Positions 1 through 64,000 of a stretch of DNA of 64,000 nt are shown here, piece after piece. Position 1 is the stretch's first letter; the number at the start of each line of letters is the position of its first letter. The DNA lies in the NCBI RefSeq assembly GCF_035594035.1, contig NZ_CP141588.1, forward strand, positions 1,695,501-1,759,500, written 5' to 3'. The notes under the pieces were generated by a model, which was not told the origin of the DNA, searched no databases, and saw nothing but the letters and a program-made list of their open reading frames with translations. This stretch comes from Sphingomonas sp. LY54 (GTDB lineage: Bacteria > Pseudomonadota > Alphaproteobacteria > Sphingomonadales > Sphingomonadaceae). A program made the translations under genes and the position numbers.

Positions 1-1
1 C

Positions 2-1315
2 TTCCTCGGCCACAATGACATGATGGCCTATCTGTCGATGATGGCGATCCGCCTGATCGAGCTCCACCGCGTGCTGAAGCCCACCGGCAGCCTCTACCTC
101 CACTGCGATCCGACCGCGTCGCATTACTTGAAGCTGCTGCTCGACGGCGTGTTCGGGCCGGACAATTATCTGAATGAGATCACTTGGAAACGCACGACTG
201 CGCACAGCGATTCTGGCCGGTTCGGGCGCAACACCGACATCATCTTTTTCTACGCCAAGGGGCCAAAGCGGGTCTGGAATCCGGGGTACAGCGCCTACAG
301 CAGCGACTATGTGAGCCGCTTCCGCAACCGCGATCCGGACGGCCGGCGCTGGATGGACGACAATCTCACCGCCAAGGGTTTGTCGGGCGGAGGCTACACC
401 TACGATTATAAGGGCCGGACTTCACTGTGGCGGGTCCCTCCGGAAACGATGCGCCGGCTGGACGAGGAAGGCCGGCTCCACTTCACGCGTGCCGGCGGCA
501 TCCGTCTCAAGCGCTATCTCGACGAAGCTAAGGGCATCCCCGCACAGGCTCTGTGGGACGACATACCGGCCATCAATTCCCAAGCGCAGGAACGGCTCGG
601 CTACCCCACCCAGAAGCCGCTGGCTTTGCTCGAGCGGATCATCTCGGCCTCGTCCAACCCCGGCGATGTCGTGCTCGATCCGTTCTGCGGCTGCGGCACC
701 GCAATCCATGCGGCCGAGAAGCTCGGTCGGCAGTGGATCGGCATCGACATCACCCATCTCGCCATCTCGCTGATCGAACGGCGCATGAAGGAGGCGTTTC
801 CGGACGCCCGCTTCACGGTGGAAGGCACGCCCAAGGACCTTGCCTCGGCGCTCGATCTCGCCCGCCGCGACAAATATCAGTTCCAATGGTGGGCGGTGGC
901 GATGGTCGAGGGCGTGCCCCTGGACGGCAAGAAGAAGGGCGCCGACGGCGGCATAGACGGCCTCATCTATTTCAAGCCCGACGGCAAGCGCACCGAGAAG
1001 GCTCTGGTCTCGGTGAAGGGCGGCCAGCATGTCGGCGTCCAGGCGGTGCGCGACCTGCACAGCGCGATGGAACGCGAGAAGGCGCCGATCGGAATCATCG
1101 TCACCGCGGCGCTTCCGACCGGCCCGATGCTGCGCGAGGCCGCCGCCGTCGGCCGCTTCACCGACGAATGGGGCCGCGGCTGGCCGCGTCTCCAGATCCT
1201 GACCCTGGCGGAACTGTTCCGCGGCAAGCGGCCGGCCATTCCCTTTGCCGACCCGCTCGCCGCATTGCGCCGCACGCGCCGCGAACCGGCGGAGAAGCAG
1301 GACAGCTTCCTCTGA
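2..1315 (+). CDS. Site-specific DNA methyltransferase fused to a PD-(D/E)xK (Mrr-like) domain, 5' partial
   Basis: The reading frame is open at the window edge, so the N-terminus, including the catalytic DPPY-type motif IV, lies outside. Visible parts fit a beta-class N4/N6 amino-methyltransferase: [14 protein letters not shown], then a target-recognition stretch, then the late AdoMet-binding motif DPFCGCGT (about 677-700) followed by GIDI. Motif I lies near the end, as expected for the beta class. After it comes a second domain (about 880-1200) with GADGGIDG and then VSVKGG, the D...(x)xK spacing of Mrr-type restriction nucleases. A single polypeptide may therefore methylate and bind or cleave DNA, or the nuclease domain may serve recognition. 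It converges on the peptidoglycan-binding gene. Methyltransferase assignment is strong; whether the nuclease domain is active is inferred. Confidence 0.85.
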
Positions 1316-1330
1316 TCCCCGCTCCGCGCT

Positions 1331-3235
1331 TCAGGCGAAGGCGCCGCTGCCCCAGCGCTCGCCGGCGAGCTTGGCCTTCACCTTGCCGATCTCGGTCGCG
1401 ACCGTCTTCACCCGGTCCTTCCAGCGCACGTCGCTGCCGCCGATCTTGGCGAGGGCGGCGTCGGGGTCGCTCGACTGGATCGCGTCGCGGATCGTCGCGT
1501 AGCGGCCGCGGCCGTGGTGCAGGATGTCGGCGACCCAGATCAGCCGGTGCACGGGCTGCGTGGCGAGGTTCACACCGTAGCCGCTGCCGAGCCGGTTGAC
1601 GCGCTGGGCGAAGCGCTTGATCCCCAGCGCGACCTGCGCCTCCTTGACGTCGTCGGACTCGATCGACCAGCCCATCAGCCGCGCCGCGCTCTCGACCTCG
1701 GTCGGCGAAACCGAGGTCGCGTCGGGATTGAGATAGGCCATGAAGTCGGTCAGCCGGCCGTTGGCGCCGACCTTCTCGAGCGAGGCCGTGCCGCTCGCCG
1801 TCCGCCGGTGGATCTGCCCGTTGACCAGGCGAAGGTCGGGGAACCAGCGCTCCGCATCCGGCAGCGCCATCAGCCGGCGGAAGAGCAGGATCAGGTTGTC
1901 GTCCGGCGTGTGCGAGGCGAACTGCAGCGCGCCAAAGGTGAGGCCGGCGCCGTCATAGGTATTGACGCGGCCGAACAGCCCGCCGCTCTCGGCGATGATG
2001 GTCGGCGCCAGGAACCAGGCCCACGGCCCCTGCGCGCCCAGCGCCGTTTCCCAGTCGCTCGGGTCGTAATGGCCGCCGGGCAGGTTGGGCAGCTTCGCGG
2101 ACGGCTGGTAGATGCCCTGGAAGCTCGCCCATTTGACGCTGGTGCCGACATAGAAGCCCTGGCCGCCGTCGATCTTGGCCGTCCAGTCCTTGGCCTTCTG
2201 CTCGACGGCGATATCGTGCGGCGGCGCCGGCAGCGGCGGCGGCGTCTCGATGATCGCGATCGACGGCCGCGGGTCCTCCGACGGCAGCGTGTCCACCACC
2301 GCGTCGGCCAGCGTCGGCAGCGTCACGCCGAGCGCGGCGGCCGTATTGGGCCCGACGATCCCGTCCGCCTTGCCCGTGCCGAACTCGCGCGTCTGGAAGG
2401 CCATCAAGGCTTCGATCGTGTCGCGCCCGAAATCGCCGTCCACCGCGCCGAGCTCGTAGCCCTTGGCGATCAACGCCGTCTGCACCGCCTCGACCAAGGC
2501 GCCGGACGATCCGAAACGGACCGATTGCCGGACCTCGCTGGCCGGCTTGCCCGCCACCATCGCCGCCTCGGCCCCGCCGAACAGCATATAGGTGAAGCGA
2601 TTCTGGTTGCCGCCATAAGCGGTGTCGATGAAGCGCTTCCACGGCCCGGTCTCGGGCCTGTTCTGCCGCGCCGGCGATTTGGGATGGCCGCACACGACCT
2701 GGCAGCCCGCGCTGCTGAAGCCCGGCGTGTCGAGATTGTCGTGATAGGCGCAGTGGAGATTGTCCCACACCAGGTCGCCGTCGAGATCGGGCGCGTCGCT
2801 GAGGTCGTAATCGAGATCGTCGCTCGTCCGCCACACCGGGAAGAACACTGCCTGGCGGAAGGCGCGATGCCCGCCCGGCCGGCCGATCTTGTGGACGCCG
2901 CGGACAAAGGAATAGCGGCCGAGCATCAGCATGTTGGCGCCCACGCCCCGCCGTGCCCGCGCGGCGATGATGTTGGCCATCGACGGCACGGTCGAGCCCG
3001 GAAACACCGCCAGCCCGCTTTCGTCGCCGCGCATCTGCCCGAGCGTGCAGCGCATCCGGACATGGTCGATGTCGGTCAGCCGCATCACGTGGCCGGCCGC
3101 GAACGGCGTGCCCGATATGTCGAGCGGCAGCGCCCCGCGTATGCCGAAGAAGACGAGTGCGTCGTCGGGCATGAGGAAATTGTTGCGCGCCGCCAGCCGG
3201 CCGAGCAGCGCCTGCGTGATCGTGAAGTCGGCCAT
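1331..3235 (-). CDS. Peptidoglycan-binding domain protein, probable cell-wall hydrolase
   Basis: 634 aa with no obvious signal peptide. A PG_binding_1 module occupies roughly residues 240-305 (VEAVQTALIAKGY, VDGDFG, T..A...FQ, DGIVGPNT). The N-terminal third contains NLHCAYHDN followed by SSAGCQVVCG, resembling the H...GC pattern of L,D-transpeptidase or DUF5675-type proteins. The C-terminal third contains IIAESGG and YDGAGLTFGALQF, reminiscent of lysozyme-like folds with a catalytic Glu. Taken together it is probably a multidomain peptidoglycan-active enzyme, possibly phage-derived, but only the binding module is secure. The start is the only early ATG. It is divergent from uvrA, with about 215 bp between the two starts. 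Confidence 0.6.
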   Translation of the reverse strand: MADFTITQALLGRLAARNNFLMPDDALVFFGIRGALPLDISGTPFAAGHVMRLTDIDHVRMRCTLGQMRGDESGLAVFPGSTVPSMANIIAARARRGVGANMLMLGRYSFVRGVHKIGRPGGHRAFRQAVFFPVWRTSDDLDYDLSDAPDLDGDLVWDNLHCAYHDNLDTPGFSSAGCQVVCGHPKSPARQNRPETGPWKRFIDTAYGGNQNRFTYMLFGGAEAAMVAGKPASEVRQSVRFGSSGALVEAVQTALIAKGYELGAVDGDFGRDTIEALMAFQTREFGTGKADGIVGPNTAAALGVTLPTLADAVVDTLPSEDPRPSIAIIETPPPLPAPPHDIAVEQKAKDWTAKIDGGQGFYVGTSVKWASFQGIYQPSAKLPNLPGGHYDPSDWETALGAQGPWAWFLAPTIIAESGGLFGRVNTYDGAGLTFGALQFASHTPDDNLILLFRRLMALPDAERWFPDLRLVNGQIHRRTASGTASLEKVGANGRLTDFMAYLNPDATSVSPTEVESAARLMGWSIESDDVKEAQVALGIKRFAQRVNRLGSGYGVNLATQPVHRLIWVADILHHGRGRYATIRDAIQSSDPDAALAKIGGSDVRWKDRVKTVATEIGKVKAKLAGERWGSGAFA

Positions 3236-3425
3236 GGGAAGTCCTCCCGCCCCGCTCGCGCATCGACTCGCGACGCGCGCTCCGATCTTCCGCCCGGGCC
3301 TTCGCCCCGCAAAGCGTTATTGGAACCGGAACGGCGCGATCATGGCCGATCTTGCGCATCCGCCCGCGCGCACCCATCTCCGTTGAGCCGCGTTGACGAC
3401 GTCATGCTGCCCCCTTGCACCTCAA

Positions 3426-3440
3426 GAACAAATATGGAAC
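3426..3440 (+). promoter_or_regulatory. SOS box (LexA operator) of uvrA
   Basis: GAAC at 3426-3429 and GAAC at 3437-3440 are separated by exactly seven bases, matching the alphaproteobacterial LexA operator GAAC-N7-GAAC. The site ends 10 bases before the chosen uvrA ATG, so LexA would block the promoter or early transcription. It also argues against the upstream in-frame ATG at 3415. Confidence 0.8.
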
Positions 3441-3450
3441 AGCCTCCCTT

Positions 3451-6453
<3,003 letters not shown>

Positions 6454-6483
<30 letters not shown>

Positions 6484-6706
6484 GCCGCTGTCGCGCCCGT
6501 AGGGCCGGCCGTCCGGGGGAATGAACGGGACCGGCATGCCCGGGGCATGCCGCAGGCCGTTCAACGGATCGAGCATACGCGTTAGCGAGCGGCCATCAAG
6601 CTGGAGGAAGAAGTTTCGGCCGTCGCGCCACGCTTGGATCGAAAGAAGCGGACATCCGCCTCGAGTCGCGGAATAGATGCGGTCAAATGGAGGCTGTAGG
6701 GCGAGC
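6454..6706 (-). pseudogene. Truncated gene remnant converging on uvrA
   Basis: On the minus strand an open frame without a start codon runs from just after an in-frame TAG (near 6706) to a TGA at 6454-6456 inside the last codons of uvrA. It encodes about 80 residues with a natural protein look: PPFDRIYSATRGGCPLL, SIQAWRDGRNFFLQLDGRSL and GRLSLAH at the end, with core-like GC. The lack of an N-terminus suggests the C-terminal end of a gene whose front was lost when the AT-richer segment beginning near 6.7 kb was inserted. The parent family is not recognised. Confidence 0.5.
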
Positions 6707-6800
6707 TAGGTTGTCGAGCTTTTGATCGTCGTAAACAGGCCCCTCTTGCCATTTCCGCCATGACATGATTCACACGGATCTAAGCAGCAGGAGCACTTGA

Positions 6801-7256
6801 TTGATCACCATCGGTCTGAGAGCCGCACCGCGCTCAGTCACCTTTGCCGTCTATGATACGGATGTGAACTCAATATTGAATGTTGAGGAAATTAGAGCGC
6901 CCGCTGCATTTGCTACGCCAAACATACTGAAATTCCTGAGGATTAATCTCTTAGACGTTCTGCGCGAATACAAGGTGAAACGAGCGGGCATCCGACTAGC
7001 GGAGCCAATGGCGCAGTCCCCAAATCTGGAGCGCATTCAAATCGAGGCGGTGATGCAAGAAGCTTTCGCGAGCAGCACCCTCGACGGGTATTTTGCTGGT
7101 CCAATCGCAACGATAACTGCCCGTCTTGGGATGGAGCGTTCGGACTTCAAACCGCACGTCGAAGGTCAGCGTGAGTATCCCCTAGAAGGGTGGGCAAATA
7201 TGTCGCCTGTTCAACGGGAAGCGGCTCTTTGTGCCGTGGCTGCGGCCGATGTTTAA
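6801..7256 (+). CDS. Small RNase H-like protein of the kinase operon, function unknown
   Basis: 151 aa, starting at TTG 6801 with GCAGGAG six to eight bases upstream. The N-terminal pattern (ITIGLRAAPRSVTFAVYDT, then KFLRINLLDVLREYKVKRAGIRLAE, then ERIQIEAVMQEAFA) has the strand-strand-helix-strand order of an RNase H/RuvC-like fold and recalls DUF3010. The usual acidic catalytic set cannot be confirmed. The C-terminus (SPVQREAALCAVAAADV) is helical. It is the first gene of a three-gene overlapping operon in an AT-richer segment. Its stop overlaps the kinase start, so the products are probably made in fixed proportion. Function is unknown; an effector or sensor partner of the kinase is an inference. 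Confidence 0.7.
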   Translation: MITIGLRAAPRSVTFAVYDTDVNSILNVEEIRAPAAFATPNILKFLRINLLDVLREYKVKRAGIRLAEPMAQSPNLERIQIEAVMQEAFASSTLDGYFAGPIATITARLGMERSDFKPHVEGQREYPLEGWANMSPVQREAALCAVAAADV

Positions 7257-8289
7257 GGCATACAACCGCGCCGAGCTGCAGTTTGATCTGGTTCATGAGA
7301 TCGGTCATGCCGGAAAGAACTCTCGCACCTTCACGGCACGTGATCATCAACTGAATGCGGACATCGTTATGAAGCGCCTCGAGAAGGCGCGCATGAACGA
7401 CCCTGCAGAATTTTTTGCAGAATCAGCCGCTCTCTATGCCAGTTCTCATCCGCATGTCGTGCAAGTTCACTACGCCTGCGAAGACGCCGATTTTGTCTAC
7501 TTGGCTATGCCATATTATCGCCAAGGCTCCGTGAAAGGCCTCATGGCCGCCGGATTTCTCACCGTTCGAGAGGTGATTACGCTCGGCGCGCAGACGCTTA
7601 GCGCGCTGCACAACATCCATTCCAAAGGCCTTATCCACTTCGATGTGAAACCTGACAACATACTTTTGTCAGATCGGCGAGAGGCCCTGCTTTCTGATTT
7701 CGGGTTGGCGCGGCAAGTCCGTGGAGGTCTAGCTGGTCAAGACAGACTGTACCTCAAAATGGTACCGCCTGAGGCTTTCGCTCGTGATCACTTCGATAGG
7801 ACTTTCGATATCTTTCAGCTCGGGTTGACGCTGTACCGCATGTGCAACGGAGACGAAGTATTTTACCAACAGTTTGATCGGTTTGGGGCAGGTGCCGCTT
7901 TCGATCGACATACCTTCCGACACGCGGTGGCAAACGGGCATTTCCCCGATCGGTCTCGGTACCCTGCCCATGTGCCGCTGAAGCTTCGCAACGTGATCCG
8001 CCAATGCTTGGCGACCGACCCGAATGATCGATATCAGTCTGCTCTAGAGGTATCCAACGAACTGGCTGATATCAGCGGCCGCCATTTGGACTGGCGGCTT
8101 GCACCTCACCCTGATCGTAGGGTATGGACCAAGAACATTGAGGGAACAGAATTTGAATTCGAGGTCACCTGCGCTGGGGTTTCCACACTTCGGCGCCGTT
8201 CGCCTGGCGGTGCCTTCAGGCGCATTGGAGATGGTTGTCGAGCAGGAGTGTCAGAGACGGACGTAAAGCGGATTTTGGGAGCGTACTAA
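7249..8289 (+). CDS. Serine/threonine protein kinase
   Basis: 346 aa from ATG 7249, which overlaps the previous stop. An in-frame GTG at 7231 is an alternative. Kinase landmarks are present: VMKRL with Lys42, alpha-C Glu58, HFDVKPDNILL (Asp132, Lys134, Asn137), DFGLA (Asp150), and VPPEAF in the APE position. The glycine loop is degenerate (HEIGHAGKNSRTF) and HRD is HFD, an RD-negative variant. The kinase domain ends near residue 265; a roughly 80-residue, beta-rich C-terminal part (WTKNIEGTEFEFEVTC) is unassigned. There is no transmembrane segment, so it is cytosolic. The operon setting between a small RNase H-like protein and a basic microprotein, with AT-richer composition than the flanks, suggests a horizontally acquired signalling or defence cassette. 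Confidence 0.9.
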   Translation: MFKAYNRAELQFDLVHEIGHAGKNSRTFTARDHQLNADIVMKRLEKARMNDPAEFFAESAALYASSHPHVVQVHYACEDADFVYLAMPYYRQGSVKGLMAAGFLTVREVITLGAQTLSALHNIHSKGLIHFDVKPDNILLSDRREALLSDFGLARQVRGGLAGQDRLYLKMVPPEAFARDHFDRTFDIFQLGLTLYRMCNGDEVFYQQFDRFGAGAAFDRHTFRHAVANGHFPDRSRYPAHVPLKLRNVIRQCLATDPNDRYQSALEVSNELADISGRHLDWRLAPHPDRRVWTKNIEGTEFEFEVTCAGVSTLRRRSPGGAFRRIGDGCRAGVSETDVKRILGAY

Positions 8290-8462
8290 TGGGTAAGATT
8301 AAGCACGACCCGAAGCGATACCTTCGCCGTTCCGACATAGGCTTTGATGCGCTCGCCGTCTCACAGAACCGAAAGACCAAGACCAAGACGGCCAAGTCTT
8401 TGCTCAATGCTGTGGTAGACTCAGGGTTTTACATCGATTTTAAGCCTGGCAAAACCACCTAG
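8289..8462 (+). CDS. Basic microprotein of the kinase operon
   Basis: 57 aa. ATG 8289 shares a base with the kinase TAA (TAATG coupling), which is better supported than upstream in-frame starts. The sequence is lysine/arginine rich (MGKIKHDPKRYLRRSD; QNRKTKTKTAKSLLNA) and ends DFKPGKTT. It could be a kinase substrate, inhibitor or nucleic-acid-binding partner. No family is recognised. Confidence 0.65.
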   Translation: MGKIKHDPKRYLRRSDIGFDALAVSQNRKTKTKTAKSLLNAVVDSGFYIDFKPGKTT

Positions 8463-8545
8463 CGACGGCCACCTGCAGCGCTTACGCATCTTCCGGACTC
8501 CGACGCCACAGTTTTTCTTTACCGATCAGTTGGTGCTGAAGCAGG

Positions 8546-9217
8546 TCACTTGAGATCGTATTCCGGCCTCAACTCCTCCCAAAGTGCGAGAATGCGCTCG
8601 TAACGGGCTGCAAATAGCGCCTCCTCGTCACCTCTCAGGAACGTCGACGCGCCAGAGAACGAACGCCCACGGAGGACGTCTAGGATTTCCATACCCGACA
8701 GCTCGAACTCCGATAGCGCATCGCCCATCAACCAAAGCCCTACGCGCGCCCATTTTTCCTCCAGAGCAGGTTCCTCCGAGAAGTACGGGTAAACGAGTCG
8801 ATGTTGGTCTTCGCCCAGCTTGAGGGCCAAGATGTTATCTACCTTTACTGTAAGCTCCATGCCGGGCACGACATAATGGGTGTGCACCTGCTCTTCGCTC
8901 CAACCTATTGTCAGGTTCGTGTTACGGCGAAACAGCTCGAACCAGCGAAGGAAACCTTGGGTTAGGAGTGGATAGAGACGCTTTCGCCCCGAAACTTCGC
9001 TCAAACGATCAGTGGCCTCGCGAAGATCTTCGAGACCGACCGCGTGATCCTTGGCTGCGTCCCACCAGGGATAATGAAAATGACCACCGCCGACCTTACG
9101 GCCGATCATCTTGTTCCGCTCTGTTCGGAGGTCATTCCTCAGTGCTGAGATCAGTTTATTTTCTGACAGTTCGCAGAGACATAGGAGTTTGTTGAGGTTG
9201 ATGACCTTAATCGACAT
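8546..9217 (-). CDS. Conserved hypothetical protein convergent to the kinase operon
   Basis: 223 aa, soluble, no signal peptide. The N-terminal half is helical with GGGHFHYPWWDAAKDHA. The C-terminal half holds VDNILALKLGEDQHRLVYPYFSEEPAL, followed by an amphipathic segment WARVGLWLMGDALSEF and ARYERILALWEELRP at the end. The arrangement 'D-I-L-x-L-K ... V-Y-P-Y-F' recurs, from memory, in hypothetical proteins of accessory regions, but no catalytic motif is certain. It shares the lower GC of the kinase operon and lies 83 bp from it tail to tail, so it probably arrived with it. Function is not known. Confidence 0.65.
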   Translation of the reverse strand: MSIKVINLNKLLCLCELSENKLISALRNDLRTERNKMIGRKVGGGHFHYPWWDAAKDHAVGLEDLREATDRLSEVSGRKRLYPLLTQGFLRWFELFRRNTNLTIGWSEEQVHTHYVVPGMELTVKVDNILALKLGEDQHRLVYPYFSEEPALEEKWARVGLWLMGDALSEFELSGMEILDVLRGRSFSGASTFLRGDEEALFAARYERILALWEELRPEYDLK

Positions 9218-9404
9218 CAGACAACACCTTTCGTAGCTCGACCCACTATCTGGGCGACACCTGCTCCCCTTCCCCGTTAATTATGTTGTGTTATGAATGA
9301 TCTTTAGCACTCGCCGCCGTTGACTGCCATACGTTTCTGATGCGTTCCGATTAAGAAGAGCTCGTTTTTTTGGGCTCGCCTCTAACGCTCGCCCCCTCGT
9401 TCCA

Positions 9405-9707
9405 CTACCGCTGGCTCGGCAGCGGCAGCGCCTCTCCGTCGGGCGGGTCGCGGGTGAGGTCGAGCCTGGGGCCGCCGATCTTCATGTTGCGCTCGGCGAG
9501 GCACGGCATGCAGCGGGCGTAGCGCTTTACCTCGATCAGATGGTCCGGCTTGCCGCGCAGCGACAGGCGTAGCCACAGCGCCGCCGCGTGCAGCACGCGG
9601 GCGTGGCCGCACTTCCAGCAGGTGAGCCGCACGTTCCAGCCAAGACGCGCCGCCTCGAAGATGCTCTCGATCTGGGGCGGCCTCTCCGGCCCGGGCGACT
9701 CGCTCAT
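9405..9707 (-). CDS. Small zinc-ribbon protein, probably SOS-controlled
   Basis: 100 aa with two CxxC pairs (LTCWKCGHARVL and RYARCMPCLAER) expected to bind one zinc ion, and a basic body (LWLRLSLRGKPDHLIEVKRYA). The start is taken at 9707 (MSESPGPERP) because a GAAC-N7-GAAC SOS box lies immediately upstream; the next upstream Met would fall inside that box. It is divergent from the SRAP gene and would share LexA control with it. The zinc-ribbon plus SOS context suggests a DNA-damage role, which is inference only. Confidence 0.7.
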   Translation of the reverse strand: MSESPGPERPPQIESIFEAARLGWNVRLTCWKCGHARVLHAAALWLRLSLRGKPDHLIEVKRYARCMPCLAERNMKIGGPRLDLTRDPPDGEALPLPSQR

Positions 9708-9710
9708 CGC

Positions 9711-9725
9711 GAACATATAGCGAAC
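9711..9725. promoter_or_regulatory. Bidirectional SOS box
   Basis: GAAC 9711-9714, seven bases, GAAC 9722-9725: a perfect alphaproteobacterial LexA operator. It is 3 bp from the zinc-ribbon start on the minus strand and about 65 bp upstream of the SRAP start on the plus strand, so one LexA site can control both divergent genes. Confidence 0.75.
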
Positions 9726-9790
9726 GCGGATCGTCCCGGCACCCGCTTGCGCCTCTTCATTCGCGCCGCCGCAGCCGCTACACCGCATGC

Positions 9791-10573
9791 ATGTGCAACG
9801 AACAGCGCCGCCGCATCGCGCTCGACCAGATCCGCAACGACTGGAGCCAGACGCGCATCCCGCTGCGCTTCCCCGAAGGCCTCCCCAACCTCGCCCCGCT
9901 CGACTCGATCCGCATCACGGACCCCAATGCGATCATCCGCGCAGCAGCGCCCGCGAGCAGCGAGGCCGGCGCCGATGCGCCGCCCGAGCAGCAACCGGAG
10001 TCGCTGCAAGCCGGCCGACCGGCAGCGGAGCTGACCGAATCGACGGGGTCAGGCCGCCCTGACCCCGCAGCAGCGCCCCCCGCAGCAGGCAGCAAAGAGG
10101 GTCCCCATGAAAGTACCACTTTCATGGGAGAAGCCGAACTGATCATCCGCCGCTGGTCCTGGCCCGGCCCGGGCGGCAAGCCGGTCTACAATTTCCGCTC
10201 GGACGGGCGCGAGTTCGGCAACAGCGCGCGCGGCGGCCGCTGCCTGATCGTCGCCGACGGCTTCTACGAATTCACCACGCCCGAGGTCGCGCCCGGCCAG
10301 CCGAAGCCGAAGCGCAAGCACAAATGGCTGTTCACCAAGCCCGGCGAGGAGTGGTTCTGCATCGCCGGCCTGTGGCGCGCCACAGCCGAGGTCGGCGAGG
10401 CCTATACGATGCTGACCTGCCCGCCCGGCCCGGACGTCGCCCCCTATCACGGCCGCCAGGTGGTGGTGCTCGACCGCGCCGACTGGGCCGCCTGGCTCGA
10501 CGATTCCAACCCCGCCGCCCGCTTCTGCCGCCCCCTCCCCGCCGGCACCCTGGCCGTCGAGCAAGTCCAGTAA
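9791..10573 (+). CDS. SRAP (YedK/HMCES-type) DNA-protein crosslink protein with repeat-derived insertion
   Basis: 260 aa. SRAP proteins covalently trap abasic sites in single-stranded DNA through Cys2. Here the N-terminus is MCNEQ, with Asn in NFRSDGREF, Glu in RCLIVADGFYEF and His in PYHGRQVVVLD, the expected active-site set. Typical members are about 200-220 aa. The excess is a low-complexity segment at residues about 51-113 (Pro/Ala/Glu rich) that corresponds exactly to a copy of the 130-bp intergenic repeat plus a 10-bp-stem hairpin. The core sequence resumes at EAELIIRRWSWPG. An SOS box sits upstream. The inserted region lies before the NFRSDGREF strand, probably as a surface loop, so activity may survive. 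Confidence 0.92.
   Translation: MCNEQRRRIALDQIRNDWSQTRIPLRFPEGLPNLAPLDSIRITDPNAIIRAAAPASSEAGADAPPEQQPESLQAGRPAAELTESTGSGRPDPAAAPPAAGSKEGPHESTTFMGEAELIIRRWSWPGPGGKPVYNFRSDGREFGNSARGGRCLIVADGFYEFTTPEVAPGQPKPKRKHKWLFTKPGEEWFCIAGLWRATAEVGEAYTMLTCPPGPDVAPYHGRQVVVLDRADWAAWLDDSNPAARFCRPLPAGTLAVEQVQ
9941..10068 (+). repeat. Copy 1 of ~130-bp repeat, in frame inside the SRAP gene
   Basis: It matches the order of blocks in the intergenic copies (agcagcg, gaggccggcgc, gcgccgcccgagcag, cggagtcg, gcaagccggccg, ggtcaggccgccctgacc). The terminal hairpin has 9 pairs and tetraloop ccgc. Its second base pair is G-C where copies 2 and 3 have C-G, a compensatory change. It is more diverged than copies 2-4. Confidence 0.75.
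10104..10128. repeat. 10-bp-stem hairpin (TACCA loop) within the SRAP gene
   Basis: cccatgaaag (10104-10113) pairs perfectly with ctttcatggg (10119-10128) around a five-base loop tacca, preceded by GGTC. A second hairpin of the same design lies at 11040-11064 with loop tacta. The two share the AAAG-TACYA-CTTT core but differ in the outer stem, again with compensation. Confidence 0.75.
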
Positions 10574-11205
10574 AGGGCCGCTTCCTTTGCGCCTTGGCGC
10601 CTTCGCGTGAACCCTTACCTTCTCCTCAGAACAAACAAAGAACTTGCAAAATAGGATTTCGTCTGTTGGGATGGAACCGCCTCGGTTTTTCCGGTTGCCG
10701 TCGGCGGCAGTCGGGGCCCGTCGCCGCTTGCTCTTTCTCAGCCCGCAACCCGCATTCAGCCCGCCTGGAAGGACGGCCTGCCCGATCAAGCGTTTTGGTG
10801 TGACCCAAGTGTGACCTTCCGCGCCAAGCCGCCCGGCCGCAGCGAAGCCGGCGCACGCGCCGCCTGAGCAGCGCGCGGAGTCGGCGCAGGCCGGCCGGCG
10901 GGGCGCTCGGCTCACCCGAGCGAACCCGTCCGACGCGGTCAGGCCGCCCTGACCGCGAGCCGCCCGCAACGACCCACCCGCGTTCCCCGGCGAAAGCCGG
11001 GGCCCAGACTCCACCGCACTGGACCCCGGCTTCCGCGGTCCCCGCAAAGTACTACTTTGCGGGGTGCCCTTCCGCCGGGGAGCAGCTCTCCGTCCACGCC
11101 ACCACCCCGTCATTGCGAGCGCAGCGAAGCAATCCAGCCCCTCGGGCCAAGCCGCCGCCCCCCGAAAAATGCTATGACCCTCCCGCCCCCACGGAAGGAA
11201 AACCC
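10574..11205. repeat. Repeat-dense intergenic region including copy 2 of the ~130-bp repeat
   Basis: No gene is supported here. In order it holds: a gcgccttggcgccttcgcgtga sequence resembling a common dispersed repeat (about 10590); copy 2 of the 130-bp repeat at 10823-10957 with terminal hairpin gcggtcagg-ccgc-cctgaccgc; a palindrome of the ttccccggcgaaagccgg type at 10982-11036; the hairpin ccccgcaaag-tacta-ctttgcgggg at 11040-11064; and a cattgcgagcgcagcgaagc element at 11111-11137. Several independent palindromic families have accumulated next to each other. Confidence 0.75.
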
Positions 11206-11583
11206 ATGCTGAAGGACCATGACAGCTCCGCCATCCTCGCCGTCGCCGATCTCGCCCGCGCCCGCGCCTTCTACGGCGAGACCTTGGGCCTCGAACTCGA
11301 CGAGGAGGGGACGGAGGAAGGCGTGCTCGTCTACCGCACCGGCGCCACCCGGCTCGTCGTCTACCGTTCGGACCATGCCGGCACCAACCGCGCCAACGCG
11401 GTCGTCTGGGGCGTCGGCGAAGAGCTCGACGAGATCGTCGCCGCGCTCGAGGCCAAAGGCGTGACGTTCGAGCACTATCCCGACATCGGCCGCCTCGAAG
11501 GCAATATCCACGCCGCCGGCGACGCCAGGCTCGCCTGGCTCAAGGACCCCGACGGCAACATCCTGCATCTCAATAGCTTGTAG
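11206..11583 (+). CDS. VOC-family (glyoxalase-like) protein
   Basis: 125 aa from ATG 11206, with GGAAGGA seven bases upstream; the longer upstream frame is repeat sequence. A single vicinal-oxygen-chelate module is seen: AILAVADLARARAFYGETLGLEL at the start, then VLVYRTGATRLVVYRS and LAWLKDPDGNILHLNSL at the end, where the terminal Asp-Pro-Asp-Gly-Asn is typical. Such proteins bind metal as dimers and act as lyases, dioxygenases or resistance proteins; the substrate cannot be told. It lies between repeat clusters and is probably monocistronic. Confidence 0.9.
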   Translation: MLKDHDSSAILAVADLARARAFYGETLGLELDEEGTEEGVLVYRTGATRLVVYRSDHAGTNRANAVVWGVGEELDEIVAALEAKGVTFEHYPDIGRLEGNIHAAGDARLAWLKDPDGNILHLNSL

Positions 11584-11849
11584 CCAAGCCGCCCGGCCGC
11601 AACGAAGCCGGCGCGCACGCCGCCTGAGCAGCGTCCGGAGCCGGCACAGGCCGGCCGGCGGGGCGCTCGGCGACCCCGAGCGAGCCCGTCCGACGCGGTC
11701 AGGCCGCCCTGACCGCCTAGCCGCCCGGACGCAGCGAAGCCGGACCACGGCCGCGCGAGCAGCGCCCGGAGTCGGCGCAGGCCCGGCCGGCGGGGCGCTC
11801 GGCCCGTCCGAGCGAACCCGTCCGACGCGGTCAGGCCGCCCTGACCGCC
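11583..11849 (+). repeat. Copies 3 and 4 of the ~130-bp repeat in tandem
   Basis: Copy 3 is 11583-11717 and copy 4 about 11718-11849. Both run from gcccgg.cgca.cgaagccgg through ggccggcggggcgctcgg and cgtccgacgcggtc to the hairpin gcggtcagg-ccgc-cctgaccgc. They fill the gap between the VOC gene and the next gene and end 2-3 bp before its stop codon. Confidence 0.85.
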
Positions 11850-11851
11850 AC

Positions 11852-12436
11852 TCACCCCTCCCGCCAGCGCCGCATCGCCTCCCGATAGGCCGCCTCTTCC
11901 GTCTCCCGGAGCGCTGCGAGCCGGGCGCGCTCCTTGTCCTGGCGCGCCTCGAGCGCCTTGCGCTCCCGCGCCAGCGCCGCCTCGCGCTCGCCCAGGCCCT
12001 TCAGCTCCGCCGCATACCGGCCTTCCGCCGCGGCCAGCGCGGCGTCGGCATCGTCCAGCTTCGCCCGGGAAGGGCGCGGTTTCGGCTTGGGAGGCGGCTT
12101 CGGCTTCTCCTTGCTCCCCGGCGAAAGCCGGGGCCCAGACCTGGCGCCCGAACTGGACCCCGGCTTTCGTCGGGGAACATCCGCAGGCTCCCCCTCTCCC
12201 AGCGCCGCAATCTGCTCCGCCGCCGTGCCGCGCAGCCGCTTGATGACCTGGCCGGGGCTGGCGAGCGGCGCCTCCGTCAGCGCGGGATCGGTGACCAGCT
12301 CGGCCTCCTTGCGGGCGAACACGCCGCTGTCCGTCCCCCACGCCTCCGCCGCCGCCTTCTGGCTCGGCGCCGCGACATAGGCGTCGTGGAAACCGATCGG
12401 CAGCCGGAACACCTTGAGCTTGGCGGCCCGCGCCAT
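11852..12436 (-). CDS. Coiled-coil hypothetical protein with in-frame palindromic repeat
   Basis: 194 aa. The N-terminal part (KLKVFRLPIGFHDAYVAAPSQKAA; FARKEAELVTDPALTEAPLASPG) is compact and conserved-looking. The C-terminal third is a charged coiled coil (LAAAEGRYAAELKGLGER, ARERKALEARQDKERARL). Between them residues about 86-108 are encoded by a palindromic repeat (12113-12178), followed by a Pro/Lys linker. It starts 4 bp after the stop of the NAD(P)H oxidoreductase-like gene and is probably co-transcribed with it. Function is unknown. Confidence 0.7.
   Translation of the reverse strand: MARAAKLKVFRLPIGFHDAYVAAPSQKAAAEAWGTDSGVFARKEAELVTDPALTEAPLASPGQVIKRLRGTAAEQIAALGEGEPADVPRRKPGSSSGARSGPRLSPGSKEKPKPPPKPKPRPSRAKLDDADAALAAAEGRYAAELKGLGEREAALARERKALEARQDKERARLAALRETEEAAYREAMRRWREG
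12113..12178. repeat. Palindromic repeat (ttccccggcgaaagccgg type) inside a CDS
   Basis: The left half ctccccggcgaaagccgggg and the right half ccccggctttcgtcggggaa are inverted copies around cccagacctggcgcccgaactgga. The same element is intergenic at 10982-11036. Here it is read in frame on the minus strand and adds about 22 residues without breaking the gene. Confidence 0.8.
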
Positions 12437-12439
12437 CGC

Positions 12440-13069
12440 TCAGCCGCCCGCCATCTCGATCCCGGCATAAGGCCGCGCCTGCAGCAGGCCGGCGAGGTGG
12501 GCGGCATTGGCCGCGGCCATCGCCGCCGATTCCCGCACCTTGTCGGGGATCGCGTCCAGGTCGCGGAAGTCGATCTTGCCCATCGCCTCGCCGACCCAAT
12601 AGGCCACGGCCGAGGCCGGGATCGTCCAGCCGGTGTCGGCCAGCGCCTGGTAGAGATGGGCGCTGACGCCGTGGGCGCCGTCCTCGTTGCCGACCACCGC
12701 CACCAGCGCGACCTTGCCGAAGCTTGGCATCCGCCCCCGATCGTCGGTCTCGCCGAGGAAGGCGTCCATCCGCTCGGTGACGCGCTTGGCGATGCTCGAC
12801 ATCTGGCCCATCCAGATCGGCGTGCCGAAGATCAGGATGTCGGCGGCAAGGATCTTGGCGCGGATCTCCGGCCATGCGTCGCCTTCGCCCTCGTCGGAGG
12901 TGACCCCGGGCTTCACGTCATGGTCGGCGATGCGGATCGTCTCGGCGAAGGCGACGCCCTGCTTCATCAGTTCGGAGACGACGAGCCCGATCATCTTGTC
13001 GGTCGACGAGACCTCGTCGCCGGCGCTCCCCTTCAGGGTGCAATTGATCGCGATCGCGGTGAGCGCCAT
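12440..13069 (-). CDS. Flavodoxin-fold NAD(P)H-dependent oxidoreductase
   Basis: 209 aa from ATG 13069 (MALTAIAINCTLKGS). It has the FMN-reductase-like layout: an early beta strand with a phosphate-binding loop (INCTLKGSAGDEVSSTD), then ADILIFGTPIWMGQMSS, the hallmark flavin-binding segment, and VALVAVVGNEDGAHG. It probably transfers electrons from NAD(P)H to a quinone, nitro compound or protein partner. The flavin phosphate loop is longer than in classical WrbA. It lies upstream of the coiled-coil gene and about 70 bp downstream of ygfZ's stop on the same strand. Confidence 0.88.
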   Translation of the reverse strand: MALTAIAINCTLKGSAGDEVSSTDKMIGLVVSELMKQGVAFAETIRIADHDVKPGVTSDEGEGDAWPEIRAKILAADILIFGTPIWMGQMSSIAKRVTERMDAFLGETDDRGRMPSFGKVALVAVVGNEDGAHGVSAHLYQALADTGWTIPASAVAYWVGEAMGKIDFRDLDAIPDKVRESAAMAAANAAHLAGLLQARPYAGIEMAGG

Positions 13070-13140
13070 GGCCGTCTCCTCCTCGGGAAGCCCCGTGTCT
13101 TCGGAGACGCGCCACGGCCGCGCCCGGTTCCCGCTCCGGC

Positions 13141-13860
13141 CTAGCCGCCGGCCAGCGCCCGGGCGAGCCAGTCGGGGAGGAATGCGTCGCCCAGATCCTC
13201 GACGCGGCGATGCTCCACCGCCAGGCCGAGCTCGGGATAATGGATCCGCGTGCGCGCGCCGGGGGCGTCGGCGGGCACGACGACGAGGCGGCGGTTGACC
13301 TTGGAGCGGTAGTTCATCCGCGCCGTATTCTCCTGGCCGACATAGCAGCCCTTGGCGAAGCTCACCCCATTGAGCTCGGCGGCGTTGCATTCGAGCCAGA
13401 GAATCTTGTCGGATCCGAGCTCGGCCACGCCCTCGGTCACGCCCAGGCCGAGGCGGTGGGCGAGCCAGCCCTCGGCCGGCTCCGAAGCCGGCGCCAGCCA
13501 GCGCCAGCCGAGTGCGGCCAGGCGCGGATCGGGCACGCCGGCCGCGCCGTCGGGAGCCCAGTGCACGGCCAGGCCTTCGTCGCGGGCGATCGTGATCGGG
13601 CGGCGCAGGCGGTAGAGCGAGAGCCGCCTGGCCAGAGCCTCGGCCTGGTCCGCCTCGCAGTCGACCAGCACGTCTTTGCCATCCGCCCACAGGATGAAGT
13701 CGAACAATGCCTTGCCCTGCGGCGTCAGCAGGCCCGCCCAGAGCGGGGTTTCGGGGGAGAGCAGGGCGACGTCGTTTGTGACGAGCCCCTGGAGGAAGCC
13801 GCGCACGTCCTCGCCGGAGAGGCGGAGCAATGCGCGATCGACAAGGGTGGTTGCAGCCAT
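13141..13860 (-). CDS. ygfZ: Folate-binding protein YgfZ/CAF17
   Basis: 239 aa. It carries the family signature KGCYVGQE (AKGCYVGQENTARMNYRS), the N-terminal GEDVRGFLQGLVTNDV and the LLTPQGKALFD motif of the GcvT-like fold. YgfZ binds tetrahydrofolate and supports assembly or repair of certain iron-sulfur enzymes through its signature cysteine. The start is ATG 13860 (MAATTLVDRALLRL); the longer frame into pyrC is a shadow. It is divergent from pyrC with only 22 bp between start codons, so the two promoters must overlap the opposite coding region or one start is used without leader. Confidence 0.93.
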   Translation of the reverse strand: MAATTLVDRALLRLSGEDVRGFLQGLVTNDVALLSPETPLWAGLLTPQGKALFDFILWADGKDVLVDCEADQAEALARRLSLYRLRRPITIARDEGLAVHWAPDGAAGVPDPRLAALGWRWLAPASEPAEGWLAHRLGLGVTEGVAELGSDKILWLECNAAELNGVSFAKGCYVGQENTARMNYRSKVNRRLVVVPADAPGARTRIHYPELGLAVEHRRVEDLGDAFLPDWLARALAGG

Positions 13861-13882
13861 GGTCCTTTGATAGGGGGGCGGC

Positions 13883-14926
13883 ATGAGCGAACCAAGCACT
13901 CTCGTCATCCGCCGGCCCGACGACTGGCACGTCCACCTGCGCGACGGCGACATGCTTCGCGCGGTCGCGCCCTACACCGCCCGCCAGTTCGGCCGCGCGA
14001 TCGTCATGCCCAACCTCGTCCCGCCGGTGACCGACGTCGCCGCCGCCGCCGCCTATCGCGAGCGCATCCTCGCCGCCTTGCCGGAGGGGAGCGGCTTCAC
14101 CCCGCTGATGACCTTGTACCTCACCGACCATGCCGATCCGGACGGGATTGCGCACGGCCATGGCGAAGGCGTGTTCACCGCCGCCAAGCTCTATCCGGCC
14201 AATGCCACCACCAACGCCGCCCACGGCGTCAGCGACGTCAAGACGCTCTATCCGGCGCTGGAGGCGATGCAGCGGATCGGCATGCCCCTGCTCGTCCATG
14301 GCGAGGTGACCGACCCCTCGGTCGACATCTTCGACCGCGAGGCGGTGTTCATCGAGCGCGTGCTGACGGGCGTCGTCCGCGACTTCCCGGGCCTCAAGAT
14401 CGTGCTCGAGCATATCACGACCGCGGAAGGCGTGGCCTTCGTCGAAGGGTCGGGGCCCATTATCGCCGCGACGGTGACGCCGCAGCATTGCCTGATCAAC
14501 CGCAACGCGATGTTCGAGGGCGGCATCCGCCCGCACGCTTACTGCCTGCCGGTGCCCAAGCGCGAGCTGCACCGCTCCGCGGTCGCCAGGGCCGCGACGT
14601 CGGGCTCGCCCAAATTCTTCCTCGGCACCGACAGCGCGCCGCATGCCGTCGAGCGCAAGGAGGCGGCCTGCGGCTGCGCCGGAATCTTCAACGCGCCTTA
14701 TGCGCTGGAAACCTATGCGATGATCTTCGAGGCCGCGGGCGCGCTCGACCGGCTCGAGGCCTTCGCCTCGCTGAACGGCGCCAATTTCTACGGTCTGCCG
14801 GTCAACGGCGAGACGGTGACGCTGGAGCGGTCGCCGGTCGACGTGCCCGAGACCCTGCCCGGCGCCGGCAGCGCGATCGTTCCGTTCATGGCCGGTCGCA
14901 CTTTGCCCTGGCGGCTTGCAAGCTGA
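13883..14926 (+). CDS. pyrC: Dihydroorotase (class II, PyrC)
   Basis: 347 aa. Catalyses reversible cyclisation of carbamoyl-aspartate to dihydroorotate in pyrimidine synthesis. Metal ligands are evident: DWHVHLRDG at the N-terminus, carboxylated Lys in AAKLYPANATTN, HGE, LEHITT and GTDSAPHA. Length matches the short E. coli-type enzyme. It is the lone pyrimidine gene here. The C-terminus (GRTLPWRLAS) is complete. Confidence 0.97.
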   Translation: MSEPSTLVIRRPDDWHVHLRDGDMLRAVAPYTARQFGRAIVMPNLVPPVTDVAAAAAYRERILAALPEGSGFTPLMTLYLTDHADPDGIAHGHGEGVFTAAKLYPANATTNAAHGVSDVKTLYPALEAMQRIGMPLLVHGEVTDPSVDIFDREAVFIERVLTGVVRDFPGLKIVLEHITTAEGVAFVEGSGPIIAATVTPQHCLINRNAMFEGGIRPHAYCLPVPKRELHRSAVARAATSGSPKFFLGTDSAPHAVERKEAACGCAGIFNAPYALETYAMIFEAAGALDRLEAFASLNGANFYGLPVNGETVTLERSPVDVPETLPGAGSAIVPFMAGRTLPWRLAS

Positions 14927-15044
14927 GCGGCAGGCGGCTGGCCCCTCGGCGGGCCAAAAGCTCCGCTATGGACGTGATGCGGAGGGCCGCTCGCGCCGCC
15001 CGCCCTTTCTGCTATCCTGCTTCCGATCTGAGCAGGGGGGAGCG

Positions 15045-15497
15045 GTGGCAGTCGCGCGAAGGTTCGGCCGGCACATTTGGATCGCACTGCTGCTGCCGGC
15101 TTTGCTCGGCGCCTGCGCTCTGTTCGCACCCGCTTACGACGCCGAGATCGGCGCCCGCACCAACGAAGCCTATGCCGCGCTCGCGCAGCTGCTGTCCGAG
15201 GCCGAATATGGCAAGTTCCGGACACCGGCGACGTTCGAATCGGCGCTGGACCGCTATGCTGCGATCGATGCGCAGCTCCAGACCATAGCTTTGCGCGCCG
15301 GCGCCTTGCCGGTCTCGACCCGGCGCGCGGGCGCGGCCCGCGACCTTCTCGTCCGCCAGATCGAGGGCTGCCGCAGCCGGGTCCGCACGCTCGCCGGGAT
15401 CCACCAGCGCGAAGGCATCGCCCCCGGGGCCGGCCTCACCGAGAATGCGCGCGTGTCATGCGACCTTGCGGCGCGCGCGGCCAACGCGATGCGATAG
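15045..15497 (+). CDS. Small lipoprotein
   Basis: 150 aa starting at GTG 15045, nine bases after the core of AGGGGGGAG; this start puts the signal peptide at the N-terminus. Lipoprotein signal: ARRFGRHIWIALLLPALLGAC, with Cys as the acylated residue. The mature part is alpha-helical (AYAALAQLLSEAEYGKF ... DLLVRQIEGCRSRVRTLAGIH). Probably outer-membrane anchored. It is followed after 8 bp by a second small gene, so the two form an operon. Function unknown. Confidence 0.75.
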   Translation: MAVARRFGRHIWIALLLPALLGACALFAPAYDAEIGARTNEAYAALAQLLSEAEYGKFRTPATFESALDRYAAIDAQLQTIALRAGALPVSTRRAGAARDLLVRQIEGCRSRVRTLAGIHQREGIAPGAGLTENARVSCDLAARAANAMR

Positions 15498-15505
15498 GAG
15501 CCGCC

Positions 15506-15874
15506 ATGACGGATCTCAGCCAGTTCAACCCGACCAGTCTGGACGCGTTGCTGGACGCGATGCTGACAGAAGGGCGCAGCGCCGTTGAAGGGGTGCTCGA
15601 CGACGCCATTACGGTCCGCGCACATCTCAAGACGCTCGCCGATGCCAGCCTGAAAACGATGAAGGCCTTGGGCGAAGGTACGATCAGCGCCGAGACAGCA
15701 GCCGAAATCATGGAAGAACGCAAGAAGGTGCTTGGTCAGATGCTCGAATTCGAGCTGTTCCTGGCCCATGTCGCCGCGCAGAAGCTGATCGACGCCATAT
15801 TCCGCGTGATCGGCTGGGCGTTATTCAATCGCACCGGAATCAATCTAGTCCCCGGCCTCGTCCAGCCGGGCTAG
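15506..15874 (+). CDS. Conserved hypothetical protein downstream of the lipoprotein
   Basis: 122 aa, ATG 15506, GATAGGAG upstream. Almost entirely helical: SLDALLDAMLTEGRSAVEGVLDDA, then ETAAEIMEERKKVLGQMLEFELF, then a hydrophobic stretch LIDAIFRVIGWALFN. It may associate peripherally with the membrane or with its lipoprotein neighbour. It is convergent with eipA, 5 bp from its stop. No family recognised. Confidence 0.75.
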   Translation: MTDLSQFNPTSLDALLDAMLTEGRSAVEGVLDDAITVRAHLKTLADASLKTMKALGEGTISAETAAEIMEERKKVLGQMLEFELFLAHVAAQKLIDAIFRVIGWALFNRTGINLVPGLVQPG

Positions 15875-15879
15875 GCGGA

Positions 15880-16626
15880 TTAGAACGGCACCCAGCGGTT
15901 CTTTTCGGAGAAGCGCATGTAGCCGGCGTTGATGCCGAGCCGCAGGCCGACGCCGAGCCGGACCGGGATCAGGACGATGTCGCCCTGGCGGTGGTAGCTG
16001 GCAGTGAAGCCGCCGACGACATAGGCGTTGCCCTCCGCGCCCGGGAAGCGCTTGAACAGGTCCTGGCTGTCGTGGAGGTTGTAGACCAGTACGAAGACCT
16101 TGTTCGCATCGGCGCCGAAATCGAAGCCGACCGACGGCCCGGTCCAGTATACCGCGCGCTGACCCTCGACCTGGTGGTGCATCGTGCCCGAGCCGTAGCG
16201 GACGCCGACGACGAACGCGCCGCCCGCTTCCTGGCCGGCAATATAGGCCGAGGGCTGGCCCTGGTCCTTGAGGATCTTCTCGATCAAATTGGCGAGCCCT
16301 TCGGCGCCCTTGCCGAACACGCCCTCGGCGGCGCTGAACACGTCGTCGCGCGGCACGGTGTCGCCGCGGGTCGTGCCTGCAGGCGCACCCGGCGCCGGCG
16401 CCGTGGACGGCGTGCTGGCCGGCGGTGCCGAATCGAGCGGGACATAGTCGCTGGCGGGCGGGGCTTCGTACGGCGCATAAGGCGCGGGCTCGCTCGCCGG
16501 GACGCTGGCGGCCGGCTCATATTCCCCGGCATCGTTGGGATCGATCTGGGTGATCTGCGCGCTCGCGGGACCGGACAGGATCAGGCCCGCCGCGGCGAAC
16601 AGCTTCAGAAACGCATCTTTGGACAT
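15880..16626 (-). CDS. EipA-family envelope protein (DUF1134)
   Basis: 248 aa. Signal peptide FLKLFAAAGLILSGPASAQ, then a Pro/Ala-rich linker to about residue 90, then the DUF1134 domain (FSAAEGVFGKGAEGLANLIEKILKD; GVRYGSGTMHH; YWTGPSVGFDFGADANK; IPVRLGVGLRLGINAGYMRF). In Brucella and Caulobacter, EipA is a periplasmic beta-barrel-like protein needed for envelope integrity. The start is ATG 16626. Monocistronic; the next gene on the same strand ends 80 bp upstream of it. Confidence 0.93.
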   Translation of the reverse strand: MSKDAFLKLFAAAGLILSGPASAQITQIDPNDAGEYEPAASVPASEPAPYAPYEAPPASDYVPLDSAPPASTPSTAPAPGAPAGTTRGDTVPRDDVFSAAEGVFGKGAEGLANLIEKILKDQGQPSAYIAGQEAGGAFVVGVRYGSGTMHHQVEGQRAVYWTGPSVGFDFGADANKVFVLVYNLHDSQDLFKRFPGAEGNAYVVGGFTASYHRQGDIVLIPVRLGVGLRLGINAGYMRFSEKNRWVPF

Positions 16627-16706
16627 CGTACAAACCCCCGGCACTCTCCACCGCTCATAGTGCCGGGGCGCCTTGCTCCACAATGAACGGGCGACGAGCC
16701 GAGTCC

Positions 16707-17732
16707 TTATCGCGACGCTTCGCCGCCGCGCTCGCGGCCGGATTCCACTTCCTCGGGGCCGAAACCGCCGGGTCGCGTCGGCGGACTTTGCCGGATCCAG
16801 CGGCTGGCGATCCATTTCTGCCCGTTGCCGACCGGGCAGCCGGCATGGCTCGAACGCGGATCGGGGCGGCCGTCGGGCAATGCGTTGCGGAACAGGAGGC
16901 CGTCGCCGCGCCGGCCCTTCACCGACAGGCCAAGCTCGGGAAAGGCCGTCTCGCCGCCCTCATAACCGTCGTTCAGATAGACGATCACTGTCAGGGCGCG
17001 CTGGTTCTCCAGTTCGGGCATCGCGTCGAGATGGAGCTTGTATTGCTGGCCGGGGCCGTAGCGCAGGATCTGGAGCGTCTCGCCCTGGGCCACATCGGTC
17101 GCGCTGGCCGCGGCGATGCGCCGGTTGAGCGCGTGCACCGCCGGCCATTCGAGCAGCAGCGGAAAGCCGGCCGCGTCCGAATCGCGGATCGGATGGCGGA
17201 CGAAGCGCTGCATCTGCTCGTGGAAGATCTTGGCCGGCTGCAGCCGTGCCTGCACGATCTCCATCAGGAAGCGGCATTCGTCGTCCGAGAACAGGCCGGG
17301 CAGGCGGACAACGCGATCGCCCTGCGCGAGCGGCTCGCCCGCCGGCACCGCGCGCGGCGCTCCGTCCGCGTCGAGGTCCATCGCGGCGATCAGCGCGCGT
17401 TGCCGCTGCGCGACCGGATCGCGCTCGGCCCAGGCCTCGAGCACAGCGAGCGCCGCCGGCCAGTCGGGCGCGGCTCCGGCGCCATTGGCGAGCAGAGCGG
17501 CATGCGCCCGCGCTGCGTCGCGGCTCCCGGCGTCGGCGGCAGCGGCGATGTCGGCGCGCGCGCCCGGCAGATCGCGCGGCACCAGCCGACCCTCGAAGCG
17601 CCACAGGCCGCGCAGGAAGGCAGCGGTCGCGTCGCCGCCCGCTGCGGCCTTGCCGAGGAGGTCCGCAGCCTCGGCCACTTTGCCTTGGGCGGCGAGCGCC
17701 TGCGCCGTGCGCCAGGGAGGATCACTCTGCAT
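16707..17732 (-). CDS. 2OG-Fe(II) oxygenase (prolyl 4-hydroxylase-like) with Sel1-type N-terminus
   Basis: 341 aa. The N-terminal ~120 residues are TPR/Sel1-like helices (AQALAAQGKVAEAADLLGKAAAGGDATAA; PRDLPGARADIAAAADAGSRDAARAHAALL). The C-terminal half is a double-stranded beta-helix dioxygenase: QQYKLHLDAMPE gives the HxD iron ligands, SSHAGCPV the distal His, and NGQKWIASRWIR the 2-oxoglutarate-binding Lys region, with YLNDGYEGGETAFPELG typical of P4H. It probably hydroxylates a protein or peptide. It is divergent from tRNA-Ser. Confidence 0.9.
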   Translation of the reverse strand: MQSDPPWRTAQALAAQGKVAEAADLLGKAAAGGDATAAFLRGLWRFEGRLVPRDLPGARADIAAAADAGSRDAARAHAALLANGAGAAPDWPAALAVLEAWAERDPVAQRQRALIAAMDLDADGAPRAVPAGEPLAQGDRVVRLPGLFSDDECRFLMEIVQARLQPAKIFHEQMQRFVRHPIRDSDAAGFPLLLEWPAVHALNRRIAAASATDVAQGETLQILRYGPGQQYKLHLDAMPELENQRALTVIVYLNDGYEGGETAFPELGLSVKGRRGDGLLFRNALPDGRPDPRSSHAGCPVGNGQKWIASRWIRQSPPTRPGGFGPEEVESGRERGGEASR

Positions 17733-17856
17733 CGCGCCTCTATGCCAGCCGCCTTGGGCGAGGGCCAGCCGCCCGCAAATCGGCTTTTATCGCGGACCGC
17801 ATTGAGCCGGTTGAACAGTCGAAACCTCCCGGCTATAGCCGCGCTTCGGCGCATCC

Positions 17857-17949
17857 GGAGACGTGGGTGAGTGGCTGAAACCAGCGGTTTGCTAAACCGC
17901 CGTAGGGATAATTTCCTTACCGAGGGTTCGAATCCCTCCGTCTCCGCCA
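17857..17949 (+). tRNA. tRNA-Ser(GCT)
   Basis: The acceptor stem ggagacg/cgtctcc, the D arm gagtggctgaaa, the anticodon loop tttgctaaa (GCT), a long variable arm (gtagggataatttccttac) and the T arm gggttcgaatccc are all present; CCA is encoded at 17947-17949. The last 15 bases form the left attachment site of the element, so its 3' end was supplied by the integrated DNA. Confidence 0.96.
17935..17949 (+). other. attL core
   Basis: 15-bp direct repeat cctccgtctccgcca covering the 3' half of the tRNA-Ser acceptor stem and CCA; identical to 48911-48925. Flanking bases differ on both sides. Confidence 0.8.
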
Positions 17950-18088
17950 AGTCCACTTTCGTGGCCATTCGTCGCCCTTCGGCAACGCCCCCGAAAACTG
18001 CGACGGTTCCCTAGCTGTTCCTTCGCTGCCGTTCGTTGACATTCGCCTAAAGTCGGCTCATTGTGTGGGAACGCATGAGGTAACGGCT

Positions 18089-19369
18089 GTGCCCCTGACT
18101 GCTCTGCAAGTCCGCAACGCCAAGCCCGGCCGCCATTCGGACGGCAAGGGACTCTATCTGCTGGTCAAGCCAAAGCCGGGCGATCCTGAACAGGGCGGCG
18201 CCAAATCTTGGGTGCTTCGCGTCCAATATCGAGGGCAAAGGCATGATTTCGGCCTCGGCTCCGTCACGCTCGAAAAGTCGGGCGTCGATGATTCGGTGAT
18301 CCCATTGACGCAGCGCAAGGCCCTGACGCTTACCGAGGCGCGAGAGAAGGCCCGTATCGGTCGGGAGCTGGCGAAGGCGGGCATTAATCCTTCGGAGGAG
18401 TGGCGTCGGGAAGAGCTGGTGGTGCCGACATTCGAAAAGGCGGCGCGGCAATATCACGGCCATGTCGAGAAGGCATGGCGCAACGGCAAGCACGGGGCGC
18501 AATGGCTCACGACGCTGGAAACCTACGCCTTCCCCACGCTCGGCTCTAAGCCGGTCAACGAAATCGACGCCTCGGACATTCAGGCGGTCTTGCTGCCGAT
18601 CTGGTTGACGAAGAGCGAGACGGCGCGGCGCATCCGCCAGCGGGTCTTGGTCGTCCTCGACTATTGCAAGGGCAAGGGGTGGCGCGAGACTGAGGCCCCG
18701 GCCCGCGCGCTGTCCCAGCTCATGAAGGGGATCAAGCAGCCGAAGAAGGGCAACTTTGAAGCCCTGCCCTACAAAGAGATGCCGGGCTTCATGGCTCGAC
18801 TTCGCGCGTCGGAGCCCTCGGTTGGTCGTTACGCGCTGCAGTTCCTTATCCTGACTGCGGCGCGATCGGGCGAAGTGCGAGGCACCAAGGAACAGCCGGC
18901 GACATGGCGCGAGATCGATTGGGAAGCCGCGGAGTGGCGGATTCCACCGGAGCGGATGAAGGCGGGCAAGCTGCATATCGTCCCGCTGGTCCCCGCTGCC
19001 ATGGACATCCTGCATGAGATGAAGGGGCTCTTCGGGGTCGATCTCGATGCGCCGATCTTCCCCGGCATGAAGGGCAAGCCGCTAAGCGATGCCACGCTGG
19101 CAAAGGCCCTCCGGGTGGCGGGCGGCGGCTCTTCAACTGTTCACGGCTTCCGGTCCAGCTTCCGCGATTGGGCGGCTGACACCGGCTTTGCCGACGCCTG
19201 GGCGGAAGCGGCCCTTGCTCACACGGTCGAGGGCAAAGAGGGAAAGACGGTCGCGGCCTACAAGCGCACGGCCTACCTCGAGCAGCGGAGAGAGAAGTTG
19301 ATGCCGGGGTGGGCCCGCTATGTGCTTAGCGACGGCTCGAACGTGGTCAGAATGGCGGCGGCTTCATAA
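18089..19369 (+). CDS. Tyrosine integrase (P4-type, DUF4102 arm domain)
   Basis: 426 aa from GTG 18089, which has GAGG eight bases upstream; GTG 18065 is possible. The N-terminal arm-binding domain reads LTALQVRNAKPGRHSDGKGLYL ... RVQYRGQRHDFGLG. Catalytic residues: Arg in TAARSGEVRG, HGFRSSFRDWAAD (His-x-x-Arg), His in ALAHTVEGKE and Tyr in AAYKRTAYLEQRRE. It integrates and excises the element at tRNA-Ser. The stop overlaps the start of the next gene (TAATG), so they are co-translated. Confidence 0.95.
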   Translation: MPLTALQVRNAKPGRHSDGKGLYLLVKPKPGDPEQGGAKSWVLRVQYRGQRHDFGLGSVTLEKSGVDDSVIPLTQRKALTLTEAREKARIGRELAKAGINPSEEWRREELVVPTFEKAARQYHGHVEKAWRNGKHGAQWLTTLETYAFPTLGSKPVNEIDASDIQAVLLPIWLTKSETARRIRQRVLVVLDYCKGKGWRETEAPARALSQLMKGIKQPKKGNFEALPYKEMPGFMARLRASEPSVGRYALQFLILTAARSGEVRGTKEQPATWREIDWEAAEWRIPPERMKAGKLHIVPLVPAAMDILHEMKGLFGVDLDAPIFPGMKGKPLSDATLAKALRVAGGGSSTVHGFRSSFRDWAADTGFADAWAEAALAHTVEGKEGKTVAAYKRTAYLEQRREKLMPGWARYVLSDGSNVVRMAAAS

Positions 19370-20130
19370 TGGCGGAAGAAACTCGACGCAGGTGCCTAGA
19401 AGAGGGTGAGGTGGTGCCTCCGCCTTTGTCGGCGCGGGCCAGAATGTATCTCGATCTTGCTGCCGAGCGCATCGCGGCAGCCGATATGGAGCCCGAGGGC
19501 AGCCCCGCCGCTCTGGCGTTGGCACAAGAGGCGATCGGCTACACGGCGTTCGCGGCAAGTCGGCACTTGGATGCCGCCTATCCTGCGACCGACATGAGGG
19601 AACGGGATCAATGGCTGGCCGTGCTGCGCTTCCTCTCAGGCACGCTGATGTTCCAGCAGCCCTTGGAAACCCTCACGCTCGCCCTCACGGAGTTAGATCG
19701 CGGAATAATCCCTGATGGGCTCAGGAAGACGGGGTCGGCTCAAGGCGGGGTGCCGACTGAGCGGAAGCTGCTGTGGATGCGACGGGCGGTCGAGGTAGCT
19801 GACGAGTTCGTCCGCCAGCATGGCGGCCACAAAGGAGACGCGGAAGCCTTCATGGACGAGCTAGAGGGGGTGTCCGCAAGCACAATCCGGAAGTGGCGGA
19901 AAGCTCTCGCCCGCTTGGCTCCCGAACATCACCCGCGCAGCTTTCGCCGTTGGATGCCAGGCCACGCCGACAAGACTGCGGTTCGATCATATGTCATCGA
20001 AGAAGGCTTAGGCGACCCGGACGACCCAGACACTGTTGGGGATTCAGAGATTATCAAGCGCGCCCGGCTGGCTCCACTGTCCAAGCAGCTCAAGACCTTC
20101 TGCGAGCTCGCGAAAAAAGATATTTCCTAG
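19369..20130 (+). CDS. Hypothetical protein coupled to the integrase
   Basis: 253 aa, ATG overlaps the integrase stop. Mostly helical, acidic N-terminus; MYLDLAAERIAAADMEPEG and AFAASRHLDAAYPATDMRER are followed by a helix-turn-helix-looking GVSASTIRKWRKALARLAPEHHP (about residues 166-188). A recombination or regulatory accessory role is plausible from its position, but no family is recognised. Confidence 0.65.
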   Translation: MAEETRRRCLEEGEVVPPPLSARARMYLDLAAERIAAADMEPEGSPAALALAQEAIGYTAFAASRHLDAAYPATDMRERDQWLAVLRFLSGTLMFQQPLETLTLALTELDRGIIPDGLRKTGSAQGGVPTERKLLWMRRAVEVADEFVRQHGGHKGDAEAFMDELEGVSASTIRKWRKALARLAPEHHPRSFRRWMPGHADKTAVRSYVIEEGLGDPDDPDTVGDSEIIKRARLAPLSKQLKTFCELAKKDIS

Positions 20131-20249
20131 TCGATCCAAATGGTTAACCAGACTTCGCGCGGAAGCGTGGACGGGATTACCCGCTTCGCCGCCGGTATTT
20201 CTCTGCGTGTCGCTGGCGTTCGTAGCCAGCCGTTACGCGGAGACGAAGA

Positions 20250-20438
20250 ATGGAACCTGTAGCAGTTAGGCCCAAGGACGCATTTGCCGCCATCGGCGTC
20301 GGCGTCACCAAGGGCTATGAGTTGATCGGCGCCGGCGAGCTGGAAGCCATCAAGATCGGTCGAGCAACCCGGATCACCGTCGCCAGCATCAAGGCACTCG
20401 TCGCCAGGCGTGTCGCCGAGCAGCGGATCGCCGCGTGA
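20250..20438 (+). CDS. AlpA/excisionase-like DNA-binding protein
   Basis: 62 aa, ATG 20250 with CGGAG nine to twelve bases upstream. It has the winged-helix MerR/Xis pattern: AFAAIGVGVTKGYELIGAGELEAIKIGRATRITVASIKALV, where the helix-turn-helix is followed by a Lys-Ile-Gly-Arg wing. It probably directs excision (Xis) or activates the integrase. It opens a chain of overlapping genes to 22340. Confidence 0.85.
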   Translation: MEPVAVRPKDAFAAIGVGVTKGYELIGAGELEAIKIGRATRITVASIKALVARRVAEQRIAA

Positions 20439-20442
20439 GCCC

Positions 20443-20658
20443 ATGCCGAACCTCTGTAGGCACTCGCCCGAAAAGCGAGACAGCCGCCAGCCTGAAATGG
20501 GCTGGACGGCTCCCGTTTGTTTGCTTGGCGGCGAACTCCCCGTTGATAGCGAATATTGGGCCCAGACACAAGTTTTAGCGGCCCGCTATGGTATCTCGAT
20601 ACCGCGCGCGCACATGGTGCTGTCTATGCTTCGCGAGCGTCCGGAGCATTGGGCATGA
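20443..20658 (+). CDS. Small early-operon protein
   Basis: 71 aa from ATG 20443, 4 bp after the excisionase stop. It contains LGGELPVDSEYWAQTQVLAARYGISIPRAHMVLSMLRERPEHWA, the second half looking like a helix-turn-helix. Its TGA overlaps the next ATG (ATGA). Family unknown. Confidence 0.6.
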   Translation: MPNLCRHSPEKRDSRQPEMGWTAPVCLLGGELPVDSEYWAQTQVLAARYGISIPRAHMVLSMLRERPEHWA

Positions 20659-20840
20659 GCGCCCGCATGCTCTCGGGGCAGCATCCCGACAAAGGGTTGC
20701 TGTTCGCGGCGATCGACCCGGCCGTACGCTTCACGGAGCCGAGGCTGGGGGATAGTCGGCTGGCAGCGCTGCTGGCGCCCTATCCATCGGAGGCGGACGC
20801 ACGGGCGGCGCTGGAGAGCGCCGGGGCGGTGCTGCAATGA
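20655..20840 (+). CDS. Small early-operon protein
   Basis: 61 aa, ATGA-coupled on both sides. MSARMLSGQHPDKGLLFAAI, then EPRLGDSRLAALLAPYPSEADARAALESAGAVL. Soluble, helical C-terminus. No family recognised. The coupling and shared codon use support it as a real gene. Confidence 0.55.
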   Translation: MSARMLSGQHPDKGLLFAAIDPAVRFTEPRLGDSRLAALLAPYPSEADARAALESAGAVLQ

Positions 20841-21040
20841 GCGTTGCACCGTTCACCGTGCCGCGCGATGCCGCCCTGTCCCTGCTCAACCAGGGCGGCC
20901 GGCTGACGCGCAAGGCCGGGAGCTTCCTCGGGCAGCTCGCGGTTGATCCAACCCCACTGACGGATGCGCAGCGGGGCTGGCTGGACACGCTGCTGCAGCG
21001 CGCCGGCCTGCCTCCGCTCGTCGATGGTGGCGAGCCATGA
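20837..21040 (+). CDS. Small early-operon protein
   Basis: 67 aa, ATGA-coupled. FTVPRDAALSLLNQGGRLTRKAGSFLGQLAVDP and PLTDAQRGWLDTLLQRAGLPPL. The latter half recalls short phage proteins found next to replication genes ('...L...Q..WL..LL.+AGLPPL'). Function unknown. Confidence 0.6.
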   Translation: MSVAPFTVPRDAALSLLNQGGRLTRKAGSFLGQLAVDPTPLTDAQRGWLDTLLQRAGLPPLVDGGEP

Positions 21041-21930
21041 GCAGGTACAAAGGGCAGAAGCCTGACGCTCGCGGCGGTTCGTTCCTGCTGCTGCCACACT
21101 GTCTCCTGAAAAGCCCCGCGTGGCGGACGGCGTCATATCGCGCTCGAGCCGCGCTGCATGTCCTGTGCCTCAAGCACAACGGCTTCAACAATGGCTCGAT
21201 CGCGCTCAGCTCGGCCGATCTGGCGGACGGCCTGGACTGTCAGAACTTCGCGGCGAACGCCGCCGCGGTGGGCGAGCTTTGCGCGCGGGGGATCGTCGAA
21301 CTGACGAAGAACTATCCCCGCGGGGTGAGGATGGCGCGGGAATATCGCATTACCTTCATTCCGACCGCCAACGCGTCGGCCACGCACGATTATCTGACCT
21401 GGCGGCCGGGCGATGCGGGGACGAGAGGAAAAAAGAGGCTAGCGATAACCGCAAATGAAACACACGTTTCACTTGCGACCATCGCAAAGGAACGGAAACT
21501 TTCTATTGCGGTCATCGCAGATGAAAACGTTTCACCTGACGCGAAACAGCCAAATTTTCCAAAGCCCTCATTGGCGATAGTCGCAACACATATAGGTAAC
21601 CATGTAGGGGGATCACCGGGTTCTGATCTGAATCCGAGTGAAAATGGCGGCGGGCCTCGCTCGCTTGCTTTCGGGATTTGTCCACAACCTCACGTCATCT
21701 CGTCGGCGCCGACTGCCGACGAGCTGCGGGAGCGCGTGCTTGCCCATCTCGGCACCTATGGCCGTGGCGCCCAAAGCCGGCTCGCCGAACAGGCGGACAT
21801 CCCCGGCGGCACCTTCTCCAAGTTCATCAAAAGCGGCGGGCCCCTGAACGTCCAAGCCCGCCTTCGTCTCACCTGCTCCCTTCCGCGCGCAGCGGCCGAG
21901 GAGCGCAAGCTTGAAAGGGTCACTGCATGA
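21037..21930 (+). CDS. Winged-helix protein, candidate replication or regulatory protein
   Basis: 297 aa. The N-terminal ~110 residues form a winged helix (SFLLLPHCLLKSPAWRTAS, RAALHVLCLKHNGFNNGSIAL, DLADGLDCQNFAANAAAVG, ARGIVELTKNYP), as in phage replication-initiation proteins. A variable, Asn/Ser-rich linker follows. A second helix-turn-helix sits at the C-terminus (QSRLAEQADIPGGTFSKFIKSG). Both ends couple to neighbours through ATGA. The linker region is visibly AT-richer than its surroundings. Probable DNA-binding initiator or repressor-like protein; exact role not established. Confidence 0.7.
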   Translation: MSRYKGQKPDARGGSFLLLPHCLLKSPAWRTASYRARAALHVLCLKHNGFNNGSIALSSADLADGLDCQNFAANAAAVGELCARGIVELTKNYPRGVRMAREYRITFIPTANASATHDYLTWRPGDAGTRGKKRLAITANETHVSLATIAKERKLSIAVIADENVSPDAKQPNFPKPSLAIVATHIGNHVGGSPGSDLNPSENGGGPRSLAFGICPQPHVISSAPTADELRERVLAHLGTYGRGAQSRLAEQADIPGGTFSKFIKSGGPLNVQARLRLTCSLPRAAAEERKLERVTA

Positions 21931-22340
21931 CTGGCGGTCTGAACGACAATGACACTCTCGATCTGTTCCCCAATCATCCGGGTTTCAAGGAACAGGGCGG
22001 CACCTCGGAAGATGCGGCGAAGCTGGCGGCCGAAACCGCGCCTATGCTTCGCGAGCGGTGCTTCGATCTCATCCAGGCGTCGCCAACCGGACTGACGGGC
22101 GATGAAGTCGCGGAGAGGTTGGGCTGGGGAATCTGCTCGATCCGCGCTCGCTGCTCTGAGCTCTACGCTATGGGCTGGGTCCGGAAGTACGGACGGCGCG
22201 CCAACCGACATAGCCGCGCTTCGTCCGTGGTCTGGAAGGCTGTCCCTGCCGGCGAGCGTGAGAGTGTCGCGGCGCACGTCAAGGCGGAGGCCAAGCGCCG
22301 GGCATCGGCCCGGGCGGCTCTTGTGGCGGAGGCGGCATAA
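21927..22340 (+). CDS. Winged-helix DNA-binding protein
   Basis: 137 aa, last gene of the early operon, ATGA-coupled. The core reads RCFDLIQASPTGLTGDEVAERLGWGICSIRARCSELYAMGWVRKYG, a clear winged helix-turn-helix, followed by a basic Ala-rich tail (HVKAEAKRRASARAALVAEA). Similar phage proteins sit next to replication modules. It may act on the palindromes immediately downstream (22387 and 22797). Confidence 0.75.
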   Translation: MTGGLNDNDTLDLFPNHPGFKEQGGTSEDAAKLAAETAPMLRERCFDLIQASPTGLTGDEVAERLGWGICSIRARCSELYAMGWVRKYGRRANRHSRASSVVWKAVPAGERESVAAHVKAEAKRRASARAALVAEAA

Positions 22341-23167
22341 TATGGCGGATTTTCGCTTTTTTAGAGTCCACGTCTCGGCTTCTCGACGCTGATAATACAG
22401 CGCCGAATAAGCGACCGGGCGAGCCGTAGCATTCTGCCAGCCCGCCCGCAGGGGCAGCGCATGTTGACAAATGTTGACATCGGGAGCGCGCCAAAATCAC
22501 GCATCAGGTTCAGGAAGCGCGGAAATTCGCTTTTCTGCAGTCCACCTCCGGGCGTCGATCGCGCGTGACAGTCAGTGACGCGCAAGGGCGGAACCTGAGA
22601 AAACCTGAAGTCGATGGGCGAGTTTCAGGAGCAGTACGCGCGCTCGAGGCCGCGGGCTCGAGCATGACCACGACGGATTTTGTCAGGCCCTAAAAAAGGA
22701 TCGGATGTTAAGGAATGTTCAGGTTGCCGAGGCCAGTCAGCCGGGCAATCCGGGCAACCCAATGGGCAACGACCGTTGAACGAGCGTTGAGCCCACCCAC
22801 GCTGTTAATACAGCGTGGAAACAGCGTGGCGGGCATTTCGCGTCGTCACTAAAATAGTGGGAAATAGTGTCGCGCAAGCCAATGGCTGGGTCCTTTTTTG
22901 GGGCGTCGATCGCACAGACAAGTCAGCTAGTTTTTCCTACGTTAAATCAGGCACTTGGCGCGGGCTACAGTAGCATCTCCGCGAGAGCGACAGGGCCGAG
23001 AACCTTACAAAACCTGACATCGCCGCGGCTTGAAATTTGCGCCGTTTTGTGTCAAGGTCGGCGCGCTTGGTTGGCGATAATTCGCTTACGAGCGTGAAGC
23101 GGCCCTCAGTGGGCGAGAGGATGCGGAGCCAAGGGCTCCCGACCAATCACCCCGACAGGAGGCCGCG
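22341..23167. promoter_or_regulatory. Non-coding control region, candidate replication or operator region
   Basis: About 830 bp without a supportable gene. It contains two related palindromes with CGCTG-NTAATA-CAGCG (22387-22402, loop ataata; 22797-22818, extended to ccacgctg-ttaata-cagcgtgg), tandem atgttgaca (about 22460-22480), repeated gggcaa units (22742-22770), a cactaaaatagtg dyad with a further atagtg (about 22846-22867), and the first copy of a 19-bp repeat (22678-22696). The density of dyads and iteron-like units suggests an origin or multi-site operator for the preceding DNA-binding proteins, and a promoter for the virion genes. Confidence 0.55.
22678..22696 (+). repeat. 19-bp direct repeat, copy 1
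   Basis: ttttgtcaggccctaaaaa, identical to 34731-34749; both follow a gacgg and precede agg/gg. The pair brackets the tail and virion gene block. Confidence 0.75.
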
Positions 23168-23455
23168 ATGGCTCTGCAAATCGAAGAATATCGGGAGCCG
23201 GGACGCACTGCCCCTGTCCCGCTGCATCCGCCTTTGGCGATCCAGGCCGTAGCCATTGGGGCCAGCTCCATCCAGTCAGTGACCCTCAATGCCTCTACCC
23301 GGATTGTGCGGCTCATCTCGGACGCCGAGTGCTATTACAAAGTCGGTCAGAACCCGACAGCAGCCGCGGGCAGCACGTCGTGCCGCCTACCGGCCAACAC
23401 CTTCCTTGATATTGGCGTGGACACCGGAGTCAAAATCGCGGTGGTGCAAGCCTGA
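23168..23455 (+). CDS. Small phage structural protein
   Basis: 95 aa with strong CAGGAGG five bases before ATG. All-beta pattern (AIQAVAIGASSIQSVTLNASTRIVRLISD, CYYKVGQNPTAAAGSTSCRLP, FLDIGVDTGVKIAVVQA) as in small podophage head- or tail-associated proteins encoded next to tail fibres. Its TGA overlaps the tailspike ATG. A structural role is inferred from shape and position. Confidence 0.7.
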   Translation: MALQIEEYREPGRTAPVPLHPPLAIQAVAIGASSIQSVTLNASTRIVRLISDAECYYKVGQNPTAAAGSTSCRLPANTFLDIGVDTGVKIAVVQA

Positions 23456-25902
23456 TGCCGGGGTTGATGATGGGCATGGGGCTGGGCTTCGTCACTCAGC
23501 GAAGTCCCGCCGCGCCCGCGATTCAGGTTCCGGCGATCCTCGAGGCGCGTCGGGCGCTGAGTGCGCCGAGCTACACCGATCCGGCTTGGCCGGTATATAC
23601 AGTGACATCTTTGACGGCCGACGCATCGACTGCGGGTTCGTTAAAAAATGGCCTCAACACCGCGCCGACGACGGGTCGGATCCTGCAATTTGCCGTTGGC
23701 GGCACGATCGATCTGACATCGGGCTTCACGGTCACGAAGCCGAACATCATCTTCGCCTGCGAAACGGCGCCCAGCCCGATCGCCTTCGTGGGTCCGATCA
23801 CGTTGTTGCGGGTCCTGGCCCCTGGCGTTCTGGTTCGCCACGCCAGCTTCGTCACGACCGGGCCTGAGACGATCGGTGACAGCACGGAAAACCGTGATCC
23901 GGCCCAGGTCGAAACCGGCGTCGGCGGTTATGCGGCCAATATGGAGAAGGTCGCTTTCGTCAACTGCGCCTTTTACGGCGGCACAGACGAGAACGGCGTC
24001 AGCGTCTTTCCGAACATCAACTATCCGAGCCGGCTCTTCTCGAAGTTCCTGTTCTTCCGCTGCCTCTTTGCAGATCCTGTCGGTGGCCCAACCGTCCGCC
24101 CCGGTGATCCGAACCACGCCTTCGGTCCCGGCGTCGGCTCGCCCAGCCTGCCAGCGACTCCGGTGGAACAGGCGATGTACCTTCAATGCCTGTTCCTTTC
24201 GCACCGGGACCGTCATCCGCGATGGGGTCACGGCTCGTCGGGCTGGAAGATCAACTGCCTGACCGTGAACTACGGGCGCCGGGCCAACGAGTTCGGCTTC
24301 GATCCGCTGCTGGTCCCTTATGCGACGGCCGCTGCCGGACTGGCGGCGCGGCCCACCGAGGGCGCCTATTGGCCCGCATACGATGCCAGCGAAGTCTATG
24401 CCTATCAGACAGTCGGCGGCGTCGCGGTCAAGGGGCCGGCCATCCCGTCGAAGCTGTCGACCCGTGTCTCGTTCGTCGGCAATTCGAAATATCGCGGCCT
24501 CGACACCGAGGACACGCAGTGGGGCATCTTCTTCGAAGGCGTTCCCCCGCTGTCGAAAGCATGGTGGGACAACAACTGGAGCGAGGGCGTCACTGAAACG
24601 ATCACGGCTGCCGATATAGCGGAAGCAATGGCTTCGGGCGCGACTGACCCCAGGGCGGGGGTTAGCACCCACCCGATCGCGCTCCCGGCCAACCTGTCCT
24701 ATTTCCATGACGCATTGGACATCCCGATCTCGATCATCACCGACCGGGCCACGATGGAGCAGACGGTCCTGACCAACGCAGGCCCGATGCCGCATGTGCC
24801 GCAGTTCCTGAACGAGCGTGCGATCCATGAGGCCTCGACCAAACAGGGTGCCCGCATTACCGACCAGTGGCGCACCCGCGTCTCAGTTGCCGCGACGGTG
24901 CCGACACTGAGCTCCAACACTGTGAAGCGTTACGCCAAGCCGGGAACTGTCATCGGCGCTCTGTCCGGCTTCGCCGAGGCTGCGGTGGTGCCCTTGCTCA
25001 ACACGACGGACGGCAACAGGCTCGCCACGTCGAAGCGGAATATTCTTGTCGGATCTGCAGGGGTGGCAGACCGGCGCAACTCAGGGATTGCGATCAACGT
25101 CCTTCAGGACTGGTACGGGCAGACGCCTCGCCAAGTCACTACTCCGTTCACGATCCAGGTCAGCGACGATGCCGACGCGCTCAGTGTCGATGCGCTGGCA
25201 ACATCGCTATCGGCAACCCGCAAGTGGAAAGCCGCAAACGTCACCAAGACCGGAGCTAATTGCACGGCCTGGGCGAGCGACATCGGAACGCACAACATCC
25301 CCGCGCTCGGGGTCCCCACGTACAATACCTCGGGCATCGGGTGCGCTGGGCCTTTTGTCAGCTTCGACGGTGTCGATGATGCTTTCCGCACTGCCGGCGG
25401 TGCAAACCCCGCCAACATGGCGTCGGGAACGGATCCTTGTTGGATGGTCGCCTTGATGCGCGATAGCGCCTCGGACCTCACCAACACGCGGACGGCCTTT
25501 GGGTATGGCGGCACGGGCGCCTCGGACGCGCGCTGGATTGGCTCGCTGCCAAACGGGGGCACGCGCCGGTTCCGGTATGGCAAGGGCTCGAGTGGCGGCG
25601 TCACCGACGCGAATAGCAACCTCCGGACTTCTGGCTGGGTCCTCGTGGTCGCCAACTTCGTCAACACGCCAGGCGTGAGCGGGCAGGTGGACGGGGTTGC
25701 CACTAGCTCGGGCGCGCTCGCCTTCTCGAACCCGGCGACCGGGGTTCGTACCGCCATCGGCTGCGATCTCGGCTCGACCGCTGGTCAGTTCTGGGGCGGG
25801 GATTTGGCCTTCGCCCTCTACGGTCTCGGCAACCTCAATTCCACACAGATGGACGAGGCGCTGAAAACCGGCTGGGCCTATCTGCAGGGCTTGGCTGCCT
25901 AA
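23455..25902 (+). CDS. Tailspike-like protein: pectate-lyase-type beta-helix plus LamG-like C-terminus
   Basis: 815 aa. Residues about 40-420 follow the pectate lyase order: VYTVTSLTADASTAGSLKNG, ILQFAVGGTIDL, PNIIFACETAPSPIAF, VLVRHASFV, then MEKVAFVNCAFYGGTDENG, YLQCLFLSHRDRHPRWGHG. This implies a right-handed beta helix that binds or cleaves surface polysaccharide. Residues about 570-815 look like a concanavalin A/LamG domain (FVSFDGVDDAFRT, WMVALMRDSA, WVLVVANFVN, FALYGLGNLN). Probable receptor-binding tailspike of a podophage. Catalytic residues cannot be assigned without structure. Confidence 0.8.
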   Translation: MPGLMMGMGLGFVTQRSPAAPAIQVPAILEARRALSAPSYTDPAWPVYTVTSLTADASTAGSLKNGLNTAPTTGRILQFAVGGTIDLTSGFTVTKPNIIFACETAPSPIAFVGPITLLRVLAPGVLVRHASFVTTGPETIGDSTENRDPAQVETGVGGYAANMEKVAFVNCAFYGGTDENGVSVFPNINYPSRLFSKFLFFRCLFADPVGGPTVRPGDPNHAFGPGVGSPSLPATPVEQAMYLQCLFLSHRDRHPRWGHGSSGWKINCLTVNYGRRANEFGFDPLLVPYATAAAGLAARPTEGAYWPAYDASEVYAYQTVGGVAVKGPAIPSKLSTRVSFVGNSKYRGLDTEDTQWGIFFEGVPPLSKAWWDNNWSEGVTETITAADIAEAMASGATDPRAGVSTHPIALPANLSYFHDALDIPISIITDRATMEQTVLTNAGPMPHVPQFLNERAIHEASTKQGARITDQWRTRVSVAATVPTLSSNTVKRYAKPGTVIGALSGFAEAAVVPLLNTTDGNRLATSKRNILVGSAGVADRRNSGIAINVLQDWYGQTPRQVTTPFTIQVSDDADALSVDALATSLSATRKWKAANVTKTGANCTAWASDIGTHNIPALGVPTYNTSGIGCAGPFVSFDGVDDAFRTAGGANPANMASGTDPCWMVALMRDSASDLTNTRTAFGYGGTGASDARWIGSLPNGGTRRFRYGKGSSGGVTDANSNLRTSGWVLVVANFVNTPGVSGQVDGVATSSGALAFSNPATGVRTAIGCDLGSTAGQFWGGDLAFALYGLGNLNSTQMDEALKTGWAYLQGLAA

Positions 25903-25954
25903 ACCATGCCCTGCAGGTGAGCGACTAACACCGTGATTGCGGCGGCGCCGCAGA

Positions 25955-27049
25955 TCATGAGGACGATGACAGCTTCTGCGAAGAGGTCGCTTCTGTGCAT
26001 GGGCGGCTCGCGAGCTCGGGTTTCGGAAGCCTGTGGCCGAGGTTCCTGATCGGGGTCTCGATCAGCTTGAACGACAGTCCGCAGACGACGAAGGTAAGCA
26101 GGAGACAGGCCGGGCCCGCGATATATTTGGGGAGTGGGCCGGCGAACTTCTCAATGATGTCGGGCGTCCAATTGTGGACGACGTAGAGGCCGTAGGAGAT
26201 CTTGCCCGTGTAGACGGCGGCGGGGTGCACCAGGATCGTTCCCAGCGTTCCCTGAAAGCCTGCTGCGGCACTGAGAACGAGCCAGCCGTAGGCAACCGCC
26301 ATCGCGCCATCCATGACCAGATAGCGCAGCGGGTTCGGTCCCGGCAGCGAGACGACGACGGAGAAGACGAAGGCTCCGGCGGCAAGATGGAAATAAGTCC
26401 GCCGCCGAGATGGGGTGAACCACTCGAGCTGGTTCGGCTTGCCGCCGCGGAATGAAACGATCGCAAGGAAACAGCCGACCGCCAGGGGCTCCAGATTGCC
26501 CAGGAGGGCGGTGTTCACCGCGGGTCTGTAGAGTCCGAACAGGAGACCGCTGAGCTTCCATAGGACGGCGGTGAGGAACATGGCGGCACAGACCGGCACG
26601 AGCCAACGCCGAGGCGCGAAGGCGATAACGAACGGCCACAAGACGTAAAACTGCTCTTCAACGGCAAGCGACCAGAACACGGTCTTGTCGCCGCCAGCTG
26701 CGACGAGAAAGTTCGAGGCGTAGAAGGCGTGCCAGTGCCAAGTGCTGGCCATCGCACCGATACCCATAACAGCCAGGGCAGCAACGGCCATGTATAGCAT
26801 CGGCGTCAGCCGGAGCAGGCGGCGGACGTAGAAGTCGCGCCAGGCAATGGCCTTATGCTCGGTGCCGGTGAAGGCGCCAAGAAGAAGCCCGGTGATCAGG
26901 AATCCGCTAAGCGTGAAGAACAGATTCACGCCGAGTGCGCCTGCTCCGATCGGAACGAAGCGGTTGAGCGCTTCGCCTCCAAAATGTTCGAACATCACTG
27001 CTGCAACGGCAAACGCTCTAATGCCGTCCAGTTGCGGCATATACTGCAT
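25955..27049 (-). CDS. Acyltransferase-3 family O-acetyltransferase
   Basis: 364 aa, about ten transmembrane helices. Starts MPQLDGIRAFAVAAVMFEHFGG (His of the family's N-terminal motif), then GVNLFFTLSGFLITGLLLGAF, and ends in ISYGLYVVHNW and SFKLIETPIRNLGHRL, the OafA/YrhL pattern. Such enzymes acetylate lipopolysaccharide or capsule. In temperate phages they cause serotype conversion that blocks the phage's own receptor. It is convergent with the tailspike gene, consistent with a lysogenic-conversion moron. Confidence 0.93.
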   Translation of the reverse strand: MQYMPQLDGIRAFAVAAVMFEHFGGEALNRFVPIGAGALGVNLFFTLSGFLITGLLLGAFTGTEHKAIAWRDFYVRRLLRLTPMLYMAVAALAVMGIGAMASTWHWHAFYASNFLVAAGGDKTVFWSLAVEEQFYVLWPFVIAFAPRRWLVPVCAAMFLTAVLWKLSGLLFGLYRPAVNTALLGNLEPLAVGCFLAIVSFRGGKPNQLEWFTPSRRRTYFHLAAGAFVFSVVVSLPGPNPLRYLVMDGAMAVAYGWLVLSAAAGFQGTLGTILVHPAAVYTGKISYGLYVVHNWTPDIIEKFAGPLPKYIAGPACLLLTFVVCGLSFKLIETPIRNLGHRLPKPELASRPCTEATSSQKLSSSS

Positions 27050-27369
27050 CGGGAGTCTTCCTTCCCTCGCTTAGTGGGGAAATTGCTCCTCGGATTCACA
27101 TAGGTCAACGCCCGCCCAAAGTGGGATTGGTCCAAACTGGATGTAGTCTCGGTCTATGTCGTCGGAGCCCACTACCGCCGACCGTCGATCGAATCCTTAT
27201 CACAAGCGGTTCGGCTGACATGGACTCCGCCGCACTCGACGGCGTGAGCGTTGCTATTCCGCCACTTTCGCAAACATCACTCCGATCGCTCCCTCATTTG
27301 ATCCCCCATTTCTTGCGCGCGTAGGCGTGTTGTGGTAACAGGATACCACTACGATCGAGGAGGTTATCG
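27050..27369. promoter_or_regulatory. Intergenic region upstream of the RHH gene
   Basis: 320 bp with no supportable gene. It holds the acyltransferase leader on the left and, on the right, an inverted repeat gtggta-acagga-taccac (27332-27349) just before a strong ribosome-binding site. Confidence 0.5.
27332..27349. promoter_or_regulatory. Candidate operator for the RHH protein
   Basis: Perfect 6+6 inverted repeat gtggta/taccac with a 6-base spacer, 20 bp upstream of the ribbon-helix-helix start. RHH repressors usually bind such sites and control their own operon. Confidence 0.5.
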
Positions 27370-27519
27370 ATGCGCCGTTCGGTCCATGATTCCACCGTTC
27401 GCTTTCGGGCAAATGAGGAACTTGTCGCTCAGGCAGAGGCCAAGGCCCGCGAAGAGAAAATGACGCTTTCCGAGCTGATCCGGCAGGCGGTGCGCCGCGA
27501 ACTGCAGGACGCCGCCTGA
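27370..27519 (+). CDS. Ribbon-helix-helix (CopG/Arc-like) protein
   Basis: 49 aa, ATG 27370 preceded by GAGGAGG, an exceptionally good Shine-Dalgarno. The sequence fits RHH: a beta strand STVRFRANEELV, helix A AQAEAKAREEKMT, and helix B LSELIRQAVRRELQDAA. Its TGA overlaps the ATG of the next gene (ATGA-type, base 27519). The short length hides it from many gene callers. It could be an antitoxin or a repressor of the virion operon; no toxin is evident next to it. Confidence 0.85.
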   Translation: MRRSVHDSTVRFRANEELVAQAEAKAREEKMTLSELIRQAVRRELQDAA

Positions 27520-27995
27520 TGGCTGATCAAGATCTCGTCGAAGAGGGTTTGCTGAGGCGGGCTCTGGACGGCGACCGCCAGGCCGACACCGAGGTCAGTG
27601 CCCGCGCCATGGCGGGAAGCTTCCGGTGCCAAGTCGGCTTGCTCTACGCGCTGGGCTCGGCCCTTAGCGCTGGTCGCATCTCGGCCGGCGATTATCTCGA
27701 ACATGCCGAAGCACTCGCTCGGATGTCTGCGGCGACTGGCGACAGGGCCGAACGTCGCCGGCTCGCGTGTCTGCTCGACCTCAAGGCGCTCGATCTTCGC
27801 GGCCGGGGAGCGGAAAACGCGTCGAAGATGGCGCATATCGAGTGCGCGATCCTCCTGACCCGCCTTGCTGACGAAGGCGATGACGACGCGCTGTCGCTGC
27901 TGAACAATCTCTCGGGCGGCATGCACCCGGACTCCCTCGCGGTGGCGAACATGGGGCTAAAGGCAATGGCGCCGCCCTTGGAAAGGGCTGAGTAA
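27519..27995 (+). CDS. Helical hypothetical protein (TPR/Sel1-like)
   Basis: 158 aa, coupled to both neighbours. Helical hairpins: EEGLLRRALDGDRQADTEVS, CQVGLLYALGSALSAG, DYLEHAEALARMSAATGDRA, ILLTRLADEGDDDALSLLNNLS. Position between an RHH protein and large virion-like proteins suggests a phage morphogenesis or ejection accessory. Not assigned to a family. Confidence 0.65.
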   Translation: MADQDLVEEGLLRRALDGDRQADTEVSARAMAGSFRCQVGLLYALGSALSAGRISAGDYLEHAEALARMSAATGDRAERRRLACLLDLKALDLRGRGAENASKMAHIECAILLTRLADEGDDDALSLLNNLSGGMHPDSLAVANMGLKAMAPPLERAE

Positions 27996-29152
27996 TGGTT
28001 GAGATTCGCTGGGACGTACTTCGGCCCGTCAATGTTGCGGACGCCTTCAACCAAGGCTTCGACCGCAGCCGCGCGATGCGAGAGCGCCATGATCTGCAAA
28101 GCGCGATGGTGCGGCTGTCGAGCAATCCCGACGATCCAGAGGCGAGACAGGTGGTGTCGGCTTTGTCACCCCAATCGCTCTATGCGCTCGACGATGCCAC
28201 CTACCAGCGCGGCGAACGCCAGCGGGCGGGTGAATTTCGCAGCGCGCACACGGAGTATTTGCTTGGCGGGGATGGTGCCGCGCCCAATGCCCTGTCGCCA
28301 GCTCCTGCGGAGGCTCATTCAGAACAGCCCGCGCCTCAGAACGCGCTGCTTGGCATGATGGCGCAGGGACCCGCCTCTCCGGCCGGCTCGGTAGCAACCC
28401 CGGCAACCCAGGGGGCTGCGGCTCCGCCTCCCCGCTCTGCCTTCGAGCGCTCAAGCGCATGGCGGCGGATGGTTCAGGCGGATCCGGCTGCTGCCCAGCA
28501 AATCCGCGGCAACCTCGCCAAAATGACGAGACTGGAAGTGGATGCGGTCGATGCGACCAACGATCAGGCTTTGGAAATACTCGCTACGGTCACCGATCAG
28601 GCGAGCTACGAGGCGGCGAAAGAGCGGGCCCGCGCGATGTATCAGCAGTACGGGCAAGACCCCTCGCTGATCGACACGCTCCCCGGCGCCTATTCGCCCG
28701 ACACGATCCGTTCGCTCCGCACCCAAGCGATGGAGACGAAAGACCTCCTGACCGCGCTGCGGCACGACCGGAAGCTCGAATGGGACATCGAGGACGACGA
28801 GATCGACAATCAGCGCGACGATCGCAACGTCGATAGTCAGGTCGATTATCGTCAGGGCCAGCTTGCCAACACCCGCCGCGGTCAGGACTTGACCGACACG
28901 CGCGGCCGACGCGGACAGGACATTGGCAGTCGCGACCGCCAGCGCGGGCAGGACATCGGCAGCCGTGACAGGACGCGGGGCCAGGATCAGTCCAGCGCCG
29001 ATCGCCGGCGGGGGCAGGATCTCCGTGGGCGCGGTCGGGGTCGTGGCCGAGGTGGTGGCAGCAATGCCGTCGTGGCTGAAGGCACCGTCATTCAAGGGCC
29101 GAACGGCCAGAAGGCGGTCAGGCGCGGCGGCCGGTGGGTTCCTGTTCAATGA
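27995..29152 (+). CDS. Phage internal/ejection-like protein with RGQD repeats
   Basis: 385 aa. The N-terminal ~90 residues are helical (FNQGFDRSRAMRERHDLQSAM), a Pro/Ala linker follows, then helices (RGNLAKMTRLEVDAVDATND, SYEAAKERARAMYQQYG). The C-terminus holds about five imperfect 11-residue repeats around R-G-Q-D (QRGQDIGSRDR, TRGQDQSSADR, RRGQDL), ending in an Arg-Gly tract and a short GPNGQKAVRRGGRWVPV motif. It lies directly before the giant virion-like gene, the place of podophage internal virion proteins. Starts in a TAATG overlap and ends in ATGA. Confidence 0.7.
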   Translation: MVEIRWDVLRPVNVADAFNQGFDRSRAMRERHDLQSAMVRLSSNPDDPEARQVVSALSPQSLYALDDATYQRGERQRAGEFRSAHTEYLLGGDGAAPNALSPAPAEAHSEQPAPQNALLGMMAQGPASPAGSVATPATQGAAAPPPRSAFERSSAWRRMVQADPAAAQQIRGNLAKMTRLEVDAVDATNDQALEILATVTDQASYEAAKERARAMYQQYGQDPSLIDTLPGAYSPDTIRSLRTQAMETKDLLTALRHDRKLEWDIEDDEIDNQRDDRNVDSQVDYRQGQLANTRRGQDLTDTRGRRGQDIGSRDRQRGQDIGSRDRTRGQDQSSADRRRGQDLRGRGRGRGRGGGSNAVVAEGTVIQGPNGQKAVRRGGRWVPVQ

Positions 29153-32100
29153 GCAATTCCGATATTCCCCCCGGCTGGTCGGTCGTGTCGGAGCCGTCGC
29201 GTCGGCGCTCACCTGCGCCTGACCTGTTCGACCTTGAGCCGGCCGTGGCGCTAGGCCGGGAGTTCGGCGCGGTCACGAGCACGGTGCGCGATCCCGCCCG
29301 CAACCAACGCGTCGGGGGCGCGGCGAAGTCGTACCATCTCCCCTCCAGTGGGGGGCGGGCGGTTGACATCGCCCGCGCGCAGGGCGTGTCCCATGCTGAC
29401 ATTGAGGCCGCTTACCTCGCCAGCGGTGCTGAGCTGCTGGAAAGTCTGGACGAAGGGGATCACAGCCACTTCGCCTTCAAGGTTGGCCCGCGTACCGAGC
29501 GGAACATGTCGGCTCAAACGGTGGAGTCCGACATTTCGCCCGGCTGGGAGGTCATCACGCCGGAACAGGCCCAGCCCAATCCGGATCCGCTGCCGCCCGC
29601 CGATGCCGGGCAGGCTCCGTTGGTGCAAGGGACGAACGCGGGCATTGCCTTCAAGGATGAACTGCCGCCCGAAGTGCGGTCGAAGCTGCGGCCAGACCAG
29701 ATAGCGAAGTGGCACGCGCTGGCGCGCGATCCCAAATCGACGCCGGAACAGCTCGAGGCCCTTGTGGGGGGCTTCGGCTTCACCCTTCACAATGCCAGCG
29801 AGATCGTGGACGCGCGCACCAAGGGGCTCGGGGTCCGCGAGGATATCGAATATCGTCACAATGCTCCGCGCGACACCGGGACGGGTCGCGGTGGCGCGAT
29901 CATGCGGGCCGGGGCCAATGCGCTCACGGGCAACTTCGCCGCGGAGATTCAGGGCCTCGGCCGCACCGCGCGCGATTGGATCAAGGGGGATATTCCGGAG
30001 GGTTCCGGCTTCGGGGATCAGCTCGGCCGCAATACCGACTTCTTCGAGGGCGCCTACGCCTATGATCGGGAACGGTATCCTGTTGCCACCTTCGCCACTG
30101 AGTTGGGCACGGGCATGCTCATTCCTTTCGGCGCCGCCGCTCGAACGCCCAACGCGCTCGCCAAGGTCGGTGCTGCCTATGGTGCCGTGTACGGCGCGGG
30201 GGATGGCAGCGGGGACATCGTCGATCGCATCCCCAACGCGCTGCTTGGTGCCGGAATGGGCGCTGCCGGCGGCTATGCGCTCGGCAAGGGCATAGACGTT
30301 GCCGCTCCCCTCGTCCGCCGGGGCTACGAAAACCTGCGCGGGCGCATGGCGGGCGCCACGGCCCCGTCTGCCGACACTCTCGCTCCGGTGGCGCGCGAGG
30401 CGGCCTATGAGGCTGCGCCGATCGTTCAGGACGGGGCACAGGGGGCGCCAGGCTATCGGCCGGGAACGGCTCAAGGGGCTGTGGACGCGGCACATGACGC
30501 GCGGGCGCTTACGCGTGAATCGGTCGCCGCTCCTGACCCAGCGCAGCCCTCCGTTGGCCGGCTCTGGCAGGCGTCCCGCGCTGATCTGGAACAACTGCTC
30601 GCCGAAAAGGGGATGTCGGACAACGACAAGCTCGTTCAGGCGCTCGGGCCGGAAGGCGCAAAGCGGTTTGAAGTTCTCGACCGGATGCAAAACAGCACGA
30701 ATCCTCGGATTGCGGACGAGGGCACTCGCCTCTTTGATGCCGAGTTCGGCAAACTCACTCCGGAGCAAGAGCGGCTGGTCTATGGGATTGGGGAAACCGA
30801 CGCCCAAGCCGATGACATCCAAGTGCTGCTCGATGCCCACAACGATATGCAGTTGGGCGACGATCCGGACTGGTCGGCCTATATGGCAGCGGTCGCCGCC
30901 CGTCGTGTGGACCCGGAAGATTTCGCCGCGGTCGCTCGCGGGGAAGGTAGCATCACGGCTCAAGCGGGCTTTATCCGCATGGGGCAGACATATGAGAACC
31001 TGAAGCGTGCCGGCGTTTCCACGGCCGACATTCCGCACCACATGGCCGAGGCGCTGGTCCAGCGTGGCGGCTGGGATGAAGCAAGCGCGGCGGAAGTCGT
31101 CGGCCGCTTCGTCGAAGGCATGAACGGCTTGCGCGGCGCGGCGCGATCGGGCGGTGACAACTTCGCGGCCATGGCTTCCGACATCGACGTTCCGACGCTC
31201 ACCGGGCCGGCTCCTCGCGAACGTGACTATATCCGGCTCGAGGATCTTCCGCCGATCCCGGAGGGCTTCAAGCTGGCCGACGACGTGCCGCTCGGCCGCA
31301 CCCGTCCGATGGGCGAACAGCCGACGCCGGAGGAATTGGCAGCCGTGGCGCGCGGGATGCGCCCGGAGGACGTGACGCCTATTCCGTCCAACACGGTCGA
31401 AAGCCTGGACGAGTTCGAGCGCATGGGCGACCCCCGCCCACTGCTAAATGCTCCCGATGAACGCGCCGAGCTTTCGATGCGGACCCTTCCCAGCGGTCGC
31501 CGTCGTCGCGGGCCGCTCGACCTGATAGAGGACATCCGCTCGCAGCCTTGGGGGCTGGTCGACGAAGGGGGCGAGCTTGCCGCCATGGGCATAGGTCGGC
31601 GGCGTGACTTCGTCCGCGGCGAGGGAACGCTGGGGCGCATCATCGCCAGAGACGGGGACGAAGCCCGCTCGCTCGACATCGCCGCAGAATGGGCATGGGA
31701 GCGGGGCTACTTCCCGCATCACTCAGACCGGCCCACGGTCAACGAATTTCTGGATCTGCTCGACGAGACGAACCGGGGCACGCACCGCGCCTACAAGCTC
31801 GACGATCTGGACGAACTGGAGCGGTTCAACGAAGCTCAGGCTTCGCGCTTCGGGATCGAACAGGCTGCCGAGGAAGGGCGCCCGCTGGCTGACGACATAG
31901 GCCAGCCGATCGGGCGGGATGACCTGAAGGCCAATGAACCTCCGGCAACCGCCTACGAGGACTTGCCCAAGGTCGGGGCTCGGGTCGGCAATATCGACAC
32001 GTCGAAGCTGGACACGCCACGCGCGATCGAACGGGCCATGAAGAACATCGAGTCTCGTGTCGGCGGCTTCGACGCTGCGAAGCGGGGCAAGATCACGCAC

Positions 32101-34287
32101 GCCGAAACCGAGGCGCTGGCCGGCGAACTTGGGATGACGGTCGATAGCCTGCTCAAGGCGCGCAAGGGCCGGGCGTTCAATGCTGAGGAAGCGCTTGCCG
32201 CCCGGACCATCCTTGCCAAGTCCTATGACGAACTAGTGGACATGGCGCAGAAGTATGGCTCGGGCGCCTCTGACGAGGAATTGGCTTCCTTCCATGCCGC
32301 CCTGCTGCGGACGGCGGCGATCCATGAAAAGGTGACGGCGGCCACGGCCGAGGCGGGCCGGGCTCTCCAGTCCCTCAAGATCCACGCCAAGAGCAAGGCG
32401 ATCCGGGGGCGCATCCATGAATCGATCGTCCAGGGCGCGGGTGGCCGGGACCGGCTTGAACAGGTCGCGCAAGGGATCATCGAGCTCCAGAACACGGGCC
32501 ATGGCCCGGGCGAGGTTGCCAAGTTCGCGAAGGACGCGCTCAAGCCGCGCTGGTCAGACTATTTCGTGGAATATTACTACAACGCGCTGCTGTCGGGCAT
32601 CTCAACCCATGTCGTAAACACGGTTTCCAACTTGGCGACCCAGCTTAGCCAGGTGCCCGAGTTCCTGATAGGTGCGGGTGTCGGGGCGGTGCGCCGGCCC
32701 TTCAACAAGGCCACGGCGGAACGGGTCACGCTCTCCGAAGTCGGGGCGCGCGCGATCGGCATGGTTCAGGGCGCGAAAGAGGGCCTGCACGCCTTCGCCA
32801 AGGTGATGAAGACGGGCGATCCCACGGACCCGCTCACCAAGATCGAGGCGCGGCGGCACAAGGTCATCCCCGGCGTGGCCGGCTCGATCATCCGCACGCC
32901 GACGCGCCTGCTGATGGCGGAAGATGAATTGTTCAAGGCCACGGCGCGGCGCTCGTCGCTGGCTGGTCTCGCCACGCGCAAGGCCAGGATGGAAGGGTTG
33001 AGGGGCGAGGAAGCCGGCCGCCGGATCGCGGAGCTGATGGCCAATCCTTCGGACGATATGCTGGAACAGTCGTTCGATTACGCTCGCTACATGACATTTC
33101 AGAATCCGCTCGGCGCGGTCGGCCAATCGCTTTCGCGTGCGACCGAGGCGGCTCCGGTGCTCAAGCTGGTTATCCCGTTCATCCGCACGCCGGTTAACCT
33201 GTTCAAATATTCGCTGGAGCGGACGCCGGGCGCTCAGCTCGCGCTCAAGCGGGTTCGCGACGATTACCGGGCCGGCGGCGCCCGTCGCGACATGGCGGTC
33301 GCTCGGGCCACGTTCGGCGGTGGCATCGGCGCAATGGTCACGATGTACGCTGCAGATGGGAAGATCACCGGGCGCGGGCCGTCCGATCCTTCGACCCGTC
33401 GCCTGCTCATGGCCGGCGGCTGGCAGCCCTACAGCGTCAAGATCGGGGACACCTATTACAGCTATTCCCGGCTCGACCCGTTCGCGACCATGATGGGGAT
33501 GGCGGCCGATCTGGCGACCTATAACGAGCATCTGACGGAGAAGCAGAAGGGGGAGGCTCATGTCGCGCTGATCGATTCCATCCTGTCGCAAATCGAAAGC
33601 AAAACGTGGTTGTCGGGCATGAGCGACCTCGTCCAGGCGCTCGACGATCCCAGCCGCTTCGGTGAATCCTATGTCTCCCGGCTGGCGGGCTCGTTAGTCC
33701 CCACCATCTCGGCGCATGTCGCCAGTTCGATCGACCCTGTTGCACGCCAGACGGTCGTCAACGGGGACATGGGCGCATCGATCGCGAACCGCGTGCGCTC
33801 CCGCATCCCCGGCCTCTCGCAGGGCCTTCCGGAACAGCGAGACGCCTTTGGGCAGCCGATCCGGAAGGATGCTGGCCCCATCGCCAATCTCACTTCTCCT
33901 TTCTACACGCGGAAGGACAAGAACGATCCGGTCGCCAAGGCGATGCTTGATGCGGGCGTGGGCATGGGGCGGCCCAAACGGTCGCTGTCGGACGGCATGG
34001 GCGGCGATCGCGAGTTGAGCGATGCCGAGTTCGGCCAATATCAGGAGCTGGCCGGGCGCTACATTCGCGACGACGTCGCCGCCGCGGTGGCCGATCCGGA
34101 ATGGAAGCGGCTCGGCGAGGCCGAGCAACGCAAGGAGATTAAGGCGATCGTGCGCGACGCGCGGGCCGATGCTCGAGCCGACATGTTCGGGGATCCGGAG
34201 GATTGGGGCGGGGGCGATGCGCCGGCGGTGGTGCCGCCTGCAGCCAACCTCCCGCCCCTTCCGCCCGGGTTCACGCTGGCCCAATAG
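29149..34287 (+). CDS. Giant internal-virion-like protein with N-terminal M15-like peptidase domain
   Basis: 1712 aa from ATG 29149, which overlaps the previous stop. Residues about 30-110 look like an M15-type peptidoglycan peptidase: RNQRVGGAAKSYHLPSSGGRAVDIAR and DEGDHSHFAFKV provide the H...D...H metal set. The long middle is helical and Ala-rich with glycine-zipper segments (GAAYGAVYGAGDGSGDIV). Residues about 1340-1600 include LKLVIPFIRTPVNLFKYSLE, AVARATFGGGIGAMVTMYAADG and YYSYSRLDPFATMMGMAADLA, seen from memory in alphaproteobacterial podophage core proteins. It is comparable in role to T7 gp16: wall digestion and DNA ejection. The very size-conserved, unbroken frame argues that this block is under selection. 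Confidence 0.8.
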   Translation: MSNSDIPPGWSVVSEPSRRRSPAPDLFDLEPAVALGREFGAVTSTVRDPARNQRVGGAAKSYHLPSSGGRAVDIARAQGVSHADIEAAYLASGAELLESLDEGDHSHFAFKVGPRTERNMSAQTVESDISPGWEVITPEQAQPNPDPLPPADAGQAPLVQGTNAGIAFKDELPPEVRSKLRPDQIAKWHALARDPKSTPEQLEALVGGFGFTLHNASEIVDARTKGLGVREDIEYRHNAPRDTGTGRGGAIMRAGANALTGNFAAEIQGLGRTARDWIKGDIPEGSGFGDQLGRNTDFFEGAYAYDRERYPVATFATELGTGMLIPFGAAARTPNALAKVGAAYGAVYGAGDGSGDIVDRIPNALLGAGMGAAGGYALGKGIDVAAPLVRRGYENLRGRMAGATAPSADTLAPVAREAAYEAAPIVQDGAQGAPGYRPGTAQGAVDAAHDARALTRESVAAPDPAQPSVGRLWQASRADLEQLLAEKGMSDNDKLVQALGPEGAKRFEVLDRMQNSTNPRIADEGTRLFDAEFGKLTPEQERLVYGIGETDAQADDIQVLLDAHNDMQLGDDPDWSAYMAAVAARRVDPEDFAAVARGEGSITAQAGFIRMGQTYENLKRAGVSTADIPHHMAEALVQRGGWDEASAAEVVGRFVEGMNGLRGAARSGGDNFAAMASDIDVPTLTGPAPRERDYIRLEDLPPIPEGFKLADDVPLGRTRPMGEQPTPEELAAVARGMRPEDVTPIPSNTVESLDEFERMGDPRPLLNAPDERAELSMRTLPSGRRRRGPLDLIEDIRSQPWGLVDEGGELAAMGIGRRRDFVRGEGTLGRIIARDGDEARSLDIAAEWAWERGYFPHHSDRPTVNEFLDLLDETNRGTHRAYKLDDLDELERFNEAQASRFGIEQAAEEGRPLADDIGQPIGRDDLKANEPPATAYEDLPKVGARVGNIDTSKLDTPRAIERAMKNIESRVGGFDAAKRGKITHAETEALAGELGMTVDSLLKARKGRAFNAEEALAARTILAKSYDELVDMAQKYGSGASDEELASFHAALLRTAAIHEKVTAATAEAGRALQSLKIHAKSKAIRGRIHESIVQGAGGRDRLEQVAQGIIELQNTGHGPGEVAKFAKDALKPRWSDYFVEYYYNALLSGISTHVVNTVSNLATQLSQVPEFLIGAGVGAVRRPFNKATAERVTLSEVGARAIGMVQGAKEGLHAFAKVMKTGDPTDPLTKIEARRHKVIPGVAGSIIRTPTRLLMAEDELFKATARRSSLAGLATRKARMEGLRGEEAGRRIAELMANPSDDMLEQSFDYARYMTFQNPLGAVGQSLSRATEAAPVLKLVIPFIRTPVNLFKYSLERTPGAQLALKRVRDDYRAGGARRDMAVARATFGGGIGAMVTMYAADGKITGRGPSDPSTRRLLMAGGWQPYSVKIGDTYYSYSRLDPFATMMGMAADLATYNEHLTEKQKGEAHVALIDSILSQIESKTWLSGMSDLVQALDDPSRFGESYVSRLAGSLVPTISAHVASSIDPVARQTVVNGDMGASIANRVRSRIPGLSQGLPEQRDAFGQPIRKDAGPIANLTSPFYTRKDKNDPVAKAMLDAGVGMGRPKRSLSDGMGGDRELSDAEFGQYQELAGRYIRDDVAAAVADPEWKRLGEAEQRKEIKAIVRDARADARADMFGDPEDWGGGDAPAVVPPAANLPPLPPGFTLAQ

Positions 34288-34319
34288 CGACGTCCGCCCG
34301 TTCATGGTATCAGGGGCAC

Positions 34320-34637
34320 ATGGCAAGCTGGCTTTCGTCTTGGCTCACCTATTATCGACGGCTCTATGTGGCTGGCGCCATGGTGCTGCTTCTTCTCTGC
34401 GCATCGGCTTTCGTTGCCTTCCTTGCTGTTTTTGTTCCTTTGGTGCTGACGGCCGGGCTGGTCGGCTGGGACGTGGGTCAAGCCATGGCTGCGCTGGTTG
34501 CGGCGGTTGTCGCACTTCCGGCCGCGCTTGGCGGAACTCTGCGCTATGTTCCGAAGGGCTACGGTGCACCGCCGCGTCCCCCTAGCTGGCGGTTGTTCAA
34601 AGCGGGGGTTTTCCCTCCCCAGCTACGAGGCAACTAA
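34320..34637 (+). CDS. Two-transmembrane small membrane protein
   Basis: 105 aa from ATG 34320 (MASWLSSWLTYYRRLYVAG). Hydrophobic segments MVLLLLCASAFVAFLAVFVPLVL and ALVAAVVALPAALGGTL, and a basic, Pro-rich C-terminus. It follows the virion genes, where holins occur, but no endolysin is adjacent, so a holin call is only a possibility. Confidence 0.6.
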   Translation: MASWLSSWLTYYRRLYVAGAMVLLLLCASAFVAFLAVFVPLVLTAGLVGWDVGQAMAALVAAVVALPAALGGTLRYVPKGYGAPPRPPSWRLFKAGVFPPQLRGN

Positions 34638-34730
34638 GGCCCGTACAGCGCCCGGCCGGTAAAGTGGCCCTGCACCCCTGAAAACGCCTTAACCCTTCTG
34701 GCTGCTTGACTGGCTGTCGCGACGGTGGAG

Positions 34731-34749
34731 TTTTGTCAGGCCCTAAAAA
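34731..34749 (+). repeat. 19-bp direct repeat, copy 2
   Basis: Identical to 22678-22696 (ttttgtcaggccctaaaaa). It lies about 95 bp after the membrane-protein gene, closing the virion block. Confidence 0.75.
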
Positions 34750-34760
34750 GGTGGCAATTT

Positions 34761-34800
34761 TGTAGCACGGGATTCCCATGGGGGAGTCAGCCGTGCTACA
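34761..34800. terminator. 40-nt imperfect palindrome, possible terminator
   Basis: tgtagcacgg (34761-34770) pairs perfectly with ccgtgctaca (34791-34800). The 20-base interior can partly pair (attccc with ggggag). There is no T-tract on either side, so it may be a processing site, a protein-binding site or a rho-independent terminator of weak type. It starts 12 bp after the second 19-bp repeat. Confidence 0.4.
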
Positions 34801-34898
34801 ACCATTAGGTTGACTCGGGAGCCGGAACCCGGCGCGCCCTGCGAGGCGTTTACCCGTTTGAAACCACGCTGAGCCCACAGTGTGACAGAGAGGCCGCT

Positions 34899-35084
34899 AT
34901 GCCAACGACGGAAATCAAAACTGATCCTAAGCTGCTCGCGCGGCTCTCCGCCGCTGTGCACACGAAAATCTCCCGCGAGCAGCTGCGCAGGCAGCGGGTT
35001 TCTTTCATTTATGGAAATCTGCCGTCCGACAGCTCTATCACGCGCGACCAAGTAGAGTGCGCGCTGGAGAAGCTTGAGGGGTGA
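34899..35084 (+). CDS. Small hypothetical protein
   Basis: 61 aa, ATG 34899, with GAGAGG nine bases upstream. Sequence DPKLLARLSAAVHTKISREQLRRQRVSFIYGNLPSDSSITRDQVECALEKLEG is basic in the middle and helical at both ends. It is convergent with the Fic gene. No family recognised. Confidence 0.6.
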   Translation: MPTTEIKTDPKLLARLSAAVHTKISREQLRRQRVSFIYGNLPSDSSITRDQVECALEKLEG

Positions 35085-35088
35085 TAGG

Positions 35089-35724
35089 TTAGGCGACGGG
35101 AGCCTCGTCGCCTCCATTCCTCAATGACTCTTGCAACAGCCGCGTGACGAGCGCGTGAAGCGGACCCAGGTCTAAGCCGCCAGACGCAAACGTCGCGTCC
35201 GCGTGCTTTAGGGCGGCGACATACTCATCACGATGGGCTCTCAGAAGTTCTGGAAGCAGGACATCGCTATCCATCCACCCACCAAGCTTGAGGCACAGCA
35301 CGAAGTAACAGACCGCTCTGGCTGTGCGCCCATTCCCGTTCACGAATGGATGGATGTGGTTGAGCCGCCAAAGCACCCAGGTCGCTAGATACACAGCGTC
35401 AGCCTGCTCCCAAAATCTGTTCACCTCATCAATGAACATGTGCATGAGGCCAGGGACCTGATGGAATGCGGGCGGCACGTAGTCGCCGACCGTCACCTTG
35501 CACGGCCTCCATTGCCCTGCGCTTCCGTGAAGGCAGGTAATGGCATGGTAGTTGAGGGACTTCAGAACCTCTGCGGATAGCAGCGGGCGGTTAACCGACA
35601 TGGATGCTATAACTAGCGATCGCAGTAGATTGTACTGCCGGTCGAGGTTGGCGATGGTCAGCTCTTGATAGGCGGCGTGATTTTCCGTCCCAACAATCTC
35701 GAATATAAGCACGCTAGCTCCCAT
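35089..35724 (-). CDS. Fic-domain protein (probable AMP-transferase)
   Basis: 211 aa. The active-site loop HPFVNGNGRTARA matches HPFx(D/N)GNGRxxR. Upstream, FIDEVNRFWEQADAVYLATWVLWRLNHI is the Fic core helix; downstream KLGGWMDSDVLLPELLRAHRDEYVAAL. Fic proteins transfer AMP or another phosphate group to protein hydroxyls and often act as toxins. The N-terminus lacks an obvious S/TxxxE(G/N) inhibitory helix, so inhibition would have to come in trans, presumably from the small gene overlapping its start. Confidence 0.92.
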   Translation of the reverse strand: MGASVLIFEIVGTENHAAYQELTIANLDRQYNLLRSLVIASMSVNRPLLSAEVLKSLNYHAITCLHGSAGQWRPCKVTVGDYVPPAFHQVPGLMHMFIDEVNRFWEQADAVYLATWVLWRLNHIHPFVNGNGRTARAVCYFVLCLKLGGWMDSDVLLPELLRAHRDEYVAALKHADATFASGGLDLGPLHALVTRLLQESLRNGGDEAPVA

Positions 35725-35872
35725 CAGGCTCCGGTGGCGGCTTTTGCTTAGCTACCTTCCACAGGCCTTCCTGCCAACGCTCTTCATTTTCATCGCTTTC
35801 AAGCTGGCGAGGGAGGTTCTCTGGACTTGTCCGATTGACCCTTTCCGCGGTCTCTGATCCCGTTTCATTCAC
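35714..35872 (-). CDS. Short gene overlapping the Fic start, candidate antitoxin
   Basis: 52 aa from GTG 35872 to TAG 35714-35716, overlapping the Fic ATG by 11 bases. Reads NETGSETAERVNRTSPENL, then a charged helix ENEERWQEGLWKVAKQKPPPEP. Too short for most gene callers. Overlapping, immediately upstream order is that of VbhA/FicA-type antitoxins. I do not see a clear S/TxxxE(G/N) motif, so the antitoxin role is inferred from position and the charged helix. Confidence 0.6.
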   Translation of the reverse strand: MNETGSETAERVNRTSPENLPRQLESDENEERWQEGLWKVAKQKPPPEPDGS

Positions 35873-35975
35873 GCCTCGTTGGGCGCCCGACCATCAGCCG
35901 TCCGCCGACATCCAGAAGGCCCAGACTGCGGAGTGCGGCTGGTAGGCCCCGATCATCTCTATTGCCGTGGTCATG

Positions 35976-36101
35976 TCAGCCTCCCATGCTAGCGGCTAGA
36001 GCGGTCGCCCCGACGATCAGCGCCCAAGTGGCGAACCGGATCGCAAAAGCTTGGCGAGGGGTGAGGGAGGCCGAAGCCTCCGCGTGCTGGCGGGTATCCA
36101 T
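35976..36101 (-). CDS. Small single-pass membrane protein
   Basis: 41 aa: MDTRQHAEASASLTPRQAFAIR then a hydrophobic segment FATWALIVGATALAAS. Starts 4 bp after the stop of the preceding minus-strand gene, so it is the last cistron of that operon. Function unknown. Confidence 0.5.
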   Translation of the reverse strand: MDTRQHAEASASLTPRQAFAIRFATWALIVGATALAASMGG

Positions 36102-36105
36102 GGCC

Positions 36106-36543
36106 TCACGCTCCTGCCGGGCGGCTGTGGCCTTCGAGCAGCCGCTGCGCGTCAGCCGAGATAACGGCGAAGGCGTCGGGCTCGCCTGTATGGCCGCACA
36201 CTTCCCACCGGCTCTCCAGCATTTCCGCTTTGTAGGCGACCGCGTCGGCGTCCGGTGCGAGCGCCTCGAACAGGGCCTGTGCGGCGGCGCGGGCCGGGCT
36301 GTAGACCGTCTCCATGTGGTGCAGCAGCGCCGCCTGTTCCGCGTCGCTGGCGGCGGCGAAGGCTGCGCGGGTCTCGGCGCTCGGCTTGTAGCCCAAATCG
36401 TCAAGTGCCTCGCTCGCGTCCAAGTTGGCCTGGCCGAGCGGCCCGTCGTGCTCGTCCGCGCTCACCAATGAAGCGAGGATGAGAAAGCGAGCCTTTGCCA
36501 ACTCCCAATTCTGACGGCTCGTGCTATCTGTTTCGGTCGTCAT
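36106..36543 (-). CDS. Hypothetical helical protein of the minus-strand operon
   Basis: 145 aa from ATG 36543 (MTTETDSTSRQNWELAK). Helical: ARFLILASLVSADEHDGPLG, NLDASEALDDLGYKPSAET, AALLHHMETVYSPARAAAQALFEAL, AEMLESRWEVCGHTGEPDAF. An ~80-bp GC-rich leader upstream of its start is repeated at 47138-47219. No family recognised. Confidence 0.65.
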   Translation of the reverse strand: MTTETDSTSRQNWELAKARFLILASLVSADEHDGPLGQANLDASEALDDLGYKPSAETRAAFAAASDAEQAALLHHMETVYSPARAAAQALFEALAPDADAVAYKAEMLESRWEVCGHTGEPDAFAVISADAQRLLEGHSRPAGA

Positions 36544-36622
36544 GTCGGTTCCTCTCGGGTCCGGGGTGATGGGCTCGGGCAGGGCGCCAATCCCTGCTCG
36601 GGCCGTCCGCTGCTGCGGCTGG
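36541..36622 (-). repeat. GC-rich leader repeat, copy A
   Basis: Read on the minus strand it runs from CGGACGGCCCGAG through GAGCCCATCACCCCGGACC to CCGACATGACG, directly before a gene start. A closely similar segment lies at 47138-47219, and the blocks ctcgggccgtccg and ggtccgggg recur in the same order before the first gene of this operon (about 38506-38552). It includes an imperfect hairpin cgggcaggg-cgccaat-ccctgctcg. Confidence 0.6.
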
Positions 36623-36658
36623 AAGGACGGCAATCGCACTGCCGCCCCTCGGGTCGCG

Positions 36659-37006
36659 TCAGGCGCTGGCGGGCATCGTCGCTGCGACGAAGTTGGGCGA
36701 CAGGTTGCTCATGCCGAGAAACCGGCGCTCGCCTGTTTCCAGGTCGGGCTCGATCGCATAGACCGGCAAACACGGCACATCGTTGAGCATCTGTTCGCGC
36801 TCATCATCAGCTTCTTGGTCGTGGGGTTCGTCCAAGACATTGCCGCCGGCCGGATCGTCGTCCTCAAGGTCCGGGTCGCCGTCCATCTCGTCCATGCGCT
36901 CGATGGATCGCGCGACTAGCCGGGCTAACACGGGCCGCGGAAGGCTCGGGATCGCCGCCAGCAGCGCGTCAAGCGGCGTGTCTTGATGGGCTTTCGTCGC
37001 CATCAC
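36659..37006 (-). CDS. Acidic hypothetical protein of the minus-strand operon
   Basis: 115 aa. LDALLAAIPSLPRPVLARLVARSIERMDEMDGDPDLEDDDPAGG, then HDQEADDEREQMLNDVPCLPVYAIEPDLETGERRFLGMSN. The acidic middle is probably disordered. Its start overlaps the stop of the upstream helix-turn-helix gene. Function unknown. Confidence 0.65.
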   Translation of the reverse strand: MMATKAHQDTPLDALLAAIPSLPRPVLARLVARSIERMDEMDGDPDLEDDDPAGGNVLDEPHDQEADDEREQMLNDVPCLPVYAIEPDLETGERRFLGMSNLSPNFVAATMPASA

Positions 37007-37263
37007 GCCCTCCCCTCGCCAAGCTGACGGAGATAGGCCAAGACCTTCTCGCGGGTGCCTCGCCTTGGCCGTCGCCCGTTCCGCAAGTCGTGAACGAACA
37101 TCGGATCATTGAGCGCGCGCTGGCCGAGCTCGGTGGCGCTTATGCCGCGAGCCCGGATGGCCAAGTTGATCTCCCGCAACAGGTCGCGGGCGACGGGGCC
37201 ATGTTGTTCGTGGCCGGTGCGAAGCCGGGGCGGCGTGACGTAATTGGTGCGGTAGGCGATCAT
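37003..37263 (-). CDS. Helix-turn-helix protein
   Basis: 86 aa. The second half reads INLAIRARGISATELGQRALNDPMFVHDLRNGRRPRRGTREKVLAYLRQLG, a lambda-repressor-like helix-turn-helix with the 'F..DL..GR.P' recognition segment typical of phage regulators. Overlaps the next gene by 4 bp. Confidence 0.75.
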   Translation of the reverse strand: MIAYRTNYVTPPRLRTGHEQHGPVARDLLREINLAIRARGISATELGQRALNDPMFVHDLRNGRRPRRGTREKVLAYLRQLGEGRA

Positions 37264-37266
37264 GGC

Positions 37267-37770
37267 TCAAGCCTCCCCGCTCAAGAGGCGGCGGGCGTCC
37301 ATCAACGTCGCGCGGATTTGCTCGATCGGCAGGCTGTCGCCGTGGGAACGGTCGTCCCCCTCGACCTCGGCCTCGGTGCTCCAAAGCAAATTCAGCTTGA
37401 AGAGAAGGGCGCCGCTGTCGGGCGCGGGCGTCGCGATCAGCAGCTTTTCCAGCGAGTAGGTGAAGTCGTTTATCTCATCAAACTGGTGCTGCAGCCCCTT
37501 CAACTCGGGCGCGACCTCCTGAGCAATCGCATCGCGCTGGCGAAGCCAGCGCTGCACGACATCCCGCGCCGCGCCTACGGGGCGGGTGCCGATCCGCTTG
37601 GCAGCGGCCTCGTCGACCGTTGCCTCAAGGGCCTGGCAGCGGGCGTCCAGTTCGTCGGCCTCCCGCTTGATGTCCTGATACTCGCTCCAGATATACTCCC
37701 ACGTCTGCGGGATCGGAGCGGCAAGGGCTTCGATCTGTGCGCGGTTTGCCTTATACGTGTTGGTAGCCAT
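37267..37770 (-). CDS. Hypothetical protein, paralogue of the next upstream gene
   Basis: 167 aa from ATG 37770 (MATNTYKANRAQIEALA). Coiled-coil middle (YQDIKREADELDARCQALEATVDEAAAKRI), C-terminus with LLIATPAPDSGALLFKLNLLWS. The segment 'TPAP..(A)AL..KL.LW' also occurs in the neighbour at 37841-38359, so the two look like diverged tandem duplicates. Function unknown. Confidence 0.65.
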   Translation of the reverse strand: MATNTYKANRAQIEALAAPIPQTWEYIWSEYQDIKREADELDARCQALEATVDEAAAKRIGTRPVGAARDVVQRWLRQRDAIAQEVAPELKGLQHQFDEINDFTYSLEKLLIATPAPDSGALLFKLNLLWSTEAEVEGDDRSHGDSLPIEQIRATLMDARRLLSGEA

Positions 37771-37800
37771 GACCTGTCTCCAGAAAGACGGTGGTGGTGA

Positions 37801-37834
37801 GGCTCCGGGGTCGGGTGCAACCTTCCCCGGAGCC
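37801..37834. terminator. Perfect 10-bp-stem hairpin between two minus-strand genes
   Basis: ggctccgggg (37801-37810) pairs with ccccggagcc (37825-37834) around a 14-base loop. It lies between the stop of the 37841 gene and the start of the 37770 gene, with no T-tract. It is likely an RNA-stability or processing hairpin, or an attenuator within the operon. Confidence 0.55.
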
Positions 37835-37840
37835 GTTCGA

Positions 37841-38359
37841 TCAAGCCGCGCTAAGGCGCTTTGTGTCGGTGATGATCGCGTCGAACATCGGCTCGCAATC
37901 GACCCACATGCCGACGTCATTCTCCCGCCAGAGCTCCAGCTTAACGGTGAGCGCGGCCACGGCGGGTGCGGGGGTTAACAGCAGCGCCTCCAATGCGAGG
38001 CTGCGGGCACCGGCCAGTTCGTCGAACCGTTGCTCATAGGGCGCATAGGCATCGTGCGCGGCGGCCAGTTCGGCGCGCTGGTCGGCGGGAAGCTCATCGA
38101 CCAAACGCGGCCGGGGATGCTTCTTCTCGATGGCCTCGAACGCGTCATAGGCCCGCTGCTGCGGCCCCTTGGCCCACGCGTCCATTTCGTCATCGGCTTG
38201 GCGATACGCGGCGAGTGCATCCGCCCATACGCTGGTCGATGCGCCTTGCGCGGCGGTGGCGAGGATCGTGCCGCCGACAACAGCGGCAACGGCTGCACCT
38301 GCGCCGATCACGGTCCCTGCGGTCAGCAGTTCGCGGCGGTTGGGGGTGGTGGTCTCCAT
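37841..38359 (-). CDS. Exported or membrane-anchored hypothetical protein with twin-arginine-like start
   Basis: 172 aa from ATG 38359: METTTPNRRELLTAGTVIGAGAA followed by VAAVVGGTILATAAQGAST, a Tat-like signal (NRRELL). The mature part has MDAWAKGPQQRAYDAFEAIEKKHPRP and LLLTPAPAVAALTVKLELWREN, the latter shared with the downstream paralogue, which lacks the signal. Confidence 0.65.
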   Translation of the reverse strand: METTTPNRRELLTAGTVIGAGAAVAAVVGGTILATAAQGASTSVWADALAAYRQADDEMDAWAKGPQQRAYDAFEAIEKKHPRPRLVDELPADQRAELAAAHDAYAPYEQRFDELAGARSLALEALLLTPAPAVAALTVKLELWRENDVGMWVDCEPMFDAIITDTKRLSAA

Positions 38360-38361
38360 GG

Positions 38362-38475
38362 TCACTCTCCCGCCAGGAGGGCGACAAGCGCGACGAGCGC
38401 GGCATAGAAGCCGAGCGGCCCGGCGACGCGCCAATCGACGCTCGCCGGAAGTGTGGTAAGCTGTTTGATAGTCAT
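38362..38475 (-). CDS. Small membrane protein, first gene of the minus-strand operon
   Basis: 37 aa: MTIKQLTTLPASVDWRVAGP then hydrophobic LGFYAALVALVALLAGE. Ends 2 bp before the next ATG. GGGGAGACC lies about eight bases upstream of ATG 38475. Too short for standard calling. Function unknown. Confidence 0.55.
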   Translation of the reverse strand: MTIKQLTTLPASVDWRVAGPLGFYAALVALVALLAGE

Positions 38476-38627
38476 AGCGTGGTCTCCCCATGCTGTGGTT
38501 AGGTCCGGGGCTGGCGGGGCCTAATCCGCCACCTCGGGCCGTCCGGGCTTTGCGCCTCTGCGACCGCTACAAAATAGCGCTATGAGCGGGGTTGTCAAGC
38601 GGGTGTAAGCTATTTATTATCGGTTGC
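38476..38627. promoter_or_regulatory. Divergent promoter region between minus-strand operon and XRE repressor
   Basis: It contains a dyad aaatagc (about 38574-38580) / gctattt (about 38610-38616), a ggtccgggg...ggggcctaa hairpin near 38506-38527, and the ctcgggccgtccg block. The arrangement is that of a phage switch where the XRE protein would control both directions. Confidence 0.45.
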
Positions 38628-38858
38628 ATGTTGATGACCCCAGAACAATGCCGCATGGCTCGCGCGGCTCTGAACTTGTCCCTTGCCGATCTGGCGAAGG
38701 CGACTGGCGTGCGGACAATGACAATCAGCGAATTTGAGCGCGGGGCCGATTCCAGGCGCTCGACTGTCGAGAAGCTGCAGGCGGAATTGGAGCGCGGCGG
38801 GGTGGCGCTGATCCCGCCGGGCGATGGGCTCGGTGCTGGCGTTCGGCTGCGCGATTGA
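38628..38858 (+). CDS. XRE-family helix-turn-helix repressor
   Basis: 76 aa from ATG 38628 (ATG 38634 also possible). MTPEQCRMARAALNLSLADLAKATGVRTMTISEFERGADSRRSTVEKLQAELERGGVALIPPG is a compact Cro/C1-type domain. It is divergent from the seven-gene minus-strand operon and overlaps the SNase-like gene start (TGATG). Probably the repressor of that operon. Confidence 0.88.
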   Translation: MLMTPEQCRMARAALNLSLADLAKATGVRTMTISEFERGADSRRSTVEKLQAELERGGVALIPPGDGLGAGVRLRD

Positions 38859-39376
38859 TGCGCCTGAACGTCGCTGCTCCTGTCGGGATTGCGGCTGCAG
38901 CGCTGGCTGGCTTCCTGCTGATCGATCGCGGCGGCGCGGAAAGCGCAGTCGCCTCAGGCGCGGTTCCCATTGTCGCGACCGGAACGCGCTTCTCCTGCAC
39001 GCCTGTGGCGGTGTGGGATGGCGACGGGCCGATATGGTGCGCCGAAGGGCCGCGCGTGCGGCTGGAGGGCATTGCGGCGCAAGAAATAGACGGGACATGC
39101 CGGCCTGGTCATCCTTGCCCAAAGGCATCCGGGCTTCAATCGCGCGACTATCTGGTGCGGCTCCTCGGCGGTCCCAAAGGCGTGCTCTCGACTGGCCATG
39201 TCGCGGTCAACGGGCCGCGCCTCTATTGCGTCTCTGGCGGCAATGCGAAGGGCAAGCGAACCGCCGCCTTCTGCTCCGCTCCGCGCGTCGGGGATCTGTC
39301 CTGCTCCATGGTCAAGGGCGGCTATGCGCTGCGCTGGTCGCGCTATGGTGGGGACGGGGTGTGCCGGCAACCCTGA
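38858..39376 (+). CDS. Thermonuclease (SNase)-like protein
   Basis: 172 aa from ATG 38858. N-terminal hydrophobic anchor AAPVGIAAAALAGFLLID, then PVAVWDGDGPIWCAEGPRVRLEGIAAQEIDG, matching SNase DGD and R-x-R-L-x-G-I-x-A-x-E (Arg35 and Glu43 equivalents). The third catalytic Arg (Arg87) has no clear counterpart; six Cys in the second half suggest disulfides (HPCPKASG, FCSAPRVGDLSCSM). Exported or membrane-bound; nuclease activity uncertain. Coupled to the XRE gene. Confidence 0.75.
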   Translation: MRLNVAAPVGIAAAALAGFLLIDRGGAESAVASGAVPIVATGTRFSCTPVAVWDGDGPIWCAEGPRVRLEGIAAQEIDGTCRPGHPCPKASGLQSRDYLVRLLGGPKGVLSTGHVAVNGPRLYCVSGGNAKGKRTAAFCSAPRVGDLSCSMVKGGYALRWSRYGGDGVCRQP

Positions 39377-39505
39377 ATAACAGGCTGGAAGTACAAACAG
39401 GACGAGAGGATTAAGCAAATCGGTCGCTAAAGGTCCACATTGGACATGTTAGTATGCTCCGAATTTCGCGCATGGTACTGTGCGGTCTGCGGGCGCGGAG
39501 GTGCA

Positions 39506-40543
39506 ATGCAAGCATTGCTGGCTATGATCGTGGCTCTATGGCTGCTCGGAGGTTGCGCCACTTCGAGCGCTCCCGATGAGATTGTGAACCCGACCGGCGA
39601 ACCTAGGGCTCGCTGGGGGGCTCTCCGGGGCGCAATAGCTGGTGGGGGCGTGAGTGCCGTGCGTGGCTTCAGCGTCAGCCGTTCAGGGCAAAAGGGGGCT
39701 GAGCCGCAGGCAACGGCTTCCAAGCCCGATTTACCGCCTTCGGTTGCGCCGGTTGTGCCCGATCCAAGCGCTCCAGATCCTGGCCCTGCAATCCAACCCG
39801 CGCTGGAACCAGCCGAGGCCCCACTTATCTTAGAGAGCCGGAACATGGCACTGGGAGGCGGCATGAGTTTGATAGCGACGGATGCCCCACTGCCCGACGA
39901 GGAGCTAAATAGACAGCGACGAGCAATTAGGATCGGCCGCGGCAAACTGAATATCGAAAGTCGGATGGTGCGCGATACCAGCTACCCGGCGATACTCGAG
40001 ATCACCTCGACCGCGGATCCACTGCCCGCCCAAGGACTCCCGGCATTGGAGGTTGTAACTGGACCCAGCGGTTTGGCTTCACCGCCGCTTGTGTTTCCGG
40101 TTGGGGTGGGCCGCTGTATGTCTGCTCGACTATTCGGATCCGGGTTTGAGGTCGCGCCAGCCGGACCGGTTGACAAAAATCTCGGAGCGAGTTCCATCGA
40201 GACGTGGGATTGGCAGGTCACGCCGAGGCGCAAGGGCAATCTCCGGCTTACAGTCGATCTGCGGATCAAGGCCTACGTCAACGGCCGGTGCATCGAGCAA
40301 CTCCAGGTCTATCCGCCGCAGACCCAATCCGTGGCTGTGACCGTCGGGTTCTGGGCCGGGATGACCGACTGGCTGAACGAGACGTCTCCGGTTCTCGGTC
40401 TGGCGAAGGGATGGCTTATTGGGCTCACGGCGCTCTTAACTGCCGCCATGTTGTTGATCGGACGCGTCCGCCGATTTTTGCGCGCGCTGCTAGGGAGGCG
40501 ACGGGTCCACGCAAAGCCCGGGACGCAGCTTGCGGCTAACTGA
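39506..40543 (+). CDS. Lipoprotein with C-terminal membrane segment
   Basis: 345 aa from ATG 39506: MQALLAMIVALWLLGGCATSS gives a lipobox with acylated Cys. A Pro-rich linker follows, then a beta-rich domain (SLIATDAPLPDEELNRQRR; WDWQVTPRRKGNLRLTVDLRIKAYVNGRC), and GLAKGWLIGLTALLTAAMLLIGRV as a single transmembrane helix near the end. A lipoprotein that also spans a membrane is unusual. No family recognised. Confidence 0.7.
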   Translation: MQALLAMIVALWLLGGCATSSAPDEIVNPTGEPRARWGALRGAIAGGGVSAVRGFSVSRSGQKGAEPQATASKPDLPPSVAPVVPDPSAPDPGPAIQPALEPAEAPLILESRNMALGGGMSLIATDAPLPDEELNRQRRAIRIGRGKLNIESRMVRDTSYPAILEITSTADPLPAQGLPALEVVTGPSGLASPPLVFPVGVGRCMSARLFGSGFEVAPAGPVDKNLGASSIETWDWQVTPRRKGNLRLTVDLRIKAYVNGRCIEQLQVYPPQTQSVAVTVGFWAGMTDWLNETSPVLGLAKGWLIGLTALLTAAMLLIGRVRRFLRALLGRRRVHAKPGTQLAAN

Positions 40544-40814
40544 TGAGCCGCGGCGGGCGGCGACGTTGACTAGCGCGTCATGAGGCGATCGCCCTTGCGA
40601 AACGATCCCCACCGCGATGCGTCAACGGTGGGGATCGGCCCTCCCGCTCCGAGAGTGCGGACCAAGGTGCGGGTCCGCCTTTGCACAGCATCATGGATCG
40701 CGAGTCGCGGCAAGCGCTCCGCCAGGGCTGTCCGAACTTGGTACGGCCAACACACGTAAAGCGACCCGCTTTCGCCTGAGGCGGCTCGCGGATGGATTTG
40801 GGATAAGTGAGGTC

Positions 40815-41117
40815 ATGGGGATGATGGGCGCAATTCGAGCCGGTCTCTGGGTCGCATTTGTGCCGACGGCAGCGCTAGCCCTGTTCTTCGTCAGCTACGC
40901 CCTGCTCTATCCTTCATTCTGGATGGATAACATTCCAATCGAATTGAAATTCTTCCAGCTAGCCGCAGCGGCGCTCCCCACGCTCATAGCGATATTGCTG
41001 TTTCGCGGGTCGCTCTTCAGCAGGACACACGACATCGCGGCACTACTCTTGCTGCTAGCGGCGGCCGAAATGAGCTTTGTGTTGCCGTCAATCTACCGAA
41101 GCCTAGGGCAGTTCTAA
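40815..41117 (+). CDS. Small membrane protein
   Basis: 100 aa from ATG 40815, with GTGAGG upstream; the longer frame before it is not protein-like. Three hydrophobic segments (GLWVAFVPTAALALFFVSYALLYP; FFQLAAAALPTLIAILLF; IAALLLLLAAAEMSFVL). The 270 bp before it hold no gene. Function unknown. Confidence 0.55.
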   Translation: MGMMGAIRAGLWVAFVPTAALALFFVSYALLYPSFWMDNIPIELKFFQLAAAALPTLIAILLFRGSLFSRTHDIAALLLLLAAAEMSFVLPSIYRSLGQF

Positions 41118-41134
41118 AGAAGGTCTGCACCGCA

Positions 41135-41234
41135 AACGACCCAAGTCGGGCGCAGGAAGTCATCAGCCGGATGCCCGAAAGCAGCTGTCCGTTTATCCCG
41201 CCCGCGAATGGCTGCAAACGACCCAAAGCGGACG
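41135..41234. repeat. Dispersed palindromic repeat (tgtccgctt..gggtcg type), copy 1
   Basis: Contains cgcaaacgaccc near 41139 and gcaaacgacccaaagcggacgttc at the end. The same gacccaaagcggac/gtccgctttgggtc core appears at 42226-42320 and 42894-42960. Confidence 0.55.
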
Positions 41235-41235
41235 T

Positions 41236-42108
41236 TCAGCGGGTGGCATTCTCGCGCTGGTCGCCGCAGCCTTCTGCTCGGCAGCCGAGGCTCACATAAG
41301 TGTCGGAGACGACCCGCCACTCGCCGGCGACCTTCGTCCAATGCGCAAAGTAACTGCCGTTGACGACCGCTCCAGCGCGCCCGTCGTCGCAGCGCCACTC
41401 GCCCGATTCAGCAGCACGTAACCGGTTCTCCACCGCCCCCACGTCCACCCGCCGTGGCGTTCGCGTGCAGCGCTGCGGGTCGCTCGCCCACAGGCTGCGC
41501 ATTTGAGCGGCGCTGCGAACAATGGTGCCTCCTCCGGACACGAGAACGTAATCGGGGGCAGCGATCCGCATGATGCCCTCCACGTCCTGCGCGGCGATTG
41601 AGCGATTGTTATCAGCTCGCAATGCAAGGATTGCTGCCCGTTCCTCGTCATGCCCTTCTGCTGGGCGCACCGAGTCTTGGGATGCCACGACCTGCCAACG
41701 TCCTTGCCGGAACAGCCACGTGTCGGTCCAGATGAGGCGCCTGTCTGGCCCGCCATCGCCAGGTGTCAGCGTTTCGGCCCCTTGCGCAATCACAAGTGGT
41801 CCGTGGTGGTGGAAACGGACATAGTCGACGCGCGTAACCGGGTAAGGTGATGGTTCGGCTGCCAACTGGAGCTGTCGCACCCTGTTGCGGATCTCCCCAT
41901 TCGAAGCGACGCCGACATAGTCTTCTGCGAGGAACCGGGCCATCGCCTCTCGGTCACTGGCCGCCCACTGCTCAGCGCTGCGCCTCAGAAAAGCCTCGGT
42001 TTCCGCTTCAGAAGGCAATGACGAAGAAGTGGCGGAAGGCGCGGGCAGCGAAAGATGATCGCTCGGCTGGACACCGGTCCAAGCCACTAGCAGCAGCGCG
42101 GCGAGCAT
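41236..42108 (-). CDS. Exported double NTF2-like (SnoaL/DUF4440) protein
   Basis: 290 aa from ATG 42108, preceded by GGGGGATC; MLAALLLVAWTGVQPSDHL is a signal peptide. Two NTF2-like repeats: AFLRRSAEQWAASDREAMARFLAEDYVGVASNGEI ... TDTWLFRQGRWQVVASQDS and ALRADNNRSIAAQDVEGIMRIAAPDYVLVSGGG ... FAHWTKVAGEWRVVSDTYVSLGC. Probably a small-molecule-binding or enzymatic periplasmic protein. The role is unknown. Confidence 0.85.
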   Translation of the reverse strand: MLAALLLVAWTGVQPSDHLSLPAPSATSSSLPSEAETEAFLRRSAEQWAASDREAMARFLAEDYVGVASNGEIRNRVRQLQLAAEPSPYPVTRVDYVRFHHHGPLVIAQGAETLTPGDGGPDRRLIWTDTWLFRQGRWQVVASQDSVRPAEGHDEERAAILALRADNNRSIAAQDVEGIMRIAAPDYVLVSGGGTIVRSAAQMRSLWASDPQRCTRTPRRVDVGAVENRLRAAESGEWRCDDGRAGAVVNGSYFAHWTKVAGEWRVVSDTYVSLGCRAEGCGDQRENATR

Positions 42109-42225
42109 ACTTGATCCCCCTTCGTTCAAATCATCTGCCGCGCCCCGACGCAGCCACCTCTTAGCAAGCTACGGGAACACGGCGCGCCGGTCTAACCGTT
42201 TGCGTCTGCCGCGCATCCTGTTCTC

Positions 42226-42320
42226 GAATGTCCGCTTTCCACCCTTGTCAGACATTCACATCCAATCGGGCGGTTGGCCAAGCGGAACGGCCGGAATGGG
42301 TCGAAAGCCGACGTTGCGCC
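42226..42320. repeat. Dispersed palindromic repeat, copy 2
   Basis: Left arm aatgtccgctttccaccc at 42227, right arm gaatgggtcgaaagccgacgtt ending near 42316; the arms are inverted copies. Lies between the NTF2 and HIT genes. Confidence 0.6.
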
Positions 42321-42338
42321 GCGCGGAAAAGCTACCGA

Positions 42339-42851
42339 CTACTGTCCGCGAAATGCGGTGCGCAGGCGCTCGGCCATACGGTCGAGTTCCTCCCTCGGCA
42401 CCGGATCTTGTGTTGCGCGTGGCGTGTTTGGGACAACGTGAAAGTGGACGTGGCAGACGTGCTGGCTGCGCGCATTATTCTGCTCGATCGAGAAGCCGGT
42501 CGAACCAAGGGCACGCTGCTGAGCGGCACCGACTTGCCGGGCGATAAAGAGAGCATGCCCCATCTCGGCCGGCGTCATGTCGAACAGGCTCCGCACGGGC
42601 CGCTTCGGGATGACGAGCGCATGCCCAGGATGATCCCACTCCAGCGGCAGCAGGACGATCACCTGAGAATCTTCGTAAACCCGGGATGCCGGCAACTCAC
42701 CGCGAAGGATGCGGGCGAAAGGGTTGTTCTGTTGATACGGCTGGTTGAGCGGACAGCGCAAAGCTGGCGTGGGTGCTGTCTCTGGTGGCGGCGCGCCTGC
42801 CTGCGCTGGAGTGACTGCTGCCAGTCCCACTAAGAGCGCGTGCATAGCCAT
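42339..42851 (-). CDS. Exported HIT-family protein
   Basis: 170 aa from ATG 42851 after GGGGGAGG. The signal-like start MAMHALLVGLAAVTPAQAGA is unusual for HIT proteins, which are normally cytosolic. The core is complete: NPFARILRGELPASRVYED, HPGHALVIPKRPVRSLFD, and the catalytic HVCHVHFHVVPN. HIT enzymes hydrolyse or transfer nucleotides. Export would place it in the periplasm. Confidence 0.88.
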   Translation of the reverse strand: MAMHALLVGLAAVTPAQAGAPPPETAPTPALRCPLNQPYQQNNPFARILRGELPASRVYEDSQVIVLLPLEWDHPGHALVIPKRPVRSLFDMTPAEMGHALFIARQVGAAQQRALGSTGFSIEQNNARSQHVCHVHFHVVPNTPRATQDPVPREELDRMAERLRTAFRGQ

Positions 42852-42893
42852 CACCTCCCCCCTCAGAAACCCCCTGCACACTCCCACGAGCCG

Positions 42894-42960
42894 CCAATGT
42901 CCGCAATGGGTCGAAAGCGGACTTACGATCGCTAACGGGTACGAATGGCAACCCCGCCCG
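42894..42960. repeat. Dispersed palindromic repeat, copy 3
   Basis: aatgtccgcaatgggtcgaaagcggactta: here the two arms tgtccgc and gcggact almost touch. Lies upstream of the HIT gene. Confidence 0.55.
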
Positions 42961-42997
42961 AACCGGTTCGTTTAGCCGCAAAGACTGGGCAAGCCGC

Positions 42998-43171
42998 ATG
43001 CGACCGCCTTGGAAGCCATCCGCCCGCCGCAGCGTTGTTTTGCTGCTGATCTTCCTCTTAATGCTGGGTGCGGCTGTGCTTTATTGGTGGCGAGCGGGCG
43101 ACGCGCCCAACCCCTCGTCGACGGCGCCTGTTGAGACGTTACCCGCAGCCCCGCCGCCCCCAACACGTTGA
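42998..43171 (+). CDS. Small single-pass membrane protein
   Basis: 57 aa: MRPPWKPSARRS then hydrophobic VVLLLIFLLMLGAAVLYWW, then a Pro/Ala-rich tail ending PAAPPPPTR. N-in basic residues and a single helix. Below the usual length cut-off. Function unknown. Confidence 0.55.
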   Translation: MRPPWKPSARRSVVLLLIFLLMLGAAVLYWWRAGDAPNPSSTAPVETLPAAPPPPTR

Positions 43172-43411
43172 GCTGAAACGGGTTTACGACGTTCTAAGAC
43201 CCGTGCGCTAAAGTGGGCGCGTCCACCAGGATGAGTAGTGTCGGAGCGCGGCATCCCCCCAACCCAGTGCCGCGCTCCTCACTCGACCTCGCCTTGGAGC
43301 TGAACGTCTACTCTCCGAGGTCGCTCTCGACCGGGCACGCGCGCGCTAAAACCGCGCTAACGGATGGCCGGCCACTAGCCATCGCCGCCTTGTTCTGGCT
43401 ATGTTCTCAAT

Positions 43412-43657
43412 ATGCAGAGAATCACTCTGACGCGCGATGAGGTCGCCCACACCCTAGCGATCTGGCTCGCCGTCGCAGGCCAGAAGCACCCGCACATGAT
43501 CCGCGACCTGTGGACGAGGAAGGACGAATATGCGGATGACGCCAAGCACCGATTTGCTCGACGGTCGCTGGCCGACTTCCTCGCCGCAAAGCTCGAAATC
43601 GCCAAGCACGAGGTGACCCGAGAGGCAACCGCGTATGACGAGGCGCCGGGAGATTGA
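43412..43657 (+). CDS. Small hypothetical protein
   Basis: 81 aa: MQRITLTRDEVAHTLAIWLAVAGQKHPHMIRDLWTRKDEYADDAKHRF, then KLEIAKHEVTREATAYDEAPGD. Helical, charged. The region 43172-43411 before it holds nothing I can support. Family unknown. Confidence 0.55.
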   Translation: MQRITLTRDEVAHTLAIWLAVAGQKHPHMIRDLWTRKDEYADDAKHRFARRSLADFLAAKLEIAKHEVTREATAYDEAPGD

Positions 43658-43834
43658 AGGGTGCGTTGACGGAAGCGCTAAGCCGCCCTTAGCATCAAAC
43701 GATCATGGGCGAGGCTAGGACGAGGATGTCCAGAAGATGCCGCTCGGCACGGCACACATCCCTGAGGCGCTCATTGGAAGAAATTCACAGCGAGCGCTGT
43801 CATTCTACTCGAGACTTGGCGTCCGTCATTGCAG

Positions 43835-44038
43835 TCAGCGCGGCATATTAGCCCGGCGGAGAGAGGAAATGTGTCCCATCTCGCTGCCCTCGACTTCGAT
43901 GTCCACTCGCCACGTAACCGTGCCGTGCGGGCTCATCGCCCCTAAGCCCACGCGAACGGCGTCGGCCACTGCTTCTTCGTGGCTAGGGAGCCACCGCCCA
44001 ACCAGCGCGGCCGTGCGATAACGATATTGCTGTGACAA
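43835..44038 (-). CDS. Small hypothetical protein
   Basis: 67 aa from TTG 44038, with GGAAGG about ten bases upstream. RTAALVGRWLPSHEEAVADAVRVGLGAMSPHGTVTWRVDIEVEG looks like a genuine small alpha/beta domain. Its plus-strand alternatives are not protein-like. Confidence 0.5.
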   Translation of the reverse strand: MSQQYRYRTAALVGRWLPSHEEAVADAVRVGLGAMSPHGTVTWRVDIEVEGSEMGHISSLRRANMPR

Positions 44039-44178
44039 AAAAGATTAGCCTTCCGTGGGGGTCTCTTTGACCTCCCTTCGGAAGCGCTTTAGCAGCGTCT
44101 CGGATTTATCCGCTAGCGATTTTGCGAGCATGATGCTTTCCCGAAGCCCTACTGGCCGGCGGTCCAACGCTCGTTCAA

Positions 44179-44382
44179 CTATCCGTCGCACGCGCAGCCC
44201 GGCCCTTTGTGGCATTCTTTATCGCGCGAGATGCAGGAGTCCCCGCAAGCCTTGCCCGCCTTGCACACCTTACAGCACGCAAATGAGCCGGTCGCCGCGA
44301 ATGCAGGCGAAGAGCATGGGTTGAGCGCGGATGGGCCAATCAGCACCGAAGCGGCGGCCACCAGAATTGCCAATGTCTTCAT
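44179..44382 (-). CDS. Exported cysteine-rich small protein
   Basis: 67 aa from ATG 44382 (MKTLAILVAAASVLIGPSALN..., signal peptide ending SPAFAATG). The mature part has eight Cys: FACCKVCKAGKACGDSCISRD, then ECHKGPGCACDG. I recall this family as conserved in alphaproteobacteria with unknown function; a metal-binding or disulfide-knotted periplasmic protein is likely. Confidence 0.75.
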   Translation of the reverse strand: MKTLAILVAAASVLIGPSALNPCSSPAFAATGSFACCKVCKAGKACGDSCISRDKECHKGPGCACDG

Positions 44383-44424
44383 ATGCACCTCGAACCTCAT
44401 TGTTCGGCAGCGCGAGCCGCTTGA

Positions 44425-44691
44425 TCAGCAACGGCTAAGGCTAAGCAGGTTATTCGGCGGATAGCCATCGCCCTCTGTAGTCAAATATAGCCGGGCGGAT
44501 TGAGGATGGCGCTGTGCAACGACCCACACGCTGCGCCCGTGAGCCGTAGTCCAATACCGATTGGTACCGCGTTGGATTTCGTCGATCAGCGTGTCGATGC
44601 CCTTCCAACCCCACGCTCCGCCGAGGCCCTGAATGCGTCGATCCATGTCGTTGTTGTCGGGCGTGTGGCAGGTAACTTGGAGATCCGCCAT
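44425..44691 (-). CDS. DUF3892-family protein
   Basis: 88 aa with the family pattern: VTCHTPDNNDMDRRIQGLGGA, GWKGIDTLIDEIQRGTNRYWTT, WVVAQ, YLTTEGDGYPPNNLLSLSRC. Small beta-rich domain of unknown function, frequent in accessory regions. Confidence 0.8.
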   Translation of the reverse strand: MADLQVTCHTPDNNDMDRRIQGLGGAWGWKGIDTLIDEIQRGTNRYWTTAHGRSVWVVAQRHPQSARLYLTTEGDGYPPNNLLSLSRC

Positions 44692-44731
44692 GCCGTTGCT
44701 CCTTCTGAGGCTTCATCTGCATGGGGACTTC

Positions 44732-45049
44732 TCAGGTCGGCGTGTTAGCTCCTGTGCATTGATATTCCTTTGTCACCATCCATCCGGTGCAGCCGTACAT
44801 GCCCGTCTGATTGCAGACCTTGGTCACTCCGCCGAACGCCTCAGCGTCCGAATAACCCCACACCTTGCACCGATCGCGCGCGACGGAATGCGCTTGGGCC
44901 TCGTCGATCTGCGGGCTTTCGAAAGCGCCATATTCGAATGAGAGGCGAACCACGCCGTCAGAGCGGCTTCCTCCGGTGGCCTGAAGTGTTTTGGTCGTGG
45001 CACATCCGACCAAGACGAGGAACACGAACGCGGCGATCCATTCTCTCAT
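44732..45049 (-). CDS. YecR-like lipoprotein
   Basis: 105 aa. Lipoprotein signal WIAAFVFLVLVGCATTKTL; then GGSRSDGVVRLSFEYGAFESPQID, ARDRCKVWGYSDAEAFGG and CTGWMVTKEYQC, the YecR pattern. Role unknown. Confidence 0.8.
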   Translation of the reverse strand: MREWIAAFVFLVLVGCATTKTLQATGGSRSDGVVRLSFEYGAFESPQIDEAQAHSVARDRCKVWGYSDAEAFGGVTKVCNQTGMYGCTGWMVTKEYQCTGANTPT

Positions 45050-45236
45050 CGGACACCCCCCTTTGCTTTGCTCTGTGGCGCAAGAGGCAATCTATCGAGG
45101 AAGATGAGTGAAGTTATGTCCGTGATGGACCCTTCAGGTGTCTATGCCGACAATAGGCGAGGAGATAGAAAGATTGCCAGCCGCCTTGGCGGTCAGAGCC
45201 GGGATTTGGATACCCCCTTATCCCGGCTCGTCTTGC

Positions 45237-45368
45237 TCAGGTGCGCCGAGGCCGCCTACTGTAAGCAACTCCCAGCCAGATAATCGAGGCGACGAGGAAC
45301 GGGACCGCGATCGGCGCGAATGCCGATCCTACGGCGGTCACAACAATAGCAGCAACAGGTGCTTTCAT
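45237..45368 (-). CDS. Small membrane protein
   Basis: 43 aa from ATG 45368, GGGGATA upstream: MKAPVAAIVVTAVGSAFAPIAVP, then FLVASIIWLGVAYSRRPRR. One or two hydrophobic helices. The 190 bp between this and the YecR-like gene hold nothing supportable. Confidence 0.45.
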   Translation of the reverse strand: MKAPVAAIVVTAVGSAFAPIAVPFLVASIIWLGVAYSRRPRRT

Positions 45369-45526
45369 ACGGTATCCCCGAGTTGACGTATTGGAGGCGG
45401 CGTGGCCAAACCTATCGATATGCGCACGCAATGTTATGTCCGGAGTGGAGCAATCACCTCTTGGACAAGCAATGCCGACGCGGCGGCCGAACGCTACAAC
45501 CTGCACGACGTTATTCGGATGACCCC

Positions 45527-45790
45527 ATGCTGAGCGACTGGGAGCTCTGGGCCTGTGCCAACGAGGCGATGGTCCAGTATGGCGATCGAGCGCCGTTCGT
45601 CGCCGCCGTGCGCATCGCGGAATTGAGCAATTGGGGCGACCAGGAGGGTGTGGCGACTTGGAGGCACATAGCCTCACGGATCGAGGCTCTGGCTGGAGGA
45701 GCAGTGGGGTCCGCGCACCAGGTCGAGCTCCCCGACGATACAGGTTTCGTCATCGCTATCCGTGGATACCGACCTCCTGTCTTTCCCTGA
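45527..45790 (+). CDS. DUF6961-family protein
   Basis: 87 aa from ATG 45527: MLSDWELWACANEAMVQYGD, APFVAAVRIAELSNWGDQEGV, ATWRHIASRIEALAGG. This is the two-helix pattern of DUF6961, seen mainly in sphingomonads. The longer upstream frame is not protein-like. Confidence 0.75.
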   Translation: MLSDWELWACANEAMVQYGDRAPFVAAVRIAELSNWGDQEGVATWRHIASRIEALAGGAVGSAHQVELPDDTGFVIAIRGYRPPVFP

Positions 45791-45977
45791 AACGGAGATG
45801 GACAAGGAAGTCCCGCAGCTTCTTGGCCACCTGATAAGGAGTACCGAGATCGTAGCTCGACGTACTTCCGTCAGCCTCTACCAGGTTAATCCAGATATGA
45901 CCCTCGCTGTCGGGGCCCAGGAGCGACCAATTGGTGAGCATAGCGGTCCTATTCGGCGTCGAGTAGTACACGCGCAC
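45756..45977 (-). CDS. Small hypothetical protein
   Basis: 73 aa: MRVYYSTPNRTAMLTNWSLLGPDSEGHIWINLVEADGSTSSYDL, then TPYQVAKKLRDFLVHLRFRERQ. An alpha/beta character with plausible residue use. It overlaps the DUF6961 gene end by 35 bp, convergently. Confidence 0.5.
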   Translation of the reverse strand: MRVYYSTPNRTAMLTNWSLLGPDSEGHIWINLVEADGSTSSYDLGTPYQVAKKLRDFLVHLRFRERQEVGIHG

Positions 45978-46086
45978 ACTGTAGGGACTATTACTTCAGG
46001 CCTGATGTCTATACCCAAATTTTTGTCGGCCGAGTAGCTAAATCCGGAAAGCTTGCGGCGCTCGGTGTAAACGAGAGGGTCAGGCT

Positions 46087-46324
46087 TCACCCCGTGATCG
46101 TGAACGCCTCCCGGAACGTCACCCGACACACCTCTTGCTCCGCTTCATCCGTGACCCGGACGTAGTGCTCCAGGTTGACGTCGCCGAACTCGTGGACGCT
46201 CTCACACCCCATGTCGCGGGCGGTTTCTAGAGCCCGTTGGTGGGCGGCTGAGGCATCGGCAAGCTCTTGGCCCTCCTCATCCTCTCTGTGACGTGATTGT
46301 GGACGTGGAAAAATAGCGGACCAT
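46087..46324 (-). pseudogene. DUF6894-family gene with two frameshifts
   Basis: Joining three frames gives a typical DUF6894 protein: MVRYF (from ATG 46324), FHVHNHVTER, then DEEGQELADASAAHQRALE ... FGDVNLEHYVRVTDEA ... VTFREAFTITG. The first break is at a five-T run (six would restore the frame), the second about 27 bases later; each needs one extra base. No single start opens the main frame. Pseudogene, or two sequencing errors in homopolymer-like spots. Confidence 0.65.
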
Positions 46325-46348
46325 GGCGCGGAGAACGGGGGCTACCTG

Positions 46349-46531
46349 TCACGTTCCGTTCGTTCCGGCAGATTGCCCTAATTCGCCCTCTTCCAGCAAT
46401 CGCCAGTGCCCATGCGAGATACGGATCATCGGGGCTTTACACCAAACACACCGGCTTAGGTAATGTAAGCCGGTGTGCTGGATCTTGCGAAGCGAGCGCT
46501 TGTGTCCAAATATCCAGCAAATAAGCCGCAT
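46349..46531 (-). CDS. Small zinc-ribbon-like protein
   Basis: 60 aa from ATG 46531, AGGTGAGG directly upstream: MRLICWIFGHKRSLRKIQH, then LSRCVWCKAPMIRISHGHWRLLEEGE. C..C and H residues suggest metal binding. I recall similar short proteins in sphingomonads. Confidence 0.65.
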   Translation of the reverse strand: MRLICWIFGHKRSLRKIQHTGLHYLSRCVWCKAPMIRISHGHWRLLEEGELGQSAGTNGT

Positions 46532-46637
46532 CGCCTCACCTTTAGGAGAACTACGAAGTTCTCCCTGGGTGTGTTCCGGGTTATTGGAAATTGGGAAAAT
46601 GGGACGCCGGTGACGCAATATCCGAAAGGAGACGATC

Positions 46638-46826
46638 ATGGCCGAGGCAGATGAAAGACGGAACGAGGGCCTATGCCCCTGGCGGCTGGCAGACCCGGAC
46701 GAGAACGGCCACGTCGAGCTACAATACGAATGCGGGGGCCAAAAGGTGGCGGTGAACCTTGGGCGCATTGAGCCGGTCCTCGATGCGTTCTTGGACTTTA
46801 CCGAACGCCATCAGTGGCGGGACTAG
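46638..46826 (+). CDS. Small hypothetical protein
   Basis: 62 aa, ATG 46638 with AAGGAG eight bases upstream: LCPWRLADPDENGHVELQYECGG, then KVAVNLGRIEPVLDAFLDFTERHQW. Acidic, alpha/beta. No family recognised. Confidence 0.65.
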   Translation: MAEADERRNEGLCPWRLADPDENGHVELQYECGGQKVAVNLGRIEPVLDAFLDFTERHQWRD

Positions 46827-47085
46827 GCCCCCATCCCTGCCACCGCGTCGATGGTGGCGAGCACCCGCTGAAAGCATGGCGGGAGTATCTAGGCTGGGAT
46901 CTCCAGCGCATCAGGGAAGCCACTGGCATCGGCGTCGAGAAGCTCGACAAGATGGAGCGCGGGATAATCCGCCTCACCAACACGGAAGCCGTCAAGATCG
47001 GGCCGTGCCATGGGGATAGCGGCTATCAACCTCATGCCGTTCGCCGGCGGCACATGCTCAGACCTGGATATGGACGACGGCTAAC
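46814..47085 (+). pseudogene. XRE-type helix-turn-helix gene with one frameshift
   Basis: Frame 1 encodes HPLKAWREYLGWDLQRIREATGIG, EKLDKMERG and TNTEAVKIG, a clear helix-turn-helix. Around 46999 (gggcc) the frame changes and continues as RAMGIAAINLMPFAGG, the expected continuation, ending at TAA 47083-47085. One extra base explains the break. The start (GTG 46814) is also poor. Confidence 0.55.
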
Positions 47086-47642
47086 TACCGCTTTGTAGCG
47101 TGCGTGAATGCTCCGCATTGTGCTAATGTAGTTCGTCATGTCGGCGCCTATCCGGCCCGGTGTGATGGGCTCTGACCGCGGGGAGCGCGCCCGAGCCGTC
47201 CGCACTGTTGCGGCGAGGAACGCACCCCGCCCCTGTTGCACGCTCCACGTCGTGACAGTGCGGCTTTATCTCCCGTCACGACCCCAGCCCTTGCTGGATC
47301 ACGACGCGGATGATCGATCGTACGAAGCGCTGGGTGCGCCGGCGCCCGATGAATTGGTGTGCAGCCATGGTGTCGCGAAACGGCTGAAACGACGTGCGCG
47401 GCGACAGCCCATACTCACGGGGAGGGCTCAGCGCCTGCTTCAAGCTATCGGCGCCAACGTCCGCCATCGCCGCGCGATTCCTTAATACTCTCGTCCCCTT
47501 TTCATCGCAATGAAACCACCATGGCTTCGGCGATTGCGTTGAGCAGCACAGCTCGTGGCATGGGCACGCCGGTCGAGGCTGTGCGGGAGGACGAAGACCC
47601 AGCGGGCGGGACATCCGAGTCTTCGTCGGGCCGGTCGAGCAA
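47086..47642. other. 557-bp stretch without a confident gene
   Basis: Contains leader repeat copy B (47138-47219), which on the minus strand precedes a 35-codon stub MTNYISTMRSIHARYKAV..., and a possible 63-codon minus-strand frame (47276-47467) that lacks a ribosome-binding site. The stub plus leader looks like the truncated end of a gene of the 36.5-kb type. Confidence 0.45.
47138..47219 (-). repeat. GC-rich leader repeat, copy B
   Basis: Similar to 36541-36622 on the same strand: CGGACGGCTCGGG, then GAGCCCATCACACCGG, then CCGACATGACG. In both places ATG-ACG follows immediately, but here the gene is only 35 codons. Confidence 0.6.
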
Positions 47643-48578
47643 TCAAGCGAAAGCTGAAGTTTCCGCAGGAATCTGCTCGATCGTCCGTCGTCCGCCTTCA
47701 TTGCCTCGGGCTACATCTAAACTCAGGTTGCCCCAGGGGTTCGCGAAGGCTTGGAATATGCGGCCTCGTACTTTCTTCACACCATCTGCCAACTGGTCTT
47801 CCTTTATCCGGCCCTCCAGCACCTCGAGATACGCTTGGCTGATCATGTCATCCCGCAACGTGCAGTCGATCCCGCGTGGCACAGCCGCTGAGATGCGCGC
47901 GTAAAGGGGGTCAGTGGTGGGGTCCGTCGCCTTGGGCTTAGTAATCGACCTCCTCAATGCATCTGCTCGCCGCCGGCCTGCACCGACACGAAAAGCGGCT
48001 TTTCGTTGCTCGCGCTCGTCCCGTGTAAAAGTCTGAACAAACGAGAGAATTTGGGATCTTTTAAGGCCCACCCGTTCCGCAACCGTTCGCATGGCTTCAC
48101 CGCCCAGCAGGCGACGCCGAACATCGGCTCGCATCTCGGGCTCCATGGTGACAAGGGACCTCATGCCAGCGTTCATCATGTTCTGCCTCTGGCGTGCCCA
48201 GCATAACCGCGGGTGGTGCAGATATTGGCCGCAATCGCACCGTGGAAGTTCCCCTCCCGCCTGGACAAGCTCGATATTGAACCGGTGGCGTGCAATAGCG
48301 ACTGTCCCATGACTAACCCCGGTCTCAGCAGCGATCTCGCGGTTAGACTTCGAGGTTGTACGCAATAGCTCTTGCACAAGTGCATGCTGCTGAGCGTCGA
48401 TAGGGCCTCTTGATCGCTTGGCTAGCGTGACGCCACCCTTCCGAAGCGCGTCCTCAATGCGGGCAACCGTATCACTTCCGATGCCGTAGAGTTTGATAAT
48501 CGAGCGCCGTGACTCGCCGATAATCAGTCGGGCGCACACATCGGCAATCTCCGCTGCACAGAGCCTGCATTTCGGCAT
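47643..48578 (-). CDS. Multi-HTH phage regulator with sigma-70-like C-terminus
   Basis: 311 aa. N-terminus CRLCAAEIADVCARLIIGESRRSIIKLYGIGSDTVARIE is a helix-turn-helix; a second follows (TSKSNREIAAETGVSHGTVAIARHRF); then a metal-like CDCGQYLHHPRLCW; a third helix-turn-helix at LLGGEAMRTVAERVGLKRSQILSF. The C-terminal 80 residues (PRGIDCTLRDDMISQAYLEVLEGRIKED, VRGRIFQAFANPWGNLSLDV) recall sigma-70-like domains in alphaproteobacterial phage proteins ('+DD..S...L.VLEG.I'). Probable late-gene or element-specific transcription regulator. It lies at the right end of the element. Confidence 0.65.
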   Translation of the reverse strand: MPKCRLCAAEIADVCARLIIGESRRSIIKLYGIGSDTVARIEDALRKGGVTLAKRSRGPIDAQQHALVQELLRTTSKSNREIAAETGVSHGTVAIARHRFNIELVQAGGELPRCDCGQYLHHPRLCWARQRQNMMNAGMRSLVTMEPEMRADVRRRLLGGEAMRTVAERVGLKRSQILSFVQTFTRDEREQRKAAFRVGAGRRRADALRRSITKPKATDPTTDPLYARISAAVPRGIDCTLRDDMISQAYLEVLEGRIKEDQLADGVKKVRGRIFQAFANPWGNLSLDVARGNEGGRRTIEQIPAETSAFA

Positions 48579-49026
48579 TGTTCATTCCTTGGTCGGATCG
48601 GCTCCGGCCAGACCTGGTCGTCAACAATGGCGGCTCGCGATCCGGCAACGCCGATCGGGCTGCGTGCAATTCACGCCAGCGCCGCTGTCGCGCACTAGTC
48701 TTGTCCCTGCGACCAATGAGAGGCGAGCAGATCCATTTTTGTGCCGACCGGCTAGGCTCGCCCGTGTCGCGCAGGTCCCCCGCTACTCCGACTGCGTCTT
48801 CGTGCTAAGATGGGCGGGTGCCCGACATTCCGCCCAGACTAATCGCTCTGGGGTAACGAATGAGGGAATGACTGCGCAAAAGCGGCCACTCTCTCTCCAA
48901 GGTTTGGCAGCCTCCGTCTCCGCCATCCTGCTTCGCGCGCCGCGCAAGCCTCCACCATCGCCTTCCTTGTCAGCGCCGCGCCGGTTGCTCTACACGCGCG
49001 CTTTCCGTTTCCTTCGAGGGCCCGCC
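48579..49026. other. Right junction of the element and serS leader
   Basis: No gene is supported. The attR repeat at 48911-48925 marks the end of the element; 48926-49026 is the chromosomal leader of serS. The serS promoter must therefore lie in the last 100 bp or be supplied by the element. Confidence 0.6.
48911..48925 (+). other. attR core
   Basis: cctccgtctccgcca, identical to the last 15 bases of tRNA-Ser(GCT) with its CCA. Flanks differ from attL at both sides. Confidence 0.8.
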
Positions 49027-50286
49027 GTGCTCAGCCTGAATTTCATCCGCGAGAATCGCGATCCTGTCGCCAAGGCGATCGCCGACAAGAATGTCTCGGT
49101 CGACCTGGACGCGCTGCTGCGGCTCGACGGCGAGGTCCGCGCGCTGAAGCAGGAGGTCGAGGAGTTGCGCCGCCAGCGCAAGGAATTGAGCGGCACGTTC
49201 AAATCGACCCCCGCCGACCAGCAGGCGGCTTTGCGCGAGCGCGTCAACGGCATCGCCGGGACGATCGGCGACATCGAGACCCGGCTCAGCGAGCGCGAGG
49301 AAGCGCTGAATGCACTGATGCTGCGGCTGCCGGGCATACCCTGGGAAGGCGCGCCGGTCGGACCGGACGAGAATTCCAACGTCGTCGTCCGCACCGAGGG
49401 CGCGGTCCCAGCCTTCGATTTCGAGCCGCGCGACCATGTCCAGCTGATCGAGATGAACGACTGGGCCGACCTCAGCCGCATCACGCAGGTCGCGGGCTCG
49501 CGCACCTATGCGCTGAAGGGGCGGCTGGCGATGCTCGAGAGCGCCCTGATGTTCTGGGCGCAGCAGAAGCTCGCCAATGAGGGCTTTACCTTGATGACCG
49601 TGCCGGCGCTGGCGCGGCCGCAGGCCTTCGTCGCAACCGGCCATTTCCCCGGCCACGAGGAGGAAGCCTATGAGATCCCCAAGGACGATCTCTATCTCGC
49701 CGGCACCGGCGAGATCGCGCTGACCAGCCTGCATTCGGGCGAGATATTGGAGAGCCAGCAGCTCCCGATCCTCTATGCCGGCTTTTCGCCCTGTTTCCGC
49801 CGCGAGGCGGGCAGCGCCGGCCGCGACGTGCGCGGGCTGCTGCGCGTCCACCAATTCTACAAGCTCGAACAATATGTGATCTGCGAGGATGACGACGCGG
49901 TCTCGGCCGAATGGCACGCGAAATTGCTCGCCAATGCCGAGGCTTTGCTCACGGACCTCGAAATCCCCTACCAGGTGGTCGAGACCTCGACCGGCGACAT
50001 GGGCCTCGGCAAGTTCCGGATGAACGACATCGAGTCCTGGGTGCCGTCGTTAGGCAAATATCGCGAGACCCACAGCTGCTCGACCCTGCACGACTGGCAG
50101 GCGCGCCGCGCCAACCTCCGTTGGCGCGACGGCGAGCGCAAGGTGCGCTTCGTCCACACGCTCAACAACACCGCTCTGGCGTCGCCGCGCATCCTCGTGC
50201 CCCTGCTCGAGAACCACCAGCAGGCCGACGGTCGTGTGAGACTCCCCAAGGCGTTGCAGCCGCTGATGGGCGGGGAGTTCCTCTAA
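49027..50286 (+). CDS. serS: Seryl-tRNA synthetase
   Basis: 419 aa from GTG 49027 (LSLNFIRENRDPVAKAI); upstream sequence to 48493 is in frame but is element DNA and not protein-like. The N-terminal coiled-coil arm (ALKQEVEELRRQRKELSGTF ... IGDIETRLSEREEALNALM) binds tRNA-Ser's long variable arm. Class II motifs: motif 2 FSPCFRREAGSAGRDVRGLLRVHQF, and motif 3 NNTALASPRILVPLLENHQ. ETHSCSTLHDWQARRANLRW completes the site. Originally it probably lay next to tRNA-Ser(GCT). Confidence 0.97.
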   Translation: MLSLNFIRENRDPVAKAIADKNVSVDLDALLRLDGEVRALKQEVEELRRQRKELSGTFKSTPADQQAALRERVNGIAGTIGDIETRLSEREEALNALMLRLPGIPWEGAPVGPDENSNVVVRTEGAVPAFDFEPRDHVQLIEMNDWADLSRITQVAGSRTYALKGRLAMLESALMFWAQQKLANEGFTLMTVPALARPQAFVATGHFPGHEEEAYEIPKDDLYLAGTGEIALTSLHSGEILESQQLPILYAGFSPCFRREAGSAGRDVRGLLRVHQFYKLEQYVICEDDDAVSAEWHAKLLANAEALLTDLEIPYQVVETSTGDMGLGKFRMNDIESWVPSLGKYRETHSCSTLHDWQARRANLRWRDGERKVRFVHTLNNTALASPRILVPLLENHQQADGRVRLPKALQPLMGGEFL

Positions 50287-50312
50287 GGCCCGCGCGCCCT
50301 TATGTTGGCCCG

Positions 50313-50990
50313 ATGAGAACCGACGACCAGCCGCCGCCGCTTCGCCTCTTCGCGCGCGAAGGGGTGGCGATCGCGGCGCGATTCTACCGCGCCTTCGGCC
50401 GCCTGGGCGAGCATGGCCCCCCGGACGGCGAGCCGCTGCTGGTCGTGCCGGGCTTCCTCGCCACCGACCGCACCACGCTCGGCCTGCAGCGCGCGCTCGG
50501 CAAGGAAGGCTATCGCGTCGCCGGCTGGGGGATGGGCCTCAACAAGGGCGCGCGCGCCGACATCCTCGACCGGCTGGTCGAGCGGGTCGAGCGCCACGGC
50601 CACGGCCGCCCGGTGACCCTGGTCGGCTGGAGCCTGGGCGGACTGTTCGCGCGCGAGGCGGCCAAGGCGCGGCCCGACATCGTCAGCAGGGTCGTCACCC
50701 TCGGCTCGCCATTTTCGGGCGATCTGCGCGCCAACAATGTCTGGCGGCTCTACGAATGGGTGAGCGGCCATCCGGTGGACCGGCCGCCGCTCGATCTCGA
50801 CCTCGAGGCCAAGCCGCCGGTGCCGACGCTCGCCATCTGGTCGCGCCGCGACGGCATCGTCGCCCCGGCCTGCGCGCGCGGCTGCGACGGCCAGAGCGAC
50901 CGCCAGGTCGAGCTCGACTGCAGCCACATGGGCTTCGCCGTCTCGAAGCGCGCCTATCCCCAGATCGCCGCGGCCCTGCGCGACTTCTAG
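50313..50990 (+). CDS. Alpha/beta hydrolase
   Basis: 225 aa from ATG 50313. LLVVPGFLATDRTTLGLQRAL (oxyanion region), VTLVGWSLGGLFAREAA (nucleophile Ser in GWSLG), Asp in WSRRDGIV and His in CSHMGF form the triad. Similar to small lipase- or PGAP1-like hydrolases of alphaproteobacteria. Substrate unknown. Follows serS by 26 bp and may be co-transcribed. Confidence 0.88.
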   Translation: MRTDDQPPPLRLFAREGVAIAARFYRAFGRLGEHGPPDGEPLLVVPGFLATDRTTLGLQRALGKEGYRVAGWGMGLNKGARADILDRLVERVERHGHGRPVTLVGWSLGGLFAREAAKARPDIVSRVVTLGSPFSGDLRANNVWRLYEWVSGHPVDRPPLDLDLEAKPPVPTLAIWSRRDGIVAPACARGCDGQSDRQVELDCSHMGFAVSKRAYPQIAAALRDF

Positions 50991-51007
50991 GCTCCCGAGC
51001 CGCCCCC

Positions 51008-51091
51008 GTCATTGCGAGGCGCGGCACGCGCCGCGGCAATCCAGTGGGCGCTCGGGGGCGGTTTCTGGATTGCTTCGCTGCGCTCGCAATA
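51008..51091. repeat. Large inverted repeat (cattgcgag...ctcgcaat)
   Basis: cattgcgag...gcaatccag (51010-51044) and ctggattgc...ctcgcaat (51066-51090) are inverted copies of the element also present singly at 11111-11137. It separates convergent genes and could act as a bidirectional transcription barrier. Confidence 0.75.
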
Positions 51092-51109
51092 CGGAGCGCG
51101 CTGCGACCG

Positions 51110-51502
51110 CTAACCCAAAAACGGCGCGACAACCTCCGGCGGGACGCGGATCGGGCGGCCGCTGGCTTTGTCGATGATCGCCCAGGTCGTCTTCGCCCGC
51201 ACCCGGACCTTGCCGTCGGCGCCGACGAACTCGACGTGGCGGTCGAAGCGCGCGCCCTTGGGCGCCTCGCCGACCCAGGTGCGGCCGGTCACCGTCTCGC
51301 CCGGTCCGGCGGCGCGCAGATAGTCGATCTCGTGGCGGATCACGACCCAGATATAGGCTTCGGCATGGGCCGGATCGGCGACCGCATACCAGTGCGCGGT
51401 GGCGACGTCCTGGATCCAGCGCACCCAGGCAGCATTGTTGACGTGACCGAGCTCGTCAATGTCCTCGTCCCGGGCAGTGATCTGCTTCTCGAAAGGGGTC
51501 AT
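51110..51502 (-). CDS. Acyl-CoA thioesterase (hotdog fold)
   Basis: 130 aa. Hotdog pattern of the FadM/YbgC group: ITARDEDIDELGHVNNAAWVRWIQDVATAHW, then VVIRHEIDYLRAAGPGETVTGRTWVG and RVRAKTTWAIIDKASGRPIRVP. Hydrolyses acyl-CoA thioesters. Its ATG overlaps the TGA of the upstream peptidase gene, so translation is coupled. Confidence 0.92.
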   Translation of the reverse strand: MTPFEKQITARDEDIDELGHVNNAAWVRWIQDVATAHWYAVADPAHAEAYIWVVIRHEIDYLRAAGPGETVTGRTWVGEAPKGARFDRHVEFVGADGKVRVRAKTTWAIIDKASGRPIRVPPEVVAPFLG

Positions 51503-52923
51503 AGGAGCCTCAATGCGCCGTCGGGCGCGCGTTCGAACGGGACGCCTGCGCGGGCGAAGAGCGTGGCGAGCGCCGCCTCGGGGTCGCTCGCACCACGGTC
51601 GAGCAGGCGCGCCATGTCGCGGCCGAGGCGGCGGTCGCCGCTGCTCGCGTCGAGCGCGGCCAGCCATTCGCCGCGGCTCAGCAGTCCGTCGGCGCGATTG
51701 GCCTCGATCAGCGGCCGCAGCCACTGCGCGAACGGCCGGCCCGAGGCGCTCTCGGCGACCAGGGCGAAGATGGCGCCGCAGGCATAATAAGCGCGATGCT
51801 CGCCGCGCTCTTGCGCGCTGGCGACCGGCCTCCGCGCCAGCTTCACGCACTCGTCGAGCGCGCGCTGCAGCTCGGCGCGCGCGTCGTAGCCGGGGTCGAT
51901 GGCGGATACGGCGCGGATGGCGAGCAGGTCGGCGCCGCCCTCGGTGATCCAGGAATCGCGCGGCGTTTCGTAGGCGACGGCCTGCCCGAGCCAGAAATGG
52001 GCGCTCTCATGGGCGATGAACCAACGCGTCTGGTGGCGCAGGCCGGGCCGCTCGGCGGCCACCCCCGCGCCTTCGAACGTCATCACGACCATGCCGGGCA
52101 GGACGCTGCCGCTCATGCTGACCATGCCCGGCGTCGGCCCGGACCAGCTCACCATCACCGTCGGCTTCACCCCGGGCGGTGGGCCGAGCGCATCGGCGAA
52201 ATAAGCCAGCATCTTCGGCGTGGAATCGAGGAGGAAGGTGCGCAGCCAGGCCGGCAGCCCGGGATCGATGATCGTCGCCATCGTGTCGCTGACGAGCGGC
52301 GCGGCGGGGCCGAACAGGACGTAGGTGTCGGGATCGTCGAGCGTCACCGAGGGCAGGCGCTGCCCGGCGTGGAGAACCCGGCCGTTGGCGTCGCGGAAGG
52401 TGACGCGGGTCGGCGTGCCGGTGCCCTCGATCGTCGACGGATCGATCGGCAGCGCCCGCGCCTTGCTCCGCGAGGGTAAAGGGAAGGCCTTGAACTGCTC
52501 GCCATAGAGCGCCACCGAGCCGTCGGTGAAGATCAGGGCCGGATCGTAGCTGGTCTCGATATCCTTGCCGAACGGCGTGAAGCGAATCCGCACCCGCTCC
52601 GGCACGGCGCCCTTGTCGGCGACGAACGCATCGTACCAGCCGAGCCGTTCGAGCCGCACGCCCGGGGTCAGCACGGTCCAGCTTTCGGGCCGCCACGGCT
52701 GGTTGCTTGTCCGCGCCAGCGGCGAACGGGTGAACGCCCAGACCGGGGCGGCGGAGCGGAAGCGGAAGTCCGCGGTCCAGCCGTCGCCGTCGCGCACGAC
52801 CTCGACGTCGGCCGCGGCCTCAGCCGCCGCGCCGAAATCGGTGGAGGCTGCCGGCCTGACCGCCGCCGCGCCGGCCCCGCAGGCCGACAAAGCGAGCAGG
52901 GCCAGGCCGAGCAGCGCTCTCAC
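51499..52923 (-). CDS. HExxH metallopeptidase-like lipoprotein
   Basis: 474 aa from GTG 52923 (VRALLGLALLALSACG: lipobox with acylated Cys). Residues near 290-310: FIAHESAHFWLGQAV contains HESAH, and WITEGGADLLAIRA 20 residues later supplies the third ligand Glu, as in gluzincins related to M1. The N-terminal half is beta-rich. An exported zinc peptidase is likely; substrate unknown. The start overlaps the stop of the oligopeptidase gene and its stop overlaps the thioesterase start, forming a three-gene coupled operon. Confidence 0.8.
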   Translation of the reverse strand: MRALLGLALLALSACGAGAAAVRPAASTDFGAAAEAAADVEVVRDGDGWTADFRFRSAAPVWAFTRSPLARTSNQPWRPESWTVLTPGVRLERLGWYDAFVADKGAVPERVRIRFTPFGKDIETSYDPALIFTDGSVALYGEQFKAFPLPSRSKARALPIDPSTIEGTGTPTRVTFRDANGRVLHAGQRLPSVTLDDPDTYVLFGPAAPLVSDTMATIIDPGLPAWLRTFLLDSTPKMLAYFADALGPPPGVKPTVMVSWSGPTPGMVSMSGSVLPGMVVMTFEGAGVAAERPGLRHQTRWFIAHESAHFWLGQAVAYETPRDSWITEGGADLLAIRAVSAIDPGYDARAELQRALDECVKLARRPVASAQERGEHRAYYACGAIFALVAESASGRPFAQWLRPLIEANRADGLLSRGEWLAALDASSGDRRLGRDMARLLDRGASDPEAALATLFARAGVPFERAPDGALRLL

Positions 52924-55061
52924 TGGGCGCCGTCGCCGATCTGGGTCAGCACGAACGCATAGGCCTCGGCATTCTCGCGCAGCCGCTCCCAGCGGCCCGA
53001 TCTGCCGCCATGGCCCGCGCCCATGTTGATCTTGAGGAGCAGCAGATTGTCGTCGGTCTTCAGTTCGCGCAGCTTGGCCGCCCATTTGGCCGGCTCCCAA
53101 TAGGTCACGCGCGGATCGTTGAGTCCGCCGGTGATCAGCAGCGGCGGATAGGCCTGCGCCTTCACCTGGTCGTAGGGCGAGTAGGAGCGGATATAGTCGA
53201 ACGCCGCCTTGTCGGTGATCGGATTGCCCCATTCAGGCCACTCGCCGGGCGTGAGCGGCAGGCTTTCGTCCTGCATCGTGCTCAGCACGTCGACGAACGG
53301 CACGTCGGCGACGACCGCGCCCCACAAAGCCGGATCGCTGTTCACCACCGCGCCCATCAGCTCGCCGCCGGCCGATCCGCCCTGGATGCCGATATGGCCC
53401 GGCTTGGTGAAGCCTTCGGCCACCAGCCCCTTCGCCGCGTCGACGAAATCGTTGAACGTGTTGGTGCGCTTGGTGAGCTTGCCGTCGAGATACCATTGGT
53501 AGCCGAGGTCGTCGCCGCCGCGGATATGGGCGATCGCATAGGCATAGCCGCGGTCGAGCAGGCTCATCCGCGTGGTCGAGAAGCTCGGCGGCACGGCATA
53601 GCCGTAGGCGCCATAAGCGTAGAGGAAGAGCTTGCCCTCGCCGTTCTTCTCGAAGCCCTTCTTGTAGACGACCGAGACCGGCACCGTCTTGCCGTCGCGG
53701 GTCGGAAGCATCAGCCGCTCGGTGGCGTAGAGGCTGGGATCGTAGCCCGACGGAATTTCCTGGACCTTCAGCGTCTCCAGCCGGTCGTCGGCGGGATGGT
53801 AATCGTAGACCGTGGTCGGCGTGACCATCGAGCTGTAGCTGACGCGATAGGCCTTGGGCGCATATTCGGGGTTGGAGCCGAGCGAGGCGGTGTAGCTCGC
53901 CTCGGGGAAGCGGATGCGCTCCTCCTGGCCGTCATAGGAACGGAGCCGGATCTGGTCGAGGCCGTCGACCCGTTCCTCGATCGCGAGATGGTCGCGGAAG
54001 GCGGTGGCGCCGCGCAGGTAGACGCGGTCGGAGCCCGGGATCACCGTCTTCCACGCGCCCGGACGTGCGGGATCGGCCTCGGCGATGCGGAAGTTCACAT
54101 GGTCGTCGTTGGTGAGGATCCAGAGCTTGCCGTGGCTCGCATCGACCGAATAGAGCCGGTTGGTCTTGCGCGGCGCGATCAGGGTCAGCGGTGCTTCCGG
54201 GTTCGATGCGGGCACGAAGCGCACTTCGCTGGTGGCGTTGTCGCCGGTGCCGATGAAGATCAGGCTACGGTCGTGCGACCGCGAAATGCCGACCGTGAAG
54301 CCGAGCTCGTCCTTCTCCTCGTACAAGGTCTTATCCGCGCTGACCGGCGTTCCGAGCTTGTGCAGGCGGGCGCGGTAGCTGCGCCAATTCTCGTTGACCT
54401 CGGTGAACACCACCGCCTTGCTGTCGCTGGTCCACACCGGCGAACCGATGCCGACCTTGGTCACCGTCTCGATATCCTTGCCGGTGGCGAGATCGCGGAT
54501 GCGCAGCTCGAACCGCTCGGCGCCGTTATCGTCGACCATGAGCGCGGCGTAGCGGCCGTCGGGGCTCAGCTCCAATGCGCCCAGCTTATAGAATTCCTTG
54601 CCCGCCGCCTCGGCGGGCTCGTCGAGCAGGACCTGCTCGGCGCCGCCCGCCGCCGGCTTGCGATACCAGGTGCGATATTGCGCGCCCGGCTTGAACGCCC
54701 ACCAGGTGAGCCAGTCGCCATCCTTCACCGGCACCGAGGATTCGTCCTCCTTGATGCGGCCCTTCATCTCCTGGAACAGGGTCTCGACCAGGGCCGCATG
54801 CGGCTTCATCGCCGCCTCGAAATAGGCATTCTCGGCTTTGAGATAGTCCAGCACGTCGGCGTCATCGACCTTGGGATAGGTCTGGTCCTTGAGCCAGAAA
54901 TAGGGATCCTCGATCCGATAGCCGTGACGCTCGTAGCTGTAAGGGCGCTTTTCCGCCTGGGGCGGTGCGGGCAGGTGCGTGGCGTGGTTCATCGGAGCTT
55001 TCTGAGGCTGGGCCGCGAGCGGCGTGCTGGCAAGGAGAAGGATAAGAACGAGACTGCGCAT
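52920..55061 (-). CDS. Oligopeptidase B-type S9 peptidase
   Basis: 713 aa from ATG 55061 with an export signal (RSLVLILLLASTPLAAQ). N-terminal beta-propeller (RIEDPYFWLKDQTYPKVDDADVLDYL start is typical) and C-terminal hydrolase. Catalytic triad: Ser in IGIQGGSAGGELMG, Asp in GGLNDPRV, His in GAGHGGRSGR. Cleaves short peptides after basic or prolyl residues; export suggests periplasmic peptide degradation. First gene of the coupled operon with the HExxH protein and the thioesterase. Confidence 0.95.
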   Translation of the reverse strand: MRSLVLILLLASTPLAAQPQKAPMNHATHLPAPPQAEKRPYSYERHGYRIEDPYFWLKDQTYPKVDDADVLDYLKAENAYFEAAMKPHAALVETLFQEMKGRIKEDESSVPVKDGDWLTWWAFKPGAQYRTWYRKPAAGGAEQVLLDEPAEAAGKEFYKLGALELSPDGRYAALMVDDNGAERFELRIRDLATGKDIETVTKVGIGSPVWTSDSKAVVFTEVNENWRSYRARLHKLGTPVSADKTLYEEKDELGFTVGISRSHDRSLIFIGTGDNATSEVRFVPASNPEAPLTLIAPRKTNRLYSVDASHGKLWILTNDDHVNFRIAEADPARPGAWKTVIPGSDRVYLRGATAFRDHLAIEERVDGLDQIRLRSYDGQEERIRFPEASYTASLGSNPEYAPKAYRVSYSSMVTPTTVYDYHPADDRLETLKVQEIPSGYDPSLYATERLMLPTRDGKTVPVSVVYKKGFEKNGEGKLFLYAYGAYGYAVPPSFSTTRMSLLDRGYAYAIAHIRGGDDLGYQWYLDGKLTKRTNTFNDFVDAAKGLVAEGFTKPGHIGIQGGSAGGELMGAVVNSDPALWGAVVADVPFVDVLSTMQDESLPLTPGEWPEWGNPITDKAAFDYIRSYSPYDQVKAQAYPPLLITGGLNDPRVTYWEPAKWAAKLRELKTDDNLLLLKINMGAGHGGRSGRWERLRENAEAYAFVLTQIGDGAQ

Positions 55062-55148
55062 GAGATGGTCCCCCGGGGTTCCGCGCACTGGCGCGGGCTC
55101 GTGATGGGCTCTATTTAGGGAGCGATCCCCGCTTTCGGAAAGAGCCAA

Positions 55149-56942
55149 ATGTCGACCTACGAAGCCCGCCTCGCCGCCTTGCGCGAACAATTGAAGTCCG
55201 AGCGCCTCGACGGCTTCGTGGTACCGCTCACCGACGAGCATATGAGCGAATATGTCGGCAGCTACGCCCAGCGCCTCGCCTGGCTCACCGGATTCCAGGG
55301 CTCGGCCGGATCGGCGGTTGTGCTTCCGCAGGAGGCGGCGATCTTCACCGACGGCCGCTACACCCTCCAGGTCCGCGAGCAGGTCGATGGCGCGCACTGG
55401 AGCTACCAGTCGGTGCCCGAGACCAGCATCGCCGACTGGCTGCGCGAGCATGCGCCCGAAGGCGGCCGCATCGGCTACGATCCCTGGCTCCACACCAGCG
55501 ACTGGGTGAAGAAGGCGCGTACCGCTTTGGCCGCGAAGGGCGCCGAACTGGTCGCCGTGCACCGCAACCCGATCGACGCCGTCTGGGACGGACAGCCCCA
55601 GCCGTCCAAGGCGCGGTTGGTCGTCCACCCCGATTCCTTTGCCGGCAAGTCGTCCGCCGCCAAGCGCCAGGAGATGGCCGACTGGCTGAAGGGTGAGAAG
55701 GCCGACGCCGCCGTCCTGTCCGCGCTCGATTCGATCGCCTGGACCTTCAACGTCCGCGGCGAGGACGTCGAGCGCACGCCGGTCGCCCTGTCGTTCGCGC
55801 TCGTCCACGACGACGGCACTGCCGATTTGTTCGTCGCCTCCGAAAAGCTCGGCGACGACGTCCGCCAGCATCTCGGCAACGGCGTCCGCCTGCACGAGCG
55901 CCACGACTTCGAGCCGCATCTGCGCACGCTTTCCGGCAAGACCGTCGTCGCCGATCCCGAGCGCGCCGTCGCCGCGATCTTCGAGGCGCTCGAGGAAGCT
56001 GGCGCCAAGGTGCTGCAGAAGCGCGACCCGGCCGTCCTTCCCAAGGCGATCAAGAACGAAGCCGAGGTTGCCGGCCACAAGGCCGCGCAGGCGCGCGACG
56101 GCGCCGCGATCGTCCGCTTCCTCCACTGGCTCTCGCTCGAGGCGTCCAAGGGCGGCATCGACGAGCTGTCGGCCGCGGCGAAGCTTCGGCAATTCCGCGC
56201 CGAGGGCGGCGATCTTCGCGACCTCAGCTTCGACACCATCTCCGCAGCGGGGCCGCACGCGGCGATTCCGCACTATCGGGTCGACGAGGACAGCAACCTG
56301 CCGCTGGAAATGAATTCCATCTATCTGGTCGATTCGGGCGGCCAATATCCCGACGGCACCACCGACATCACCCGCACGATCATCGTCGGCGAGCCCACGA
56401 ACGAGATGCGCGACCGCTTCACCCGCGTGCTCAAGGGCCATATCGCCGTCTCGGCCGCGCGCTTCCCGGCCGGCACGCGCGGCACGCAGCTCGATTCCTT
56501 CGCCCGCCAATATCTCTGGCAGGTCGGCCTCGATTACGCCCACGGCACCGGCCACGGCGTCGGCTCCTACCTCTCCGTGCACGAAGGGCCGCAGCGTATT
56601 TCGCCCGCCGGCAGCAGCCAGTCGGGCGGCGACGAGCCGCTCCGCGCCGGCATGATCCTGTCGAACGAGCCGGGCTATTACAAAGCCGGCGAATACGGCA
56701 TCCGCATCGAGAATCTGATCCTGGTCGTCCCGGTCGAGGTGCCCGGCGCCGAGAAGGAGGTGCTCGGCTTCGAGACGCTCACCTTCGCGCCGATCGAGCG
56801 CAATTTGATCGACGCCACCATGCTCGCCGCCGACGAGCGCCGCTGGCTCGACGATTATCATGCCGAGGTGCTGGCGCTGATCGGCCCGCAGGTCGAGGGC
56901 GAGGTGCTGGAGTGGCTGCGCGCCGCCTGTGCGCCGCTCTAG
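55149..56942 (+). CDS. X-Pro aminopeptidase (M24B)
   Basis: 597 aa, three-domain eukaryote-like aminopeptidase P. Metal ligands: YLVDSGGQYPDGTTDITRT (two Asp), GTGHGVGSYL (His), SNEPGYYKAGEYGIRIEN (two Glu). Removes N-terminal residues preceding proline. Cytosolic. Its stop overlaps a small convergent gene. Confidence 0.95.
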   Translation: MSTYEARLAALREQLKSERLDGFVVPLTDEHMSEYVGSYAQRLAWLTGFQGSAGSAVVLPQEAAIFTDGRYTLQVREQVDGAHWSYQSVPETSIADWLREHAPEGGRIGYDPWLHTSDWVKKARTALAAKGAELVAVHRNPIDAVWDGQPQPSKARLVVHPDSFAGKSSAAKRQEMADWLKGEKADAAVLSALDSIAWTFNVRGEDVERTPVALSFALVHDDGTADLFVASEKLGDDVRQHLGNGVRLHERHDFEPHLRTLSGKTVVADPERAVAAIFEALEEAGAKVLQKRDPAVLPKAIKNEAEVAGHKAAQARDGAAIVRFLHWLSLEASKGGIDELSAAAKLRQFRAEGGDLRDLSFDTISAAGPHAAIPHYRVDEDSNLPLEMNSIYLVDSGGQYPDGTTDITRTIIVGEPTNEMRDRFTRVLKGHIAVSAARFPAGTRGTQLDSFARQYLWQVGLDYAHGTGHGVGSYLSVHEGPQRISPAGSSQSGGDEPLRAGMILSNEPGYYKAGEYGIRIENLILVVPVEVPGAEKEVLGFETLTFAPIERNLIDATMLAADERRWLDDYHAEVLALIGPQVEGEVLEWLRAACAPL

Positions 56943-57079
56943 TCGCGCTCGCCGGGCGCGGGGGTGACGGGGGTCTCGCCATCGGGCTCGTCGCCCCGCG
57001 CCTGCGCCTTGCGCCGCCGCAGATTGGCGCGCAGCGCCTCGGCCAGCCGTCTCGCCCGTTCGTCATCGCTCTTGCTCAT
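56939..57079 (-). CDS. Small basic conserved protein
   Basis: 46 aa from ATG 57079: MSKSDDERARRLAEALRANLRRRKAQ, then an acidic/Pro tail ending TPAPGERD. Convergent with and overlapping the M24B stop by 4 bp. I recall similar short proteins in sphingomonads; role unknown. Confidence 0.55.
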   Translation of the reverse strand: MSKSDDERARRLAEALRANLRRRKAQARGDEPDGETPVTPAPGERD

Positions 57080-57201
57080 CACCCTGCCATAACGCCGTGT
57101 CGCGCCGCGAAAAAGTAACTCCGTTGGTGGGTTGACACCGCGCCGGGCCTTCCCCCATAGCGCCGCCGTCCGAACCGCCGCACCTGCGGCGGGCTGGCGA
57201 T

Positions 57202-57276
<75 letters not shown>

Positions 57277-57469
57277 TCGCTTCCTTCCGTGACAGACGCC
57301 TTCACCAGCCGTCATCGCAGCCCGGGGGCGCGCGCCAGTCCTCGCCCGGAGGTTAACGGCGCGTACCGTGAGGTTGCGTCACGTAGAACACCTACATTCC
57401 CGCTCTTTCGCCCAGCGTCTATCCCCGAAGCTGCGCCGTGCCGCGGCACCGCATCAGCGCTGAGGAACA

Positions 57470-58621
57470 ATGACCGACCTGTCCCCGATCCGGCCCGACG
57501 TCGCCGACCAAGCCCGGGACAGCCGGACGCTGAAGCGGGACAGCGCCCTGCTCGGCGAATTGTTCGAGCATGCGCCGAGCTTCATCGCACTCGCCTACGG
57601 CGCCGATCATCGCTTCGCCTTCGCCAACCGCGCTTTCCAGGCGCTCGCCGGCGAAACCGACCTCGTCGGGCGGCCGGCGGCGGAGGCGCTGCCGCAGCTG
57701 GCGGCCTTGGGCTTCCTCGGCCTGGCCGACGAGGTTTTCGCCTCGGGCCGCGTCCATGAGGGCCGCGAGGTCGAGATCGCGATCTCGGGCACCGACCCGG
57801 TCGAGCGGCGCTATGTCGATTTCAGCTATCGGCCTTTGTTCGATGACGGCGCCGTCGCCGGCGTCCTCGTCGTCGGCTACGACGTGACGGGGCAGAAATT
57901 GGCGCGCGACGAGGTCGCCTTGCTGCGCACCAACCTGATCCACATTTCGCGATTGAGCGCGATGGGGACGATGGCGTCGACGCTCGCCCACACGCTCAAC
58001 CAGCCGCTCACCGCGATCGCCAATTATGTCAGCGGCTGCGAGCGCCTGCTCGCCAAGCCGCAGGCGGGCGCTGTCGCCGACCTCACCTTCGCCCTCAACC
58101 AGATCAAGCAGAGTGCCCTCGAAGCGGGCGACGTCATCCGCAGCCTGCGCGAGCTGGCCGGGCGCGACGACGGCGACAAGACCAGCGTCGACCTCGCGGA
58201 TGCGGTCGGAGAGGCGCTGGCGCTCGCCCGGACCGGCGGGGCCGCGCCCGATCTCGCCTGCGACATCGATCTTGGCGGGCTCGACGTCCGCGGCGACGCG
58301 ATCCAGGTCCAGCAGGTTCTTTTCAACCTCGTCCGCAACGCGATCGAGGCGATGGCGGGCCGCGCTGACCAAATTTTATCGGTCACCGCGCAGCGGCAGG
58401 GCGCGATGGTCGAGATCGTGGTCGCCGATAATGGCCCCGGCTTTCCGCCCGGCGCGCATCACGCCGCCTTCGACGCCTTCATGACGACGAGGAACGGCGC
58501 GATCGGCCTCGGCCTGCCGATCTGTCGCACGATCGTGGAAGCGCATGGCGGCCGCATCGCCGCGGAGCCCAATCCGGGCGGCGGCGCCCGGCTCGTCCTG
58601 TCGCTGCCCGCCGCGGACTAG
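57470..58621 (+). CDS. PAS-domain sensor histidine kinase (FixL-like), orphan
   Basis: 383 aa. N-terminal PAS (FEHAPSFIALAYGADHRFAFANRAFQALAG ... DFSYRPLFDDGAVAGVLVVGYDVT). H-box STLAHTLNQPLTAIANYV with phosphorylated His in a FixL/DctB-type context, N-box NLVRNAIEAM, G1 ADNGPGFPPG, G2 GLGLPICRTI. No membrane segment, so a cytosolic sensor; the PAS lacks an evident haem-binding His context. No response regulator is adjacent; the neighbours are two PilZ proteins on the opposite strand. Confidence 0.92.
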   Translation: MTDLSPIRPDVADQARDSRTLKRDSALLGELFEHAPSFIALAYGADHRFAFANRAFQALAGETDLVGRPAAEALPQLAALGFLGLADEVFASGRVHEGREVEIAISGTDPVERRYVDFSYRPLFDDGAVAGVLVVGYDVTGQKLARDEVALLRTNLIHISRLSAMGTMASTLAHTLNQPLTAIANYVSGCERLLAKPQAGAVADLTFALNQIKQSALEAGDVIRSLRELAGRDDGDKTSVDLADAVGEALALARTGGAAPDLACDIDLGGLDVRGDAIQVQQVLFNLVRNAIEAMAGRADQILSVTAQRQGAMVEIVVADNGPGFPPGAHHAAFDAFMTTRNGAIGLGLPICRTIVEAHGGRIAAEPNPGGGARLVLSLPAAD

Positions 58622-58962
58622 GCCCGGCTCACCACCATCGACAGCACGGCGGGGTGCAGCGGCCGCACGAACTGGCAGCCGACCGCGCTGCCGCGAGTCC
58701 ATGCGACCCGGGCGTGCAAGGCCTCCAGGCCGGGCAGCTTCAGCCACACGTCGGTGCCGGACGCGAGTTCGAGGTGGGTCGAGGCGCGAAAGCCCTGGGT
58801 CGAAAGGTCGATGATCTGGACGGTGACGCCGCTGGCCCCGCGCTGGCGCAGGCCCGCGCCGATCTCGCAATGCTGGCGCTCTTCCTTGCGACCCGGGGGC
58901 GCAGCGGGGATTCCGCTCATCGCCAGCTCGCCGGTCAGTCCTGTCGCACTCGCTTCGAACAT
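58618..58962 (-). CDS. PilZ-domain protein
   Basis: 114 aa. GRKEERQHCEIGAGLRQRG carries the Arg-rich c-di-GMP-binding start in modified form (RKEERQ), and VQIIDLSTQGFRA is the D-x-S-x-x-G motif. The start may be at 58962 or the later Met. Probably a c-di-GMP effector. Overlaps the histidine kinase stop by 4 bp, convergently. Confidence 0.82.
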   Translation of the reverse strand: MFEASATGLTGELAMSGIPAAPPGRKEERQHCEIGAGLRQRGASGVTVQIIDLSTQGFRASTHLELASGTDVWLKLPGLEALHARVAWTRGSAVGCQFVRPLHPAVLSMVVSRA

Positions 58963-59003
58963 CGGTCACGTCCCTGGCGATCCCCACCGCCGTTGGAATG
59001 AAA

Positions 59004-59432
59004 TCAGCGCGGCGGGGCGATCCCCACCGACTTGGCCCAGACATGGGCGAGCCGCCGCTCCTGCTCGCTGATATCCTCGCTGAGCACGCGCGGGCGGCGG
59101 AATCGTTGTTGCGTCTGGTTGGAGGGGCGCCGCGTGACGTGCACGAGCACCTCGCTCTCGTCGATCTCCTGATGGAATTCGAGGCCCGCGCGGTTCCCGC
59201 CCGTCCAGGCGACGCGTGCCGAGACGATTGTCTTTCCGCGGGCGAACACCACTTCGTCGCCCAGCACCAAAGGCTGGGCGAGTTCGATCAAGGCGCCTTT
59301 CTGCGAGAGGTCCCGCAGACGCACGTCCACTTCGCCGGCCGCCGTCCGTAGCTTGGCCGCCAGCAGCACACGCGCGCGTTTCACGCTCCGCTTGCCGTCC
59401 ATGGTCGTGTCGTCGGGGGAATCTGCGTCCAT
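59004..59432 (-). CDS. PilZ-domain protein
   Basis: 142 aa. RSVKRARVLLAAKLR gives the RxxxR region and VRLRDLSQKGALIEL the (D/N)xSxxG motif; then VARVAWTGGNRAGLEF-like strand pattern. Basic C-terminal extension (RRPSNQTQQRFRRPRVLSEDISEQERR). Lies 41 bp upstream of the other PilZ gene on the same strand; the pair may be an operon. Confidence 0.88.
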   Translation of the reverse strand: MDADSPDDTTMDGKRSVKRARVLLAAKLRTAAGEVDVRLRDLSQKGALIELAQPLVLGDEVVFARGKTIVSARVAWTGGNRAGLEFHQEIDESEVLVHVTRRPSNQTQQRFRRPRVLSEDISEQERRLAHVWAKSVGIAPPR

Positions 59433-59581
59433 TTTTCCCTTGTCGTCTCTTAAGAGGCCTGGATCGTAGATAGGCGGGCGGGCCTAAATAGAAGTAAACG
59501 GAGCGGTAGGAGTTTGCGAGGAATGGCGCGTTGCCCGGCGTGCCGATTGACCTCTCGCCGCTGGCCTCTATGGGGGCGGAC

Positions 59582-60583
59582 ATGCGCTTTTTCTCCGACA
59601 ATGCCGCCGCCGCCTGCCCCGAGGTCATGGCCGCCCTGGTGGAGGCCAACCGCCTCGAGACCGCGTACGACGGCGACACGTACAGCGCCCGGCTCGACGC
59701 CGCCTTCTCGGCTTTGTTCGAGCGCGAGGTGCGAGCGCTCTGGATTCCCACCGGCACCGCGGCCAATTCGCTCGCGCTCGCCGCTTTGTGCCCCCCGCAC
59801 GGCGCGATCCTCTGCCACCGCGACGCGCATATCCAGAATGACGAATGCGGCGCCCCCGAATTCTACACCCACGGCGCCAAGTTGATGCTGGCCGAGGGCG
59901 AGGGCGCCAAGCTCACGCCGGCGAGCGTCGGGGCCCTGCTCGCGACGATCCGCAACGACGTCCACCAGGTCCAGCCGCACGCTCTCTCGATCACCAATGC
60001 GACCGAATATGGCCTCGTCTACACGCCCGCCGAGGTCGCCGCCCTCGGCGGCATCTGCAAGGAGCGCGGCCTCGGCTTCCACATGGACGGCGCCCGCTTC
60101 GCCAACGCGGTGGCGCGCCTCGGCTGCACGCCGGCCGAGCTCACCTGGAAGGCCGGGGTCGACGTGCTGAGCTTCGGCTTCGTCAAGAATGGCGGCATGT
60201 CGGCCGAAGCCCTGATCTTCTTCGACACCGCGCTCGCCGACGCCACCCGCTACCGCCGCAAGCGCGCCGGCCATCTACTCTCCAAGGGCCGCTATCTCGC
60301 CGCGCAGCTGCTGGCGATGATCGAGAACGACGTCTGGCTGCGCAACGCCCGCGCCGCGAATGACGGCGCCGCCCGGCTCGCCGCTGCCGCCGGCGAGCGG
60401 CTCGTCCATCCGGTCGAGGCCAACGAGCTGTTCCTTAAGGTCGCTCCGGCCGAGGCGCAGGCGCTGCGCGACCAGGGCTTCGATTTCTACGACTGGGGCC
60501 CGGGCGAGGCCCGCCTGGTCGTGAGCTGGGACCAGCAGCCCGAGCATATCGAGGCGCTGGCCCGGGCGATCGAGGCGCTGTGA
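59582..60583 (+). CDS. ltaE: Low-specificity threonine aldolase
   Basis: 333 aa from ATG 59582 (MRFFSDNAAAACPEV), with GGGGGCGG upstream; TTG 59531 is a poorer alternative. PLP fold type I: PTGTAANSLALAALC, HMDGARFANAVARLG (Asp binding pyridine N), and SFGFVKNGGMSAE with the Schiff-base Lys. Cleaves threonine or allo-threonine to glycine and acetaldehyde. Overlaps the transporter start (GTGA). Confidence 0.93.
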   Translation: MRFFSDNAAAACPEVMAALVEANRLETAYDGDTYSARLDAAFSALFEREVRALWIPTGTAANSLALAALCPPHGAILCHRDAHIQNDECGAPEFYTHGAKLMLAEGEGAKLTPASVGALLATIRNDVHQVQPHALSITNATEYGLVYTPAEVAALGGICKERGLGFHMDGARFANAVARLGCTPAELTWKAGVDVLSFGFVKNGGMSAEALIFFDTALADATRYRRKRAGHLLSKGRYLAAQLLAMIENDVWLRNARAANDGAARLAAAAGERLVHPVEANELFLKVAPAEAQALRDQGFDFYDWGPGEARLVVSWDQQPEHIEALARAIEAL

Positions 60584-61494
60584 CCGAGACTCCGGCGGCG
60601 ACGATTATGTCGCCGCGCGTCCTCATTCCGTTCGTGGTCATCACCCTCATCTGGGGGTCGACCTGGATCGTCATCAAGGACCAGCTCGGCACGGTGCCGC
60701 CGACCTGGTCGGTCACCTACCGCTTCATCATCGCCGGCACGGCCATGTTCGCTTATGCCGCCTGGAAGGGCTTCCCGCTGCGCATCGACCGCAAGGGCCA
60801 TCTGCTCGCGGCCGGCTTCGGCATCCCCCAATTCTGCCTGAACTTCAATTTCGTCTATGCGGCCGAGCATTACATCACGTCGGGCCTCGTCGCAGTGGTG
60901 TTCGCCCTCCTGCTGGTGCCCAATACCGCGCTCGGCTGGCTGTTCCTCAAGCACCGCATCACCGCGCGCTTCCTGGTCGGCTCGGCGATCGCGACCGTCG
61001 GCGTCGGCCTGCTCTTCGTCCAGGAAATGCGCAGCACGTCGTTCGATCCGGGGACGGTGCTGATCGGCATCGGCCTTACTCTGCTCGGCGTGCTCAGCGC
61101 TTCGGTGTCCAACGTCATGCAGGCGGGCGAAGGCCTGCGCGCGCGTCCGATCGCCAGCATGCTCGCCTGGGGCATGGCCTATGGCGTGCTCGCCAACGCC
61201 ATCTTCGCCTTGATCGTCTACGGCCCGCCGGTGATCGAATATCGCGTCGGCTACTGGCTCGGCCTCTTCTATCTCGGCATCGCCGCCTCGGCGCTCGCCT
61301 TCACTTTCTATTTCGGGATCATCCGCGCGATCGGCCCAAGCAAGGCGGCTTATTCGAGCCTGCTGGTGCCGATCATCGCCATGGGCTTCTCGACCGTCTT
61401 CGAGGATTATCACTGGTCGACGCTGGCCGTCGCCGGCGGCATCCTCGCATTGGCCGGGCTCACCATCGCCTTGCGCTCGCGCCGCCCGGCCTGA
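60580..61494 (+). CDS. EamA-family (DMT) transporter
   Basis: 304 aa from GTG 60580, overlapping the aldolase stop. Ten hydrophobic helices in two EamA repeats: LIPFVVITLIWGSTWIVIKDQLG with the family WGS motif, and AFTFYFGIIRAIGPSKAAYSSLLVPIIA in the second. Exports or imports amino acids or metabolites; coupling to threonine aldolase hints at an amino-acid link, which is inference. Confidence 0.9.
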   Translation: MTETPAATIMSPRVLIPFVVITLIWGSTWIVIKDQLGTVPPTWSVTYRFIIAGTAMFAYAAWKGFPLRIDRKGHLLAAGFGIPQFCLNFNFVYAAEHYITSGLVAVVFALLLVPNTALGWLFLKHRITARFLVGSAIATVGVGLLFVQEMRSTSFDPGTVLIGIGLTLLGVLSASVSNVMQAGEGLRARPIASMLAWGMAYGVLANAIFALIVYGPPVIEYRVGYWLGLFYLGIAASALAFTFYFGIIRAIGPSKAAYSSLLVPIIAMGFSTVFEDYHWSTLAVAGGILALAGLTIALRSRRPA

Positions 61495-61556
61495 AGCGGC
61501 TTCGGGTCGACCGCCGGCCGGTTGTGCGCCCGCGGCCCGCAGCCTAGATTGGGTTC

Positions 61557-64000
61557 ATGCTCGACGCCCAGAATGCGCCCGCCGTCCCGCCGGCTACGAT
61601 CCGCCGCGAAGACTATCGCCCACCCGCATGGCTGGTGCCCGAGATCGCCCTCGAATTCGACCTCGCGGCGAAGCGCACGATCGTCAAGGCGACGCTGACC
61701 ATCGAGCGCAACCAGCCCGGCGAGCCGCTTCGCCTCGACGGCGAAGACCTGAAACTGCTCTCGGTCAAGATCGATGGCCAGCCGGCCGCGCACAGCCATG
61801 CCGACGACGTCCTCACGATCCCGCTCGACGCGCGCAGCGCCGTGGTCGAGACGATCGTCGAGATCGCGCCCTCCGCCAACAGCCAGTTGATGGGCCTCTA
61901 TGAATCGGGCGGCATCCTCTGCACCCAGTGCGAGGCCGAGGGCTTCCGCCGCATCACCTTCTTCCCCGACCGACCCGACGTGCTCAGCCGCTACAAGGTG
62001 CGGATGGTCGCCGACAAAGGGGCCTATCCGGTCTTGCTCGCCAATGGCGATCCGATCGCACGGGGCGATCTCCCCGATGGCCGCCACTGGGCCGAATGGC
62101 ACGATCCCTTCCCCAAGCCCTCCTATCTGTTCGCGCTGGTCGCCGGCGATCTCGTCGCCAACCGCGATACGTTCGTCACCAGCTCGGGCCGCACGGTCGA
62201 TCTCGGCATCTGGGTACGGGCCGAGGACCTTCCCAAGACCCAGCATGCGATGGACGCGCTCAAGGCCTCGATGGCCTGGGACGAGCGCGTCTACGGCCGC
62301 GAGTACGACCTTGCCGTGTTCAACATCGTCGCCGTCTCCGATTTCAACTTCGGCGCGATGGAGAATAAGGGGCTCAACGTCTTCAACTCGCGCTACATCC
62401 TCGCCGATCCGGATACGGCCACCGACGCGGATTACGACGCGGTCGCGGGCGTGGTGGCGCACGAATATTTCCACAATTGGTCGGGCAACCGCGTCACCTG
62501 CCGCGACTGGTTCCAGCTCTCTCTCAAGGAAGGCTTCACCGTCTTCCGCGATCAGCAATTCTCGGCGGATCAGGGCAGCCATGCGGTGAAGCGGATCGAG
62601 GACGTGCGCGCCCTTCGTTCGGCGCAGTTCCCGGAGGACGCCGGCCCGCTCGCCCATCCGATCCGCCCCGAATCCTATATCGAGATCTCGAACTTCTACA
62701 CCGCGACCGTCTACAACAAGGGCGCCGAGGTGATCCGGATGATGCACACCATCCTGGGCCCGGAAGGCTTCCGCGCCGGCAGCGATCTCTATTTTGGCAG
62801 CCATGACGGCACCGCCGCCACCTGCGAGGATTTCGTCCGCGCGATGGAGCTGGCGACCGGCGCCGACCTCGAGCGCTTCCGCCGCTGGTACGCCCAGGCC
62901 GGCACGCCGCGGGTGAAGGCGACGCTTACCCATCGCGATGGCGACGGCCGCGCGCACCTGCTGCTCGAACAGACCGTTCCACCGACGCCGGGACAGCCCA
63001 CCAAGCAGCCGATGCCGATCCCGCTCAAGATCGCCTTGTTCGGTGACAAGACCGGCGAGAAATATGTCGACCAGCTTATCCTGCTGGAGGATTCGAGCCA
63101 CGAAGTGATCTTCGAGGGCATCGGCGAGCGCCCGGTCCTGTCGATCAACCGCGATTTCTCGGCGCCGGTCATCATCGAGAGCAACCGCTCGACCGAGGAC
63201 CTCGCTTTCCTTTCGGCGCACGATGACAATCCGTTCGCGCGCTACGAGGCGATGCAGCAACTGATGCTCGACACGTTGATCGCCGCGGTCACCACCGGCA
63301 GGGCGGACCACGCGCCGGTGATCGAGGCGGTGCGCAACACGCTGGCCGACGACCGGCTCGACCCGGCCTTCATCGCGGAGGCAGTGCTGCTGCCGACCGA
63401 GGCCTTCATCGGCGACCATCTGCTGATCGTCGAGCCGGAGGCGATCCACAGCGCGCGCGAGCGGCTCCGCGCCGAGCTCGGCATCGAGCTCGAGCAGCAA
63501 TGGCGCGATTTCTATGCCGCCGCCGCCGCCAACCGGTTCGAATATTCGCCGGCCGCCAAGGGCGCGCGCCGCCTGCGCACCGTCTCGCTCGGCTATCTGT
63601 CGGCCGGCGGCGCCGAGGACGCTCCGGCCCTGGCGATGCGCCAGTTCGCCGAAGCCGACAACATGACCGACCGCCAGGGCGCGCTCGGCACGCTCGCCAA
63701 CAGCGAGGCCCCCGAGCGCGGCGAGGCCCTTGCCGCTTTCTACGAGCGCTACCGCGACAACGCCTTGGTGCTCGACAAATGGTTCATGGTGCAGGCGCTC
63801 TCCACCCGCGACGATACGGTCGATGCGGTGCTGGCGCTGGCCGAGCATCCCGATTTCACGCTCGCCAACCCGAACCGCATGCGGGCCCTGATCAGCGCCT
63901 TCGCCGCCAACCAGCGCGCCTTCCACGACGCGGACGGACGCGGCTACCGCTTCCTCGCCGATACGATCCTCGCCGTGGACAAATTGAACCCGCAGACCGC
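61557..64000 (+). CDS. pepN: Aminopeptidase N (M1), 3' partial
   Basis: 814 codons are visible from ATG 61557; the frame is open at the window edge. PepN of the E. coli type: N-terminal beta domain (MLDAQNAPAVPPATIRREDYRPP), exopeptidase motif FNFGAMENKGLNVFN, zinc site HEYFHNWSGNRVTCRDWFQLSLKEG (HExxH ... E). Broad-specificity removal of N-terminal residues. Full-length members are about 870 aa, so little is missing. Confidence 0.96.
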   Translation, partial: MLDAQNAPAVPPATIRREDYRPPAWLVPEIALEFDLAAKRTIVKATLTIERNQPGEPLRLDGEDLKLLSVKIDGQPAAHSHADDVLTIPLDARSAVVETIVEIAPSANSQLMGLYESGGILCTQCEAEGFRRITFFPDRPDVLSRYKVRMVADKGAYPVLLANGDPIARGDLPDGRHWAEWHDPFPKPSYLFALVAGDLVANRDTFVTSSGRTVDLGIWVRAEDLPKTQHAMDALKASMAWDERVYGREYDLAVFNIVAVSDFNFGAMENKGLNVFNSRYILADPDTATDADYDAVAGVVAHEYFHNWSGNRVTCRDWFQLSLKEGFTVFRDQQFSADQGSHAVKRIEDVRALRSAQFPEDAGPLAHPIRPESYIEISNFYTATVYNKGAEVIRMMHTILGPEGFRAGSDLYFGSHDGTAATCEDFVRAMELATGADLERFRRWYAQAGTPRVKATLTHRDGDGRAHLLLEQTVPPTPGQPTKQPMPIPLKIALFGDKTGEKYVDQLILLEDSSHEVIFEGIGERPVLSINRDFSAPVIIESNRSTEDLAFLSAHDDNPFARYEAMQQLMLDTLIAAVTTGRADHAPVIEAVRNTLADDRLDPAFIAEAVLLPTEAFIGDHLLIVEPEAIHSARERLRAELGIELEQQWRDFYAAAAANRFEYSPAAKGARRLRTVSLGYLSAGGAEDAPALAMRQFAEADNMTDRQGALGTLANSEAPERGEALAAFYERYRDNALVLDKWFMVQALSTRDDTVDAVLALAEHPDFTLANPNRMRALISAFAANQRAFHDADGRGYRFLADTILAVDKLNPQT

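Follow-up and report, generated by a model that had tools for sequence, protein, structure and literature searches.

An SRAP (YedK/HMCES-type) gene in the window, by which we mean the whole 64,000-nucleotide stretch of Sphingomonas DNA analyzed here, carries in its reading frame two unrelated palindromic repeats, which we call A and B. In the reading that we prefer, to which we assign a probability of about 0.8, both occupy a turn of the protein that tolerates them, A was captured rarely, and loops bearing A or B were exchanged between SRAP lineages.

The SRAP gene and its in-frame insert

The gene (9791-10573, + strand) encodes 260 amino acids from a start fixed by the catalytic Cys2, and is free of stop codons across both repeats. 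The Pfam SRAP profile scored 68 bits against a curated cut-off of 27.1, with a match covering residues 140-259 only. According to PMC9436759, the catalytic positions of YedK are Cys2, residue 75, Glu105, and His160. The corresponding set in the window protein is C2, N134, E160, and H220, of which E160 and H220 were matched to YedK through alignments and N134 by its motif and by eye. In an alignment of 101 sequences (A4), consisting of 79 of the 120 best homologues (the window's own included) and 22 of 80 named loci, N134, E160, and H220 were invariant and C2 nearly so, in agreement with an earlier note on this DNA, which had claimed that the active-site residues are kept. Further SRAP matches (three rows) were present in the window's genome at G000:C1:108969-119798, indicating that the window gene is one of several paralogues.

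A complete SRAP fold was predicted by an AlphaFold model built from the 101 sequences (pLDDT 87.1), which superseded a poor model from 21 sequences (A1; pLDDT 57.7). Residues 1-50 belong to the modelled fold, and the insert forms the turn of a β-hairpin, between strands 45-51 and 115-122. Confidence was high in the flanking strands and low in the residue blocks 61-110 of the insert (pLDDT 53-63); these approximately 60 low-confidence residues bear out the description of the insert as a disordered segment of that length. The window protein has its fold and catalytic positions in common with the YedK/HMCES structures 6NUA, 6KCQ, 5KO9, and 6OEB, to which it is 14-19% identical in structural alignment, but adds about 60 residues in one β-hairpin turn.

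The first part of the insert is a copy of repeat A (9941-10066, + strand; residues 51-92). The covariance model of A, CM R1, had been built without this copy, yet recovered it with 69 bits (E 1.8e-8). In a DNA-level search of the whole 3.28-Mb genome, 9948-10067 was 73% identical to the intergenic repeat that starts at 10823 (E 1.5e-14), and the reciprocal search gave E 1.9e-14. Only one forward frame is open in the SRAP copy. The second part is hairpin B (10104-10128, + strand), a 25-bp sequence, CCCATGAAAG-TACCA-CTTTCATGGG, with a perfect 10-bp stem and an outer GGG from 10099; it encodes PHESTTFMG (residues 105-113). These matches fit the coordinates proposed before for the insert, 9941-10128, and its derivation, for residues of about 51-113, from a copy of A followed by a perfect 10-bp-stem hairpin. 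The B core pattern of the window, AAAGTRSYACTTT, occurs in two places in the 3.28-Mb genome, the SRAP gene and the intergenic site at 11046, and its reversed control had no match in that genome.

A 12-bp direct repeat, GCAGCAGCGCCC, lies at the boundary of A. On the + strand of the window it is found only at 9941-9952 (left copy) and 10067-10078 (right copy), 126 bp apart. This distance equals the 42-residue spacing of tandem A units in the homologue P0004, for which reason we read the repeat as what is left of a tandem unit that has been lost, and not as a target duplication; the right copy would thus be the start of a lost second A unit.

Both repeat types also stand in the neighboring intergenic DNA, as had been noticed for 10823-11064. 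Repeat A is present at 10823-10956 (+ strand; 111.3 bits; a copy that was part of the model) and at 11583-11716 (+ strand; 104 bits, also in the model), where its first base is the last stop-codon base of the gene 11206-11583 (distance 0). A second, tandem copy follows at 11715-11848 (+ strand; G000:C1:1707215-1707348; 95.7 bits), with 91% identity to the 10823 copy. The intergenic hairpin B (11040-11064, + strand) lies within the loop of a larger palindrome (11024-11080, unstranded), whose arms are CCCCGGC (11024-11030) and GCCGGGG (11074-11080), and is flanked by 7-bp direct repeats, CTTCCGC (11030-11036 and 11069-11075). The repeat patch at 10823-11136 comprises A, a palindrome TTCCCCGGCGAAAGCCGGGGCCCAG, a second such palindrome enclosing B, and a hairpin (11108-11136) that has CGTC at its start and CCA at its end.

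Two dispersed repeat families

Repeat A is about 130 nt long and has three stems with 48 pairs, as derived from 16 copies of eight genomes with the SRAP copy left out. Changes on both sides were found in 30 of the 48 pairs, and the covariation score was 0.326, as compared with a shuffled mean of 0.128. Pairing was observed in 89.8% of cells, versus 76.1% in shuffles and 29-41% with the partners slid, the last comparison being favored by the fact that the structure was derived from the same 16 sequences as were scored. The non-coding copies differ in length, and many copies of A have ACGTCACGG at the last stem. Across 26 genomes of the genus, CM R1 matched 120 times, in 19 of them; the window's genome contributes 13 of these matches, the SRAP copy included. 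In the family, scanned at E ≤ 1e-4 with stricter filters, matches were obtained in 13 of 119 sampled genomes and 10 of 96 genera, with up to 24 per genome. Copies can be clustered: one 5.4-kb locus of the window's genome (L229, G000:C1:1474331-1479712) has four on both strands, and similar clusters occur in G002, G010, G011, and G013.

We analyzed the placement of 79 copies out of the 120 genus matches (89 model matches, from which 7 duplicates caused by overlap of loci and 4 weak matches of 40.5-50.1 bits were removed and to which the tandem copy at 11715-11848 was added). Of these, 45 start between -9 and +5 bases from a stop codon on the same strand, as against 3 of 79 in a mirror control that counted opposite-strand stops at the 3' end of A. 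The genes upstream of the 45 copies show 35 different C-terminal strings, so some orthologues are counted more than once; judging by the C-terminal ends, we take some of these genes to be those for NusG, TypA, RpoD, GroEL, and SSB. A single copy of the 79, that in SRAP, lies inside a gene as predicted by a codon-bias script trained on the window. In locus L199, A (1501-1622, - strand) overlaps the 3' end of a 4.5S SRP RNA gene (1620-1717) by three bases, indicating that the placement is not limited to stop codons. From its positions at the ends of genes and of this SRP RNA, A seems to belong to the 3' ends of transcripts, and is a candidate for an undescribed 3'-end RNA or terminator-like family. 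In Rfam scans of window positions 9000-12500 and nine other loci, the A copies had no covariance-model match at E up to 1; sub-threshold miRNA and sRNA matches lay away from A, and the SRP RNA adjacent to one of the A copies exceeded its cut-off.

The core of hairpin B, AAAGTACYACTTT, gave 112 matches in 18 of 26 genomes and 1 for the reversed control, which rules out a chance palindrome. The consensus is GGGnnCCCnnnAAAGTACYACTTTnnnGGGnnCCC, in which the core and the outer GGG/CCC with its 2-nt internal loop are constant and the stem letters between them vary in pairs. The 112 matches were reduced to 98 distinct contexts for examination, and the 72 with a CCC stem start were used for tests of arms and direct repeats. 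B lies between complementary arms of at least 7 nt in 30 of the 72 copies (shuffled mean 8.2, maximum 16; 300 shuffles), and is often nested in the loops of other palindromes, of several types. Direct repeats of at least 6 stand beside 16 of the 72 (shuffled mean 5.4, maximum 12; 200 shuffles), half of the 16 being one palindrome type in genome G011. This excess across the 72 copies is weak, making a clean transposon with target duplication suggestive at most. A Y1 transposase (PF01797), which was found in 11 of the 26 genus genomes and had no match in the window's genome, fits poorly as the mobiliser, because G010 has 15 B matches but no PF01797 match.

Inside predicted genes, we found 6 of the 98 B copies: one in SRAP, one each in the genes for an M56 peptidase (L171) and a Prim-Pol protein (L252), and those in the terminase genes of three genomes. 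In L171 and L252, B is in frame a few residues past the M56 peptidase domain and the Prim-Pol domain, respectively. In L144, L257, and L296, a B copy with paired stem changes lies in the linker joining both domains of the terminase large subunit. A clean insertion is not supported for the terminase copies, the single hairpin-free segment compared being only 1-3 residues shorter.

The loop in relatives and the origin of its inserts

To describe the loop in relatives, we took the best 120 of 5083 SRAP matches, among which carriers are over-represented because the ranking query itself carries the insert. There is no long insert in the loop of 95 of them. A is present in nine (P0001-P0009), B or a B-like peptide in seven (P0001, P0010, P0011, P0029, P0033, P0037, and P0023, the last doubtful), another repeat-like insert in three (P0043, P0070, and P0120), and another long insert in seven; in metagenomic homologues, A and B inserts were recognized from their peptides. 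P0003 and P0004 have two tandem A units and P0002 has three, at a spacing of 42 or 47 residues, and the 33-aa A unit begins at residue 57 in all nine carriers. The GSK ahead of GPHESTTFMG is common to the window, P0029, and P0033 and lies outside the conserved part of B; at three residues, it is weak support. Since A alone, B alone, A in tandem, or a different insert is found at this place in homologues, the proposal that the window's gene alone had absorbed both repeats is not supported, and descent with loop recombination fits the window better than two fresh insertions. The claimed source in non-coding DNA agrees with the mostly intergenic position of A and B elsewhere.

Repeat-free orthologues, with which the earlier note had proposed a comparison, are common. 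This SRAP is present in 16 of 26 genus genomes at E ≤ 1e-30, the window's included; in the other 15, the loop is short in 14 and longer but unrelated in one (G009). Of 80 named SRAP loci, 75 were parsed, and inspection by eye showed A or B in none of them. The finding that the note had named as a refutation, distant orthologues with the same insert, was thus not made in these two sets. Identity to the window in P0002-P0007 is 91-98% in the core and 67-88% in the first A unit, P0002-P0006 having 97-98% core identity with intact inserts. The corresponding values are 74% (core) and 79% (A unit) in P0008, and 80% and 67% in P0009.

In a tree built from the 120 SRAP cores after excision of the loop, A required three changes with the window as an A carrier and B five with the window as a B carrier; when the window was set apart, four were required for each, three of each forced by starred branches. 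A single clade of the nine A carriers was rejected (log-likelihood 104.8 lower, p-AU 0.002). For B, a single clade was rejected with six rows including P0023 (p 0.0003) and not rejected with five rows without P0023 (p-AU 0.318), and an old single gain of B with later losses is possible. The constant residue 57, together with P0008, in which the unit is more similar than the core, makes it more likely that A inserts spread through the exchange of loop segments than that they were inserted afresh again and again, as judged from these sequences. P0009, in which the unit is less similar than the core, is neutral to contrary, as this is expected without exchange, and a site-specific inserter could likewise account for the identical residue 57.

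A peptide like that of A is also found, in the same frame as in SRAP, near the N-terminus of three hypothetical proteins of another family, P0121-P0123 (E 9.8e-5, 3.6e-4, and 6.1; seen by eye in the sequences). Among the homologues of P0121 in the genus, L302 is without the A-like peptide and L301 (G022) has a different repeat-like stretch in frame, presumably a known palindrome type.

According to our preferred reading, two unrelated dispersed palindromic repeats would have entered the β-hairpin turn of the SRAP protein in the single open forward frame of the SRAP copy, and would have been retained because a surface turn tolerates extra residues. A may have been captured in coding frame rarely, perhaps once, and then have grown and shrunk in steps of 42 or 47 residues through recombination between tandem units, and recombination or horizontal transfer may have carried loops bearing A or B from one SRAP lineage to another. 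In the window, the loop would be of the A type, with its second unit replaced by a B-type tail. The gene product should still crosslink abasic DNA, with a flexible loop that is rich in Ala, Pro, Gly, and Glu and has no known function, and the insert is probably tolerated by the protein.

Instead of exchange, the machinery that moves A and B might have targeted the same short stretch of SRAP repeatedly, in independent site-directed insertions. The core tree does place the A carriers in three separate positions, with P0008 and P0009 next to rows that bear B or a B-like insert, and the nesting of B between complementary arms in 30 of 72 copies suggests a taste for certain sites. We nevertheless consider such targeting unlikely, given that all nine carriers have the same start residue and 33-aa unit although non-coding A copies vary in length, and that the window's genome has no Y1 transposase match. 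Selection is slightly harder still to credit as the reason for the insert, with the A-derived peptide kept and multiplied as a useful module such as a tether or binding segment. That nine SRAPs and P0121-P0123 have such a peptide in one frame, and that P0002-P0004 have tandem units, would agree with a module, but in P0002-P0007 the A unit diverges more than the core, the predicted order of the insert is low, and homologues of P0121 lack the peptide or have another repeat-like stretch.

That the repeats are untranslated, the true start lying downstream or the gene being dead, is very improbable. By eye, no evident Shine-Dalgarno motif precedes 9791, as such a reading would have it, but a start beyond the insert, which the earlier note had named as a point against its own proposal, would lose the nearly invariant Cys2 and residues 1-50 of the modelled fold, and the inserts of P0002-P0006 are intact at 97-98% core identity. 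A bolder proposal, which we regard as unlikely, is that A is an undescribed functional 3'-end RNA element that was made into a coding module of SRAP in one frame, and was multiplied and exchanged because its peptide or its mRNA hairpins are useful. Rare capture in a tolerant turn, with exchange of loops between lineages, is the reading that we retain.

Relation to known intragenic repeats

Intragenic palindromic repeats (RPE, REP, and RU) are a known phenomenon, of which the SRAP insert is a case: A and B are also dispersed in non-coding DNA of the same genome, and the in-frame copy is missing from orthologues. In Rickettsia, RPE-1 is a longer palindromic element that lies in frame within protein genes. 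Likened to it by description, A is similarly in frame but differs in that 1 of 79 examined copies is intragenic. According to Di Nocera et al. 2013 (PMC3733652), REPs occur close to the 3' ends of genes and also within genes, of which many serve repair; different REPs occupy about the same recB site in X. campestris and X. oryzae, and in-frame clusters of GTAG/CGTC REPs encode 43 to 82 residues. Like the GTAG/CGTC REPs described there, A and B are palindromic and in some cases in frame within genes, including a repair gene, and A often stands beside gene 3' ends. Unlike them, A is about 130 nt long with three stems, and B has an outer GGG/CCC and neither tag; the unit of 20-40 bp with GTAG or CGTC at one end was found in neither A nor B, and the Y1 transposase of RAYT-mobilised REPs was not found in the window's genome. 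SRAP does not appear among the genes that section 15 of that paper names. The enterobacterial RU-1, RU-2, and RU-3 are intergenic repeats of 103-168 bp with open reading frames that also occur in genes (Delihas 2007, PMC2759123). By description, these are likewise repeats with reading frames in both intergenic and intragenic positions, in other hosts.

A literature search with four B core strings found nothing related, and one for SRAP with palindromic insertion found no title joining both. As far as the searches show, A and B are new element families within the literature covered; also new is the variety of repeats that a single SRAP loop holds among relatives.

Taken together, two repeat families have been defined, one of which covaries, lies at gene 3' ends, and had no Rfam match in the scanned stretches. 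In the SRAP family, structured non-coding repeats are seen to give rise to long disordered protein segments. The loops of relatives variously lack an insert, contain a single unit, contain two units or three, hold a different repeat, or combine repeats, and all of these states belong to one loop of one enzyme with an assayable activity.
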